A DNA stretch of 57,176 bases, from contig CAIQPS010000014.1 of the NCBI GenBank assembly GCA_903873715.1, positions 1 to 57,176 on the forward strand. The letters are read 5' to 3'. Position numbers and translations under genes: made by a program. This document shows positions 1 to 57,176 of the stretch, piece after piece (the first letter of the stretch is position 1; the number at the start of each line of letters is the position of its first letter). The stretch comes from an uncultured Actinomycetes bacterium. GTDB lineage: Bacteria; Actinomycetota; Thermoleophilia; RBG-16-64-13. The notes beneath the pieces were generated by a model. That model did not search any database, had not been told where the DNA came from, and worked only from the letters and a program-made list of their open reading frames with translations.

Positions 1-32
1 CCCCGAAGGGCGCTGCCGCGGCGGCCTCGAAC

Positions 33-58
33 GGTCGGACACCCAGGGCGTCCGGACC
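33..58 (-). terminator. possible hairpin downstream of groEL
   Basis: An imperfect inverted repeat (GGTCGGAC against GTCCGGACC, one bulge) lies just after the groEL stop on the minus strand. There is no T-run, so it could be a weak intrinsic terminator or a 3' stabilising hairpin. Confidence 0.3.
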
Positions 59-75
59 GGTCGTGATCCCTCTTC

Positions 76-1719
<1,644 letters not shown>

Positions 1720-1761
1720 TTACTGGGATCGATCGTCAGGAAATCGACTGGAGCTTTCGGC

Positions 1762-2058
1762 TCACTCGCCGGGGATGACGCCGATGATGTCGGTGAGGCC
1801 GCGAAGCACGAGGTAGTCTTCACCGTCGAGCTTCAGTTCGGTGCCCGCGTATTTGGCGAAGACGACCAGGTCGCCGTCTTTGACCGGCATCGGGATGAAC
1901 TCGCCCTTGTCGGTGTATTTGCCCGGGCCTACCGCCACGACGCGACCCTTGGACGGCTTTTCTTTAGCCGTGTCGGGAAGGACGATACCGGTGGAGGTCA
2001 CCATCTCCTGCTCGATGATCTTGACCACGACCCTGTCCTCGAGTGGCACTAGTTTCAT
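1762..2058 (-). CDS. groES: 10 kDa co-chaperonin GroES
   Basis: Heptameric lid of the GroEL chamber. The 98-residue product begins [14 protein letters not shown] and contains the glycine-rich mobile-loop region ([15 protein letters not shown]) and the VVAVGPGKY segment. I chose the ATG at 2058 because AGGAGGG (2065-2071) sits six bases upstream. The in-frame TTG at 2064, two codons earlier, lies right against that ribosome site and is unlikely to be used. First gene of the groES-groEL operon, under HrcA/CIRCE-type control. Confidence 0.97.
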
Positions 2059-2140
2059 GCACAACCCTCCTGTCTACCGCGTTGTTGCCTTGTACTTCTT
2101 CTGTGCCTGGTAACAGGCGCTTACTACCTGTTTCGCAGAA

Positions 2141-2167
2141 TTGGCACTCTTCAGGTGAGAGTGCCAA
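2141..2167. promoter_or_regulatory. CIRCE operator (HrcA site)
   Basis: A perfect 9-bp inverted repeat TTGGCACTC-N9-GAGTGCCAA. It differs from the classical TTAGCACTC-N9-GAGTGCTAA by one symmetric change per arm. It lies just downstream of the predicted -10 and so should cover the start of transcription of groES. Confidence 0.9.
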
Positions 2168-2176
2168 GCGGCGGAT

Positions 2177-2205
2177 ATGTTATGCGCAGCTGGGCGATTT
2201 GTCAA
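2177..2205 (-). promoter_or_regulatory. groESL promoter
   Basis: On the minus strand, TTGACA (2205-2200), a 17-bp spacer and TAACAT (2182-2177) form a near-consensus housekeeping-sigma promoter. It is bracketed by the CIRCE element downstream and a degenerate CIRCE over the -35. Confidence 0.8.
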
Positions 2206-2225
2206 ACCTCGGGGGAGAGTGCCAA
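2199..2225. promoter_or_regulatory. degenerate second CIRCE overlapping the -35
   Basis: The right arm is a perfect GAGTGCCAA (2217-2225). Nine bases away the left arm TTGTCAAAC matches TTGGCACTC at 6 of 9 positions and includes the -35 hexamer. The spacing equals that of CIRCE, so this may be a secondary HrcA site. Confidence 0.5.
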
Positions 2226-2275
2226 CCGCACCGCCGGTGGTTTCCGCGGCGGGCTGGGGTCGAGCGGCCCGGCGC

Positions 2276-3790
2276 CTAGGTGCGGGAGTCGGGAAGCGTG
2301 GTCCAGCGACCGAGAGGGAGCGATGCGGAGGCGTCCACATCCAGATAGTCCGGGTATGCCAGAGAGGGGCCGTGCAGTGCGGCCGCCCCGATCATGGCCG
2401 CGTTGTCGGTGCAGTAGGCGAACGGCGGCACCACGACGTGCAGACCCGCGGCCTCGCCCTTCTCCCGCAGCCGCCGGCGCAGCAGGGAATTGGCCGCGAC
2501 TCCGCCGGCAACGCCCAGGGTGCGCGCCCCTTCGGCCTTGGCAGCCTTCACCGACTTGCTGACGAGAGCCTCCACTATGGCCTCCCGATAGGAAGCGGCC
2601 ACGTCGGCCGCCCGGGCGGCGCGCTCCTCTGCCGTCATGTCCCGGAGCAGGTAGAACAGAGCGGTCTTCACCCCCGAGAACGAGAAGTCCGGGCGAGGCG
2701 AACGCTTGAGGGCCACTGGGAACTCGAACGCCTTCGGATCGCCCTTCTCGGCGAGCTCGTCGAGCTCGCGGCCGCCGGGGTACCCGAGGCCGAGAAGCCG
2801 GGCGCCCTTGTCGAAGGCCTCGCCTGCCGCGTCGTCCAAGGTCTGGCCGAGGAGCCGGAAGGTCCTCCAGTCGTCCACCGCGACCAGCGAGGTGTGCCCT
2901 CCGGAGGCCACCAGCGTGACCATGGGCAGCGGAGCTTCCTTGTCCGCCAGCCAGACGGCGGCCAGATGGCCGTGCAGATGGTTCACCGGATAGAGCGGCA
3001 GACGGTGCGCCCACGCGATGGCCTTCGCGGTCTGCACCCCCACCAGCAGTGCGCCGATGAGACCCGGCCCCACCGTCACAGCCACGCCTCCGAGCGCGTG
3101 CATGTCGGTGCCTGCCTGGCTGAGGGCCTCGCGCACCACCGCGCTCATGCGCTCCGTGTGGGCCCGGCTGGCCACTTCCGGCACCACCCCTCCGTACCGC
3201 TCGTGTATGGCGTCCTGCGAGTGCACGACGTTGGAGAGCACGTCTCCGTCAGGCGACAGCACCGCCGCCGAGGAATCGTCGCACGAGGATTCGATGGCCA
3301 GCAGCGGCCCCGCCGGCCGGGCGCGGCGCCCTGCCGGGCCGGGAGTGCCGACCGGCCTGATCATGACGAGGGCATCCTCGCCGGTGTCGGTGTAATACCG
3401 CTTGCGGGTCCCCGCCACGGCGAACCCCCATTTCCTGTAGAGAGCGAGCGCCTCTATGTTGGCCGGGCGCACCTCGAGCAGGACCGGTTGACCCGCATCG
3501 TCGGCCGCAGCAAGGAACTCCGCGAGCACGAGGCCGGCAGCGCCCTGTCCGCGCGCCCACTGGGCCACCGCGAGGTCCATCAGGTGCCAGGCGTCGGGAT
3601 AGGCCCGTCCGAGAAGGTACCCGGCGACCTCTCCCCTCTCGGTCACGACGGCCTGACGCCAGCCCAGTTCCGCGCGCAGCTCATCCTCGAACATCCTCTG
3701 GGTCCACGGCATGGCGAACGACTGGCGCTCGATGGCCAGCACGGCAGGCAGGTCGCGCTCCTGCAAAGCCCTCGTATGGTAGACCGTCAC
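2276..3790 (-). CDS. tsaD: RimI-TsaD fusion: ribosomal-protein alanine N-acetyltransferase / tRNA A37 threonylcarbamoyltransferase subunit
   Basis: A 504-residue two-domain protein. Residues about 1-150 are a GNAT acetyltransferase of the RimI type (acetyl-CoA loop ARGQGAAG; TGEDALVMIRP at its end). Residues about 165-500 are TsaD, which transfers threonylcarbamoyl to A37 of ANN-decoding tRNAs in the TsaBDE complex: IESSCDDSSAAVL start, metal-binding NHLHGH motif, CTDNAAMIG near the end. Starts at GTG 3790 with GGGAGG upstream, two bases after tsaB. RimI and TsaD/TsaB genes are often neighbours; here RimI is the N-terminal half of TsaD. The linker (TPGPAGRRARPAG) is Pro/Gly/Arg-rich. Confidence 0.93.
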   Translation of the reverse strand: MTVYHTRALQERDLPAVLAIERQSFAMPWTQRMFEDELRAELGWRQAVVTERGEVAGYLLGRAYPDAWHLMDLAVAQWARGQGAAGLVLAEFLAAADDAGQPVLLEVRPANIEALALYRKWGFAVAGTRKRYYTDTGEDALVMIRPVGTPGPAGRRARPAGPLLAIESSCDDSSAAVLSPDGDVLSNVVHSQDAIHERYGGVVPEVASRAHTERMSAVVREALSQAGTDMHALGGVAVTVGPGLIGALLVGVQTAKAIAWAHRLPLYPVNHLHGHLAAVWLADKEAPLPMVTLVASGGHTSLVAVDDWRTFRLLGQTLDDAAGEAFDKGARLLGLGYPGGRELDELAEKGDPKAFEFPVALKRSPRPDFSFSGVKTALFYLLRDMTAEERAARAADVAASYREAIVEALVSKSVKAAKAEGARTLGVAGGVAANSLLRRRLREKGEAAGLHVVVPPFAYCTDNAAMIGAAALHGPSLAYPDYLDVDASASLPLGRWTTLPDSRT

Positions 3791-3792
3791 CT

Positions 3793-4626
3793 CTAGGCCT
3801 CCCGGGCCGCGTCGGCCCCCGGGTCGCGCATCTTGGTGATGTGGATGTCCGCGTCGGGAGACCGAACGTAGATGGGCTTCACCGATTCCGGCGTGCCGGC
3901 TTCGCCTGCCTGCGCAGACCCCTTATCGGCGGCGCCACCCGCCGCCAGAGCTTGTTCCAGCAGAGCGTCCAGCCGGCCGCCGAGGGCCCCGCCAGCCGCT
4001 TCCGCGAGCCGGTCCTGCCCCAGGACCAGGTACTCCGCGCAAACGTCCGCTGGTTGGAGCTCGACGCCGGCGAACCCTCCAGATGCGCCTTGTCCTTCAA
4101 CCACCCCGGTATCGCCGGTCACGAGGACCTCCAGGCCGGCGGGGATGTGCTCGAACAGCGAGGCGCGGTCGCACACGCCGAAGTCGTCCGTCCGCTCGTA
4201 CGCGCCGCTCGGGCCGAGCCGGTAGATGCCGTAGAACACCTGGCCGCGGCGCGCGTCCACCACAGGGACGATGGTCTCGGGTCGCACCTGCGTCGCCGCT
4301 CCTGCCGCCAGCGCCGCCAGCGTGCTGACTCCGAACACGGGTGCTCCCAGCGCCAGCGCGAGCGCTCGCGCGGTAGCGACCGCTATGCGCACGCCCGTGA
4401 ACGTCCCCGGCCCGATGCCGGTGACTATCGCGCCGATGTCCGCGGTGGCCCGCCCGGTCTGGGCGAGCATGTCGTCGATGAGGCGGAGCAGCACACGGGC
4501 CTGGCCCCTACTGTCGGTGTCGGTGCGCCGGGCAAGGACCGACCACGACCCCGGCCGACCGGCGACGAGCGCGGCAGTGGAAACATGGGTGGACCCGTCC
4601 AGGGCGACTATGACGCGATCACTCAT
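3793..4626 (-). CDS. tsaB: tRNA threonylcarbamoyladenosine biosynthesis protein TsaB
   Basis: Partner of TsaD in the t6A37 complex; an ASKHA-fold protein without catalysis of its own. The 277-residue product starts MSDRVIVALDGSTHVS and carries the characteristic GPGTFTGVRIAVATARALA segment near residues 73-92. It is somewhat longer than the usual ~230 residues, with extra sequence in the C-terminal half. Its start overlaps the tsaE stop by 8 bp and rimI-tsaD follows after two bases, so the operon is tightly coupled. Confidence 0.93.
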   Translation of the reverse strand: MSDRVIVALDGSTHVSTAALVAGRPGSWSVLARRTDTDSRGQARVLLRLIDDMLAQTGRATADIGAIVTGIGPGTFTGVRIAVATARALALALGAPVFGVSTLAALAAGAATQVRPETIVPVVDARRGQVFYGIYRLGPSGAYERTDDFGVCDRASLFEHIPAGLEVLVTGDTGVVEGQGASGGFAGVELQPADVCAEYLVLGQDRLAEAAGGALGGRLDALLEQALAAGGAADKGSAQAGEAGTPESVKPIYVRSPDADIHITKMRDPGADAAREA

Positions 4627-5083
4627 GACGGCGCGCCGCCTCCCACCGCTCCCGGGCCTCCCCGGTATGCGCCTCGATCTCGATGGAGCGTTCGTGCAGG
4701 GACTCGTGGGCCATCCTGATGGTGAAGCTCGGTTCTCCCAATCGCCCGATGCCGGCCTGGGGCCACTCCACGAGTGTCACCGCGTCCGGACGGACGTATT
4801 CCTCGAGCGCGAGCGCGTCGTCGTCGCCGATGTCGTCCAGGCGATACAGGTCCAGATGCTGGATTGTGATCCGTCCCGCATAGATGTTCGCAAGGGTGAA
4901 AGACGGGCTGCGGACCGGATCGGAGACGTCGAGGGTCTCCGCGACCACCCGGATGAGCGTGGTCTTGCCGGCGCCCAGCGGGCCGTAGAGAAGCACGAGG
5001 TCGCCGCCCCTCAAAGCGGCGGCGAGTCTCCGTCCTATCCGCCGCAACTCGCCGAGGCCGACCCCTTGCCGGCGCAGGACCAC
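4619..5083 (-). CDS. tsaE: tRNA threonylcarbamoyladenosine biosynthesis ATPase TsaE
   Basis: Small P-loop ATPase that drives turnover of the TsaBD complex. The Walker A GPLGAGKTTL is at about residues 34-43, followed by SPSFTLANIY and the HLDLYRLDD motif typical of TsaE, then LVEWPQ. The open frame continues far upstream only because of GC-rich sequence. I place the start at GTG 5083, six bases after GAGGAG, giving 154 residues, close to family length. An upstream GTG at 5101 overlaps the udg stop and is less likely. Confidence 0.92.
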   Translation of the reverse strand: MVLRRQGVGLGELRRIGRRLAAALRGGDLVLLYGPLGAGKTTLIRVVAETLDVSDPVRSPSFTLANIYAGRITIQHLDLYRLDDIGDDDALALEEYVRPDAVTLVEWPQAGIGRLGEPSFTIRMAHESLHERSIEIEAHTGEARERWEAARRHE

Positions 5084-5094
5084 ATGGCTCTCCT

Positions 5095-5907
5095 CTACCA
5101 CAGGGGCAACTGCTCCTGGCGCTCGGTGGGTTCCTGAGGCCGGGGTCGAGCGGTGGCCGGTCCCGGCGCAACCGGTTGCGCGGCCGTCCCGCCGGCGTCG
5201 GCAAACGAAGGCGCCGTGTCTGGCCGCCCGGCCTCCACCGGTTGCGGGGCCGGCGCCGCAGCGACCACCGCCTCGAAGGCCTCCAACGCTGCGTCGTCGC
5301 GGGGCGCCAGACCGTGGGCCAAGAGATAGCGCAGCTTTGCGAAATCCTGCTCCAGCACTTGGCGGTTGGCCGGGTTGTAGAGAGCGGCCGCCGGATGGAA
5401 CACGGGGAAGATCACCACGTCCACCCCGCCGATGGTGCGCTCTTTGGCCTTGCCGTGGATGGCGGTCATACTCGACTCGGTCTCGGCGAGCAACCTCGTG
5501 GCGAACCTCCCCAGGGTGCAGATGACCTTGGGCCTGATGATGCGGATCTGTTCGAGCAGATGCGGGCTGCACGCCTCGATCTCGTCGGGCAGCGGGTCGC
5601 GGTTCTCGGGCGGACGGCACTTCACCACGTTCGCGATGTAGACGTCCGCCCGCGAGAGCCCGATCTTGCCCAGCAACTCGGTGAGCAGCTTGCCGGCCGC
5701 TCCCACGAAGGGCTCGCCTTGCTTGTCCTCGTGGAATCCCGGACCCTCGCCCACGAACAACAGCCGCGCATGCGGGTCCCCCACGCCGAACACCACCTGT
5801 GTGCGGCCGTTGCTGAGACCGCACCGGGTGCAGTCCACGAGCGAATCCCTGAACGCTCCCAGGGGCTGGGCTTTGTCTTCCATCGCTGTCTCGTGACTGT
5901 CGGCCAT
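5095..5907 (-). CDS. type-4 (Fe-S) uracil-DNA glycosylase
   Basis: Removes uracil from DNA. Family 4/5 features: a CTRCGL cysteine pair near the N-terminus and two further cysteines (KCRPPENRD and EACSPH) as likely [4Fe-4S] ligands, the motif GEGPGFHED (usual GEAPGxxED), and VFHPAAAL near the end of the fold. A Pro/Ala-rich tail of about 70 residues follows the catalytic domain. The start is uncertain: ATG 5907 (MADSHET) is preferred; GTG 5952 and ATG 5883 are alternatives. The stop lies just ahead of tsaE, so it probably leads the t6A operon. Confidence 0.9.
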   Translation of the reverse strand: MADSHETAMEDKAQPLGAFRDSLVDCTRCGLSNGRTQVVFGVGDPHARLLFVGEGPGFHEDKQGEPFVGAAGKLLTELLGKIGLSRADVYIANVVKCRPPENRDPLPDEIEACSPHLLEQIRIIRPKVICTLGRFATRLLAETESSMTAIHGKAKERTIGGVDVVIFPVFHPAAALYNPANRQVLEQDFAKLRYLLAHGLAPRDDAALEAFEAVVAAAPAPQPVEAGRPDTAPSFADAGGTAAQPVAPGPATARPRPQEPTERQEQLPLW

Positions 5908-5970
5908 GGTGTCAGGGTAGCAGAACCAGCCCCTTCGGGATGCCGATGGCACCCCGCCGCGCCCTTATCG

Positions 5971-5999
5971 TTGCCCCGCACTGTGTGGGCTGTTATGCT
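5971..5999 (+). promoter_or_regulatory. possible promoter for the DUF2520 gene
   Basis: TTGCCC (5971-5976), a 17-bp spacer and TATGCT (5994-5999). If used, the ATG at 5995 would be part of the -10, which supports the downstream GTG start at 6070. Confidence 0.35.
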
Positions 6000-6069
6000 A
6001 CCTGCCGCACCGCGCGAAGCACCGTTTACCGGGCTGCGGCCGGACCGTCTACCTCTGGAGGCGGAGCCG

Positions 6070-7083
6070 GTGACGCCCCGGCGGGAGGCGCTCCGCGCGG
6101 CCGAAGGAAACGCCGAGCCACGTCTGGTATCTCTGGCAGAACTGGAACAAGGGCAGGTCTCCATCGCAGCTGCATCGACATCTTCACGCTTCGCCGTAAT
6201 CGGCGCCGGTCGCGTAGGCGCGAGCTTGGCTCTTGCCCTTTGCGCCCAGGGATACACCCTTTCTGGGTTCACCTCCGCCACTCCTGCCGGCCGGGCCCGC
6301 GCTGAAGGCCTGCTCGGCAGGGCAGCCACCCTGCACCTCCCCGCGCTCGTAGCGCTGCGCCCCGAAATCTACTTCATCTGCACCCCCGACAGCGTGGTGG
6401 CCGACGTCGCCGCCGAGCTGGGCGCGGCTCTTGCGGCAGCCGGCCCACAGGGCCCGGCCGCCCCGCCGGTGGTCGTCCACACGAGCGGCGCGACTTCGGT
6501 CTCGGTGCTCGCGCCGTGCGAGAAGGCGGGGGCAGCTGCCCTCGTCTTCCATCCCCTACAGACGTTCCCCGAGCCGCTCACCGGCGCTACGCGCTTCGCG
6601 GGCGCCGGTGTCGCACTCACGCCCGGCCCCGGCCGACCCGACATGGCTGGGGAAGTAGGGTTCCGCACCGCCGACGACCTGGGCATGCGCCCCTTCCTCC
6701 TGGCGGACGACAAACGCAGCCTCTACCACGCCGCGGCCAGCGTGGCCTGCAACTATCTGGTGACGCTGGAAGCCATCGCCAACGACCTCTTCGTGAGGGC
6801 AGGCGTGCCCGAGCGGGTGACGTTCGATCTGTTCCTGCCCCTCGTGCGGGCGACCCTCGACAACGTCGCCTCAAGAGGCCCCGTCGACGCCCTCACCGGA
6901 CCGCTCAGCCGGGGGGACGCGGCCACCATAGCCGCGCACCTCGAAGCCCTCGCAGAGGACGCCCCTGCATCACTCTCCGTCTACCGCTCCCTCGGCGAAG
7001 CCACGCTGGGCCTTGTCGCAGCACGGGGCGACGTCTCCCCCGCGGTCATCGCCCGCATGAAGGAACTACTCACAGGACTATGA
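6070..7083 (+). CDS. Rossmann-like and DUF2520 domain protein
   Basis: A Rossmann nucleotide-binding domain begins at FAVIGAGRVGASLALAL, continues through YFICTPDSVV and VVHTSGATS, and is followed by a helical DUF2520 domain (SLYHAAASVACNYLVTLE). The fold resembles 6-phosphogluconate dehydrogenase-like and ketopantoate reductase-like enzymes, but no reaction can be assigned. Start chosen at GTG 6070 behind GGAGGCGGAG. The ~35 residues before the Rossmann core are Ala/Glu-rich and the true start could differ. In many genomes this family sits near pan genes; here panC is ~20 kb away. Confidence 0.8.
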   Translation: MTPRREALRAAEGNAEPRLVSLAELEQGQVSIAAASTSSRFAVIGAGRVGASLALALCAQGYTLSGFTSATPAGRARAEGLLGRAATLHLPALVALRPEIYFICTPDSVVADVAAELGAALAAAGPQGPAAPPVVVHTSGATSVSVLAPCEKAGAAALVFHPLQTFPEPLTGATRFAGAGVALTPGPGRPDMAGEVGFRTADDLGMRPFLLADDKRSLYHAAASVACNYLVTLEAIANDLFVRAGVPERVTFDLFLPLVRATLDNVASRGPVDALTGPLSRGDAATIAAHLEALAEDAPASLSVYRSLGEATLGLVAARGDVSPAVIARMKELLTGL

Positions 7084-7115
7084 TGGATAACGGACCCACA
7101 CAGGAAGGAACGGCA

Positions 7116-7568
7116 ATGTCCCCAGCGCCGGAGATCACAGGCACCACCTCGGTCTTCACCGACAACATCCACTTCGACACCCAGGGTGACGCCGACATGG
7201 TGAACATCACCGAAGAGGTGCGGCGCTGCGTAGCCGCCACCGGCCTGCGGTCCGGCCTGGTCACGGTCTTCGTGCCCGGGGCCACCGGCGCGGTCACCAC
7301 GCTGGAGTTCGAGCCCGGCGTGGTGCAGGACTTCCGGGACCTCTTCAACCACATCGCCCTTCCTTCCAACCACTACTACCACAACGACACCCATCCGGAC
7401 TCGAACGGCCACGCCCACGTGCGGGCCGGCCTTCTGGGCCCGTCCCTGGTGATCCCCTTCGATGACGGCAAGCCCTGCTTGGGCCGCTGGCAGGAGATCG
7501 CCTTCGTCTGCTTCGACAACCGGCCCCGCGAGCGCACGGTCATCGTGCAGTCGTTCGGCGTCCGCTAG
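7116..7568 (+). CDS. yjbQ: YjbQ/UPF0047 family protein
   Basis: A 150-residue protein with the whole UPF0047 signature: HNDTHPDSNGHAH, then LLGPSLVIPFDDG and LGRWQEIAFVCFDN. Members have been described as having weak thiamine-phosphate synthase activity; the physiological role is unclear. Start at ATG 7116 with AGGAAGGAA upstream; an upstream in-frame ATG at 7083 overlaps the previous stop. Between the DUF2520 gene and the HPS/RraA fusion, all on the plus strand. Confidence 0.9.
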   Translation: MSPAPEITGTTSVFTDNIHFDTQGDADMVNITEEVRRCVAATGLRSGLVTVFVPGATGAVTTLEFEPGVVQDFRDLFNHIALPSNHYYHNDTHPDSNGHAHVRAGLLGPSLVIPFDDGKPCLGRWQEIAFVCFDNRPRERTVIVQSFGVR

Positions 7569-7622
7569 ACCCCGCGTTCGAAGCGCCACCCAGCTACAGC
7601 ATTCACTCATAAGGAGCCCTTG

Positions 7623-8918
7623 ATGAAACCGGTGAAGCCCATCCTCCAACTGGCACTGGACTTCGTGGACCTCCCCCGCGCTCTCGCCGTGGCCGAAGAG
7701 GCCGTCGCCGGCGGCGCCGACTGGCTGGAGGCCGGCACGCCTCTCATCAAGAGCGAGGGCCTGCAGGCCGTGCGCGAACTCCATGCCCGCTATCCGGACA
7801 AGGTCATCGTCGCCGACATGAAGACCATGGACGCCGGCCGGGCCGAGGTGGAGTACGCGGCCAAGGCGGGCGCCAAGGTCGTGGGCGTCCTGGGCGCCGC
7901 CTCCGACGCCACCATCAAGGAATGTGTCGAAGCCGCCAAGAACTACGGCGCCGAGATCGTCGTGGACATGGTCCAGGTCGACGACCCCGTGGCCCGGGCC
8001 AAGCAGGCCGAGGAGTTCGGCGCGAGCTACATCGGCATCCACATCGCCATCGACGAGCAGATGCAGGGCAAGACCCCCTGGGACATCCTGCGGGCCGTCA
8101 CCCAGGCCGTGTCCATCCCGGTGACCGTGGCAGGGGGCATCAACTCCCAGACGGCGCCGCTGGCCATCGAAGCCGGGGCGTCCGTCGTGGTGATAGGCGG
8201 GGCCATAACCAAGGCCACCGACGCCACCGCCGCCACCCGGACCATCAAGCAGGCCATCGAGACCCTGACCCCGGCCGAGTCCGAGTTCTTCGTCCGGACC
8301 ACCGGCTCAGACATCCGCGAGATGCTCAGCCGGGTCTCCGCCGCCAACGTCTCCGACGCCCTGCACCGCAGCGGCGATATCCCGGGCGTGCGTCCGCTGG
8401 CCCCCGGGATGAAGTTCGTCGGACCGGCGGTCACCGTCCGCACCTACCCCGGCGACTGGTGCAAACCGGTGGAAGCCATCGACCAGTGCCAGCCCGGCGA
8501 CGTCCTCGTGATCGACGCGGGCGGGGTGCTTCCGGCCATCTGGGGCGAACTGGCCACCAACTCCGCAGTCCAGAAGGGCGTGGCCGGCGTGGTCATCTGG
8601 GGCGCCGCCCGCGACACCGGCGACATCATCAAGATGGGCTTCCCCCTCTTCTCGTCTCTCATATCCCCCACGGCCGGCGAACCCAAGGGCTTTGGCGAGA
8701 TCGGCGTGCCGATCAAACTGAACGGCGTCCGCGTCTCCCCCGGCGACTGGATCATCGGCGATGACGACGGCGTGTGCGTCATCCCCAAGGAGAAGGCGGT
8801 CGAGTACACCAACCGCGCCATGGGCGTCCTCGAGGCGGAGAACCGCCTACGCAAGGAGATACAGGCTGGTGGGACCCTCAGCCAGGTGGGCTATCTGCAG
8901 AAGTGGGAGAAGAAGTAG
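7623..8918 (+). CDS. bifunctional 3-hexulose-6-phosphate synthase / RraA-like protein
   Basis: Residues about 1-215 form an OMP-decarboxylase-superfamily TIM barrel with the DMKTMD (DxKxxD) catalytic motif and GGINSQTAPLAIEAGA phosphate site, matching hexulose-6-phosphate synthase, which interconverts hexulose-6-P with ribulose-5-P plus formaldehyde. Residues about 225-431 are an RraA/4-hydroxy-4-methyl-2-oxoglutarate aldolase-like domain (VSAANVSDALHRSG; GVVIWGAARDTGDI). This fusion is known mainly from archaea and some bacteria. ATG 7623 is used because AAGGAG lies six bases upstream; the TTG at 7620 is not. No hexulose-phosphate isomerase gene is in the window. Confidence 0.9.
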   Translation: MKPVKPILQLALDFVDLPRALAVAEEAVAGGADWLEAGTPLIKSEGLQAVRELHARYPDKVIVADMKTMDAGRAEVEYAAKAGAKVVGVLGAASDATIKECVEAAKNYGAEIVVDMVQVDDPVARAKQAEEFGASYIGIHIAIDEQMQGKTPWDILRAVTQAVSIPVTVAGGINSQTAPLAIEAGASVVVIGGAITKATDATAATRTIKQAIETLTPAESEFFVRTTGSDIREMLSRVSAANVSDALHRSGDIPGVRPLAPGMKFVGPAVTVRTYPGDWCKPVEAIDQCQPGDVLVIDAGGVLPAIWGELATNSAVQKGVAGVVIWGAARDTGDIIKMGFPLFSSLISPTAGEPKGFGEIGVPIKLNGVRVSPGDWIIGDDDGVCVIPKEKAVEYTNRAMGVLEAENRLRKEIQAGGTLSQVGYLQKWEKK

Positions 8919-8986
8919 GCACCCCGGGTCCGCACCTGAGGCATTAGACCGGGAGCGAGTTTCCGAGCACCGCACGGAGGGTCTCG

Positions 8987-9565
8987 ATGTCCACCTTCTT
9001 CAGTCTCACGGCCCCGCTGTTCAAGCTCAGCCGGCACCGTTTCAGCGACTCCGATCTTCGCCGCTTCGCCGACCTGGTCCGGCCGTGCGTACCTCCGGGC
9101 GGTCGACTGCTCGACCTTGGCGGCGGCACGGGTGATCTGGGTCTCGGCGTTGGCAAAGCGCTGGGCGCCGACGTCGTGGTGACAGACGTAACCCCCGAGA
9201 TGCTGCGCCGCGTTTCCGCGCATCCCTCGATCTCGGTCCGTCTCAGTGCGGCCGAATCGCTCCCCTTCCCCGACGGCCACTTCGACGGCCTGATCTGCTC
9301 CGACGCCTTCCATCACTTCCGCGACCAAGAGGCGGCTGCGGCCGAGATGGCCCGGGTCGTCAAGCCCCGAGGCTGCATCCTCGTCTTCGAGTTTCGCCGC
9401 AAGCTCTCCGGCAGGGTGCTCGTACCCCTCGAAAAGTCCCTCGGCGAGCCCGGCTCGTTCCTGGAGCCGGATGAATTGCAGGCCATGTTCGCCCGCCACG
9501 GGATACGAGGCTCGATAGTCCAGCGGGGCTTCCTCACCTACACCTTCGCCGCCAACCGGGACTGA
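8987..9565 (+). CDS. class I SAM-dependent methyltransferase
   Basis: A 192-residue Rossmann methyltransferase of the UbiE/Methyltransf_11 type: motif I LLDLGGGTGDLGLG, motif II VVVTDVTPEMLRR, motif LPFPDGHFDGLICSDAFHHF and a post-IV segment MARVVKPRGCILVFEF. Substrate unknown. Good ribosome site (GGAGG). The first ~54 residues are closely mirrored by the N-terminus of the next ORF, which points to an old duplication. Confidence 0.88.
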   Translation: MSTFFSLTAPLFKLSRHRFSDSDLRRFADLVRPCVPPGGRLLDLGGGTGDLGLGVGKALGADVVVTDVTPEMLRRVSAHPSISVRLSAAESLPFPDGHFDGLICSDAFHHFRDQEAAAAEMARVVKPRGCILVFEFRRKLSGRVLVPLEKSLGEPGSFLEPDELQAMFARHGIRGSIVQRGFLTYTFAANRD

Positions 9566-9580
9566 AGCGCCGCTCAGCCG

Positions 9581-10921
9581 ATGTCGCTCCTCTTCCGCGT
9601 AGCCGCCCCTCTCTTCAAGCGGGGTTCGCGCCACTGGGGCCGGTCAGACTTCGAATGGCTGGCGAGCCGGCTCCGGCCGTTCGTCCCACCCGGCGGCAGC
9701 TTCCTCGATCTGGGTGGCGGCACCGGTGAACCCGGTACCGGGTCGAACGACGGCACCGCCGCGCCGCAGGCGGTGAGACTCAGTACCATCGCCCGCGAGT
9801 ACGCGCGGATAGGACTCACCGGCTTCGGCGGGCCGCCCACGCTCATCGCCATGCTTCGCAGGCTGTGCGTGGAGAACCGGCGGTGGGTCTCCGAGCACGA
9901 GTTCCAGGACGGGATCGCCGCCACCGGCCTCCTACCCGGCCCGGCCGCCATGCAACTCAGTATCTACTGCGCCTGGAGAGTGCGCGGAGCCATCGGCGGC
10001 ATCATAGGCGGTATCTGCTTCGCGCTGCCTGGCCTCGTGATCATAGTCGCGCTGTCGGCGCTGTTCCTTGCCGAACACCCGCCTCTCTGGGTCCAGGGAG
10101 CGGCCGCCGGCGCCGGCGCGGCCGTCCCGGCCGTGGCCCTGGGCGCCGCGATCTCGCTGATACCCGCCAGTTGGCGGCGCTCGGCGGGCGTGAAGTTGGC
10201 GCATGCCCGCTGGCTCCTCTACATCGCCGCGGGCGCGGCGTCCGCCGCCACCATCGGCCCATACCTGGTGCTCGTGCTCTTCGGCTGCGGGTTCTTGGAG
10301 ACCGCCGTGCGCGCCGTCGGCAGACCCGGACGCACAGTCGGAGCGTTCGCGTTCCTGCCCGCCGCCGCCACCACCGCCGTGACGGGCGGCATCGGCGCTT
10401 TGGCGTGGGTGGCGCTCAAGGTCGGAGCCCTGTCGTACGGCGGCGGCTTCGTGATCATCCCGCTCATGCAGAACGATGCGGTGAACCACTACCACTGGAT
10501 GACCGCCGGCCAGTTCCTGACGGCGGTGGCCCTCGGGCAGATAACCCCAGGGCCCGTGGTGCAGACCGTCTCGGTGGTAGGCTACGCCGCCGCGGGCCTT
10601 CTCGGCGCCGCCGTCGCCGCAGTCATAGCCTTTGCGCCCTCCTTCGTGTTCGTCATCGCCGGCGGCCGCTACTTCGACCGGATCCGGCGGAACACCGCCG
10701 TCAAGGACTTCCTCGACGGGGCCGGACCCGCAGCCATCGGCGCCATCGCAGGCGCTGCCGTCCCGCTCGCCTTGTCGCTCGCCCACCTCTGGCAAGTGGG
10801 TATGCTCGTCGCATCGGCAGTCTGGATCGTGCTGTTGCGGCGCAACCTCGTCCTCGGTCTCCTCGCCGCAGCGGTCATCGGGGTCGTCGTCGCGCTCGCC
10901 GGTCTCCAGGTCGTCGGGTAA
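9581..10921 (+). CDS. chrA: methyltransferase stub fused to ChrA-family chromate transporter
   Basis: Residues 1 to ~54 resemble the N-terminus of the upstream methyltransferase (APLFK, a second block RPxVPPGG, and LDLGGGTG), but the SAM domain then stops. From about residue 66 a complete two-half ChrA transporter follows: GLTGFGGPPTLIAM, GLLPGPAAMQL, and in the second half SYGGGFVIIPLM and QITPGPVVQT, with about ten membrane segments. ChrA exports chromate (CHR family). A GTG at 9773 could start a stand-alone ChrA. The ATG at 9581 lacks a convincing ribosome site, so the fused product may not be made. Confidence 0.85.
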   Translation: MSLLFRVAAPLFKRGSRHWGRSDFEWLASRLRPFVPPGGSFLDLGGGTGEPGTGSNDGTAAPQAVRLSTIAREYARIGLTGFGGPPTLIAMLRRLCVENRRWVSEHEFQDGIAATGLLPGPAAMQLSIYCAWRVRGAIGGIIGGICFALPGLVIIVALSALFLAEHPPLWVQGAAAGAGAAVPAVALGAAISLIPASWRRSAGVKLAHARWLLYIAAGAASAATIGPYLVLVLFGCGFLETAVRAVGRPGRTVGAFAFLPAAATTAVTGGIGALAWVALKVGALSYGGGFVIIPLMQNDAVNHYHWMTAGQFLTAVALGQITPGPVVQTVSVVGYAAAGLLGAAVAAVIAFAPSFVFVIAGGRYFDRIRRNTAVKDFLDGAGPAAIGAIAGAAVPLALSLAHLWQVGMLVASAVWIVLLRRNLVLGLLAAAVIGVVVALAGLQVVG

Positions 10922-10980
10922 GCCCCACTTCGGCCGCCGAGCCACTCCACCCGCTCCTGCGGTAATCTTGGCTGTGCACA

Positions 10981-12114
10981 ATGTCGCCATACAAGTGGGG
11001 AATCGGCCTGGACAGATCAGAGACATCGAGGGCGCTCGGGGGTGACACCGCCGTGGCGTCCGGCAACGCCCTGCCGGTGCCGCACATCCATTCGGCCGGA
11101 CGGCGCGTCGGGCGCGTCGCATGGAAGACGGTCGCGGTCCTCCTGTTCATCCTGGTGCCGCTCGCCTGCATCTTCGGGTCGCTGTTCCTGGGGCGCTACC
11201 ACATGACCTTCTCGCAGGTGGTCGGCGCGCTCTTCCCGTTCGCGCACATCTCGGTGCCCAAGCAGGTCTCCACCCTGGTGGTGCAGGTGAGGTTGCCTCG
11301 CGCTCTGGCCGCGGCCTGCGTTGGAGCATCGCTCTCTGCGAGCGGCGTGGCCTTCCAGGGCGTCTTCCGCAGTCCGTTGGTGAACCCCGAACTCCTTGGG
11401 GTGAGTTCCGGCTCGGGTTTCGGGGCTGCCTTCGCGATCGTGGTCCTGGGCGGGGGCTTCGCCATCTATCCCCTCGCGTTCGCCACGGGGATGTTCGCAG
11501 TCTTCATGAGCTACTGGGTCGCCCGGGTCTACAAGAAGACGCCGGCCATCATGCTCATCCTTGGAGGCGTGATCGTCTCGTCGGTCTTTTCCGCGCTGGT
11601 GGGCCTCATGAAGTACGTCGCCGACCCCGAGACCCAACTTCCCAGCATCGTCTACTGGTTGATGGGGTCCCTGTCCGCGGTGAGCTTCGAGCAGTTCTGG
11701 GCGCTGATCCCCATGGGGCTCGGGGTTCTGGTGTTGCTTGCGTCCTCTTGGCGCATCGACGTCCTCTCGATGGGAGACAAGGAGGCCCGTTCCCTGGGCG
11801 TGAACGCCAACGCCTATCGCGGCACCATCGTCGCGGGAGCCACGCTCGCCACCGCCGGAGCGGTCTGCATCTCGGGGGTGGTCGGCTGGGTGGGTCTGGT
11901 GATCCCCCACATCGGGCGCATGATCGTTGGCTCCAGCAACCGAAGGCTGATGCCGGCGTCCATCTCCATCGGCGCGAGCTTCCTCGTCATCGTCGACACA
12001 ATGGCACGCGGCCTCTGGGCCTCGGAGGTGCCTCTAGGCATCCTCACGGCTCTCATAGGCGCCCCCTTCTTCGTGTACCTGCTCAAGAAGACCAAGGGCG
12101 GAGACTGGCGATGA
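10981..12114 (+). CDS. FecCD-family ABC transporter permease
   Basis: Inner-membrane permease of the iron-siderophore/cobalamin/haem uptake class, 377 residues with about ten hydrophobic segments. Family hallmarks: VRLPRALAAACVGASL, GVAFQGVFRSPLVNPELLG, and the ATPase-contacting GVVGWVGLVIPHIGRMI near the C-terminus. The first ~45 residues are hydrophilic and poorly conserved; GTG 11053 behind GGGGGTGA may be the true start. Stop and next start overlap (ATGA). Confidence 0.92.
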   Translation: MSPYKWGIGLDRSETSRALGGDTAVASGNALPVPHIHSAGRRVGRVAWKTVAVLLFILVPLACIFGSLFLGRYHMTFSQVVGALFPFAHISVPKQVSTLVVQVRLPRALAAACVGASLSASGVAFQGVFRSPLVNPELLGVSSGSGFGAAFAIVVLGGGFAIYPLAFATGMFAVFMSYWVARVYKKTPAIMLILGGVIVSSVFSALVGLMKYVADPETQLPSIVYWLMGSLSAVSFEQFWALIPMGLGVLVLLASSWRIDVLSMGDKEARSLGVNANAYRGTIVAGATLATAGAVCISGVVGWVGLVIPHIGRMIVGSSNRRLMPASISIGASFLVIVDTMARGLWASEVPLGILTALIGAPFFVYLLKKTKGGDWR

Positions 12115-12989
12115 GGGACGTGCAGACCGTGCGCGCCGCCGACGCCCCGGCAGGTGAGGAGATACTGCGCCTCGACGGCGTCCACTTCGCCTATGACCAC
12201 CACAAGGTCCTCGTCGACGTCGGCCTCTCTGTCAGGCGAGGGACGTGCACCTGCCTGATAGGTATCAACGGCTGCGGCAAGTCCACGCTCATCGACTGCG
12301 TCCTGGGGGTCCTCCATCCTTCGGCGGGAGAGGTGAGCATCGACGGCGCCCACGTGAGACACCTCAAGCCGGCCCGGCTGGCCCGCAAGGTGGCCTACGT
12401 GCCGCAGATACACGAGCGCTCCTTCCCCTACCTCGTGGACCACATGGTCCTCATGGGGAGAACGGCGCACTCCAGGCTCTTGAGCGCGCCCGACCGCGAC
12501 GACCGTGAGTTTGCGCGACGCGCCATCGAGGAGTGCGGCATCGGACATCTCGCCAAGCGGCCATGCACGTCGCTCTCCGGCGGCGAGATGCAGATGGTGC
12601 TCCTCGCCAGGGCGCTGGCCCAGGACGCCCCGCTCATCCTGATGGACGAACCCACCGCCCACCTGGATTTCAAGAACGAACTGTTGTTCCTCGAGACGAT
12701 CGAGCGCCTCATCACCGCGCGCGGCGTCACCGTGTTGATGGCCACGCACGCCCCCAACCAGGCCTTCCACCTGGCCGAAGCCGGTGTCTCGACCCGTGTG
12801 GCGGTGATGAACCGGGGCCGCATCTGGCAGGAGGGACCGCCTCGGACGGTACTCACCGAGGAGATGCTGCGCGCCGTGTACGGCATAGAGGCCCACCTGC
12901 TCGAATGCGACCCGCCGCCCGGCGGCACCCGTCCGATACGGCAGATCGTGCCCCGACGGACGCTGCGCGCTGAGAGGCCCGGGCTATGA
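12111..12989 (+). CDS. FecE/BtuD-type ABC transporter ATP-binding protein
   Basis: ATPase partner of the preceding permease, 292 residues. Walker A GINGCGKST, Q-loop AYVPQ, signature LSGGEMQ, Walker B LILMDEPTAHLD and H-loop MATHAP are all present. Start at ATG 12111 overlaps the permease stop, showing translational coupling, and the next gene starts inside this stop codon (ATGA at 12986). The C-terminal ~40 residues extend past the usual fold. Confidence 0.94.
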   Translation: MRDVQTVRAADAPAGEEILRLDGVHFAYDHHKVLVDVGLSVRRGTCTCLIGINGCGKSTLIDCVLGVLHPSAGEVSIDGAHVRHLKPARLARKVAYVPQIHERSFPYLVDHMVLMGRTAHSRLLSAPDRDDREFARRAIEECGIGHLAKRPCTSLSGGEMQMVLLARALAQDAPLILMDEPTAHLDFKNELLFLETIERLITARGVTVLMATHAPNQAFHLAEAGVSTRVAVMNRGRIWQEGPPRTVLTEEMLRAVYGIEAHLLECDPPPGGTRPIRQIVPRRTLRAERPGL

Positions 12990-14167
12990 CGACACCGCTC
13001 CGCCCCCACCGAAGGCTCCGGACGGTCGCCATCATCCTGCTGATGGCCCTGGGCCTCGCCCTGACCGCCATGGGTGCCGGCTGTTCCGGCGCCGTCGCCT
13101 CCGGCCCGGCCCAGGCCGCGCCCACTTCCTCCAGTCCGCAGACGACGGAGGCCCTCACCCACGTGGTGGTCGATTCCGCTGCGCGCAGTGTCACAGTGCC
13201 CGGCGCCCCCAAGAGGATCGCGGTCATGGATCCCTTCTCGGCTGAGATAGCCATCATGTGCGGCTCGGGGTCGCAGTTGATCGGCGCGCCTGGCGGTGTC
13301 CACGGCCAGCCGATCCTCGAGACGATCTTCCCCGGCCTGTCGTCGCTGGCCGAGACCTCCGGGAGCACCATCAACATCGAGACCCTGGTCCAGCAGGCCT
13401 GCGACCTCGCCATAGTGAAGACCACCATGTCCGACGCCGAACTGGCCAAGCTCGACAAGATGGGCATCCCCTATGTCAAGGTCGGCTACGGCACCATGCG
13501 GGAGCAGATCGCCGCCTTGCGCCTGGTCGGCTCGGTGCTCGGCGCCACCGCCGGCGCCAAGGCCGACGCCCTGGCCCGCTTTTACGGGCAGACCCTCCAG
13601 GCGGTCGTGCAGCACGCCGCCAAGATACCCGCGGAGGAACGGCTGCGCGTCTACCATTCCATCAACAGCATGGAGCAGACCGACGGGGCCGGTTCCCTCG
13701 GTCAGGACTGGATCACCACAGTGGGCTGCATCGACGTGTCCGCCGGCGAATCCCCCACTTCGGGGACCGACTACGTCGCCACCCTCGAACAGGTCTACGC
13801 ATGGGACCCCGACTATGTCATCTGCAACGTCGCGGACACGGCCAAGTACACCCCCAGCGACGCGCGGTGGAAGGGGCTCGCCGCCGTTGCCGAAGAGCGC
13901 ATCCTCAACATACCCATTGGGGCGACCCGCTGGGGCCAGCGCGGGGATGTGGAGACCTATCTTGCGATGCTCTGGCTTGGCTGTACGCTCTACCCGCAGT
14001 ACTACTCCGACATCGACCTCGAGCAGACGGTAGTGGACTACTACCGCGACTATCTCGGAGTCACCGTCGATCAGGCCTTGTACGACCGGATGCTCTCCGG
14101 GCAGCACATGTGGGGTGGCAACGCCGGTTCCGGCTCAGGCAGCACCAGCAACGGAGGAAAGCCTTGA
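12986..14167 (+). CDS. FecB/BtuF-type substrate-binding lipoprotein
   Basis: Extracytoplasmic receptor of the ABC importer. The N-terminus has a long hydrophobic signal and a cysteine in a slightly atypical lipobox (AMGAGC), then a Ser/Thr/Ala linker. The periplasmic-binding fold starts at KRIAVMDPFSAEIAIMCG and continues to DPDYVICNVAD. At 393 residues it is longer than most siderophore receptors, and the substrate is not readable from sequence. Start overlaps the ATPase stop by 4 bp; its TGA overlaps the next ATG by one base. Confidence 0.88.
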   Translation: MTTPLRPHRRLRTVAIILLMALGLALTAMGAGCSGAVASGPAQAAPTSSSPQTTEALTHVVVDSAARSVTVPGAPKRIAVMDPFSAEIAIMCGSGSQLIGAPGGVHGQPILETIFPGLSSLAETSGSTINIETLVQQACDLAIVKTTMSDAELAKLDKMGIPYVKVGYGTMREQIAALRLVGSVLGATAGAKADALARFYGQTLQAVVQHAAKIPAEERLRVYHSINSMEQTDGAGSLGQDWITTVGCIDVSAGESPTSGTDYVATLEQVYAWDPDYVICNVADTAKYTPSDARWKGLAAVAEERILNIPIGATRWGQRGDVETYLAMLWLGCTLYPQYYSDIDLEQTVVDYYRDYLGVTVDQALYDRMLSGQHMWGGNAGSGSGSTSNGGKP

Positions 14168-15312
14168 TGGCACGCGACGCGTCTTCGGCTGATACACCCC
14201 GCGGGACCGGCGGAGGCGGTGGCGGTGGCGGTGGACGCGGAACAGGCGGTGGCCGGGGTGCCGGCTCCGGGCGTGGCTCGCGCAAGGCCGCACAGGACAC
14301 GGCCCTCTTCCCGGCCGGGTCCGTCGATCCGTCCACGGCGCGCCTTCTGCTGTGCTGCGTCGACGACACCGACGATCTCTCCGCGGAGACCTCCACGGGA
14401 TACGTCGCCGAGTGCATCGCCGGGCACGTCGCCGCTCTCGGTGGCCAGGTCCTGCTCGGCATCACGCGGCACCAGTTGCTGCTGTCCGAGTTAGTCCCGT
14501 ACACCTCTCACAACTCTTCGATGTGCTTCGCTGCCCTCATGCCCGCGGGGAGCGGTGCGGCCGTGGAGGCCTTCGCGGTCGACGCCCTGCGGAGGCTCTG
14601 CGCGGAGAGCGCCGACCCGGGCCTCTGCATAGCTGAACTGCCGGCCGCGGCGGCCCCCGACGAACTGAGCGGCCCGATACACAGTCTGGTGGCCTTCGGC
14701 CGCAAGGCCAAGGCCGAGGTGTGCACCAAGGAGGAAGCGTACTCTCTGGCCCAAGGGCTTCCTTGGCTCAGGCTGAGCGAGCATGGGGGCACCGGCCAGG
14801 GCGTCATCGGCGCATTGGCCGGCGTGGGCCTGCGCCTCTCGGGCGAGGACGGGCGCTTCCGCGGCACCTGGAAGCTGGACCGCGTCTACGCGCAATCCCT
14901 CCCCCATCGGCAGGCGCTCGATCCCGCCGGCGAAGCGCCGCCCGACACCATACCGGTCGGAGCCTTCCGCACCACACTCTCCGCCCGCCTGGCAGGGCCG
15001 GTCCGGGTGCTCGACACCCGCGGGGCTGCCGTCCCGGACACCGTTCCCCTGCTCCTGGCAAAGGGGGCCAAGCCCCTCTTCCTCGGCGGGGCACTGAACG
15101 TCATCGTCGATGTGCGCGACGGCCTGGCCGTCGCCTGTTCCAAGGCCGACCTCGACGACATGGGCGACACCGAGAGCTGGAAGCGGGGCTGCTCGCGCTT
15201 CACTCCGGACAACGACGCCGAAGAGTGCGCGGACGAGGCCACCTGGGTGTGCCGCAACTGCCTCTATCGCCGCCTGACCATGCGCGGCTTCGAATGCGTG
15301 GCCCACTCCTAG
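14167..15312 (+). CDS. TiaS-like DDTD-domain protein coupled to the ABC importer
   Basis: A 381-residue protein. Residues ~5-40 are Gly/Arg-rich low complexity. A conserved domain begins LLCCVDDTDDLSAETSTGYV, similar to the start of archaeal tRNA-Ile2 agmatinylcytidine synthetase (TiaS, GIDDTDS...TTY), and continues with HSLVAFGRKAKAEVC and LRLSEHGGTGQGVIGALAGV, a TiaS-like core. The last ~45 residues carry clustered cysteines (CSRF, EECAD, CRNC, FEC), possibly a metal site. ATG 14167 shares a base with the receptor stop, so it belongs to the transporter operon. A role in tRNA modification is doubtful; ligand or metal handling is an alternative. Confidence 0.65.
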   Translation: MARDASSADTPRGTGGGGGGGGGRGTGGGRGAGSGRGSRKAAQDTALFPAGSVDPSTARLLLCCVDDTDDLSAETSTGYVAECIAGHVAALGGQVLLGITRHQLLLSELVPYTSHNSSMCFAALMPAGSGAAVEAFAVDALRRLCAESADPGLCIAELPAAAAPDELSGPIHSLVAFGRKAKAEVCTKEEAYSLAQGLPWLRLSEHGGTGQGVIGALAGVGLRLSGEDGRFRGTWKLDRVYAQSLPHRQALDPAGEAPPDTIPVGAFRTTLSARLAGPVRVLDTRGAAVPDTVPLLLAKGAKPLFLGGALNVIVDVRDGLAVACSKADLDDMGDTESWKRGCSRFTPDNDAEECADEATWVCRNCLYRRLTMRGFECVAHS

Positions 15313-15343
15313 CGGGCGGCATGCCGGCCACCCGGTGAGGCGG

Positions 15344-17368
15344 CTATTTGGCGGCGGCGGACACCACGTTGCTCAAGGCCCCGAAGTACTTGACTCCCCC
15401 GATGAGGATGTAGGCCCGGACCTTGAAGTAATAGACCGTGCCGGTGGTGAGCCCGCTCGCGGTGACTGACAGCGACGTCGTGTCCGCGGCCCACGCGTAC
15501 GTGCCTGACGAACTTGTCGCCCGCCAGACCTGATACCCGGTCACCCCTCCACCATTGGCGGCCCAGGAAACGACCACTGTGTGGCTGGTCGCACCGGTCA
15601 GCGCCCGTGGGCTGGCCACCTTCGCAGGGACGATCCGGAACGTCACTTGCCGGCTCCCGGTGTAGTAGCCCTTGCCGTAGATGGTGACGGTCGCCGTGCC
15701 GCAATTGACGTTGTTCGCATAGACCACGGTGTAGTCGGTGCCGAGGATAAGGGTCTTGCCCGCGAACGTGATGGTGAGAGCCGGCTGTATGGCCGCACCC
15801 GTGTACACCTTGTCGGGGATCGAGGCAACGGTCGCCCGGGTGATGCTCGCCACGATCTTGAAGGTCACCGACTTGGACCCTACATACGCGCCGATCCCGG
15901 TGACGGTGAGGGTCGCGGTACCCACGGCGACGTTGTTCGCGTAGCCCACGGTGTAGTCGGTGCCGCGCACGAGAGTGGTCCCGGCGTAGGTGACGGTGGG
16001 AGCCGGGGTCAACGCGGAACCCGTGTAGGTCTGGCTGGGAATGGCTGTGATTGTCGCCGCGTTGATCCTGTTGACCGACACGGCGCAGTAAGCTGAGTAG
16101 CCGGCGTCTGCGGTCTTGGCACTGACGTAGGCCAGGCCGGCGCCGACCGCGGTGACCAGCCCGCTCGCGCTGACAGTGGCGACACTGGTGTTACTGGATC
16201 TCCAGGTGACACCGGGGTAGGTGACGTTGGCCGGTGAGACGGTCGCGGAGAGCTGCGTGGTCTGCCCGATCTTGATCGCGGCCGAAGTCTTGTTGAGGGT
16301 GACCCCGGTCGACCATACAGGCGCGGTGGCAGTGAAGAAGACCTGCCCCCCGCTCAGTTTGAAATACCAGCCGGGATTCGCCGGGATCAGCTTCTTGAGA
16401 TCCGCGGGAGTGATGGTGTAGCCGTTGTAGGACTGCGCTGCCAGGTGGTCTTCCGCGATGAGCAGCGAGTCACCCGTGTACATCATGTCAAGGTTGGCCT
16501 TCAGGGCCCCCGCGATCTGCATGTACGCATATGCACCGTTGACGTTGAACCTGTCGCTGATCGTGATGTTGGTGCCCACGGTGGCGATGCCGGTCTGCGA
16601 GGCGGTGAAGACACCGCCACCGAGGATGGTGGCGGTGTTGCCGCTGATCGTCCCCCCCATCAGGTAGATGAGGATCCTGCGTTCCGCTACGCCGCCTCCG
16701 TAGGCCGCGCTGTTGCCGTCGATCTGGCCGCCGTTCATGGTGAACGTCCCGCCGAACACGCCCACACCGCCTCCGCAGGTGTAGTCGCCTGGCGACGTCC
16801 CGGCGTTGCCGGTGATGCGGCCGCCGTTCATGGTGAACGTGCCCGGGGCGAGTTGCGGGATGTACACCCCACCCGGCGTGGTGGTGGAACTGTTGTTGCG
16901 GACCACCGCGCCGGTGCTCATCGTGAGTGTCCCGTAGCTGACCCGGACGAGCGCGGCCCCCGCATCGGCGACCAAGCTCTTGTTCCCGTCCAGGACGATG
17001 TTGCTGAGGGACAGGCTACCCCCCGTGGACACATCGACCACCGGGGTGCCTGTGAGCCCAGCATCTCGAAGAACCATCGCATTGGTGTAACCGCTGAGGT
17101 CCCAGGTCTGGGTCGACGTGACGGTGACGGTCCCCGTCACGTCGATCGTACCGTTCGAGACGTTGAGGAGTGTCTTCGCCTTGGCGAAGGTCTTCACTGC
17201 CGTCGCGCGCGTGGCGCCGTCGCCGGCGTCACTACCGGTCACGCCGTTCAGATACACCGTGCCGAGAGTGCCTGCCTGAGCGACGGCGGCGAAGCAGAGC
17301 AGGGTCGCCAGCAGCACTCCTGCCAGCAGCAGGAGGGACCTCCCGGCCTTGGGGAGCGCGCGGCCCAT
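15344..17368 (-). CDS. secreted beta-helix/Ig-like repeat protein (shorter paralogue)
   Basis: 674 residues. Signal peptide ~1-32 (LLLLAGVLLATLLCFAAVAQA). Residues ~35-330 have short Gly/Asn-rich repeats (FTMNGGRITGNAG, FTMNGGQIDGNSA) typical of a right-handed beta-helix. Then come a Big_2-like domain (~340-430), two ~70-residue Ig-like repeats with the YTG...TDYTVxYANN...GTATxTxTG pattern, and a C-terminal FN3-like domain. No sortase motif or membrane anchor. It starts one base after the stop of its longer paralogue, so the two are co-transcribed. Likely surface or matrix protein; ligand unknown. Confidence 0.82.
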   Translation of the reverse strand: MGRALPKAGRSLLLLAGVLLATLLCFAAVAQAGTLGTVYLNGVTGSDAGDGATRATAVKTFAKAKTLLNVSNGTIDVTGTVTVTSTQTWDLSGYTNAMVLRDAGLTGTPVVDVSTGGSLSLSNIVLDGNKSLVADAGAALVRVSYGTLTMSTGAVVRNNSSTTTPGGVYIPQLAPGTFTMNGGRITGNAGTSPGDYTCGGGVGVFGGTFTMNGGQIDGNSAAYGGGVAERRILIYLMGGTISGNTATILGGGVFTASQTGIATVGTNITISDRFNVNGAYAYMQIAGALKANLDMMYTGDSLLIAEDHLAAQSYNGYTITPADLKKLIPANPGWYFKLSGGQVFFTATAPVWSTGVTLNKTSAAIKIGQTTQLSATVSPANVTYPGVTWRSSNTSVATVSASGLVTAVGAGLAYVSAKTADAGYSAYCAVSVNRINAATITAIPSQTYTGSALTPAPTVTYAGTTLVRGTDYTVGYANNVAVGTATLTVTGIGAYVGSKSVTFKIVASITRATVASIPDKVYTGAAIQPALTITFAGKTLILGTDYTVVYANNVNCGTATVTIYGKGYYTGSRQVTFRIVPAKVASPRALTGATSHTVVVSWAANGGGVTGYQVWRATSSSGTYAWAADTTSLSVTASGLTTGTVYYFKVRAYILIGGVKYFGALSNVVSAAAK

Positions 17369-17369
17369 G

Positions 17370-20141
17370 CTACTTGGCCCTGGCGCTGGAGGCCGTGCTC
17401 CAGGCTCCGTAGTACTTGACTCCGTCTATCTCGATGTACGCGCGGATCTTGAAGTAGTAGTTCGCTCCGGAGGTGAGGCTGCCGACCGTGGCCCACGGCA
17501 TCGTGAAGAAGCCGGCACTCGTGTAGAGGCCCTTCGAACTGGTCGAGTACTGCACTTCGTATCCCGTCACCACGCCTCCGGAAGCAGTCCACGTCAGGTC
17601 GACGGTACCCGAAAGGACGCCTGTCACCGGCTTGGGAGTGGCCGCTTTGGCCGGGATGATCCTGAAGGTGGCCGACTGCGAGCCGGTGAAGTTGCCCACG
17701 CCGGTGATGGTCACGGTAGCCGTGCCGCAGTCGACGTTGTCCACGAACGCGACGGTGTAGCTGGTGCCCTTCTTCAGGGACTTGCCGTTGAAGGTGACCG
17801 TCAACGACGGGGCTAGAGCGAAGCCCTTGTAGACCTGGTCGGCGATCGCCGCGATGGTCGCGCTCGAGATGGAGGCCGGCACGATCTTGAAGGTGACGGC
17901 CTTGGTGCCCGAGTAGCTCCCGATGCCGGTGATGGTGGCGGTGCCGGTGCCCACCTTGGTGTTGTTGCCGTAGGCAACGGTGTAGTCGGTACCGAGGGTC
18001 AGATAACGGCCGCCCATCCAGACCGTCAGCGCGGGCCTGATACTCGAGCCTGTATATGTCTTGTCAGAGATCGGGCTCAACGTCGCGTTGGCCACTGAAC
18101 CGCCGATGGCCGGCACGATGGTGAACGTGGTCGCTTTCGTCCCCTTGAAGTTGCCGATCCCGGTGATCGTGACGTTCGCGGTGCCGACGTCAACGTTGTT
18201 GTCGTAGGCCACGGTGTAGTCGGTGTCTTCCACCAGGGTGACCAGGCCGTAGCTCACTGCGAGCGAGGGCGTGATCGCCGATCCTGTGTAGGTCTGGTCG
18301 GCGATCGTGTCGATCGTGGCCCCCGAGATGTCGAGCGGGTCTACCGTCACGTCCACCGTGGTGGTCGCAGTCTCGTAGTCCGTCGTGTCGGTCGGGGTGA
18401 AGGTGACGCTTGCGTGATAGACGCCAGGTGAGCTCGGGACGATCGTGGGATCCGTGAAGGCGAACGTCCCACCCACGCTGGCGCTGCCTCCGGTCAGGTC
18501 GGAGGCCGAAAGCGCGTCACCCAGCGTGATAGATGAAGCGGCCGGCGCCAGGGTGATGGTCGGCGTGGCCTTCACGATGTTGAAATGGGTGGACGCCGTA
18601 CCCATATAGGAGCCCATACCCGTGATGGTGAACGTGGCCTCTCCGACGCCCGTGTTGTTCTCGTATCCGACGGTGTAGTCGGTGTCCTCGACGAGTGTCG
18701 TGCTCGAGAGGCTGACGGTCGTATGAGGCGTGATCGCAGAGCCCGTGTAGGCCTGATCGGGGATCGCGTCGATAGTGGCGCCGGAGAGGTCGATGGCGGC
18801 CGTGACGGCGCAGGTGTCCGTGTATCCGCCATCAGCGGTGGTGGCGGTGATGGTGGCCGAACCCGGCGCTACCGAGGTGACCAGACCCGTCTGGTCGACG
18901 GTGGCGACAGCCTCGTTCGAAGAGGTCCATGTGACCGCGGGATAGGTCGCGCCGGCCGGCGCGACCGTCGCGCTCAGTTGATCCGTCTGGCCCACCGCGA
19001 TCGTGTCGGTGGCCTTGTCCACGTCCACTCCGCTGACCCATACGGGTTGGGTCTGTGTGAACTGGATCTGGTTCGAGGCCGCGCTCAGTTTGAGATACCA
19101 GCCGGTCAGCCCCACGGTACTCAAGGTGATCTTTTTGAGATCTGCCAGGGTGATGGTGTATTTGGAATCGGGCGAACTGGGATCGCTGAAAGTCTGGATG
19201 GCGAGCTGGCTCTCGAGCAAGCTCAGAGAACCTCCGGCCGTCCACGACACGCTCAGGTTGCTATTGATCGCCCCCGAGATCTGCAGGAAGGCGTTGCTGC
19301 CGCTGACCTGGACGGAGTCGGTCAAGGTGAGGTCTGGGCCGATGCCGGCCAGAGCGGCCGTCGACTGCGTATACAGACCGTTCCCGCCTTTTGTAGCGGT
19401 GTTGCCGAAGATGGATCCGCCCAGCAGGTAGTACGGCATCGACCCCGCCACGCCGCCTCCCGAGCGGACCGCTATCCCACCACCGAAGGCAGCGGTGTTC
19501 GCGTCGATGGAACCGCCCTTCATGGTGAAGGTGCCCGCATAAAAACCGACGCCGCCACCCATGTTGTAGCCGAGCGAAGTGCTGGTGCATCCCGCGTTCC
19601 CAGTGATGCGGCCGTCGTTCATTACGAAGCTCCCCGAGGTGGCCGTCTGTTGCAGCCAGACGCCGCCCGGCGTGGTGGTCGAGGAGTTGTTGCGCAGGAG
19701 CGCCCCGGCGTTCATCACCAGCGCTCCGCTGACGTTGACGATCGGCGCGGCGGCATTGGATACCTGGGCCTTGTTGCCGTCGATCACGATGTTGCTCAGG
19801 GTGAGGCTGCCGCCCACCGAGACCGAGACCAGGGCGCCGGTGGTGTAGGTGGAGTCTCGCATGACCACGGCGCTGCCCTTGCCGGAGAGGTCCCAGGCCT
19901 GGGTGGATGCGACCGTGACGAGACCCGTGACGTGGATGGTACCGTCCGTGGCCAGGAGCGTCTTGGCGGTGGAGAAGGTCTTCACTGCGGTTGCGGCCGA
20001 AGTACCGTCGTTGGCGTCATTGCCGGCCGCGCCGTTCAGATACACGGTGCTCAGCAGGGGCACGCTCGCGTGGGCGACCGCCGCGAAGCAGAACACGGCC
20101 GCGAAGACCGCGGCCACGAGCACCAGGATGAACCTTCTCAT
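17370..20141 (-). CDS. secreted beta-helix/Ig-like repeat protein (longer paralogue)
   Basis: 923 residues with the same architecture as the next gene but expanded: signal peptide ~1-26 (VFCFAAVAHA), beta-helix ~30-370 (MNDGRITGNAG, MKGGSIDANTAAFGGG), Big_2-like domain ~375-455, Y-T-G Ig-like repeat 1, one different Ig-like domain (TITLAPAASSITLGDALSA), Y-T-G repeats 2-4, and an FN3-like C-terminus. Start ATG 20141 has GAAAGGACAGG upstream. The C-terminal regions of the two paralogues align closely, indicating tandem duplication with gain or loss of repeat units. Confidence 0.83.
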   Translation of the reverse strand: MRRFILVLVAAVFAAVFCFAAVAHASVPLLSTVYLNGAAGNDANDGTSAATAVKTFSTAKTLLATDGTIHVTGLVTVASTQAWDLSGKGSAVVMRDSTYTTGALVSVSVGGSLTLSNIVIDGNKAQVSNAAAPIVNVSGALVMNAGALLRNNSSTTTPGGVWLQQTATSGSFVMNDGRITGNAGCTSTSLGYNMGGGVGFYAGTFTMKGGSIDANTAAFGGGIAVRSGGGVAGSMPYYLLGGSIFGNTATKGGNGLYTQSTAALAGIGPDLTLTDSVQVSGSNAFLQISGAINSNLSVSWTAGGSLSLLESQLAIQTFSDPSSPDSKYTITLADLKKITLSTVGLTGWYLKLSAASNQIQFTQTQPVWVSGVDVDKATDTIAVGQTDQLSATVAPAGATYPAVTWTSSNEAVATVDQTGLVTSVAPGSATITATTADGGYTDTCAVTAAIDLSGATIDAIPDQAYTGSAITPHTTVSLSSTTLVEDTDYTVGYENNTGVGEATFTITGMGSYMGTASTHFNIVKATPTITLAPAASSITLGDALSASDLTGGSASVGGTFAFTDPTIVPSSPGVYHASVTFTPTDTTDYETATTTVDVTVDPLDISGATIDTIADQTYTGSAITPSLAVSYGLVTLVEDTDYTVAYDNNVDVGTANVTITGIGNFKGTKATTFTIVPAIGGSVANATLSPISDKTYTGSSIRPALTVWMGGRYLTLGTDYTVAYGNNTKVGTGTATITGIGSYSGTKAVTFKIVPASISSATIAAIADQVYKGFALAPSLTVTFNGKSLKKGTSYTVAFVDNVDCGTATVTITGVGNFTGSQSATFRIIPAKAATPKPVTGVLSGTVDLTWTASGGVVTGYEVQYSTSSKGLYTSAGFFTMPWATVGSLTSGANYYFKIRAYIEIDGVKYYGAWSTASSARAK

Positions 20142-20181
20142 GCCTGTCCTTTCAGTCGTGAAGACTTGTCTATGCCGCCCA

Positions 20182-20940
20182 CTACTCGACCACGATCAAA
20201 GTGACGTCCTTGGTCCAGAAATCCGACGTGTAGATGTTCGAGACGAGCTTGACCGTACCCCGCTGGGTGAAGCTCAGAAGTACTTCGCTCGCGCTGGCCT
20301 GTGCCTTGGTCAAGACGTCGGTGCCGCCTCTGAGCCCGTAGGCCGTTATCTTCGTGAAGTCCGTGACGCCTGCGTCAGTCAAGACGACGAGGAGCTGGGG
20401 ACCGCTCGCGGGCTTGTCCTGGATGGTCTCCGAGACTTGAGGGAACGCGTGCAGGTCGCCGATGCTGTAGGTCTTCGTGCCGAAGGCCCCCTTGACCGTC
20501 ATGCTGTAGTTCGCAACGGTCGTCATGGTGCTGGACGTCGCCGCCGACGTGGTGGTCGTCGAGGCGGCCGTCGTCGTGGTCGTCACCGGGGCCGTGGTGG
20601 TCGTGGTGGTCACAACGGCAGTGGTCGTGGTCGCCTTGGCGCTGGTGGTCGTGGCCTTGACCGTGGTGGTCGTCGCTTCACTCACGGTGGTGGAGTCGGG
20701 GAGCGAGACACTCGTCGTCGTATCGAGAGCGGCGACGGCCGTGGTCGAGGTGACCGTCCCGACGGGAAGGCTTGTGGCCGACGTGGCGCTCGTGCTGCCG
20801 ACCGTGGAACTGCTCGCTGCGGCGGCGGAGGTCGTGGTGGCCGTGTCCCGGCTGCATCCTCCAAGGCCCACGGCCAGAATGACGACGGCGAGCAAGCGCG
20901 CTGCAAGGGCAAGGCGATTCCGTGTGATCACTGCACGCAT
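20182..20940 (-). CDS. Thr-rich lipoprotein with molybdopterin-oxidoreductase-like domain
   Basis: 252 residues. A signal with a clean lipobox (VGLGGC) is followed by a ~110-residue Ser/Thr/Ala-rich stalk with runs of Thr. The C-terminal ~100 residues (YSIGDLHAFPQVSETI, LLVVLTDAGVTDFTKITAYG) resemble the core pattern of sulfite-oxidase-type molybdopterin-binding folds, but no cofactor cysteine is present, so this is probably a structural or ligand-binding derivative. ATG 20940 has a GGGGGG ribosome site. Forty bases upstream of the beta-helix gene pair on the same strand; possibly part of the same surface operon. Confidence 0.72.
   Translation of the reverse strand: MRAVITRNRLALAARLLAVVILAVGLGGCSRDTATTTSAAAASSSTVGSTSATSATSLPVGTVTSTTAVAALDTTTSVSLPDSTTVSEATTTTVKATTTSAKATTTTAVVTTTTTTAPVTTTTTAASTTTTSAATSSTMTTVANYSMTVKGAFGTKTYSIGDLHAFPQVSETIQDKPASGPQLLVVLTDAGVTDFTKITAYGLRGGTDVLTKAQASASEVLLSFTQRGTVKLVSNIYTSDFWTKDVTLIVVE
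20549..20690. repeat. GTG/GTC-rich imperfect trinucleotide repeat
   Basis: Degenerate trinucleotide repetition (mainly GTG, GTC and GCC on the plus strand) that encodes the Thr/Ala stalk of the lipoprotein. Low complexity like this is prone to length variation by slippage. Confidence 0.6.
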
Positions 20941-21153
20941 GATCTGCTGAGTACCCCCCGATCAAGTCGAAAGCATCTGCCGGTGGACCCGGACATCACG
21001 AGCTTGTCGTAATTGTATCTCTACAAGCATCGGGAATCCTATAGGATGAGCAGGTGCCGGCGCAAGTGCGGGCCGCCATCGAAGATGGAGAGAGGTCGAC
21101 TGCACGAGTACTATTGCGCCCAGGCCAGAGGTTGCCGGGACGGAGGAGTCCAC

Positions 21154-22641
21154 GTGGAAACGACTGATGTGGTGATAATCGGAGCCGGGGTACTCGGCTG
21201 CGCAGTGGCACGGGAACTCTCCCGCTACAGGCTCTCCGTGACCGTCCTCGAGCGTGCCCACGATGTCGGGGAGGGTTCCAGCAAGGCGAACAGCGGCGTC
21301 CTGCATGCCGGCTTCCATCCCCGTGGGGGCTCGCTGAAGGGCCGCTCCTGCGTCGAGGGCAACGCCCTGATGAGGACCCTCGTGCGTGAACTCCAGGTCC
21401 CCTTCGTGGAGTCGGGCGGACTCATGGTGGCCTTTCATGACGACGGGGTCGAGAAACTGCGCAAGAAGGCTTCGCAAGGCCGGCAGAACGGCGTCACGGA
21501 CCTCTCGCTCGTCGACGGTGACGCCGCACGCGTACTGGAGCCCCGGCTCTCTTCCAAGGTCATCGCCGCCCTGGTGGCGCCCACGACGGCAGTGGTGACC
21601 CCGTTCCACCTCGTGCTGGCCATGGCCCAGAACGCGGCCGTCAATGGGGTGCGGTTCCGCTTCAGCGCCCAGGTCGAGCGCGTCGAGGGCAACGCCGACA
21701 CCGGCCTCGGGTCCGCGCTCCTGCCCGCGGGCCATCGCTACCTGCTGCATCTGACCGATGGAAGCCGCCTGGCGGCGCGCTTCGTCGCGAACATGGCAGG
21801 GGACGACGCGCAGCGTCTGGATTCGCTGGTGCATCCCGCCGACTACGAGATCCAACCGAGATTGGGCGAGTTCCTGGTCTTCGACAAGCAGGACCCTGCA
21901 GACGCGGTGACCCACGTCATCTACCAGGCGGAGGAGACCGACGAGGGCGGCACCCTCCTGGCCCCCACCGTCGAGGGCAACCTGCTCGCCGGCCCCACAG
22001 CGCGGAACGTGAGCGGTTTCGACGTGACGGCTTCATCCGCGGACGGATTGGAGCACGTGCGCCGGGTGGCGCTCAAGCTCATCCCCGACCTCGACGTCTC
22101 GACGGTCATAGCCAACTTCGCCGGCGTCCGCGCCAACATCACGAACGTGGCCAAGGAGCAGAAGGACTTCGTGGTGCGGGCTTCGGCCGAGGGCTTCGTG
22201 AGTGCCCTGGGTATCAAGAACCCTGGGCTCACGGCCTCCCCCGCGCTGGCGCTCCTTGCGATAGACGAACTCCGGAAACAGGGGCTCCGCTTGGAACTCG
22301 ATCCCGCCTTCGACCCGGTGAGGCCGGCCCACGTGCCGTTCCTCAAACGGCCGGCGGCCGACCAAGAGAGACTGCTGCAGGAAGATCCCACGCACGGCCA
22401 CGTCATCTGCCGCTGCGAGGGTGTCACCGAGGGCGACGTGCGCGCCGTGCTCCGCGAGTCGTTGCCACCCCACACGATCGACGGGGTCAAGAAGCGTCTG
22501 CGTACCGGCATGGGCCGTTGCCAGGGGGCGTTCTGCACCCCCCGCTTGGTGGCGACGATGGCCGCGCTCCTGGACGTGCCGGAGACCGCGATCGTCAGCG
22601 GAGAGCGCGGCGGACACTACGTGACCAGGATGGCGAAGTGA
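21154..22641 (+). CDS. GlpA-like FAD oxidoreductase with C-terminal BFD [2Fe-2S] domain
   Basis: 495 residues. N-terminal DAO fold with FAD motif VVIIGAGVLGCAVARELS and EGSSKANSGVLHAGFH, as in anaerobic glycerol-3-phosphate/2-hydroxyglutarate dehydrogenase-type enzymes. The C-terminus holds a BFD-like cluster domain (ICRCEGVTEGDV, then GMGRCQGAFC), giving four cysteines. Start set at GTG 21154 with CGGAGGAG five bases upstream. Overlaps the next gene by one base (TGATG), and together they match the conserved GlpO-like/NAD-oxidoreductase/DUF1667 set. Substrate not certain. Confidence 0.88.
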   Translation: METTDVVIIGAGVLGCAVARELSRYRLSVTVLERAHDVGEGSSKANSGVLHAGFHPRGGSLKGRSCVEGNALMRTLVRELQVPFVESGGLMVAFHDDGVEKLRKKASQGRQNGVTDLSLVDGDAARVLEPRLSSKVIAALVAPTTAVVTPFHLVLAMAQNAAVNGVRFRFSAQVERVEGNADTGLGSALLPAGHRYLLHLTDGSRLAARFVANMAGDDAQRLDSLVHPADYEIQPRLGEFLVFDKQDPADAVTHVIYQAEETDEGGTLLAPTVEGNLLAGPTARNVSGFDVTASSADGLEHVRRVALKLIPDLDVSTVIANFAGVRANITNVAKEQKDFVVRASAEGFVSALGIKNPGLTASPALALLAIDELRKQGLRLELDPAFDPVRPAHVPFLKRPAADQERLLQEDPTHGHVICRCEGVTEGDVRAVLRESLPPHTIDGVKKRLRTGMGRCQGAFCTPRLVATMAALLDVPETAIVSGERGGHYVTRMAK

Positions 22642-24131
22642 TGGCCGAGGCTGCGCGGCAGACCAGTGGCGGCTTGAGACTTGCCGCGTCCGGTGGGCTC
22701 GGCCCGGCCGGCGAGCCATTCGACCTCATCGTGGTGGGAGGAGGCCCGGCCGGCCTGGCGGCGGCCGTCGCGGCCCTCGAGAGCGGACTCACCCGGGTGT
22801 TGCTGCTGGAACGAGAGGACTTCCTCGGAGGCGTCCTCCCCCAGTGCGTGCACGACGGCTTCGGTCTACATCTTCACGGGGTGTCGTATACCGGGCCGGA
22901 GTATGCCCAGCTCTGGAGAGAGCGGGCCGAGGCCCTCGGCGCAGTCGCCGTCACGGGGACCACGGTGCTGGCCATCGCCGGACCGCGGGAGGACCGCCTG
23001 CTTGTCGTGGAGGCGGTCGGCACCCGTCTCGGGGGGCGGGCGACCCTGCTGTCCCGGAGCGTAGTGGTCGCCACCGGCTGCCGCGAGCGCACGCGTGGGC
23101 AACTGGGCGTGCCGGGCACCCGGCCGGCCGGGGTCCTCACGGCCGGGACCGCGCAGTACATGGTCAACGTGAAGAACCAGCTACCGGGCGACAAGGTGGT
23201 CGTCCTCGGCTCGGGTGACATCGGACTGATAATGGCGCGCCGCTTCAAGCTGGAGGGAGCGGACGTCCGCCTCGTGCTGGGAGAGGAGGCCACCGGGCTC
23301 CTGCGGAACCACATCCGCTGCGTGCGCGACTTCGACATCCCCATCCGCTATGGCTGGGGCGTGGCCTACATCCACGGCTACGGGCGACTCAAGGGCGTCA
23401 CCGTGGCGCCCATGGACAGCAGCGGCGGCTTCGACATGACGCGGCGCGTGTACGTCCGCTGCAACGTGCTGCTGATAGCCACCGGTCTCATCCCCGAACG
23501 TGAGATCCTGGCCGGCTGCTCGGCCGGCCCTTCGGAAGGGCTCTTTGTATGCGGCAACGCCTCGTCGCCGCACGATCTGGTGGACCAGGTGACTCAGGAG
23601 AGCCTGGCTGCCGGACGGCGCGCTGCCGAAATGGTGTGCGCGGCCGCAGGCACACAGCCCCAGTCTCTTTCCGAGCAGACGCTGAGTCTTCTCGAGATGA
23701 CGGTCACCGAGCCCAAGGGCCGCGCCGATGCTGGGATGCCGGCCGGCTTCGAGTGGGCAGCGGACGCCATTGTCTGCACCGCCTGCCCCACCGGGTGCAT
23801 CATGCGCGTCGATGAGCGCGGCCGCGTGTCGGGCAACGCGTGCAAGCTCGGCCGGCAGTTCGCTCGGGCGGAGTCGTCGAACCCCGTGCGCCTCTTCACC
23901 GGGACCGTGCGGGTGGAGGGCGCTGACGCTCGTCTGCTGCCGGTGAAGACCACGGCCGAGGTCCCCCGCGCCAAGCTCATGGATGTCGCCCGCGCCTGCC
24001 GCAGGATACACGTCCAGGCACCGGTGGCCCTCGGCCAGGTGGTGCGGACCGACATAGCCGGCACCGGTGCGGACCTGGTGGCCACTCAGACCATCGGCAG
24101 CGCCCTTGGCCTGAGCGGATCCGGCTTCTAG
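22641..24131 (+). CDS. pyridine nucleotide-disulfide oxidoreductase fused to DUF1667
   Basis: 496 residues. Residues ~27-370: two-dinucleotide flavoprotein with FAD motif LIVVGGGPAGLAAAVAAL, NAD motif VVVLGSGDIGLIMARR and the C-terminal FAD contact GLFVCGNAS. Residues ~380-490: DUF1667, beginning VCTACPTGC with a further cysteine in GNACKLG. In many anaerobes DUF1667 is a separate small gene next to the two flavoproteins; here it is fused. Presumed electron-transfer partner of the upstream FAD/BFD enzyme. ATG 22641 overlaps the preceding stop. Confidence 0.87.
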   Translation: MAEAARQTSGGLRLAASGGLGPAGEPFDLIVVGGGPAGLAAAVAALESGLTRVLLLEREDFLGGVLPQCVHDGFGLHLHGVSYTGPEYAQLWRERAEALGAVAVTGTTVLAIAGPREDRLLVVEAVGTRLGGRATLLSRSVVVATGCRERTRGQLGVPGTRPAGVLTAGTAQYMVNVKNQLPGDKVVVLGSGDIGLIMARRFKLEGADVRLVLGEEATGLLRNHIRCVRDFDIPIRYGWGVAYIHGYGRLKGVTVAPMDSSGGFDMTRRVYVRCNVLLIATGLIPEREILAGCSAGPSEGLFVCGNASSPHDLVDQVTQESLAAGRRAAEMVCAAAGTQPQSLSEQTLSLLEMTVTEPKGRADAGMPAGFEWAADAIVCTACPTGCIMRVDERGRVSGNACKLGRQFARAESSNPVRLFTGTVRVEGADARLLPVKTTAEVPRAKLMDVARACRRIHVQAPVALGQVVRTDIAGTGADLVATQTIGSALGLSGSGF

Positions 24132-24156
24132 GGAGCCTGGAAGACGTGCGGCTCCC
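24131..24156 (+). terminator. hairpin after the flavoprotein pair
   Basis: GGGAGCC (24131-24137) and GGCTCCC (24150-24156) form a 7-bp perfect stem directly at the stop codon, with a 12-nt loop and no T-run. Possible weak terminator or 3' end stabiliser. Confidence 0.35.
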
Positions 24157-24252
24157 GTAGCTGTTCCCCGACTCGGCCCCATGCCTCTTTACCGCCCGCG
24201 TGTCATCCGGTAACGTCGCCGAAGACCAACAACCACCCGCCTGGGGGCTCCA

Positions 24253-25605
24253 ATGACCACCGTCGACCGTGACCTGCTGCGCACCCGCCTCGCCGAGGAG
24301 CGCCGCCGCTTCGAAGACACCCATCCTCGATCGGCCCGACTGGCCCAGCAGGCCCGGGAGAACCTTCTCACCGGCGTGCCTATGGCGTGGATGACCCGTT
24401 GGGCAGGTAGCTTCCCCGTCTTCATGGAGTCGGCAGCGGGAGCGCGTGTCACCGACGTGGACGGCAACGAATACATCGATTTCGCCCTCGGCGACACCGG
24501 GGCCATGACCGGCCACGCCCTCCCCTTCGTGGCCGACGTACTGGCCGAACGGGCCCGCCACGGCATAACCACGATGTTGCCCACCGAGGACGCCATATGG
24601 GTGGCGGGCGAGTTGGCCCGCCGCTTCGGGCTCCCCCTCTGGCAGCTGGCCCTCACGGCCACCGACGCGAACCGCTTCGTCCTGCGCATCGCCCGGTACC
24701 TCACCGGCCGCCCCAAGGTCCTCGTCTTCGACTGGTGCTACCACGGCACGGTCGACGAGACCCTGGCGACCATGGGCCCCAACGGCGAGACCGAACTGCG
24801 CGAGTCCAACATCGGGGCCCAGGTGCACCCGGAGCACACCACCAAAGTGGTGGAGTTCAACGACCTGGCCGCGCTGGAGGCCGCCCTCGCTCCCGGCGAT
24901 GTGGCCTGCGTCCTGGCCGAGCCCGCGCTCACCAACATCGGCATCGTGCTGCCCGACCCGGGCTACCACGAAGCCCTGCGTCAGATCTGCACGCGCACAG
25001 GCACCCTGCTCGTCATCGACGAGACGCATACCATCTGTGCCGGGCCCGGCGGCGCGACGGCTGCCTGGGGGCTCAAGCCCGACCTTCTCACCATCGGCAA
25101 ACCCATCGCCGGCGGGATCCCCGCCGCCGCCTACGGCATGACCGCCGAGATCGGCGCCAAACTGGACGAGTTCTTCACCAGCGAGGGCGTCGACGTCAGT
25201 GGCATCGGCGGGACCCTGGCCGGCAACGCCCTCTCGGTCGCGGCCATCCGTGTGACCCTCACCAACGCCCTTCGCCGGCAGGACTTCGACATCGCCATCC
25301 CGCTCGCAGAGCGCTGGACCGACGGTGTCGCCTCCGTCATCGCCGCCAAGGGAGTGCACTGGACCGTGCAGCGCCTGGGCTGCCGCGGCGAATACTGGTT
25401 CTGCGACCCGCCGCACAATGGGGCGCAGGCCGCTGCCGCCATCGATCCGGACCTCGAGCACTGGTTCCACCTGTTCATGCTCAATAACGGGGTCCTGATG
25501 ACGCCGTTCCACAACATGGCGCTCATGTCTTCCAGCCATACCGCCGCCGATGTGGACCGGCACACCGAGCTCTTCGCGCAGGCCACCGAACTGATCCTGG
25601 GTTGA
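24253..25605 (+). CDS. class III (glutamate-1-semialdehyde-like) aminotransferase
   Basis: 450-residue PLP enzyme related to glutamate-1-semialdehyde aminomutase and omega-aminotransferases: VTDVDGNEYIDF, FDWCYHGTVDETL, LLVIDETHT for the cofactor-binding Asp, and LLTIGKPIAGG with the Schiff-base Lys. It is unlikely to be the haem-pathway HemL: the DETHT segment differs from the usual HemL DEV and the partner is an SDR rather than haem genes. Preceded by a weak site and 120 bp of spacer; its stop overlaps the SDR start by one base. Confidence 0.85.
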   Translation: MTTVDRDLLRTRLAEERRRFEDTHPRSARLAQQARENLLTGVPMAWMTRWAGSFPVFMESAAGARVTDVDGNEYIDFALGDTGAMTGHALPFVADVLAERARHGITTMLPTEDAIWVAGELARRFGLPLWQLALTATDANRFVLRIARYLTGRPKVLVFDWCYHGTVDETLATMGPNGETELRESNIGAQVHPEHTTKVVEFNDLAALEAALAPGDVACVLAEPALTNIGIVLPDPGYHEALRQICTRTGTLLVIDETHTICAGPGGATAAWGLKPDLLTIGKPIAGGIPAAAYGMTAEIGAKLDEFFTSEGVDVSGIGGTLAGNALSVAAIRVTLTNALRRQDFDIAIPLAERWTDGVASVIAAKGVHWTVQRLGCRGEYWFCDPPHNGAQAAAAIDPDLEHWFHLFMLNNGVLMTPFHNMALMSSSHTAADVDRHTELFAQATELILG

Positions 25606-26420
25606 TGGACGCTTCTCGGCCCAGCATCGCACTGGCGCCGCCCTTCTCCCTGGCCGGCCGCACGGCGCTGGTCACCGGCGCGGGCAGCCCTTCGGGGATA
25701 GGCTTCGCCACGGCCAAGCTCCTGGGGCGTATGGGCGCCGCGGTGGCCGTCACCTCCACGACCGGACGCATCCACGAACGCGTCGCCGAGCTGCGCGATG
25801 CCGGCATAGATGCCTTCGGCGCGGTGGCGGACCTGACGGCCGAGGCGGATGTGGCCCGGCTGGCCGCCGCCCTGCATGAGTGGCGGCCCGGTGTGGACAT
25901 CCTGGTGAACAACGCCGGCATGGTCTCCCAGGTGAGCGGCTGGGATGCGGAGAAGCCGCTCGAGGGACTCACGCTCGCCGAGTGGGACGACGCGCTGGCC
26001 CGCAACCTGCGGACGGCGTTCCTCGCGACGCGGGCGTTCCTCCCAGGGATGAAGGAGCGCGGCCACGGCCGCATCGTCCTGGTGTCCTCCACCACGGGCA
26101 CCGTGGGCGCCATGCCCCTCCAATCCACCTACGCCACAGCGAAGGCGGCCATGACCGGACTGGTACGCTCGCTGTCAGTGGAGGTGGCGGCGGCGGGCAT
26201 CACCGTGAATGCGGTGGGGCCGGGATGGATCGCCACTGGGTCCCAGACTTCCTCGGAGGCGGAGGCGGCGCTCGCCTCACCCATCCGGCGGGCCGGCACT
26301 CCCGACGAGGTGGCCGCGGTCATCGCATTCCTGTCGACGACGGAGGCGGCCTTCGTGACCGGTCAATTGCTCGTGGTCGACGGAGGGAACGCGCTCATCG
26401 AGGACAAGGCGCATGTCTGA
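25605..26420 (+). CDS. SDR family NAD(P)-dependent oxidoreductase
   Basis: 271-residue short-chain dehydrogenase of the FabG type: cofactor loop TGAGSPSGIGFATAK (two extra residues relative to TGxxxGIG), NNAGMV, catalytic Ser in VSSTTG and YATAK for Tyr/Lys, and the PGWIAT segment. ATG 25605 shares a base with the aminotransferase stop. Coupling to an aminotransferase suggests the pair converts an amino to a hydroxy compound or the reverse; substrate unknown. Confidence 0.88.
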   Translation: MDASRPSIALAPPFSLAGRTALVTGAGSPSGIGFATAKLLGRMGAAVAVTSTTGRIHERVAELRDAGIDAFGAVADLTAEADVARLAAALHEWRPGVDILVNNAGMVSQVSGWDAEKPLEGLTLAEWDDALARNLRTAFLATRAFLPGMKERGHGRIVLVSSTTGTVGAMPLQSTYATAKAAMTGLVRSLSVEVAAAGITVNAVGPGWIATGSQTSSEAEAALASPIRRAGTPDEVAAVIAFLSTTEAAFVTGQLLVVDGGNALIEDKAHV

Positions 26421-26477
26421 GGGGTAACCGCTGCGGCGACGACGGCGCGGCCGGCGCGGACTGCGCGCGAAGAGGCG

Positions 26478-27332
26478 CTACACGCCCACCGTCACGTTGT
26501 CTATGAGCCGCACATCTCCGAAGAACACCGCCACGGCGATGAGGACCGGACGGTCGACGGAGACCACCGGTTGCAGGGTCTCCGCGTCGACGACCTCGAC
26601 ATAGTCGATCCTCGCCAGGTCCGCGTCGGCAAGGACGCCGCAGATGCCGGCCTTCAGCCGCACAGCGTCCCGCTCGCCGTTCTCGACGGCCACCAGGGCC
26701 TCCGTCAAGGCCCTGTAGAGCAGCGGCGCCTGGGCACGGGCCTCCGGCGTCAGCCGCACGTTGCGGCTGCTCATGGCCAGGCCGTCAGTCTCGCGGACCG
26801 TCGGGCACGGGACGATCTCCAGGCGCATGTCGAGGTCGCGGACCATCCGCTTGATGACCGCGAGTTGCTGGGCGTCTTTCTCGCCGAAGTAGGCCCGGTC
26901 CGGGCCCACGATGTTGAACAACTTGGTGACCACCGTACAGACTCCGCGGAAGTGACCCGGGCGCGCCGCGCCGCACAGGCCTTCAGTGAGCCCCTCCACA
27001 TCCACCCAGGTGGTCGCCCCAGGCGGATACATCTCTGCCACCTGCGGAGCGAACACCAAGTCTGCGCCGGCCTCAGCGGCCAACGCGAGGTCGCGGTCCA
27101 GGTCGCGGGGGTACTTCGCCAGATCCTCGGCGGCGTTGAACTGTGTGGGATTCACGAAGATGGAGACCACCACCACGTCGTCGCGGTCGCGGGCCTCCCG
27201 GATGAGCGCCAGATGGCCCTCGTGCAGCGCCCCCATGGTCGGCACGAAACCGATGCTCGCGCCCCTCGACCGGGCGGCGTCCAACCCGGCACGCACTTCG
27301 GCGATGGTGTCGACGCAGTCGATGGCGGACAT
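26478..27332 (-). CDS. panC: pantothenate synthetase
   Basis: Condenses pantoate with beta-alanine using ATP. The 284-residue product has the HIGH-like PTMGALHEGHLALI, FVNPTQFNAAEDLAKYPR, FGEKDAQQLAVI and SSRNVRLT motifs. ATG 27332 lies inside the stop of the upstream DmpA-type peptidase (TGATG), so the two are translationally coupled. No panB or panD in the window. Confidence 0.96.
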   Translation of the reverse strand: MSAIDCVDTIAEVRAGLDAARSRGASIGFVPTMGALHEGHLALIREARDRDDVVVVSIFVNPTQFNAAEDLAKYPRDLDRDLALAAEAGADLVFAPQVAEMYPPGATTWVDVEGLTEGLCGAARPGHFRGVCTVVTKLFNIVGPDRAYFGEKDAQQLAVIKRMVRDLDMRLEIVPCPTVRETDGLAMSSRNVRLTPEARAQAPLLYRALTEALVAVENGERDAVRLKAGICGVLADADLARIDYVEVVDAETLQPVVSVDRPVLIAVAVFFGDVRLIDNVTVGV

Positions 27333-28345
27333 CAGAGCCCTACCGTCCCGTTGGCCGTGGCCGCGCCCTCCTCGGAGGACGCCTGCGCCTCCCGGACGGC
27401 GGCGAGATCGCTCACAGACGGTACCCCGCCGGCACCCTCGGCAGTGCGCACCGCTCGCCGGATGGCGGCGGCCACCGCCTCGGCGGCCGCGACACCCACC
27501 TGGAACACGTTGCCGGGCACCGTGCCCGTTGTCAGCGTGAACACGCAGTCGCCGTCCCGCGGCGTATGTACGGGGTCTATCGCCCGGGCGAACCCGTCGT
27601 GGGCCATGCGGGACACTACGCCGCACTGCAACTTGTCCAAGGCAGCGTCGGTCATGACGACTGCCAACGTGGTGCTCTCGATGGCCCCGAACACCGGCGC
27701 CGACGGCATCTCCAAAAGCGCCTTCGTGCAGCCGACGAACCCTCCGTCGCGGCGTGCCCCCGCGAGGATGCCCCCCTGCTCGTCCAACACGTCACCCAAT
27801 GCGTTGCACACAACGAGCGCCGTGACGGTGACGCCTCCCCCGGTCATTACCGACGCCACCCCTACGCCGCCCTTCATCATCCCCTGGAAGTTGAAGAGCT
27901 TGCCCACCGTCGCGCCCGTGCCCGCGCCGACCGAGCCTTCCTCCACCCGGGTCCCCGCAGCGGCGGCCGCGCCGTAGGCGTCGGCTGCGGACGGGCACGC
28001 CGTGGGACTGCCCAGCCCCAGGTCGTAGATCACCGCAGCGCTCACCAGCGGGATCCTGGCGAAAGGTGTCTGATAGCCGCGCCCGTGCTCCTGCAACCAC
28101 CGCGTGAGTCCCGCGGCCGCGGCCAGGCCGGGCGCGCTGCCACCGGTGAGCAGGATGCCGTGCAACTCCGTCACAGAAGCGTACGGCGAGAGCAGGGCGG
28201 TCTCCAGGGTGCCCGGTGCTCCCCCGCGGATGTCCACGGAGGCGACCGCCCCCGCGGGCGCCAGTATCGCGGTGCAACCGGTCAGCCCCTCCGGATCGGA
28301 GTGGTGCCCGACGAGGAAGCCCTCTATGGACAGGTCGGCTGCCAT
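27332..28345 (-). CDS. P1 (DmpA/S58) family N-terminal-nucleophile peptidase
   Basis: 337 residues. Members are made as an inactive chain and self-cleave before a Ser/Thr nucleophile; here the likely site is in GAIESTTLAVVMTD, nucleophile about Thr225 (or Ser224). Other family features: GSVGAGTGATVGKL, VVCNALGDV, and RMAHDGFARAI near the C-terminus. Characterised relatives include beta-aminopeptidases (BapA, DmpA) and nylon-oligomer hydrolase. Overlap with panC suggests a link to beta-alanine, the panC substrate (inference). Confidence 0.9.
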   Translation of the reverse strand: MAADLSIEGFLVGHHSDPEGLTGCTAILAPAGAVASVDIRGGAPGTLETALLSPYASVTELHGILLTGGSAPGLAAAAGLTRWLQEHGRGYQTPFARIPLVSAAVIYDLGLGSPTACPSAADAYGAAAAAGTRVEEGSVGAGTGATVGKLFNFQGMMKGGVGVASVMTGGGVTVTALVVCNALGDVLDEQGGILAGARRDGGFVGCTKALLEMPSAPVFGAIESTTLAVVMTDAALDKLQCGVVSRMAHDGFARAIDPVHTPRDGDCVFTLTTGTVPGNVFQVGVAAAEAVAAAIRRAVRTAEGAGGVPSVSDLAAVREAQASSEEGAATANGTVGL

Positions 28346-28411
28346 CTCTGTGCTCCGAGCCTCCGGTTCGGCGGTCGCCCGTTCGGTGCCGGCCGCCGGC
28401 AGGTCCGTGTG

Positions 28412-29707
<1,296 letters not shown>

Positions 29708-29762
29708 CGTTCGGATATCTCTACTTTCAGTCTGTTGGACCAGTGTGGTCAGTGGTTGGTGG

Positions 29763-30797
29763 TCATCTGATGCGGAGGGAGACCTGCGCTCCCCCGTTCT
29801 CGGTACGGTGCAGTGATTTGATGGTGCGGACGGCGTGGCAGTTGGAGCACATGATGACCGTCTCCGTGGTGATGCCGTCCGGCCTCACGTCGATGCCCCG
29901 GAGGAACCTGCCCCCGGTGACGGCCGTGGCACAGAACAGCACGCCGTCCCGGGCCAGGTCGGCCGTGGACAGCGGCGTCTCGATGTCGCCGAGTCCCGCC
30001 GCCTTCACCTGGTCCACCTGGTGCCGGGAGACCGGCCAGAACCGGGCCTGCATGCCTCCGCCGATGCAGCGCAGAGCGGCCGCCGCGATCACCCCTTCGA
30101 TGGAGCCCCCGATGCCTATGGTCATGTGCACCCCGCTCTCCCGCAGGGCGGCGGCGATGCCCGCCGATATGTCCCCATCCGGGATGAGCTTGAGCCGGGC
30201 GCCCGCGGCGCGGATCTGCGCCGCCAGTTCCTCGTGGCGCGGCCTGTCCAGGACCACCACGCCCAGTTCCGACGGGTGGATGCCCAGGGCCTTGGCCACT
30301 GCGTGGATGTTCTCTTCGACGCTCGCATCTATGTCCACCGCCGCGGCCGCTTGGCCGGCGACGATAACTTTCTGCATGTACATCTCGGGGACCTGCATCA
30401 GGCTGCCCTGCGGGCCGGCTGCGATCATCGCCAGCGCCCCTTCGGCCCCGCGCGCCAGAGCGTTGATGGCCTCGAGCGGCTGCACTATGGCGTCCCACTC
30501 GGGGACCGGGCCGGCGGCCTTGCCCCCATCGGCGTCGCTGTCTGCCCCCTGGATCGGTCGGCCCCCGAGGACATCTCCGGCCTGGAGCATCGCCGGCCCC
30601 CGGCCGCTGCCCCGGCTAGCCACCACCCGGACCATCACGGGCGAGTCCGACAGGGCATCGGCCATGGCTTTGCGGGCCGCCAGCTCACCGGACAGCCCGT
30701 CACCCCGGCCGATCCACTCGGCGGCCCCCAGGGCCGCCGCTTCGGTCACCGTGACGAAACGTGTGCAGATACACCGGCCTTCAGCATCCACCAGCAT
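29763..30797 (-). CDS. glpX: class II fructose-1,6-bisphosphatase (GlpX)
   Basis: Gluconeogenic phosphatase. VTVTEAAALGAAEWIGRGD near the start and IGIGGSIEGVIAAAALRCIGG are GlpX hallmarks. The open frame extends to 30824, overlapping the kinase by 44 bp. I prefer ATG 30797, which gives 344 residues and a family-like N-terminus, still overlapping the kinase by 17 bp. Its place after the cDPG genes fits control of lower and upper gluconeogenesis together. Confidence 0.9.
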   Translation of the reverse strand: MLVDAEGRCICTRFVTVTEAAALGAAEWIGRGDGLSGELAARKAMADALSDSPVMVRVVASRGSGRGPAMLQAGDVLGGRPIQGADSDADGGKAAGPVPEWDAIVQPLEAINALARGAEGALAMIAAGPQGSLMQVPEMYMQKVIVAGQAAAAVDIDASVEENIHAVAKALGIHPSELGVVVLDRPRHEELAAQIRAAGARLKLIPDGDISAGIAAALRESGVHMTIGIGGSIEGVIAAAALRCIGGGMQARFWPVSRHQVDQVKAAGLGDIETPLSTADLARDGVLFCATAVTGGRFLRGIDVRPDGITTETVIMCSNCHAVRTIKSLHRTENGGAQVSLRIR

Positions 30798-31746
30798 GCA
30801 CCCCAGTCTGCTCGAAGACTCCATACAGAGCGTCCACGACCATCCCTACCGTGTCGTCGATGTTCACGTTGTCGACCACCAATGTCCCTTCCGTCTCCGC
30901 CCTCTCCAGGATGAAGTCCTGGATCCTGCGTATCTCGGCGAAGCCTTGCAGGTACCGGGCCAGCACCCTGCGGCCCGACGTCTGCTGCTCTCTCACCATG
31001 AAGTGGCTCCTGTGGAGAGCCTCGTCCCTCACCGAGACCACCAGCGGCAGCAGCAGCGCGTCCGCCAGACCCTCCCGGGCCATCCCCATCTCCAGCATCC
31101 CGGGGACCATATGGACCCCTTCGACCACCAGGCTCGTCCGCTCCTTGATGGCCCTGTCGATGATGGCCCGCACACCCACGCTCACCATCTCGGCCTGCTC
31201 CGTGAAACCCAGGAGCACGGCGTCCAGGTCCGGCCCCAGCGGCAACTTCACCGCCAGGCCCGCCTCGTACGACGAGTAGTGCAGAGAGGGCATGAGCTTC
31301 TCCGAGAAGAAAGCCCTCATCGCCTGACGGATTGCGTCCGTCGAGATGATCCGCACGATCCCGAGCCTCTGCGCCACCTGAGCCGCGATGGTGCTCTTGC
31401 CTACCCCTGTCGCGCCGCCGATGAGCACGATCACCGGCTGGTCCTCGGCCGCCATCTGGTTCCAGATGCGGTACCGATGCAGGTAGACCTGCTCGCCGCT
31501 CTCGGCCAGGACCCGTTCCACCAGCCGCCGCAGGTCGTCAACGCCGATCTCGCGGTCCTCGCCCTGTAGCAACTGCCACTCGACGTCAAGCGCCACCGCG
31601 TACGCCCTCTGCGGAGGCAACCCCGTCGACGTGAGGGCGGTGGCCAGCAAACCTTTGGAGAACGGGACCTTGTGGCCCTCGTTCACCAGTTGGATGGGAG
31701 GCCCCTCCGGCTTCCCCGCGGCCTCGCGCGGGTCTCCCTCTACCAC
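30781..31746 (-). CDS. 2-phosphoglycerate kinase
   Basis: Phosphorylates 2-phosphoglycerate to 2,3-diphosphoglycerate, the first step of cyclic-2,3-DPG synthesis known from thermophilic methanogens. 321 residues: an ATP-cone-like N-terminal domain (FSKGLLATALTSTGL), then a P-loop kinase with IGGATGVGKST at ~109-119, STDAIRQAMR and VVEGVHMVPG. The next gene upstream encodes the matching synthetase 15 bases away. The same fold occurs in non-cDPG bacterial proteins, but the pairing makes this call strong. Confidence 0.85.
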   Translation of the reverse strand: MVEGDPREAAGKPEGPPIQLVNEGHKVPFSKGLLATALTSTGLPPQRAYAVALDVEWQLLQGEDREIGVDDLRRLVERVLAESGEQVYLHRYRIWNQMAAEDQPVIVLIGGATGVGKSTIAAQVAQRLGIVRIISTDAIRQAMRAFFSEKLMPSLHYSSYEAGLAVKLPLGPDLDAVLLGFTEQAEMVSVGVRAIIDRAIKERTSLVVEGVHMVPGMLEMGMAREGLADALLLPLVVSVRDEALHRSHFMVREQQTSGRRVLARYLQGFAEIRRIQDFILERAETEGTLVVDNVNIDDTVGMVVDALYGVFEQTGVHAGGC

Positions 31747-31761
31747 CGGTCCACTCCTTGT

Positions 31762-33192
31762 CTAGAGACCGACGTCCCGCCCCTGATGCTGCTCGAACCT
31801 TTCGGCCGCCGTAGCCGCCAGCGTCGCGGCCAGCTCTTCGAGCGTCCCGCTCCCTTCTCGAAGAGTCCCGTCGGGCCCGACCTCGACCGGGATGTTGTCC
31901 ATGAAGACCACCGGCAGGCCTCGCTCCGCAGCGCTCTCGGCCACCACATCGATGGCCGCCGCCTTGATCTCCGTGACCACCGCGTCCACGCGCTCCATCT
32001 CGCCGGACCGAAGATCCGCCCGCAGGCTTTCCCTATCGGCCAGATGCGTGGAGAACAGCATCACGCGACATCCCCAACGCTCTTCCAGGTACCTCTGCAG
32101 CACGCCCCTCTGGACCTCGGGTGCCGTGCAGAACACCGCCACCTTCCGACCCTCCACGGTCTCGACCGGCCTGGGCCGGAACGTCACCGGCACCACCGGC
32201 ATCCCCGGCCGCACCGCCTCGATGGCCTGCCGCAGCTCCCGGACCTTGCCCGGCGCCGCCAGCGGCTCCTCCGCCATCGTCAAGACCACCGCGTCACTGA
32301 TGAGCAACCGGTACGTCCCCAGGAACCCGGCGATCTCATCTTTCGCCTGGTGCGCCCCCGCGGCCAGCAGCCGCGCATCGGCCGCCACCGGCGGTTGCGC
32401 CGCCCCGCTGCCCTCCAGGACGATCAGCCCGGGCTGCAGACCGTTCGCCAGGGCCACCCCTTCAGCGACGTTCGACACGAACGGCTCTCCCGCCATGCCG
32501 CCGCCGCATCTGCGGCACCCCACAGTGACCACCCCGCTCAAAGCCGCGTCCTCGAAGTAGTCCGAGGCCGCATGCCTGCCCTGCCTGCTCCATGCCAGAA
32601 GGTCCGCGGCCGTCAGATGCTGCTTGGTTCCGTCGACGACCTCCGGCTGCCCCGGTCCGCCGCGCCCCATGGCTACGACGACGACCTTGGGACGCCCATC
32701 CCGCTCGGGAGCGGCCGCTTGGAGGACCCGGCTCACGTACCCGCTCAACGCGGTCTTGCCTACCCGCTTACCGGTACCGATGATGGCCAGCGAGGGAACG
32801 GCGCAGATACGCTGTGAAGACGCGGGACTGAAGTGGAAATCGGGGCCTACGTACCCCACTCCGCGGGCTAGGGACGCGCTCGCAAGGTGGAAACGCTGTA
32901 CGTATCCTAGCACCGGTTCGTCGCTGAGGTCAACGACCACCAGCGGCTTGTAGCGGGCGATGGCCGCTTCCACGGCGGCGGGCCAGGTCTCCGGGCCGGC
33001 GTCGGCGAACGTCACGGGCAGGCCGTAGAGGGCGTCGGACCTGTCCCGCAACCCCGCACGGTCGATCTTCTCGGCGCCGCCCAGGAACACGGCGGCCCGC
33101 ACGTCGTACGTGTCCGCCGCTGCGAGCAGGGCGTCCCGCACCACCGGAGGGTAGTGCTCGCCGTCTATGAGGACTATCGCCGGGATGCCCAC
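31762..33192 (-). CDS. cyclic 2,3-diphosphoglycerate synthetase
   Basis: ATP-dependent intramolecular anhydride formation from 2,3-DPG to cyclic 2,3-DPG, a compatible solute and phosphate store in methanogens. 476 residues starting at GTG 33192 (MGIPAIVLIDGEHYPPVV), with the nucleotide loop IGTGKRVGKTALSGYVSR at ~150-167 and VVVAMGRGGPGQPEVV, both typical of this family. Directly upstream of 2-phosphoglycerate kinase and glpX. Bacterial copies are uncommon. Confidence 0.87.
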   Translation of the reverse strand: MGIPAIVLIDGEHYPPVVRDALLAAADTYDVRAAVFLGGAEKIDRAGLRDRSDALYGLPVTFADAGPETWPAAVEAAIARYKPLVVVDLSDEPVLGYVQRFHLASASLARGVGYVGPDFHFSPASSQRICAVPSLAIIGTGKRVGKTALSGYVSRVLQAAAPERDGRPKVVVVAMGRGGPGQPEVVDGTKQHLTAADLLAWSRQGRHAASDYFEDAALSGVVTVGCRRCGGGMAGEPFVSNVAEGVALANGLQPGLIVLEGSGAAQPPVAADARLLAAGAHQAKDEIAGFLGTYRLLISDAVVLTMAEEPLAAPGKVRELRQAIEAVRPGMPVVPVTFRPRPVETVEGRKVAVFCTAPEVQRGVLQRYLEERWGCRVMLFSTHLADRESLRADLRSGEMERVDAVVTEIKAAAIDVVAESAAERGLPVVFMDNIPVEVGPDGTLREGSGTLEELAATLAATAAERFEQHQGRDVGL

Positions 33193-33222
33193 GGTGCGGC
33201 GCCGCCTAACTCCGAGCAGGGC

Positions 33223-33978
33223 TCATCGCCCGGCCCTGTCGAACTCCACGATCGTCTCGGAACCATGGAACGGATAGTGACGCGCCACGGTCACGTGGTC
33301 GCCCTTTATGTCGACGACGTTGTAGCAGGGCTTGGTGTCGCCGCGAAGGCGCAGTGACGCCACCGTCCCCGTGTTCACGATGTACATGTTCTCCAGGTGC
33401 CAAGCGTACGGCACGTGCTTGTGGCCCGACAGCACCAGGTCCACCCCACATTCCACCAGCACCTCGAGCACGTCGCCCGCATCGTTCACGATGTTCCGCT
33501 CCCTCCCCGTGCCCGGTATGGGAAGCAGGTGGTGGTGCAAGGTGAAGATCTTGATGTCGTCCGGGTTCTGCATGAAGGTCTCCCGGATGACCGGGTAGCG
33601 GTGCCGCCCGATGCGGCCGTAGTCCAGGTCGGGCTCGGTGGAGTCGACGCCCAGCAGCGTCACCCCGTTCTTGCGGATGTGAGCCTCCCGAGTGGCGAAG
33701 AGGCGCTCGAAGTGCGCGTAGCCCACGTTGCGGCTGTCATGGTTACCGGGCACCACGAGCACATCGGCGCAGGCCAGGCGGTCCAGATACTCCCGGGCCT
33801 CGCGGAACTCCTGGCGATACCCCATGCTGGTGAGGTCGCCGGTGACCACCACGATGTCGGGCTGCAGGTCGTTCACCTCGACGAGCGCGCGGTCAAGCAG
33901 ATTGGGCACGAAGTACTGCGATCCCAGATGCAGGTCGGAGAGATGAGCGATGACGCACGAGCGGGCCGGATCTCCCAT
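33223..33978 (-). CDS. calcineurin-like metallophosphoesterase
   Basis: 251 residues with a full set of metal-ligand motifs: SDLHLGS, VVTGDLTSMG, PGNHDSRN, FTLHHHLLP and SGHKHVP. Resembles cyclic-nucleotide/3',5'-cAMP phosphodiesterase-like phosphoesterases, but the substrate cannot be read. It precedes the cDPG synthetase by 30 bases; a cDPG or DPG hydrolase role is an attractive guess only. Confidence 0.88.
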   Translation of the reverse strand: MGDPARSCVIAHLSDLHLGSQYFVPNLLDRALVEVNDLQPDIVVVTGDLTSMGYRQEFREAREYLDRLACADVLVVPGNHDSRNVGYAHFERLFATREAHIRKNGVTLLGVDSTEPDLDYGRIGRHRYPVIRETFMQNPDDIKIFTLHHHLLPIPGTGRERNIVNDAGDVLEVLVECGVDLVLSGHKHVPYAWHLENMYIVNTGTVASLRLRGDTKPCYNVVDIKGDHVTVARHYPFHGSETIVEFDRAGR

Positions 33979-34005
33979 CGTGGTTACCTCACTGTGTTTG
34001 TACGG

Positions 34006-34031
34006 GCCGCACGCCCGCTTGGCGGTGCGGC
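34006..34031 (-). terminator. hairpin downstream of hom
   Basis: GCCGCAC (34006-34012) pairs with GTGCGGC (34025-34031) with an inner GCC/GGC. It lies seven bases after the homoserine dehydrogenase stop on the minus strand. No T-run. Confidence 0.4.
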
Positions 34032-34038
34032 GACGAGG

Positions 34039-35316
34039 CTACAGTACCCTCAGCGTCATGGGTTCGCTGGTGCAGCAGTTCAGCGCCTTCATGTCGGCGA
34101 TGGCCGCGAAGAAGTTCTTCTCTTTCGTCGGATGGGTGATGAGCACCAACTCGGCCTCCGCGCCTCTCCCCTTCTGGATCATGCTGGCGATGGACACCCC
34201 ATGGTCGCCGAACACCGAGGCGATGCGGGCCAACACGCCCGAGACGTCCTCGACGTTGGTCTTGATGAAGAAGGCCGACTCCACCTCGTCCGCCGGATAG
34301 AAACCCAGCGCGCGGTAGCAGGAGCAGCTCTGCAGGAAGCCCACGTCCTTGGTGTTGGTGATCGAGACGATGTCGCTCACGACTGCCGTGGCGGTCTGCT
34401 GGCCGCCGGCGCCCGGGCCCATCAACATGATCTCGCCGATCTCGTCGCCCTGCAGGAACACCGCGTTGTTGGCCCCGTTGATGGAAGCCAGCGGATGCTG
34501 CTCGGGCACCAGGGCCGGGAAGACCCGGACGCTGACCTGCCCGTCGATGAGGCGGGCCGCACCGATGAGCTTGACCACGAACCCGAGGTCCTTGGCGTAG
34601 CGCACGTCGCCCAGGGTGACGTTCTGGATGCCCTCGTAGGCCACGTCGGTGAGCTTCACGCGGGAATGGAAGGCGATGGAGCCGAGGATGGCCATCTTGG
34701 CGGCCGCGTCGCCCCCGCCCACGTCGGCGGTGGGATCGGCTTCGGCATACCCCAGTTCCTGGGCCTTCTTGAGGATGTCCGCGTAGTCGCCCTCGTCGGC
34801 ATACATCTTGGTGAGGATGTAGTTGGTCGTGCCGTTCACGATCCCGTACACCGTCTTGATGCCGGCCGCGATCATGCTCTCGCGCATCACCTTGATGATG
34901 GGGATGGCACCGGCCACCGCCGCCTCGAACCGCAGATGCCGCCCTTCGTCTCCGGCCAGTTCGAACAGAGACTGGCCGCGACTCGCGAGCAGCTGCTTGT
35001 TGGCCGTGACCACGTTCTTGCCCGCGCGCATGGCGGCGTCGAGGAAGTCGAACGCGAACGTCGTGCCCCCGATGACCTCCACCACGATGTCGATGTCCGG
35101 GTCGTTCAGGATGTCCGCGAAGTCCGCGGTGAAGAGGCCCTCCGGCACATCGGCCGGACGCTTCTTGGGATCGATCTCGAGGACTTTGGCGACCCGCAGG
35201 TCCACGCCGGTCCCCTCGAGGATCTGATCGTGCTCCTTGTTGATGAGCCGGTACACGCTGGAACCGATCGTCCCGAACCCCAGCAGCCCTATGCGCACGA
35301 CCCTATCGCGCCCCAT
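34039..35316 (-). CDS. hom: homoserine dehydrogenase
   Basis: NAD(P)H-dependent reduction of aspartate semialdehyde to homoserine (threonine/methionine branch). 425 residues: Rossmann motif GLLGFGTIGSS, VTANKQLLAS, the substrate-site signature ADPTADVGGGDAAAK, and a C-terminal ACT domain (~350-425), which suggests allosteric control by an amino acid such as threonine. The start could also be GTG at residue 7 (VRIGLL). Downstream of lysA with a 32-bp gap; thrC and thrB do not follow, unlike the common actinobacterial order. Confidence 0.95.
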   Translation of the reverse strand: MGRDRVVRIGLLGFGTIGSSVYRLINKEHDQILEGTGVDLRVAKVLEIDPKKRPADVPEGLFTADFADILNDPDIDIVVEVIGGTTFAFDFLDAAMRAGKNVVTANKQLLASRGQSLFELAGDEGRHLRFEAAVAGAIPIIKVMRESMIAAGIKTVYGIVNGTTNYILTKMYADEGDYADILKKAQELGYAEADPTADVGGGDAAAKMAILGSIAFHSRVKLTDVAYEGIQNVTLGDVRYAKDLGFVVKLIGAARLIDGQVSVRVFPALVPEQHPLASINGANNAVFLQGDEIGEIMLMGPGAGGQQTATAVVSDIVSITNTKDVGFLQSCSCYRALGFYPADEVESAFFIKTNVEDVSGVLARIASVFGDHGVSIASMIQKGRGAEAELVLITHPTKEKNFFAAIADMKALNCCTSEPMTLRVL

Positions 35317-35348
35317 CGCTCTTCCTCGACTTTCGCAGTTGTTATCGA

Positions 35349-36674
35349 TCAGTTGCCAGGATGCAGCGGGCGCTGCTTCGCGACCAGGTCGGCGTAGCTC
35401 TCCCGCTCGATGATCACCCGAGCCTGGCCCTCGTTCACGAGGACCACCGCCGGGCGTGGATTCCCGTTGTAGTTGGAAGCCATCGCGTAGCAGTACGCTC
35501 CGGTGGCCGGCATCACCAGGATGTCGCCCGGCTCCGGCTTGGCCAGGGCCACGTCGCGGATGAGGATGTCGCTGCTCTCGCAGTGCTTGCCCGCCACCGT
35601 GACTTTAGTATCGGCCGGTGCGCCCGCTTTGTTAGCGAGCATGCCCTCGTAGAGCGCTTCGTACAACATCGGGCGGATGTTGTCGCTCATGCCGCCGTCG
35701 ACGCTGACGTAGGTGCGGACGCCGGGGATCTCCTTGATGGTACCCACGGTATAGGCGGTTATGCCCGCCTTCCCGACGATCGACCGCCCCGGCTCGATGA
35801 GCACCCTCGGCATGGGCAGTCCGGCGCGCGCCATCTCCTCGCGCACGCCCTCCACCTTGACGGCCGCGTAGTCGCTGATGGGCGACGGGGTGTCCTCTTC
35901 CGTGTAGCGGATGCCGAGGCCCCCGCCGATGTTCAGGTACCGGCACTCGAAGCCGTACGCCTTGTTGGCCTGCACGATGAGCCCCACCAGCACTTCTATC
36001 GCTCTGCGGAAGCCCTCCAGTTCGAATATCTGGCTGCCGATGTGGGCGTGAAGCCCGATGAGGTCGAGGTTGGCCGCCGCCATGCCCTGGCGGATGGCCT
36101 CCATGGCGACCCCTTCGTCCAGCCCGAAGCCGAACTTGGAGTCCACCTGGCCGGTCTGTATGTAGGAGTGCGTGTGCGCCTCCACACCGGGGGTGATCCG
36201 CAACAGGACCTTCTGCCGCTCACCCCGGGACCCCACCAGCCCGTCTAGCATGGCCAGTTCCTGGAAGCTGTCTATCACCACGAACCCGATACCGCCGTCG
36301 AGCGCGTACTCGAGTTCCGCGCGGGTCTTGTTGTTCCCGTGGAAGAACATCTTCTCGGCGGGGAACCCTGCCGTCTTGGCCACGTGGTACTCGCCACCGG
36401 AAGACACGTCGATGGACAATCCCTCCTCCAGGACCATCTGGGCGACGGCCACGCAGGAGAACGCCTTGCTCGCGTAGATGATCTCGAAGTCCTGGGTATG
36501 CTCCGCGAAGGCCTTCATGTACCGCCGGCACTGGTCGCGGATGGACTTCTCCTCGTAGACGAGAAGCGGCGTACCGAAGGTTTTAGCCAGCCCGACGATG
36601 TCGCAGCCGTCTATCTCCAGGTGCCCGGCATCGTTATGGCGAGCGGTGATGGGATAGACAAGCGTGTGGGTCAA
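35349..36674 (-). CDS. lysA: diaminopimelate decarboxylase
   Basis: Last step of lysine synthesis, PLP-dependent. 441 residues: IIYASKAFSC with the cofactor Lys, HAHIGSQIF, LNIGGGLGIRY, the active-site loop CESSDIL and GAYCYAM. First gene of a long minus-strand series; the divergent plus-strand gene begins 115 bases away. Confidence 0.96.
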   Translation of the reverse strand: MTHTLVYPITARHNDAGHLEIDGCDIVGLAKTFGTPLLVYEEKSIRDQCRRYMKAFAEHTQDFEIIYASKAFSCVAVAQMVLEEGLSIDVSSGGEYHVAKTAGFPAEKMFFHGNNKTRAELEYALDGGIGFVVIDSFQELAMLDGLVGSRGERQKVLLRITPGVEAHTHSYIQTGQVDSKFGFGLDEGVAMEAIRQGMAAANLDLIGLHAHIGSQIFELEGFRRAIEVLVGLIVQANKAYGFECRYLNIGGGLGIRYTEEDTPSPISDYAAVKVEGVREEMARAGLPMPRVLIEPGRSIVGKAGITAYTVGTIKEIPGVRTYVSVDGGMSDNIRPMLYEALYEGMLANKAGAPADTKVTVAGKHCESSDILIRDVALAKPEPGDILVMPATGAYCYAMASNYNGNPRPAVVLVNEGQARVIIERESYADLVAKQRPLHPGN

Positions 36675-36772
36675 GGCAGCCTCCAGATCGGAAACACGGG
36701 TACGTTACCACACGACGGTTGTCGCGGCCCGCGAAGAGGGCCGCAGAGTGCCGGTGCGGCGAGACCTGCTGG

Positions 36773-36778
36773 TAGAAT
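36773..36778 (+). promoter_or_regulatory. candidate -10 (TAGAAT) for the nuclease-hpt unit
   Basis: TGGTAGAAT lies 12 bases upstream of the ATG at 36790. The same extended element occurs before tRNA-Gly and the DUF4388 gene. No convincing -35. Confidence 0.4.
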
Positions 36779-36789
36779 TGATACCCAGC

Positions 36790-37146
36790 ATGACCGACCA
36801 GCCTCCCATCTTCTCCTACTTCCGCGGCCAGAAGGAACCGACGTTCGCCACCCGGACGGAGCTCGAAGCCGCCAAGTTGTTCGACTACCACCGCATCGCC
36901 TGGGAGTACGAGCCCCGCACCTTCATCCTCGAGCAGGACGACAAAGGCAACATCCAGGAGGCGTTCACCCCCGACTTCTACCTCACCGACCTGGACCTCT
37001 TCGTGGAGGTCACCGAGATGAAGCAGTCGCTCGTCACCGCCAAGAACCGCAAGGTACGCAAGCTGCGGGAGAAGTACCCGGAGATACGCATCAAGCTGCT
37101 CTACCGCAAGGATTTCGTGCGCATGGCGCAGAAATACGGGCTGTGA
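36790..37146 (+). CDS. small PD-(D/E)XK-like nuclease-fold protein
   Basis: 118 residues, unnamed. An N-terminal helix with Glu (RTELEAAKLFDYH), then FTPDFYL and FVEVTEMK give an E...PD-Xn-(E)xx(K)-like pattern as in small Holliday-resolvase/VSR-type folds, followed by a basic helix (KNRKVRKLREKYP) and IKLLYRKDF. Catalytic activity is unproven. ATG 36790 follows a candidate -10 at 36773. It overlaps hpt by one base (TGATG), so the two are coupled. Confidence 0.7.
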   Translation: MTDQPPIFSYFRGQKEPTFATRTELEAAKLFDYHRIAWEYEPRTFILEQDDKGNIQEAFTPDFYLTDLDLFVEVTEMKQSLVTAKNRKVRKLREKYPEIRIKLLYRKDFVRMAQKYGL

Positions 37147-37778
37147 TGGATGGAGAGCGCTCAGACGTACCGGTGGACCCGGAAGAGGAGCTCGCCGAGG
37201 AGCTCGAGGAGGCCATAGCCACCGCCGAGCCCGAGGTAGGAGCCGTGTACCTCGACAGCGAGACCATCGCCGGCCGGGTGGCGGAGCTCGGCGCGGAGAT
37301 CACCCGCGACTACGCCGGCCAGGAGATCCTCTTGGTGGGGTTGCTCAAGGGCTCGGTCTTCTTCGCCGCCGACCTGGCCAGGGCCATAGACGTCCCGCTC
37401 GAGATCGACTTCCTGGCTCTCAGCTCCTACAAGCAGGAGCACAAGGAGACCGGCAGCAAGGCCATCCGCTTCCTCAAGGACCTCGATCAGCCCATCAAGG
37501 ACAAGAACGTCATCGTCGTCCAGGACATGATCGATTCGGGGCTGACGCTGCACTACATCTACCGCTCCCTCGGCCTGCGGCGGCCCCGCACCCTCGAGGC
37601 CTGCATCCTGTTCGACAGACCGCAGCTCCGCCTCGTAGACCTTGACGTCAAATACACCGGTTTCGAGGTGTCCGACGACTTCTTCGTCGGCTACGGCTTC
37701 GATTACCGTCAGCTGTACCGCAACCTTCCATACGTGGCCTACCTGAACGCCGGCGCACTCAACCCGTCGCTGTTCTGA
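37146..37778 (+). CDS. hpt: hypoxanthine phosphoribosyltransferase
   Basis: Purine salvage: hypoxanthine (or guanine) plus PRPP to the nucleotide. GLLKGSVFFAADLARAI, the flexible-loop LSSYKQ, the PRPP motif VVQDMIDSGLTL and FEVSDDFFVGYGFDYRQLYRNLP define the family. The PRPP loop reads QDMIDSG instead of the commoner EDIIDTG, a conservative variant. About 30 acidic residues (EEELAEELEEAIATAEPE) precede the normal start, longer than most Hpt. Confidence 0.93.
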   Translation: MDGERSDVPVDPEEELAEELEEAIATAEPEVGAVYLDSETIAGRVAELGAEITRDYAGQEILLVGLLKGSVFFAADLARAIDVPLEIDFLALSSYKQEHKETGSKAIRFLKDLDQPIKDKNVIVVQDMIDSGLTLHYIYRSLGLRRPRTLEACILFDRPQLRLVDLDVKYTGFEVSDDFFVGYGFDYRQLYRNLPYVAYLNAGALNPSLF

Positions 37779-37806
37779 GCCCATCGCGGCGCAGCCCACA
37801 GACGCC

Positions 37807-38607
37807 ATGATGTCCAGCGTGGTCCGGCTTCACTCAGGCGGTGCGGACGGCAGTCCGATCCTGCTGGCAGCGACTCTCTACGTCCCGCCGGCCGGCGACG
37901 GCCCTTTCCCGGGCCTGGTGGTGGGGCACGGCGCGAGTAGCAGGCGCCTTCGCCACGACGGGTTCTGCCGGGAGGCGGCGGCCGAGGGGTTCGTGGTGCT
38001 CGCCGTGGATTTCCGCGGACACGGAGACAGCGAAGGCGCCGCCGACGGCCCCCTCGAGGACGACCTGTCGGTCGCTGCGGCCTTCCTCCGCAGGCACCGG
38101 GCCGTCGACCGCGACCGTATCTGCTACCGAGGCTCCAGCATGGGCGGCTTCTACGGTCTGAAGGCGGCCGCGGCAGGGCACTTCGCCGCCGTAGCCCTTA
38201 TCTGCCCGGCCAGTGAGACCGTGATGCTCGAGGGACTCGAGGAGTTCGAGTACCGGGACACTGAAGGCGCCGTGCAGGGAGCCGCTGCGCCGGACGCCGG
38301 CGGGGCCGCGCCCTCCACCCTGGCCGAGCGGCCCACTCGATGGGACATACCGGCCACGCGGAAGTACTTCGGTCTGCAGGACAGCATGGCGACCGCCGCC
38401 CGCGTGACGTGCCCGGTCCTACTGGTGCACGCCCGCGGAGACGACGTCGTGCCGCTCCAACACTCGCTCGACCTGGCCGGCCGACTCGCCGGCGACGCCA
38501 CCGTCATCACCCTAGCAGGCGGCTCGCACACGAGCGCGCAGCACGACCCGGAGATGCACTCCTTCACAGCCCGCTGGCTCCTCGAGCATGCGGCGCGGTC
38601 GGGCTGA
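37807..38607 (+). CDS. alpha/beta hydrolase (dienelactone-hydrolase-like)
   Basis: 266-residue serine hydrolase. HG oxyanion region VVGHGASSRRLRHDG, nucleophile elbow RGSSMGGFYG (Ser ~115), acid in ARGDDVVP and His in GGSHTS. A ~30-residue Ala/Pro-rich insertion precedes the cap region. Substrate unknown. 28 bp after hpt. Confidence 0.85.
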   Translation: MMSSVVRLHSGGADGSPILLAATLYVPPAGDGPFPGLVVGHGASSRRLRHDGFCREAAAEGFVVLAVDFRGHGDSEGAADGPLEDDLSVAAAFLRRHRAVDRDRICYRGSSMGGFYGLKAAAAGHFAAVALICPASETVMLEGLEEFEYRDTEGAVQGAAAPDAGGAAPSTLAERPTRWDIPATRKYFGLQDSMATAARVTCPVLLVHARGDDVVPLQHSLDLAGRLAGDATVITLAGGSHTSAQHDPEMHSFTARWLLEHAARSG

Positions 38608-38665
38608 AGGTCCCGGGCCGGTCGGCCGACCAGTCACCTTGACCGCCGGCCGCCGTGCGCTCAGC

Positions 38666-38995
38666 CTACGAGCGCATGCACTGGACGTACTTGAAGAACA
38701 CGTCGAACGCGCGTTCCAGCGCGGCCGGGTCGAGTTGCGTCCCGGTGGTGTCCTCCAGGCAGTCCTTCATGTGGTGGCTGATGAGGTGGGTGCCGACCCG
38801 ATCGAGGGCTGATTTTACGGCCGCGAGTTGGGCCAGGATCTCTTCACAATCCTTGCCCTGCTCCATCATGCGCTGCAGACCGCGGACCTGGCCTTCTATG
38901 CGCGCCAGCCGGTTGAGGATCTTCGCGTCCTCCTCGGTCATGGCCCGCCTTGCGTCTGTCCCAGGTACCGCATCGGGCGCCGCGTCGGCTGCCAT
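38666..38995 (-). CDS. CsoR/RcnR/FrmR-family metal-sensing repressor
   Basis: 109-residue all-helical repressor. The W-X-Y fingerprint of Cu(I)-type CsoR is visible: Cys in KDCEEIL, His and Cys in the HHMKDC helix. The core LNRLARIEGQVRGLQRM is typical. ATG 38995 has an ideal AAGGAGGA. No copper ATPase, nickel exporter or formaldehyde dehydrogenase is adjacent, so the regulon is elsewhere. Likely autoregulated through the operator in its promoter. Confidence 0.9.
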   Translation of the reverse strand: MAADAAPDAVPGTDARRAMTEEDAKILNRLARIEGQVRGLQRMMEQGKDCEEILAQLAAVKSALDRVGTHLISHHMKDCLEDTTGTQLDPAALERAFDVFFKYVQCMRS

Positions 38996-39038
38996 TCCGT
39001 CCTCCTTCGAGTGGATCGCTCGCGCATGTCTCGCCCTG

Positions 39039-39068
39039 ATAATACTCATGGGGGTACCCGAAGGACAA
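39039..39068 (-). promoter_or_regulatory. csoR promoter with overlapping G-tract operator
   Basis: Minus strand: TTGTCC (39068-39063), 18-bp spacer, TATTAT (39044-39039). The spacer and -10 contain TACTCATGGGGGTA (39043-39056, plus strand), which has the TAC...G-tract...TA layout of CsoR/RcnR-type operators (compare RcnR TACT-G6-AGTA). Confidence 0.6.
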
Positions 39069-39108
39069 GAGCACAGACAACAGGTGAAGGAGCGCGCGTG
39101 GGGAGAGA

Positions 39109-39184
39109 TGGAGCGGAGTACGGGGATCGAACCCGCGACATCCAGCTTGGGAAGCTGGCACTCTACCAGCTGAGTTAACTCCGC
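39109..39184 (-). tRNA. tRNA-Gly (anticodon CCC)
   Basis: Complete cloverleaf of 76 nt with encoded CCA (39111-39109). Acceptor GCGGAGT/ACTCCGC, D arm with CTCAGCTGGTAGAG, anticodon stem CCAGC/GCTGG around loop TTCCCAA, and T arm CGCGGGTTCGATCCCCG. Reads GGG codons. Confidence 0.95.
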
Positions 39185-39213
39185 CCAGCCAAGAGACCCT
39201 CTTGGAGGACGCG

Positions 39214-39219
39214 ATTCTA
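39214..39219 (-). promoter_or_regulatory. -10 element for tRNA-Gly
   Basis: TGGTAGAAT on the minus strand ends about 30 bases before the tRNA 5' end. The -35 region (CTCGCG) is poor, consistent with an extended -10 promoter. Confidence 0.5.
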
Positions 39220-39274
39220 CCACAGCCCACGCCCCCGCGAGCCCCGGCCCTCGCCCGTGCGCCCCGCCACTCCT

Positions 39275-39293
39275 GTACGCCTTGAGCGTACAC
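39275..39293. repeat. 19-bp palindrome
   Basis: TGTACGC-CTTGA-GCGTACA: 7-bp perfect arms with a 5-bp centre. Operator-like, in the intergenic region upstream of tRNA-Gly (minus) and of the candidate RNA (plus). Cognate regulator unknown. Confidence 0.55.
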
Positions 39294-39304
39294 TGGAATC
39301 CGCT

Positions 39305-39334
39305 GCAAACATGTGCAATCTGCGGCATGTTTGC
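39305..39334. repeat. 9-bp inverted repeat upstream of the ncRNA promoter
   Basis: GCAAACATG (39305-39313) and CATGTTTGC (39326-39334) are perfect arms separated by 12 bp, ending 12 bp before the -35 at 39347. Candidate activator or repressor site. Confidence 0.55.
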
Positions 39335-39346
39335 GGCTCGCGGGGC

Positions 39347-39374
39347 TTGACTCGCATCTCCTGCCGAGTATCAT
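39347..39374 (+). promoter_or_regulatory. strong promoter for the orphan RNA
   Basis: TTGACT (39347-39352), 16-bp spacer, TATCAT (39369-39374). Predicted start near 39381. No plausible ORF with a ribosome site follows. Confidence 0.65.
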
Positions 39375-39380
39375 CATGGA

Positions 39381-39535
39381 CAGAGTCCCGAGAGCTCAGA
39401 CGCAGCATCTGAGGAGCTTACAAGGGGGCCCGCGGAGGAAACGCGAAGGTAAATGGTCGCGGAGTACAGAGAGGCGGGAACAAAGTAAGAGCCGTTGAAA
39501 GATGAAAAGCGAGTCCACTCGGGGCTCGTTTTTTT
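39381..39535 (+). ncRNA. candidate ~155-nt structured non-coding RNA
   Basis: A promoter and an intrinsic terminator enclose ~155 nt without a credible gene on the plus strand; the next plus-strand gene is over 5 kb away. The predicted 5' end GAGTCCCGAG (39383-39392) can pair over ten positions with CTCGGGGCTC (39518-39527) inside the terminator, giving a closing stem that competes with termination. A local hairpin CTCAGA/TCTGAG (39395-39413) and CCGCG/CGCGG (39430-39434, 39458-39462) lie inside. It does not look like SRP RNA, tmRNA, RNase P, 5S or a T-box; a 6S-like RNA or unknown class is possible. Confidence 0.6.
39510..39535 (+). terminator. intrinsic terminator of the orphan RNA
   Basis: CGAGTCC (39510-39516), loop ACTCG, GGGCTCG (39522-39528), then seven T. 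A classical intrinsic terminator, unlike the T-poor hairpins elsewhere in the window. Confidence 0.8.
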
Positions 39536-39572
39536 GTGGCCTGCCGCCCCGCCGGCACCCGACCCGAGCGCT

Positions 39573-40439
39573 CTACCTCTGGCAGTCCGGGCAGTAGGCG
39601 GTACCTCTGCCCCCCACCACCGTCCGGGTCATGGTCCCTCCGCAGCGCCGGCAGTCCTGTCCCTGCCGCCCGTAGGCCTGCAGCCAGTCCTGGAACTCGC
39701 CGGGCTGTCCCGCCGTGTCGATGAAATCGGACAACGAGCAACCCAGCAGCCGCACCCCTTCGGACAGGCGGGTGCGGATCTCGTCCGCCAGACAGCAGGC
39801 CTGGTCCTCCACCAGAGAACCCGCCTCTCGCAGGGGTGACAACCCCGTCCACCACAGTATCTCGTCCGCGTAGATGTTGCCGATACCGGCGAGATGCCGC
39901 TGGTCCAGCAGAAAGGCCTTCAGCGGGGCCGAGCGGCCGCGCAGACGGTGCTGGAGGTAGGCGGCGTCCCACTCGCCCTTCCAGGCGTCGGGGCCGAGCT
40001 GGCGCAGCCGCGGAGCTGGGCCGCCGGACGTCAAGTGGAACCGCCCGAACTTGCGCATGTCCCGGAACTCGAGCAGCGTCTCGCGACCTGGGCCACGGGC
40101 GCCGGCCCGGCCTTCGCCATCCCCGCCAGTCGAGGCCTCCGCGGCAAGCCGGAAGACGAAGCGGGTGTGCGCCCCCGGCTCCACCGGGTCGATGAGCAAC
40201 TGGCCCGTCATGCCGAGGTGCAAGGTGAGGAACAGGTCGTCGTCCAGCACCACGATGATGAACTTGCCTATCCGGTCGATGCGCTCGATACGATGCCCCG
40301 GCAGCAGGCCCTCCACTTCCTCCGGGACGCAGTCCCTCATCATGGCGGGCTCGACCTTGTCCACCGCGGCGAAGGTGAGGCCGGTGAGGCCGAGGTCGAG
40401 CTGGCAGCGGACGGTCTCGACCTCTGGCAGTTCAGGCAT
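39573..40439 (-). CDS. mutM: formamidopyrimidine-DNA glycosylase
   Basis: Removes 8-oxoguanine and FaPy lesions. 288 residues: MPELPEVE with catalytic Pro2 and Glu3, the Lys in IGKFII, NIYADEILW, and a C-terminal zinc finger CRRC...YCPDCQR. Start ATG 40439 is fixed because Pro2 must be the N-terminus after Met removal. An Ala/Gly-rich insertion of ~15 residues (TGGDGEGRAGARGPG) interrupts the N-terminal domain. 46 bases after argS. Confidence 0.96.
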   Translation of the reverse strand: MPELPEVETVRCQLDLGLTGLTFAAVDKVEPAMMRDCVPEEVEGLLPGHRIERIDRIGKFIIVVLDDDLFLTLHLGMTGQLLIDPVEPGAHTRFVFRLAAEASTGGDGEGRAGARGPGRETLLEFRDMRKFGRFHLTSGGPAPRLRQLGPDAWKGEWDAAYLQHRLRGRSAPLKAFLLDQRHLAGIGNIYADEILWWTGLSPLREAGSLVEDQACCLADEIRTRLSEGVRLLGCSLSDFIDTAGQPGEFQDWLQAYGRQGQDCRRCGGTMTRTVVGGRGTAYCPDCQR

Positions 40440-40485
40440 GTGACGACCTCTCAGCGACTCCGGGCGGCAGCTGCGCGGCCGCCGC

Positions 40486-42270
40486 TCACATGCTCTCCGG
40501 CGCACTCACACCGAGAAGCTCCAAGCACCGGAAGATGACCGCCTTCGTCACCAGGCACAGCGCCAGGCGCGACGAGGCCAGCGCCGGCGAGACGCCGATG
40601 ACCCGGCAGTGCTTGTAGAAGACGTGGAAGTCGGCCGCCAGTTCCTGGGCGAAGGCCGCGATACGATGCGGCATCCGCCGATCCGCCGAGTCCTGCACCG
40701 TCCACGCGAACGACTCGAGGCGCTTGATGAGAGCCCGCTCGTACGGCGATGCGAACACCTCGGGGCCGGCCTCGATGGCCGGCTTGGTCTCGGCCGGGAT
40801 GTTCCGCAGGATGCTCGCGATCCGGGCGTGTGCATACTGGACGTAATACACGGAGTTCTCGGAAGACTGTTGCTGAGCGAGCGCCAGATCGAGGTCGAGG
40901 GTCTGATCGTGCGAGCGCATCACCAGGAAGAACCGGGCGGCGTCCACTCCGATGGCGTCCACCAGTTCGCCCAGCGTGACCATCTCTCCCCGGCGGGTGG
41001 ACATCTGCTTGAGTTCGCCCTGCTCCAGCAGGTTGACCAACTGCCCGATGATGACCTCGAGAGTGCCGGGCCTGCCGGAGAGGATCTCCACGGCGGCGTT
41101 CATGCGGGGCACGTACCCATGATGGTCGGCTCCCCAGATGTTGATGAGGTGCTCGAACCCACGCTCCAGCTTGTTCTCGTGATACGCGATGTCAGCGGCG
41201 AAGTACGTCGGCCTGCCGTTGCCCCGGATGAGCACCCGGTCCTTGTCGTCGCCCCGGGACGTGGTGCGCAGCCAGATGGCTCCGCCTTCCTCGAAGGCCT
41301 CCCCTTTGTCCAGCAGGTCCTTGACCACCCGCTCGAGCGCACCGCCCACGTGCAGCGTGGTCTCGCTGAACCAGGTGTCGAACGCGACGCCGAAGCCCTC
41401 CAGTTCCTCGCGCATGCCGTCGAGCATGAGGTCGCAGCCGCGCTTCCGGAAGAAGGCCACCGCTTCGTCCACCGCGGGGTCGGAAGGCCAATCCGAGACG
41501 GCAGCGGTCTCGTCGCCCTCTTCATCCTCGGCTTCAGCGGGGGCGGCCGCCGCCTGCCCGGCAGGCGCAGCCCCGGGCCCAGCTGCGGCCGCGGCGGCGA
41601 CGAGTCTCAAGGCGGGGAGGTAGGTGTCCCCCACCTCGCCACGGACCGTGGCGGCCACGTCTTTCACGTACTCGCCCTGATAGCCGTCGGCCGGCACCGG
41701 CAGGTCCACTTCGAAAGACTGGGCATAGCGGGCGGCCACACTCCGGCCGAACCGGTCCATCTGCCGGCCGTAGTCGTTGATGTAGAACTCCCGCGACACC
41801 CGCGATCCGCCGAAGGTCATCAAGCGGTATAGAGCGTCTCCGTAGGCCGCGTAGCGCCCGTGACCCACGTGGAGCGGGCCGTTCGGGTTCACGCTCACCC
41901 ACTCCAGGTTCACGTGCGGATGCTCGCGCATGGTGCCGCGCCCGATGTCCGCACCGTCGGCCACCATGGCCGCCATGGCCTCGGAGTAGGCCGTCCCGCT
42001 CAGGGTGAAGTTCAGAAAGCCTGGCCCCGCGACCTCGATGCGCTCCACCAGCCGGGCGACGTCCGGTTCGGCCTGCAGCCGCGCCTGCAACTCCTCGGCC
42101 AGAATCTTAGGAGCCCTCTTGGCCGTGCGGGCCAACTGCATACAGAGCGGTGTCGCGTAGTCGCCGTGGGCCTCTTCGGCCGGTCTCTCCAGCCGCACCG
42201 CCGGAGCCTCAGCCCAACCCTGCTCCTCCGCCCAGCGGTCCACCACTCTCTGTACGAGCTCTGTTATCAC
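40486..42270 (-). CDS. argS: arginyl-tRNA synthetase
   Basis: Class I synthetase, 594 residues. HIGH-type motif GPLHVGHGRYAAYGD, N-terminal Add-1-like domain, KQMSTRRGEMVTLGEL as the KMSKS region, and a C-terminal anticodon-binding helical domain. A ~40-residue Ala- then Glu/Asp-rich insertion (about 225-265, AAAAAAAGPG, AEDEEGDE) splits the catalytic domain where many bacterial enzymes have a short linker. Between the K+ channel gene and mutM. Confidence 0.96.
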   Translation of the reverse strand: MITELVQRVVDRWAEEQGWAEAPAVRLERPAEEAHGDYATPLCMQLARTAKRAPKILAEELQARLQAEPDVARLVERIEVAGPGFLNFTLSGTAYSEAMAAMVADGADIGRGTMREHPHVNLEWVSVNPNGPLHVGHGRYAAYGDALYRLMTFGGSRVSREFYINDYGRQMDRFGRSVAARYAQSFEVDLPVPADGYQGEYVKDVAATVRGEVGDTYLPALRLVAAAAAAGPGAAPAGQAAAAPAEAEDEEGDETAAVSDWPSDPAVDEAVAFFRKRGCDLMLDGMREELEGFGVAFDTWFSETTLHVGGALERVVKDLLDKGEAFEEGGAIWLRTTSRGDDKDRVLIRGNGRPTYFAADIAYHENKLERGFEHLINIWGADHHGYVPRMNAAVEILSGRPGTLEVIIGQLVNLLEQGELKQMSTRRGEMVTLGELVDAIGVDAARFFLVMRSHDQTLDLDLALAQQQSSENSVYYVQYAHARIASILRNIPAETKPAIEAGPEVFASPYERALIKRLESFAWTVQDSADRRMPHRIAAFAQELAADFHVFYKHCRVIGVSPALASSRLALCLVTKAVIFRCLELLGVSAPESM

Positions 42271-42319
42271 CGTGCCAGGTCCTCTCCGAGTATGCGTCGA
42301 CTGTTGCGGCCGGCCGCGG

Positions 42320-43345
42320 TCAGCTGCCGGTCCTGCCGGCCGGAGCCATCATGAGCTCCTCCAGCTTGAGTATCTGTTCAGGGGTGCCGATGGCGATGAT
42401 CCTGTCGCCGTTCATCAGATGCACGCCGGGGGCCGGGTTGGTCTCAAAAGCCCCGGTCGAGGCCCTGCGCACCGCCAGTATGGTCGCTCCGGTCTTGCTG
42501 CGGACCCCCATATCCTCGATCGAGCGGCCGATCGAGCAGCAGTCACCCTTGAGCTCCAACTCCTCCACCCGGAACTCTAGTTCCCCGCCGCCAGTGACCA
42601 CCTCGAGGTAGTCACTCACCAGGGGCTTGAGCATGAGAGTGGCGATCTGCTTGCCACCTATGCCGTACGGGCTGACCACATTGTCGGCCCCGGCTCTCAC
42701 CAGCTTGCTGACCGTGTCCTCGGAGCCGGCCCGCGCGACTATGAGCAGCTTGGGGTTGAGCACCCGGGCCGACAGCGTCAAGAAGATGTTGTCTGCATCC
42801 GACCCGAGAGCGGCCACCAGCCCCTTCGCGCGCTCCACCCCCGCCGTCTGGAGGATGTCGTCTTTGGTGGCGTCGCCGCACACCGCAAGGAACCCGTCGC
42901 GCTCTGCCCGGGCGACGTTGTCAGGGTCGCTGTCCACGACCACCAGTGGGGCGCTGTGGATCTTGAAATGCCGCGCGACGGCCTCGCCCACCCGGCCGTA
43001 GCCGCACACCATGAAATGCGTATCGAGCTTGTCCACCTGCCGCCTCACCACCCTTCTCCGGAACACACCCGAGAGTTGCCCGCCGATGACGAACTCGACC
43101 ATCCGCCCGATCCCGAAGAGGATGGTCCCGACGCCGAGCACTATGAGCACCAGCGTGAAGATCACTCCGCCCGGGTCGAGCGGGTGCACCTCGCCGAAAC
43201 CGACCGTGAAGATGGTCGTCACGGTCATGAACAGGGAGTCTAGCAGGCCCCAGCCCTCTATCAGGGTGTAGCCCACCGTTCCCACGACTATGATGACGAG
43301 GACCGTGGCGACGACCACCAGGCCGGTCTTCAGTTCCCCTCGCAT
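42320..43345 (-). CDS. 2TM potassium channel with RCK (TrkA-N/TrkA-C) domains
   Basis: 341 residues: two membrane helices (~8-29 and ~60-85) around a pore loop with filter TVGFGE in place of the usual TVGYGD, then an RCK Rossmann domain (VCGYGRVGEAVARHF) and a TrkA-C domain (~255-335). Probably a ligand-gated K+ channel of the MthK/Kch class. Starts 58 bp downstream of argS's neighbour rlmH on the same strand. Confidence 0.92.
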   Translation of the reverse strand: MRGELKTGLVVVATVLVIIVVGTVGYTLIEGWGLLDSLFMTVTTIFTVGFGEVHPLDPGGVIFTLVLIVLGVGTILFGIGRMVEFVIGGQLSGVFRRRVVRRQVDKLDTHFMVCGYGRVGEAVARHFKIHSAPLVVVDSDPDNVARAERDGFLAVCGDATKDDILQTAGVERAKGLVAALGSDADNIFLTLSARVLNPKLLIVARAGSEDTVSKLVRAGADNVVSPYGIGGKQIATLMLKPLVSDYLEVVTGGGELEFRVEELELKGDCCSIGRSIEDMGVRSKTGATILAVRRASTGAFETNPAPGVHLMNGDRIIAIGTPEQILKLEELMMAPAGRTGS

Positions 43346-43386
43346 GCCACCTCATACCCGGCCGCCTGCTCCGGCGGCCCGTCCCG

Positions 43387-43848
43387 CTAGTGGTGATACG
43401 GCTCTCCGCGCTCGATGCGGATCGCCCGATACAGCTGTTCTATGACGATACACCGCGCCATCTGATGTGGGAACGTCGCTCGGGAGAGCGACCAGCGGTG
43501 ATTGGCGCTTTCGAGCACCTTGGCGTCCAGCCCCGAGGCCCCACCCAGTATGAACTGGAAGTGGCTCTGGCCGTACAACTTCTTGTCCGCCAGGAAGGCG
43601 CTCAGCTCCTCTGAGGAGTGCTGCTGCCCGCGCGAATCGAGCGCTATGGTGTACGCCCCCTTGCGCAGCAGGCCCGAGATGGCCGCGGCCTCCTTCGCCC
43701 GGGCACTCTCCTCCCCCGTGGACAGCGGCACCTCCGAGACTTCGAGCACCTCCACGTCGGCGTAGGGGCGCAACAGTGCTTCGTAGCGGCGCCAGACCGC
43801 CTGGTATTCCTTGGAGAGCCTGCCCACGCAGACGAGGGTGAGCTTCAC
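43387..43848 (-). CDS. rlmH: 23S rRNA pseudouridine-1915 N3-methyltransferase RlmH
   Basis: SPOUT-class methyltransferase acting on 70S ribosomes. 153 residues from GTG 43848 (VKLTLVCVGRL): FILGGASGL for the SAM knot and the C-terminal signature HQMARCIVIEQLYRAI...GEPYHH. The open frame extends upstream, but no better start fits the family. It follows the DUF4388 gene by about 20 bases. Confidence 0.95.
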   Translation of the reverse strand: MKLTLVCVGRLSKEYQAVWRRYEALLRPYADVEVLEVSEVPLSTGEESARAKEAAAISGLLRKGAYTIALDSRGQQHSSEELSAFLADKKLYGQSHFQFILGGASGLDAKVLESANHRWSLSRATFPHQMARCIVIEQLYRAIRIERGEPYHH

Positions 43849-43867
43849 TGCCCAGCCCGCCCGGAGC

Positions 43868-44569
43868 CTATATAAAGGAGAGGTCGTCCGGGCCCGGATC
43901 CTCGTCCTCGACAACGCGCCTCGTCTTGCGGTCGCCGAAGCTGGGGTCCTTGAGGATGCTGGGCATGTTGCGCCACAGGCAGACATCGGTCTTGAGGTAG
44001 CGGGCCTTGATGCCGGGAGAGCAGTCCACGGTGCAACTCGCGCAGAGCTCGTTCTCCACGATCAGCTTCTCGCGCCTGGGCTTCTCGCCTTCGTCCACCC
44101 GGCGATAGGCATCCAGTAGCAGGTTCTCCACCGACACGCTGGGAACCACCTTGAACCGCGCCGGCCGGTCCGGGATGACGAACCTGAACGTCCCGGTGCT
44201 CCAGTACATGAGCTGCATGACCTGGTCGGACGTATGGCGGTTCACGACGCCCTCGAGGGTCGCGCCGTCGGCGTGGGCGGCATTGAGCAGATACGAGAGA
44301 AGCGGCTGCCCTTCCTCGTCGCCGTCGGACCAGCGCATCCAGCACTCTTTCACCTCGGTCTCGGTGAGAGCGCCCGCGGTGACCAACCGGGTGCCGAACT
44401 CCTCGTCGCCCTGGACGAGACTCACGGCCTCGATCCGCCCGGAGGTCAGATACACGGCCCCCTGCTCTTCGAAGTCCTGGATCTCGAGGGTGCCGGTCCG
44501 GCGCTGCGCAGACAGGAACTGCAGAACGCTGAACAGCGGGAATTCGGCTATGTCTCCCCAGAGGATCAT
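43868..44569 (-). CDS. DUF4388 (PATAN-like) protein with Cys-rich C-terminus
   Basis: 233 residues. The N-terminal domain (GDIAEFPLFSVLQFLSAQRRTGTLEI) is the DUF4388/PATAN fold seen in bacterial regulatory and gliding proteins. The C-terminal third contains CASCTVDC and a later VCLW, four to five clustered cysteines that could bind iron-sulfur or zinc. ATG 44569 sits directly behind a GGGGGACC site. Function unknown; possibly regulatory. Confidence 0.8.
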   Translation of the reverse strand: MILWGDIAEFPLFSVLQFLSAQRRTGTLEIQDFEEQGAVYLTSGRIEAVSLVQGDEEFGTRLVTAGALTETEVKECWMRWSDGDEEGQPLLSYLLNAAHADGATLEGVVNRHTSDQVMQLMYWSTGTFRFVIPDRPARFKVVPSVSVENLLLDAYRRVDEGEKPRREKLIVENELCASCTVDCSPGIKARYLKTDVCLWRNMPSILKDPSFGDRKTRRVVEDEDPGPDDLSFI

Positions 44570-44578
44570 GGTCCCCCG

Positions 44579-44584
44579 ATTCTA
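44579..44584 (-). promoter_or_regulatory. candidate -10 for the DUF4388 gene
   Basis: TGGTAGAAT on the minus strand, ten bases before the ATG at 44569, implying a very short leader. No -35 seen. Confidence 0.35.
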
Positions 44585-44771
44585 CCAGTAGTGAGAACGG
44601 CGCCCGGGCGCAGACAGGACTCTCAGTCTTCACAGCGCGCGGCCCGCTATCTCACCTATCGGCACCACGTTCGAAAAGCAGCAGGAGCGGTGCGAGCGGC
44701 GGTGTAACTCGTCGGCGAGCCCATTCGTTACTGATTTCACAAACCCCATTGGCCGGTCGGGCGAAATCAGC
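44585..44771. other. intergenic stretch without recognised gene
   Basis: First part of the 326-bp gap between the DUF4388 gene and the acetate-transport genes. I see no ORF with a ribosome site, RNA gene or repeat here; the regulatory sites start at 44772. Confidence 0.5.
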
Positions 44772-44787
44772 CGTGATTTTTTTCACG
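44772..44787. promoter_or_regulatory. CRP-like palindrome upstream of the acetate permease genes
   Basis: CGTGA-N6-TCACG with a TTTTTT centre, matching the 5-6-5 layout and GTGA/TCAC core of CRP sites. Centred about 51 bases before the predicted start. The Crp/Fnr protein encoded at 54.9 kb has an FNR-type recognition helix (ETLSR) and would not be expected to bind this GTGA core. Confidence 0.5.
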
Positions 44788-44794
44788 ACCTCTA

Positions 44795-44824
44795 TTGACA
44801 TCGTGGTAAGTGAGCACCCACAAT
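44795..44824 (+). promoter_or_regulatory. promoter of the DUF485-actP operon
   Basis: TTGACA (44795-44800), 18-bp spacer, CACAAT (44819-44824). Leader of about 65 nt to the ATG at 44896. Confidence 0.5.
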
Positions 44825-44895
44825 GTTTCGGGGCGTTTTGCATCGGAACGCAAAAAATGGTGGCCGTGGGGACCACCGCGATGTAAGGGGGTCGA

Positions 44896-45189
44896 ATGCT
44901 GCACGAGCCTGCGCCAGAGATCCATGGAGTCGACGAAGCAGCCAGTTTCAAACGACGTCTGGGGTTGCAGATGCTGGCAGGGTATGGCCTGCTGTACGTC
45001 ATCTTCATCGCCATCAACGTCATCAGGCCCAAGACCATGGGCGTCATCGTCGTCGGCGGGCTGAACCTCGCCATCATCTACGGCTTTGCCCTGATAGTCA
45101 TAGCCTTCATCCTCGCCATCGTCTACAACTGGATGTGCACGAAGCACGAACGGTCGTTCGAGAACGAGGGGACGGTGCGACATGGGTGA
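44896..45189 (+). CDS. DUF485 (YjcH-like) small membrane protein
   Basis: 97 residues with two membrane helices (~27-47 and ~57-80), the standard DUF485 layout. YjcH-type proteins are encoded immediately before ActP acetate permeases and are thought to be accessory subunits. AAGGGGG ribosome site; overlaps the permease gene by 8 bp. Confidence 0.9.
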   Translation: MLHEPAPEIHGVDEAASFKRRLGLQMLAGYGLLYVIFIAINVIRPKTMGVIVVGGLNLAIIYGFALIVIAFILAIVYNWMCTKHERSFENEGTVRHG

Positions 45190-47161
45190 CAGATCCGTCC
45201 TCGCCATCGTCATTTTCCTGGTGATCGTCGGGCTGGTCCTTTTCGTATCGTTCTGGACAGCAAGACGCGCCCGATCGGCCAGCGGCTACTATGCGGCAGG
45301 CGGCCGTATCCACTGGGGCGTCAACGGCATAGCCTTCGCCGGCGACTACCTCTCAGCTGCATCGTTCCTCGGCATCTGCGGCATGATCGCGACCGCAGGC
45401 TACGACGGCTTCCTCTACTCCATCGGCTATCTGGCCGGCTGGGTGGTTGCCCTCTTCGTGGTCGCCGAGCCAATGCGTCGGCTCGGGAAGTACACTTTTA
45501 CCGACGCCATAGACTCGAAATTCACCAAGCGCGGCCTGAAGCTCGTAGCCGCCCTTGCCACCCTGATCGTCTCGATCTTCTATCTGATACCTCAGATGGT
45601 CGGCGCCGGCGTGCTCATCCAGCCACTGCTGGGCCTGCCCTACTGGGTGGGTGTGGTCCTGGTCGGGGCGATCGTGATCACGATCGTGGCCACTGCGGGC
45701 ATGACCTCCACCACGTACGTGCAGTTCATCAAAGGTTCGCTGCTCATCGTCTTCGCGCTTGTGATCGTAGTGGCCCTGCTGGTGCGAGGCCTCTCAACCA
45801 CGCCCGACCAGGGGGGCAGGGTCGATTTCTACCAGTACAAGACCATCGCGGCCACTCAGGCCGGAGGCACGATCACGCCCTCCGATGCGGCCTACATGAA
45901 CGTCGGACAGCATGACGTCACGGCCAAGGGCAAGACGACGACGTTCGTCAAACTCCAGAACGGCGGGACCGCCACGTGGTGGAAAGCGACCGTCACCGAC
46001 GCCGGGGTCGCCCTGCATGAGACCCAGGAAGTGGTGGTCGCCAAGGATGGCACCAAGTACGTCAACGGTGCCGTTGCTTCTTCCACGAACAAGTTGCGGG
46101 AGGTCGGCACCATAGCCAAGATCGAAGGCCAGGAGACCGCCAAGACCGGCAGCCTCAACCCGTTCTCCTTCTTGGCCAAGATCGGCTCCAAGAACAGCGT
46201 GATCGACCTTTGGAAGAACGCCAAGTGGACCCAGGACGGTGAAACGATCACTGTGTACTACGAGGTGCCCACCACGGGCGACACCATCACCAAGCCTGGT
46301 CTCAACTTCAAACTCCAGGGCTCCTGGCTCGACAGAGTCGACTTCATCTCTCTGATGATCGCACTCTTCCTGGGCACCGCCGCCCTGCCGCATATCCTGA
46401 TCCGCTACTACACTGTGCCCAGCCAGCGCGCGGCACGGAAGTCCACCGTGGTGGCCATAGCCGCCATCGGCTTCTTCTACATACTGACGCTGTTCCTGGG
46501 TCTCGGCGCCATGACGAACGGGACGATCAACGTGCTCGACAACAACATGTCGGCCCCGTTGCTGGCTCAGTCGTTCGGCACCTTCCTCTTCGCCATGATC
46601 TCCGCCATCGCTTTTGCGACCGTGCTCGGCACGGTGAGCGGCCTGATCATCGCCGCCTCGGGCGCGGTGGCCCACGATCTGCTCGACCGGTTCGCCGGTC
46701 TGATCAAGACCGAGCGCACGAAGGTCGTGGCCGGCCGCATCGCAGCGTTCGTGGTCGGCGCCGTCGCCATCCTTCTCGGACTGGCCTTCCAGAGTGTGAA
46801 CGTGTCGTTCCTCGTCGGTCTGGCCTTCGCCGTAGCGGCCTCGGCCAACCTACCGTGCATCATCATGATGCTCTTCTGGAAGCGCACGACGTCCAAGGGG
46901 ATGATTGCCTCGGTCATCGTCGGTACCGTGTCCTCTGTCGGGATCATCCTCTTCACCCCCACCCTGTGGGAGATCTACGGGCTCGATCCCTCTACGGCCC
47001 CGATCCAGATGAAGAACCCGGGCATAATCTCCATCCCGCTGAGCTTCATCGCCATCTACCTCGTCTCGAAACTCACCAAGCGTGACCAGATGGCCGAGAG
47101 ATACGCGACTCCCAAGACACCGGCCGCGGTGGAAGCGGTGGCGGCGACTGTTAAGGACTAG
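45182..47161 (+). CDS. actP: ActP-like sodium:solute symporter (acetate/monocarboxylate) with soluble insertion
   Basis: 659 residues, longer than ActP (~550). SSS-family segments: ASGYYAAGGRIHWGVNGIAFAGDYLSAASFLG in parts, FTDAIDSKF, TAALPHILIRYYT and AFATVLGTVSGLIIAASGAVAHDL. Between membrane helices, about residues 210-380, lies a hydrophilic ~165-residue insertion with beta-rich, Lys/Thr-rich sequence that ActP of E. coli lacks (a shorter insertion is known in some acetate symporters of this subfamily). Substrate inferred from family, DUF485 partner and neighbours. Confidence 0.88.
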   Translation: MGDRSVLAIVIFLVIVGLVLFVSFWTARRARSASGYYAAGGRIHWGVNGIAFAGDYLSAASFLGICGMIATAGYDGFLYSIGYLAGWVVALFVVAEPMRRLGKYTFTDAIDSKFTKRGLKLVAALATLIVSIFYLIPQMVGAGVLIQPLLGLPYWVGVVLVGAIVITIVATAGMTSTTYVQFIKGSLLIVFALVIVVALLVRGLSTTPDQGGRVDFYQYKTIAATQAGGTITPSDAAYMNVGQHDVTAKGKTTTFVKLQNGGTATWWKATVTDAGVALHETQEVVVAKDGTKYVNGAVASSTNKLREVGTIAKIEGQETAKTGSLNPFSFLAKIGSKNSVIDLWKNAKWTQDGETITVYYEVPTTGDTITKPGLNFKLQGSWLDRVDFISLMIALFLGTAALPHILIRYYTVPSQRAARKSTVVAIAAIGFFYILTLFLGLGAMTNGTINVLDNNMSAPLLAQSFGTFLFAMISAIAFATVLGTVSGLIIAASGAVAHDLLDRFAGLIKTERTKVVAGRIAAFVVGAVAILLGLAFQSVNVSFLVGLAFAVAASANLPCIIMMLFWKRTTSKGMIASVIVGTVSSVGIILFTPTLWEIYGLDPSTAPIQMKNPGIISIPLSFIAIYLVSKLTKRDQMAERYATPKTPAAVEAVAATVKD

Positions 47162-47188
47162 CCCTGTACTCCGCTGGCACAGAAAAAG

Positions 47189-47224
47189 ACGCCGCCGGAC
47201 GCATCTGCGTCCGGCGGCGTTCTT
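47189..47224. terminator. bidirectional intrinsic terminator
   Basis: A perfect 14-bp stem (47189-47202 with 47207-47220) and ATCT loop. It is followed by TCTT on the plus strand and, read from the minus strand, by CTTTTTC. It separates convergent actP and the satP fusion gene. Confidence 0.9.
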
Positions 47225-47265
47225 GGTTCGCCTCGCGGTCCCCCCGGCCGCGCGCGGATGTCTCT

Positions 47266-48318
47266 CTAGAACGTGTCCTTGCTGAACGGGTAACCGGTGT
47301 ACCCAGCGGTCGCGTGGTAGACAGCGCGATCGAAGAACACGCCGAGTTCGCGGTTGAGGTCAACCGCACGCTGCAGATCCATCGCGGATTCCCACACACC
47401 GTGGGTCCGTGCGGTCACCCAGACCTCACGCTTGAACAGGAGGATGGCGCCGATGAGTTCCGGGAGCGGCAGGCCCTGCGCGGCCCTGGTCGCACCCAAC
47501 TTGTGGAAGAAGAGCGCTGTGTCGCCTTCCGCCCGGCGGCCGCTGAAGTGCTCATCCACCTGGGAGAGCGCGAATTCGCTGGCCGATACGAGTTCAGCGT
47601 CGCTGACCACGCCGTAGGACGGCGTCTGCGCGCTCTCGCGGAGAGCCGTCAGCCACATCCGGGCGATCTCCTCGCCGTGGCTCTGAACGAAGCCCTTGGG
47701 CAGCTGGCTGACGGGACCGAGCGGCAGGATGACGCGCCGGTAGGTCTCGTTCAGGATCTGAGCCATGGCGGCATAGATGGCGGAGAGACCGGTGAGGATA
47801 CCCTCCCAGCCGGCTATCTTGCCGACGACCGCGCCGCCGCCGAAGTCACGGGCGGCGAGCAGGAAGAACAGGATGGTGAGCAGCCCGAAGACCACCTGCA
47901 GAGCCCGGTTCAACTTGAGCGTACCGATGAACATGTAGCCGGTGAAGAGTCCCCAGAAGAGGAAGAAACAAGCAAGAGCGGTCTCGTTCGCGCCGGCGGC
48001 AGCACCGGCTCCCTTGAACATGGTCGGGAACAGCCAGATGCCGGCCAGGGTGAGCCAGAAGAGGCCGTACGACGTGAAAGCCAGGGTGCCGAAGGTGTTG
48101 TTCTTCTTCCACTCCATGACACCGGCGATGATCTGGGCGACACCGCCGTAGAAGATGCCCATGGCCAGGATCATGGCGCTCAGCCCGAAGAGCCCGGCGT
48201 TGTGCAGATTGAGAAGGACCGTAGTAAGACCAAAACCCATCAACCCGAGCGGGGCCGGATTGGCATTGGTGTCGAGCAGTTTTGTGACTGTCTCGTTGGA
48301 GGTGATTGAGTTTGCCAT
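47266..48318 (-). CDS. SatP (GPR1/FUN34/YaaH) acetate channel fused to an RsbRD-like domain
   Basis: 350 residues. Residues ~20-200 are a six-helix acetate/succinate transporter with the signature [11 protein letters not shown] and NETYRR at its end. Residues ~205-350 are soluble and match the pattern of the RsbRD N-terminal/globin-like sensor domain: [51 protein letters not shown]. Such domains usually occur in stressosome or kinase proteins, so this is probably a transporter with a built-in signalling domain. AAAGGAG lies 14 bases before ATG 48318. Confidence 0.85.
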
Positions 48319-48473
48319 CTTCGTTGACTACTCTCCTTTGCTTACAGGATGCGCCGCTTTTGGCCCAGCCGCTGCCCCGACCCCCCAAAATCGGTGCCTG
48401 AAGCCGAACAGCCGGAAACTATATCCACGTAGCCCGTCCTTGTCCACCCACGTCTTGAAAGGATGTGGTACTC

Positions 48474-49271
48474 ATGACCGACACAGTGCGCATCGACCTG
48501 CACTGCCACTCCTCCGCCAGTGACGGCGATCACTCCCCTGCCCACGTGGCCAAGCGCCTCTCCGAGGATGGCGTGACCTGGGCGGCTCTCACCGATCACA
48601 ACACGGTGGAGGGCCAATCCGCGTTCCGTGCGGCCCTCGATCGCTACGCCATAAGCTGCGTCCCCGGCGTCGAGATAGACGCCCGGCTCTCGTCTGGGCC
48701 GGTCCTCCATATCCTCGGCTACGGCATCGCCCTCGACGACCAGGCTTTGCTCGACGTGCTGAAGACGGTCCGCCAGCCTTGGCGCACCTCGTTTCGCCTC
48801 CTCGGCGCAAGGCTCCGCGGCGCCACCAGCCGTGGCCCGGAGCGACCGGCGATAGCGACGCTCCCCGACGGCACCGACGCGGCCACGAACCGCCCGCTGT
48901 CCACCGCGATGGCCATCCGACTCATTCACGACGCCGGCGGGTTCGCCTTCCTGGCCCATCCCATCGAAAGCCTGAGGGACTTCGAGCGCATCGAAAGCGC
49001 CCTTGATATCCTGCAGCCAGAGGGACTCGACGGGATCGAGGTCTTCCACAAATCGTATCCGGAGCATGCCCGAGAGGGTCTTCTGGCCCTGGCGAAACGA
49101 CGCGGTCTGGTGGCCACGGGAGGTAGCGACTTCCACGGGCTGGACCATTCGGACGGAGCCAGCGTCGGAGTGGACATGCCGGTCGAACAGTGGATCGAGA
49201 TCACTCGACTTGTCGCCAAGCGAACCGACCCCGTACCGCTCTCGGCATTGAACGGCAAGACCGCCGACTGA
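48474..49271 (+). CDS. PHP-domain phosphoesterase (RNase AM/YciV-like)
   Basis: 265 residues with all PHP metal motifs: DLHCHSSASDG, LTDHNTVEG, PGVEI, AHPIE and GSDFHG. Relatives hydrolyse 3',5'-nucleotide bisphosphates or RNA 5' ends. ATG 48474 is 11 bases after AAAGGA; the in-frame GTG at 48465 is too close to the site. The sensor gene follows after ten bases. Confidence 0.87.
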   Translation: MTDTVRIDLHCHSSASDGDHSPAHVAKRLSEDGVTWAALTDHNTVEGQSAFRAALDRYAISCVPGVEIDARLSSGPVLHILGYGIALDDQALLDVLKTVRQPWRTSFRLLGARLRGATSRGPERPAIATLPDGTDAATNRPLSTAMAIRLIHDAGGFAFLAHPIESLRDFERIESALDILQPEGLDGIEVFHKSYPEHAREGLLALAKRRGLVATGGSDFHGLDHSDGASVGVDMPVEQWIEITRLVAKRTDPVPLSALNGKTAD

Positions 49272-49281
49272 GGAGGCCGAT

Positions 49282-52209
49282 ATGAACGAGCGCTCCGACA
49301 ATGGACGCATGCGCGGATTCCTGTTGAGGGTGGTGCTGCCTGCAGTCGCCGCGGTGCTCCTCTTCGTCCTCGCGACCTTCTTGCTGCTGATACCCGCCGT
49401 GGAGAACCAGATGCTCGAGGGCAAGAAGCAGACCACCCAGGAGCTGACTCGTTCGGCCATCAGCATCATCAACGAGTACTACCAGCAACAGGAATCTGGC
49501 GCGCTGACGCAGCAGGAAGCTCAGACCCAGGCGGTGGACCGCATCAAGCAGATGCGCTGGGGCGACCAGAACACCGACTATTTCTGGATCACGAATACGC
49601 ATCCCACCATGATCATGCACCCGTACCTCCCAGAACTCGACGGTACGGACCTCACAACGTACGAGGACAAGGCCGGTAACCATCTCTTTGTGCAGATGGT
49701 GGACGCGGTCGAAAAGAACGGCTCCGGCTTTGTCGAGTACTACTGGCAGTACTTCGCCGACCCCAACCGCATCGTCCAGAAGCTCTCGTATGTGGAGGAG
49801 TTCAAGCCCTGGCAATGGGTCGTCGGCACCGGCATCTACCTCGACGATGTGGACGCTGCCATTGCCTCCGTGCGGACCAACCTCATCTACACCTCGGTGG
49901 CCATCTTTGTAGCCGTCGTGTTGCTCCTCGTCTTCAGCGGGCTCTCCAGCCTGAGGATCGAAAGAGGCAGAGCGACCGCCGAGCGGAAGCTCAAAGAGTC
50001 CCACGAGAAATACCGCTTTCTCGTGGAGGCCTCAACCGAGGGCCTGCTCATGGCGATCGGCGGCCGCGCCACGTATGCCAACAAACCGTTGGCCGACCTG
50101 CTCGGCTACTCACCAGAGGAGTTCGAGAATCTGGAGTTGAGCCGGCTGCTCGCCGAGGAGGAGACCGACAAGATCGCCCGCGAGAAACTCGTGGGCGGCG
50201 TCGCGGAAGGGATGCCCACCGACTTCGAGGCGGCTCTGACGACCAAATACGGGAACACGGTCGACGCGATAGTCACCGCCACGCCCATCTGGCTCGCCGG
50301 AAAGCAGGGGTCCATCCTTCTGATCAAGAGCGTCGCCAGCCAGAGGGTCATGCAATCCATCATGGAGAGCACGCGACGCCAGTTCAAGACCATGTCCGAC
50401 GCTCTCACCCTTGGCGTGTTCCGGAGTGCGTGGGGCCGCAAGGCGTCTCTCCTCGAGGCCAACCCTGCCATGCGTACGATCCTCGGTCTCCCGCTGACCA
50501 CGGATATGACCGGAAGCGACTGGCTGGACCGGATCGTGGACCCGGAGCAGCGAACCGCCCTGGTGGCTACCCTCAGCCGGGAGAAGGCGGTGCAGAACTA
50601 CCATCTCGGCCTGCGGCGTGACGACGGCGCCCGCGTGGAGGTGTCCTTGTATGCCGTGCTGGTCGACGGGGAAAGCGGCCAGCCGGCGTATATCGACGGT
50701 ATCTTCGAGGACATCTCTCGACAGAAGAAGGCCGAGGAAGAGCGCGAAGCCCTCATCGCCCGGCTTCAGACCTCCCTGTTCTTCCTTCGCGAGCCCATCA
50801 CCCGGGCGATCGCCCCGTCGGTCACCGTCGACCTGACCGAGACGGTGGCCCGGACCGCCACTCAGATGAAGAAGAACCGCACGACTGCAGCCTTCGTGAC
50901 CGGGCCTGACGGTTCCCTGATGGGGATCGTCACGGACCACGACTTCCGCGAGAGGGTCATCAGCGAAGGCCTCGACCCAGAGACTCCTGTCCGCTCCATC
51001 ATGAGCGCACCGGTGGCTTCAGTGGCGCCAAGCGCTCCTATCTACGAGGCCCTCCTCCGGATGCAGGAACGGGATGTGAACCACTTGGCGGTCCTCGATC
51101 AGGCCGGGAGGCTCGTGGGCGCGCTCGACCTTCCCAACCTGGCGCAGTATCAGCAATCGTCGTCGGTGATCATCACCGACTCCATCCGGCGGGCGCGGTC
51201 CACCGAAGACATAATCGAAGCCCACGACCGCCTTCCCGCCCTGGTGAAGGCAGTGGTCGACTCCGGCGCCGACACGCGCTACGTGAACCGCATCATCTCG
51301 GGTGTGTCGGACGGCGTCATCCAGAGGCTCGTGGACTTGGGCATCAAGAAGATCGGTCCGGCCCCCTGCCGCTTCGCCTTCCTGGCCCTCGGGAGCGAGG
51401 GGCGTCAAGAGCAGACTCTCCTCACGGACCAGGACAATGCCCTGCTCTATGACGACCCCGAGCCGGACAAGGCCAAGGAGGCGTCTGAGTACTTCCTCGC
51501 GCTGGGCACCTTTGTCTGCGACCGCCTGGACCAAGTGGGCTACCGGTTCTGCGAGGGCGGCATCATGGCCAAGAATCCTCGCTGGAACCTGCCGCGCGGC
51601 ATGTGGAGGCAGCAGTTCTCGCACTGGATACACAACGCCGACCCACAGGAACTGCTCGAACTCAACATGCTGTTCGATTTCCGGTGCGTCAGCGGGGAAC
51701 AACAGTTCTCCCGCGACCTCCGATCCTGGGTCTTCGACCAAATGGAGCAGTACCCGCTGTTCTTCCTCCACTTCGCCCAGAACGCCCTCCTCTACAAGCC
51801 GCCCATAAGTTGGACGGGCAACCTTCAGACCAACTCGACCGAAGACGGCGTGAAAGCGCTGAGTCTCAAGGAAGCGCTGATGCCCATCGTCAACTTCTCC
51901 CGTCTCTACGCCCTGCGCCATCGCATAGACTCGACCAACACTCTCGACCGGCTGTCCGAACTCTATGCGAAAGGCGTGCTCAGCCATGACGCCTTCGAGA
52001 ACATGGTCCCGGATTACGAGACGTTGATGCGGATCCGGCTCCACCGGCAGGCCGTCGCTATGGAGAACGGCCAGAAACCGAACAACCTCATCAGTCCGGA
52101 GGAACTGAGTTCCAGCGAGGAGGCTCGCCTCAAACGCCTGTTCGCGCTCTCGTCGGATCTTCGTAAGAAGATCAGCTACGACTTCATGGGGGGTATCACA
52201 TCGTTCTAG
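49282..52209 (+). CDS. membrane receptor: sCache-PAS-PAS-CBS pair-DUF294 nucleotidyltransferase
   Basis: 975 residues. TM1 ~12-34; extracytoplasmic single Cache domain ~35-195 (DYFWITNTHPTMIMHP, GFVEYYW, WQWVVGTGIYLDDVD); TM2 ~199-221; PAS ~242-355; PAS ~367-485; CBS pair ~515-635 (MGIVTDHDFRERVI); DUF294 nucleotidyltransferase with GSEGRQEQTLLTDQDNALL near 704-722; DUF294_C to the end. CBS-DUF294 proteins are normally soluble and often sit beside ActP-type symporters; here the module is placed behind a Cache receptor. The catalytic residues (GSEGR, D-Q-D) are intact, suggesting nucleotidyl transfer controlled by a ligand outside the cell. Confidence 0.88.
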   Translation: MNERSDNGRMRGFLLRVVLPAVAAVLLFVLATFLLLIPAVENQMLEGKKQTTQELTRSAISIINEYYQQQESGALTQQEAQTQAVDRIKQMRWGDQNTDYFWITNTHPTMIMHPYLPELDGTDLTTYEDKAGNHLFVQMVDAVEKNGSGFVEYYWQYFADPNRIVQKLSYVEEFKPWQWVVGTGIYLDDVDAAIASVRTNLIYTSVAIFVAVVLLLVFSGLSSLRIERGRATAERKLKESHEKYRFLVEASTEGLLMAIGGRATYANKPLADLLGYSPEEFENLELSRLLAEEETDKIAREKLVGGVAEGMPTDFEAALTTKYGNTVDAIVTATPIWLAGKQGSILLIKSVASQRVMQSIMESTRRQFKTMSDALTLGVFRSAWGRKASLLEANPAMRTILGLPLTTDMTGSDWLDRIVDPEQRTALVATLSREKAVQNYHLGLRRDDGARVEVSLYAVLVDGESGQPAYIDGIFEDISRQKKAEEEREALIARLQTSLFFLREPITRAIAPSVTVDLTETVARTATQMKKNRTTAAFVTGPDGSLMGIVTDHDFRERVISEGLDPETPVRSIMSAPVASVAPSAPIYEALLRMQERDVNHLAVLDQAGRLVGALDLPNLAQYQQSSSVIITDSIRRARSTEDIIEAHDRLPALVKAVVDSGADTRYVNRIISGVSDGVIQRLVDLGIKKIGPAPCRFAFLALGSEGRQEQTLLTDQDNALLYDDPEPDKAKEASEYFLALGTFVCDRLDQVGYRFCEGGIMAKNPRWNLPRGMWRQQFSHWIHNADPQELLELNMLFDFRCVSGEQQFSRDLRSWVFDQMEQYPLFFLHFAQNALLYKPPISWTGNLQTNSTEDGVKALSLKEALMPIVNFSRLYALRHRIDSTNTLDRLSELYAKGVLSHDAFENMVPDYETLMRIRLHRQAVAMENGQKPNNLISPEELSSSEEARLKRLFALSSDLRKKISYDFMGGITSF

Positions 52210-52244
52210 ATGCGCTGCAGCGTGTCTGAGCCCCGCCACTTGGA

Positions 52245-52277
52245 GGCCGCCTGCGCATGACGCAGGCGGCCTTTTTT
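52245..52277 (+). terminator. intrinsic terminator after the receptor gene
   Basis: GGCCGCCTGCG (52245-52255), loop CATGA, CGCAGGCGGCC (52261-52271), then six T. Confidence 0.9.
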
Positions 52278-52318
52278 CGCGATCCCGTCCAGGAGGCTCA
52301 AGCCGTACTGGGAACGAC

Positions 52319-53176
52319 CTACCCCCTGGGCGCCGCGGCTCGTCTGCGGGCCCGCCACACGATGCCGTCCCGCGGGGCGAACAGGAAGGCCAGCACGAAT
52401 ATGACCGTGGCGATGAGCACGATGGCCCCACCGGTGGAGATGTCCAGGTAGTAGCTGGCGTACAGCCCGAATACCGACGACACCACACCGATGACGGCGG
52501 ACACCAGCATCATCACCGGTAGCCGGCGCGTGAGCAGATAGGCTGCGGCCGGTGGCGTCACCAGCATCGCAGCGACCAGCGCCACCCCCACGGTACGCAA
52601 CGCCACCACGATGGTGGCCGCCAGCATGAGGAACAGGCCGGTCCTGAGCCAGTGGATGTTCAGCCCCAGGGTCCGCCCCAGTATCGGGTCGAACGACACC
52701 ACCAGCAGCCGCTTGTACAGGAGCAGCACCAGGCCCAGCACGACCACCGCGAGCCCGGCGGTGATCCACAGGTCGGCTGAGGTGACTCCCAGGACGTTCC
52801 CGAACAGCACGTGAGTGAGGTCCACCGCGTACGATCCCATCGTGCTGATGAGCACCACCCCCAAAGCCAGCGCCGCCGCGAAGAAGATGCCGATGGCGGT
52901 GTCTTCCTTGATGGTCCCGGCCCGCGACACGAAGCTGATGCCGATGGCCACTAGGACGCCGGCCACCAGAGCGCCGGCCAACAGGTTCGCCCCTATGAGG
53001 TAGGCGACGGCCACACCCGGCAGGATGGCGTGCGCGAGCGCGTCGCCCAGGAAGGCCATGGAACGAAGGACGATGTAGCAGCCGATGATGGCGCACACGA
53101 TGCCCACGATTATCGACGCGATCAAAGCCCTCTGCATGAAGGCGAACGAAAAGGGCTCCGTCAACCAGGCGATCAT
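52319..53176 (-). CDS. metal ABC transporter permease (ABC-3 family, ZnuB/MntB-like)
   Basis: 285 residues with about eight hydrophobic segments and the ABC-3 signature LGDALAHAILPGVAVAYL, GVALVAAMLVTPPAAAYLL. Imports Zn2+ or Mn2+ with the two upstream genes. Start overlaps the ATPase stop by 4 bp. The Arg-rich tail (WRARRRAAAPRG) is cytoplasmic. Confidence 0.93.
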   Translation of the reverse strand: MIAWLTEPFSFAFMQRALIASIIVGIVCAIIGCYIVLRSMAFLGDALAHAILPGVAVAYLIGANLLAGALVAGVLVAIGISFVSRAGTIKEDTAIGIFFAAALALGVVLISTMGSYAVDLTHVLFGNVLGVTSADLWITAGLAVVVLGLVLLLYKRLLVVSFDPILGRTLGLNIHWLRTGLFLMLAATIVVALRTVGVALVAAMLVTPPAAAYLLTRRLPVMMLVSAVIGVVSSVFGLYASYYLDISTGGAIVLIATVIFVLAFLFAPRDGIVWRARRRAAAPRG

Positions 53177-53988
53177 CGGCCGTCCCTCCCGGCGCCGTCA
53201 CCCGCGGATCCTCCACCCTCTGCGTCGCCGCCGCAGCAGCACTGGTCCACCACGATCATCCTGCCGTCCACCACCACCATCTGGCCGCCGAAGGCCTCGT
53301 GGAGATGCTCTTCGGTGAAGACCTCACGCGGCGGACCGGCGTGGATGAGCCTCCGGTTGAGCAGCACCACCACGTCGAACCGGCTGGCCGCCAGATCGAG
53401 ATCGTGGGTGGAGACGAGCACAGTCACCCCGTTGGCGCGCAGCCCGGAGAGCAATTCCAGGGTGGCTTCGCGCGTGGATACGTCCACACCCGTGAAAGGC
53501 TCGTCGAGCAGCAGTACGTGCGGCTCCTGGGCGAGCGCCCGGGCAAGGAAGACCCGCTGCTGCTGGCCGCCGGAGAGCTCCCCGATGGGCCGGTGCGCCA
53601 GGTCGGCGACGTCCATCCTGTCCAGGCTCTCGCGCACCGTGCGGCGGTCGGCCGACGTCAGTCGCTTGAGCCATTTCCCCCGTCCGTAGCGGCCCATGGC
53701 CACCACGTCGAAGACGGTCACCGGGAAGCGCCAGTCGACCTCCTCCCGCTGAGGGACGTAGGCCACGGGCTCCTTGTAGTCGGCACGCAACTGGCCGTGC
53801 AGGAGGACCTGGCCGGATACCATGGGCAGCAGCCCGACCATGGCTTTGAACAGCGTCGACTTGCCGGCGCCGTTGGGGCCCACGACGGCCGCCTGAGCCC
53901 CCTGTGGCACCCCGAACGATACGGCGTCCAGCGCAAAGCGCGCGCCGTAGCGGACGGTGACATCCTTCAGTTCCAGGCAGTCGGTCAC
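53173..53988 (-). CDS. metal ABC transporter ATPase with Cys-rich tail
   Basis: 271 residues from GTG 53988, which overlaps the receptor stop (GTGA). Walker A VGPNGAGKST, signature LSGGQQQRVFLARAL, Walker B VLLLDEPFTGVD, H-loop STHDLD. The C-terminus ends with DQCCCGGDAEGGGSAGD, three consecutive Cys in a Gly-rich tail that is not part of the ATPase fold and could bind a metal. Confidence 0.93.
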   Translation of the reverse strand: MTDCLELKDVTVRYGARFALDAVSFGVPQGAQAAVVGPNGAGKSTLFKAMVGLLPMVSGQVLLHGQLRADYKEPVAYVPQREEVDWRFPVTVFDVVAMGRYGRGKWLKRLTSADRRTVRESLDRMDVADLAHRPIGELSGGQQQRVFLARALAQEPHVLLLDEPFTGVDVSTREATLELLSGLRANGVTVLVSTHDLDLAASRFDVVVLLNRRLIHAGPPREVFTEEHLHEAFGGQMVVVDGRMIVVDQCCCGGDAEGGGSAGDGAGRDGR

Positions 53989-54881
53989 TTGAGGGCCTCG
54001 ACGATGTGGGCGACGTTCCACTGCATCATAGCGATATACGACGGCGCATCAGGGCCGACGGAGTGTGTGTACAGGTCCGTGACCACCTTGATGCCGGTCT
54101 CCCGAGCGAGTTGCTCGGCGAGGTCGGGGGCGTTACCGGTCTCCAGGAAGATCGCGGGAGCGCCCGTCGCGTTGATGGCCTTGACCAGACCGGCCAGGCC
54201 TTCCGCCGAAGGTGCCGCTTCGCTCTCGGCGCTGGGGAGGATCGTCCCGACCACGGTGAACCCGTACCGGGCCGCGAAGCGGCCGAAGCTCTCGTGGTTG
54301 GTGACCAGCAGGCGCCGCCCCTGTGGGATGACAGCCACCTGCGCGGCGATCCAGGCGTCGAGATCCCTGAGCTTGCTCTCGTAGGCAGCGGCCGATGCGG
54401 TGTACTCCTGCTCGCCGGCCGGATCGATCGCCACCAATCCCGCCCGGATGTTCTCCACATAGGTGAGCATGGAGACCGGATCGAGCCAAAAATGCGGGTC
54501 CGCCTTGGCGTCGGGAAGTCCGGCCGAGGCGTCGATCACCAGCAGGTCCTTGCCGCCCGCACCGGCTATTAGGTCGTCCACCGGGGGTTCGAACCCTGGA
54601 GTGTTGATGATCACTGCGTCAGCTTTCGCCACCTTGGCCGCGTCTTTGGGGGTCGGGTCGAAGCTATGTGGGTCGCCGCCCACGGGCAGCACCGAGGAGA
54701 CCACGAGCCTGGTGCCGGCCACGTTCTGGGCGATGTCGGCGAGGAAGCTGGTCTCCGCGACCACCGACGGGCTCGTGGACCCCGCGACCCCGCCCTCTCC
54801 GGGCGATCCGCAGGCCGCCGCCAGAAGCGCCGCCATCGCGACGGCCGCGAGGGCGGCAGCGTACAGCGCCCGGCTCATCAC
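53985..54881 (-). CDS. ZnuA/MntA-type metal-binding lipoprotein
   Basis: 298 residues. Lipobox-like LAAAC near residue 24, then the cluster A-I receptor fold. Likely metal ligands are His in GDPHSFDP, His in ADPHFWLDP, the His/Glu region TNHESFGRFAARYG and the C-terminal DLYTHSVG. No long His-rich loop, which leans slightly away from classical ZnuA towards Mn or general metal uptake. Overlaps the Crp/Fnr gene stop by 4 bp. Confidence 0.91.
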   Translation of the reverse strand: MMSRALYAAALAAVAMAALLAAACGSPGEGGVAGSTSPSVVAETSFLADIAQNVAGTRLVVSSVLPVGGDPHSFDPTPKDAAKVAKADAVIINTPGFEPPVDDLIAGAGGKDLLVIDASAGLPDAKADPHFWLDPVSMLTYVENIRAGLVAIDPAGEQEYTASAAAYESKLRDLDAWIAAQVAVIPQGRRLLVTNHESFGRFAARYGFTVVGTILPSAESEAAPSAEGLAGLVKAINATGAPAIFLETGNAPDLAEQLARETGIKVVTDLYTHSVGPDAPSYIAMMQWNVAHIVEALK

Positions 54882-55615
54882 TTTGCCTGAGCCAGACGCT
54901 GCAGGAGCGAGCGGTCCTTGATGACGACGGTGCGTCCCTTGGTCTCGAGCGCCCCGGCTCGAGCGAGTTGCTGGAAGGCCCGGGACAGCGTCTCAGGGAC
55001 GGTGCCCACCGCCGCGGCGAGTTCGGTCTTCGAGATGTCCAACTCGACCGTCTGCTCGCCCGGACAGCCGGGAGCGAGCGACAACAACTGGACGGCCAGG
55101 CGTTCCGTGACGCCCTTCAGCGAGAGGTCCTCTATGAGGGACGCGAACGACCGCAACCGCGCGGAGAGCGCTGAGAGCAGGCGCAGGGCCACCTCGGGCT
55201 GGCTGCGGATGATGTCGATGAAGGCATCCCGCATGATGTAGAAAGTCTCTGTGGGTTCGAGGGTCTCGGCGCTCGCGGGGTAGGGGTCGCCGGCCAGCGC
55301 GGCCACTTCCCCCACGGGCTCGCCAGGTCCCATGATCATGAGGGTCTGCTCCCTGCCCTGCGGAGAGCTCTTGTAGACCTTGACCCGCCCGTGCACGACC
55401 ACGTGTAGTCCCTTGGACGGGTCGCCCTGCATGAACACGGTCTGACCGGCGGCGAACAGACGGAGCCGCCCGCGGCGGACCACTTCCAGGACGGTCGCGT
55501 CATCGAGGCCCGAGAAGAGGCTGGCCTGCTGCAGCAGGTCGATGAGTTCCTGCTGCAGGGGGTTCCCAGGACGCGCCTGAGGCTGCCCGGTGACCGTCTC
55601 TTTCTCTTTGTCCAA
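54878..55615 (-). CDS. Crp/Fnr-family regulator (HcpR-like)
   Basis: About 245 residues. Cyclic-nucleotide-binding-type beta-barrel (~30-145), dimer helix, and winged HTH with recognition segment VPETLSRAF. The ET-x-SR pattern is that of FNR-type factors reading TTGA half-sites. The phosphate-binding Arg of CRP is absent (GEVAALAGDPYPASAE), and no FNR-like N-terminal cysteine cluster is seen, so neither cAMP nor [4Fe-4S] sensing is indicated. TTG 55615 behind GGTGGAG is preferred; ATG 55660 is an alternative. Divergent from hcp and overlapping the metal receptor gene. Confidence 0.85.
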   Translation of the reverse strand: MDKEKETVTGQPQARPGNPLQQELIDLLQQASLFSGLDDATVLEVVRRGRLRLFAAGQTVFMQGDPSKGLHVVVHGRVKVYKSSPQGREQTLMIMGPGEPVGEVAALAGDPYPASAETLEPTETFYIMRDAFIDIIRSQPEVALRLLSALSARLRSFASLIEDLSLKGVTERLAVQLLSLAPGCPGEQTVELDISKTELAAAVGTVPETLSRAFQQLARAGALETKGRTVVIKDRSLLQRLAQAK

Positions 55616-55673
55616 GACTCCACCACCCAATCCGTGTCCGCATGACCAGAGCCGAGGCATCGACAGGACCGCT

Positions 55674-55679
55674 ATGTTA
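55674..55679 (-). promoter_or_regulatory. candidate -10 of the regulator-metal ABC operon
   Basis: TAACAT on the minus strand, identical to the groESL -10, 14 bases before the ATG at 55660. -35 weak. Confidence 0.4.
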
Positions 55680-55728
55680 GCTCGCCCCGGCGCAAAAGGG
55701 CACGAGGCCTGAATGACGAGTGGCGAGC

Positions 55729-55742
55729 TTGACTTAAATCAA
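55729..55742. promoter_or_regulatory. FNR-like box upstream of hcp
   Basis: TTGAC-TTAA-ATCAA matches the FNR/DNR/HcpR consensus TTGAT-N4-ATCAA at nine of ten arm positions. Centred ~40 bases before the predicted hcp start, the class II activation position. Confidence 0.75.
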
Positions 55743-55761
55743 GGTTTGTCCCGGACCCCGA

Positions 55762-55767
55762 TGTTAG
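55762..55767 (+). promoter_or_regulatory. candidate hcp -10
   Basis: TGTTAG, about 20 bases after the FNR-like box, which would replace the -35. Predicted start near 55775. Confidence 0.4.
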
Positions 55768-55801
55768 CCTCCCCCTGCACAAAGCGACCGAAAGGAAATC
55801 G

Positions 55802-57176
55802 ATGTTCTGTTACCAGTGTGAGCAGACCTCAGCGTCCGGAGCTTGTACCGCCAAAGGCGTCTGCGGCAAAGACAAGGAGACGGCGGCCATCCAGGACGCG
55901 CTCGAGCACGCTCTCAGGGGCCTGGCGCTGGTCACCGAGAAGGCCATCCCGGCCGGCTTGGCACCCGCCGACACCTACGCCTTCATAGAGGAAAGCCTCT
56001 TCAGCACCCTCTCCAATGTGAACTTCGACCCGGAGGCCCTCACCGACCGGGTGTTCGAAGCCGTCCGGCGCCGGGATGCCATGAAACGCGCGCTCCACGC
56101 GCAGGACCCGGACATCGTCTTCCCGGAAGGCCCCGCTACCTTCGTGCCCCATTACAACTCCGCCCTCGTGGCCGACCAGGGCCGCAGGCACGGCATCAAC
56201 CACGAGGCCTCGTCCGATGAGAACGTGCGCTCCCTTCAGCACACCGTCCTCTACGGCCTCAAGGGTGTGGCCGCCTACGCCCATCACGCCCACGAACTGG
56301 GCTATGCCAGCGAGGAAGTCGACAAGTATCACGTCGAGGCGCTGGCCGACCTCGCCCGCTACGACGAGGGCGACCTGAACGCGTGGGTGGGCAAAGCCCT
56401 GCGCTGCGGCGAGATGAACTACAAGGTCATGGAGCTGCTCGACAAGGCCAACACCGAGACCTACGGCACCCCGGTACCCACCGAGGTCCCGCTCGGCGTC
56501 AAGAAGGGCAAGGCCATCCTGGTCTCCGGCCACGATCTGCGCGACCTCTACGAACTGCTCAAGCAGACCGAGGGCAAGGGCATCAACATCTACACCCACG
56601 GCGAGATGCTCCCCACCCACGCCTACCCGGTGCTCAAGCAGTTCAAGCACCTCTACGGCAACTGGGGCGGCGCCTGGTACGCGCAGCGCGAGGAGTTCCC
56701 CAACTTCCCCGGCCCGATCGTCATGACCACCAACTGCATCCGCGAACCTCTGGAGTCCTACCAGGCGAGCATCTACACCCGCTCGGCCGTGGGTTGGCCC
56801 GGAGTCACCCACCTGGCGGACCGCGACTTCACCCCGGTCATCGAGAAGGCTCTCGAGATGCCCGGCTTCGCGGAAGACGTCCCCGGCAAGACCGTGCACG
56901 TGGGCTTCATGCGCAACGCGGTCCTCTCCCACGCCGAGAAGATCATCGAGTTGGTCAAAGCCGGCAAGATCAAGCACTTCTTCCTGGTGGGCGGTTGCGA
57001 CGGCGCCAAACCGGGCCGCAACTACTACACCGACTTCGTGGACCAGTCGCCTGAGGACACCATCATCCTCACGCTGGCCTGCGGCCGCTACCGCTTCTAC
57101 GACCACGACCTGGGCGACATCGACGGCATCCCGCGCCTGCTCGACATGGGCCAGTGCAACGACGCCTACTCGGCCA
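55802..57176 (+). CDS. hcp: hybrid-cluster protein (partial, runs off the window)
   Basis: Fe-S protein that reduces hydroxylamine in vitro and nitric oxide in vivo. 458 codons are present of the expected ~540. The N-terminal cluster cysteines are seen in MFCYQCEQTSASGAC and GVCGKD; NHEASSDENVRSL, YTHGEMLPTHAYP, GPIVMTTNCI and LVGGCDGAKPGRNYY are hybrid-cluster-region motifs. ATG 55802 follows AAAGGAAATCG. Divergent from the Crp/Fnr gene, with an FNR-like box between them. Confidence 0.96.
   Translation, partial: MFCYQCEQTSASGACTAKGVCGKDKETAAIQDALEHALRGLALVTEKAIPAGLAPADTYAFIEESLFSTLSNVNFDPEALTDRVFEAVRRRDAMKRALHAQDPDIVFPEGPATFVPHYNSALVADQGRRHGINHEASSDENVRSLQHTVLYGLKGVAAYAHHAHELGYASEEVDKYHVEALADLARYDEGDLNAWVGKALRCGEMNYKVMELLDKANTETYGTPVPTEVPLGVKKGKAILVSGHDLRDLYELLKQTEGKGINIYTHGEMLPTHAYPVLKQFKHLYGNWGGAWYAQREEFPNFPGPIVMTTNCIREPLESYQASIYTRSAVGWPGVTHLADRDFTPVIEKALEMPGFAEDVPGKTVHVGFMRNAVLSHAEKIIELVKAGKIKHFFLVGGCDGAKPGRNYYTDFVDQSPEDTIILTLACGRYRFYDHDLGDIDGIPRLLDMGQCNDAYSA

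Follow-up and report, generated by a model that had tools for sequence, protein, structure and literature searches.

Positions 39347-39535 of the window, by which we mean the whole analysed stretch of 57,176 nucleotides, hold a promoter-like sequence followed by a hairpin with a run of T, which raises the question of whether this segment specifies an RNA that functions on its own and, if so, what kind of RNA it might be. A sequence-only reading of the region had described an orphan RNA whose first bases pair with its own terminator, had likened this arrangement to a regulatory switch, and had leaned towards a trans-acting or 6S-type RNA. The limits of the predicted RNA are given by three elements:

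39347 to 39374, plus strand: sigma-70-type promoter TTGACT-N16-TATCAT, from the promoter scan
39381 to 39535, plus strand: the RNA as modelled (covariance-model positions 1-155), from the model match and alignment A1
39508 to 39535, plus strand: predicted intrinsic terminator, with the hairpin at 39508-39530 and seven T at 39529-39535 (91% of cells paired in the family)

The promoter sequence is exactly where the earlier reading had placed it, with the -35 box TTGACT at 39347-39352, the -10 box TATCAT at 39369-39374 and a spacer of 16 nt, and in a 6-kb scan that found two sigma-70-like sites on both strands (0.4 expected) it is the only one on the plus strand. Judging from the sequence, the transcript would start at about 39380. 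The U-tract of the claimed terminator likewise lies where it had been reported; the hairpin, AGCGAGTCC/ACTCG/GGGCTCGTT, has a folding energy of -12.8 kcal/mol when folded alone and is not listed by the consensus terminator scan. The RNA is indeed an orphan within the window, where no plus-strand gene lies downstream and the next gene, fpg, is convergent. The region had also been said to lack an open reading frame, and a coding gene is rejected by the 28 aligned copies, in which the frames stay open throughout in 3, 0 and 4 copies and none is conserved across the family; no annotated short gene matching the RNA region was found.

Two perfect inverted repeats, GTACGC-CTTGA-GCGTAC (39275-39291) and CAAACATG-N12-CATGTTTG (39306-39313/39326-39333), lie just upstream of the promoter, and each is a possible operator site; repeats at 39275-39333 are not evident upstream of the aligned relatives. 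Read on the minus strand, 39497-39535 presents the terminator hairpin followed by TTTTCATCTTTC, which may serve to end the convergent argS-fpg transcript as well.

The 157 nt from 39379 to 39535 fold more stably than shuffled sequences (z -3.05, compared to -1.31 for the minus strand), and the minimum-energy fold is a closed rod in which the 5' end is paired with the terminator arm. The parts of this rod are as follows:

39383 to 39392, plus strand: 5' arm of the closing stem P1, GAGTCCCGAG, partner of 39518-39527; pairing is 100% across the 28 sequences, and two-sided changes occur at two pairs
39518 to 39527, plus strand: 3' arm of P1, CTCGGGGCTC, common to the terminator (from pairing and alignment)
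39401 to 39403, plus strand: near-invariant CGC, pairing with GCG at 39509-39511
39406 to 39410, plus strand: 5' arm of P3, pairing with 39500-39504; two-sided changes in five of five pairs
39418 to 39421, plus strand: 5' arm of P4, pairing with 39485-39488
39429 to 39433, plus strand: 5' arm of P5, CCCGC, pairing with 39474-39478; two-sided changes in four of five pairs
39434 to 39441, plus strand: internal-loop strand GGAGGAAA, conserved in both Thermoleophilia families
39442 to 39461, plus strand: P6 hairpin CGCGA-AGGTAAATGG-TCGCG with a conserved RRGUAAAnRR-like loop; two-sided changes in four of five pairs
39462 to 39473, plus strand: opposite loop strand GAGTACAGAGAG; the A, U, A and C of AGUAC and the subsequent GA are invariant

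Evolutionary evidence for the closed rod comes from alignment A1, which contains 28 copies from the RNA's own family aligned by sequence alone. In this alignment 97.3% of the cells are paired and 18 of 32 pairs show two-sided changes; the covariation score of 0.324 compares to 0.161 in shuffles and is reached by none of 500 shuffles, and all slid controls give less than half of the pairing. A second family, aligned separately (A3), yields a rod of the same type, in which P1 is extended to 15 bp, and here 97.9% of the cells are paired, 16 pairs show two-sided changes, and again none of 500 shuffles reaches the score. Among 68 members compared at P1, the third pair is GC in 31 and AU in 30, although the comparison is anchored on loose versions of the motif, so that invariant pairs in it mean little. 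The RNA family is real and its fold covaries. Between P5 and P6, GGAGGAAA faces AGUAC...GA nearly unchanged in both families, and the sequence GGAAA opposite AGUAC would fit a bulged-G (loop E/sarcin-ricin-like) module, a pattern familiar from rRNA. Elsewhere the internal loops differ between the families: in the window RNA a 13x13 region is weakly paired and encloses the CGC:GCG pairing, where the second family has small loops only.

The pairing of 39383-39392 with 39518-39527 over ten positions, proposed from the sequence, is confirmed exactly and carries compensatory changes in P1, and what had been spotted as an end-to-terminator pairing is thus a true evolutionary signal and the evolutionary backbone of the molecule. 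The mutual exclusion of closing stem and terminator is also real as a base-pairing potential, and the second family shows it again in another sequence. Compensatory changes had been anticipated in both stems, and only the closing stem bears them (its two two-sided pairs); the terminator stem has no two-sided change in either family although 91% and 98% of its cells are paired, as expected since its 3' arm is tied to P1. When the two folds are forced, the closed form is favoured by 3.4 to 18.4 kcal/mol in all 28 sequences, and the closed rod is likely the mature fold. Fold energies further indicate that the 5' arm has only weak partners until the last ~30 nt are made, so that the simplest order would be terminator first and closed rod later. 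Since every sequence prefers the closed fold and the terminator stem does not covary, refolding after transcription suffices to explain the overlap of the two helices; a regulated switch is not supported, and the idea, while possible, is not needed.

The own genome contains three copies of the RNA detectable by blastn, one of which is cut by a contig end, and blastn finds copies in 17 of 41 related genomes. A covariance model built from the 28 copies of A1 (R1) was run on 399 genomes of the class and has matches in 36, namely all 18 of the own family and 18 of one second Thermoleophilia family, with no match in any other family among the sampled genomes; homologues on this scale place the feature far beyond chance. 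Among named records, the motif occurs mostly in bins of uncultured actinobacteria, of which several are labelled Thermoleophilia or Gaiellales. Genomes of the own family carry 1-7 copies, and the copies are 68-91% identical. The main copy is at the same locus in 18 of 18 own-family genomes, taking tRNA-Gly, csoR or fpg/argS next to it as the criterion (the fpg/argS side only in one genome, at a contig end), and the locus reads hydrolase, csoR, tRNA-Gly(ccc), RNA, followed by fpg and argS on the opposite strand, while some relatives have transporter-like genes inserted. Additional copies adjoin unrelated genes, which makes a cis action on one gene unlikely. In the second family (L067, L068, L070-L072, L074-L076, L078) a divergent second copy stands in tandem downstream of the first RNA; it often lacks a good U-tract, directly precedes an AMIN-like lipoprotein gene (sub-threshold match), and may be a leader form.

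Some paralogs are shorter (71-104 nt), keeping the terminal module and stem while the apical part is replaced. Within 60 nt upstream, 26 of 40 full-length (main) copies have a sigma-70 pattern TTGA/T...TAnnnT (0.6% of random 60-mers) and 7 of 18 variant copies a SigB/F-like pattern of the GTTT-N-GGG or GTTTR-N-GG type (0.1% of random 60-mers), counts that are descriptive, as the patterns were written after seeing these sequences. A SigBFG sigma-factor model has a match in every genome tested and scores above the cut-off in 10 of 13.

We favour, with moderate confidence, the reading that the ~155-nt RNA is a stand-alone structured non-coding RNA, the position-conserved main copy of an undescribed family, which acts in trans and is most likely the RNA component of a ribonucleoprotein recognised via its terminal stem and internal loop. 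The sequence-only reading agrees as far as a structured, stand-alone and probably trans-acting RNA is concerned, and the compensatory changes in the 10-bp closing stem and the lack of an annotated short gene support that part of it. The RNA would be transcribed from its own housekeeping-type promoter and ended by the 3' hairpin and U-tract, and after release the 5' end would most likely take over the 3' arm of the terminator to seal the closed rod. A protein partner would then recognise the terminal stem together with the GGAGGAAA/AGUAC internal loop and its bulged-G-like core, both of them conserved modules. The paralogs would combine the same terminal module with varied apical parts, and some of them follow SigB/F-like promoters; this pattern suggests that a single scaffold is used in a regulated manner. 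The divergent copy directly before the lipoprotein gene in the second family could serve as a leader.

A set of base-pairing regulatory sRNAs would likewise be compatible with the copy number and the variable apical parts; the rod would then be a carrier, and pairing with mRNAs would occur through loops such as RRGUAAAnRR or through those variable parts. We hold this to be possible but doubtful. The separate promoter and terminator and the several paralogs agree with it, and SigB/F-like promoters on some copies would suit stress sRNAs; however, among the unpaired segments conservation is highest in GA-rich ones located in internal loops, that is, purine-rich stretches rather than a free pyrimidine-rich seed, and the part common to the most distant members is a terminal double-stranded stem. 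CsrB/RsmY-type sRNAs resemble the window RNA in several GGA motifs and in weak sub-threshold Rfam matches (RsmY E 0.28, CsrC E 0.029), but a CsrA sponge is disfavoured by the absence of csrA (PF02599), which was found in none of the 18 family genomes and in none of the 4 genomes tested from the second family, and which is present in other families of the class. A Y RNA is disfavoured as well, since a Ro/TROVE protein occurs in one of 41 genomes only, a relative and not the own genome.

Comparison with Rfam, suggested by the earlier reading as a check, gave nothing credible for the window and its relatives, either at the gathering thresholds or at E<10. A 6S- or Ms1-type RNA that binds RNA polymerase, the sigma-70 holoenzyme in the case of 6S and the core enzyme in that of Ms1, is nevertheless worth weighing, for the RNA has a 6S-like length (6S RNA, RF00013, is likewise stand-alone, about 155-190 nt long and found in the same genomes), a closing stem at its ends, a rod shape and conservation across an actinobacterial lineage. 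We consider this unlikely. RF00013 has no match in 39330-39560 at E<10 and the conserved loops differ from those of 6S RNA, while the own genome has a separate Rfam 6S gene elsewhere, as do 17 of 18 family members and all seven genomes with the weak matches described below; the 6S identity leaned towards earlier is therefore rejected. 6S RNA, which templates pRNA, moreover has a large central bubble that mimics an open promoter; where this would lie, the second family shows nothing larger than small internal loops, which counts against the reading, and the window RNA has the weakly paired 13x13 region. Ms1 RNA (MTS2823/scr3559) is also a stand-alone structured actinobacterial RNA of 6S-like outline (PMC9130861), but it is longer, being modelled at 220-235 nt in Streptomyces, is linked to a HAD hydrolase gene and is not listed for Thermoleophilia (PMC9130861); this synteny is absent here, where the neighbours are csoR, tRNA-Gly, fpg and argS, and Ms1 is disfavoured. 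6S RNA has been said to be absent from Actinobacteria (PMC9130861); the Rfam 6S model scores above its cut-off in 31 of 41 Thermoleophilia genomes and 6 of 7 other actinobacterial genomes. In seven genomes one contig carries both the canonical 6S gene and the gene of a SigB/F/G-type sigma factor, about 3-9 kb apart (G000:C129, with 6S at 11536-11691 and the sigma gene at 7438-8112, G006:C28, G004:C96, G022:C121, G032:C5, G520:C1 and G550:C2). The raiA-motif RNA has its own Rfam family and is hence covered by the Rfam scan, in which the window RNA gave no match. It is alike in being stand-alone, deeply conserved and structured, and is reported from Bacillota and other phyla (raiA-motif RNA/ModT, PMC11706538). 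A literature search, in which subscription journals were thinly covered, found no earlier description of the family, which is apparently undescribed.

That the RNA is a cis-acting switch or attenuator, with closing stem and terminator controlling read-through, is quite improbable. The 3' arm common to both helices, the transporter-like genes downstream on the same strand in some relatives, and the lipoprotein gene behind the divergent second-family copy speak for it; against it, the terminator stem does not covary, the closed fold dominates, and no conserved same-strand gene of the kind that marks a riboswitch or leader follows the RNA, the next gene, fpg, being convergent and the downstream genes varying among copies, with the divergent second-family copy as a possible exception. 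Least probable is a mere terminator or repeat element functionless on its own, for which one may cite the several copies per genome and the hairpin readable towards fpg on the minus strand, but which is contradicted by a fold that covaries far from the terminator, promoter-like sequences before most main copies, the 68-91% identity of the copies and the positional orthology of the main copy. A mobile repeat is rejected given the divergence of the copies and similarity that, as reported by blastn (with flanks not systematically covered), is confined to the RNA; for a phage or plasmid origin no matches were found.

A broader covariance model (R2), run on 397 genomes elsewhere in the phylum, gives seven weak matches in other Actinomycetota (E 1e-5 to 1e-3 per genome), where ~0.4 would be expected over the 397 genomes at the cut-off used, the E-values being roughly calibrated. 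The closing stem and the U-tract are common to these matches, a TTGAC box stands upstream of most of them, and by their sequence they are probable relatives. One such family has the RNA in 3 of 3 genomes; another, distant one has it in only 2 of 27, which points either to a patchy distribution at this range or to a model that is not sensitive enough. As a tentative extension, the RNA might belong to an Actinomycetota-wide modular superfamily with a fixed terminal module (a closing stem NCCCRAG...CUYGGG with a U-tract behind it), exchangeable apical domains that differ greatly in length, control by housekeeping or SigB/F-type sigma factors, one common protein on which all members are loaded, and terminator-to-closed-stem refolding as a built-in maturation step.

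Bacterial RNAs that are structured, stand alone and are conserved this widely, such as 6S, SRP RNA, RNase P RNA and raiA, tend to have basic roles. The RNA described here combines strong covariation, presence in every one of the 18 family genomes and stress-type promoter sequences in front of paralogs with the lack of an Rfam match, and in a host lineage known here mainly from metagenome bins it offers a defined target in the search for a protein partner.
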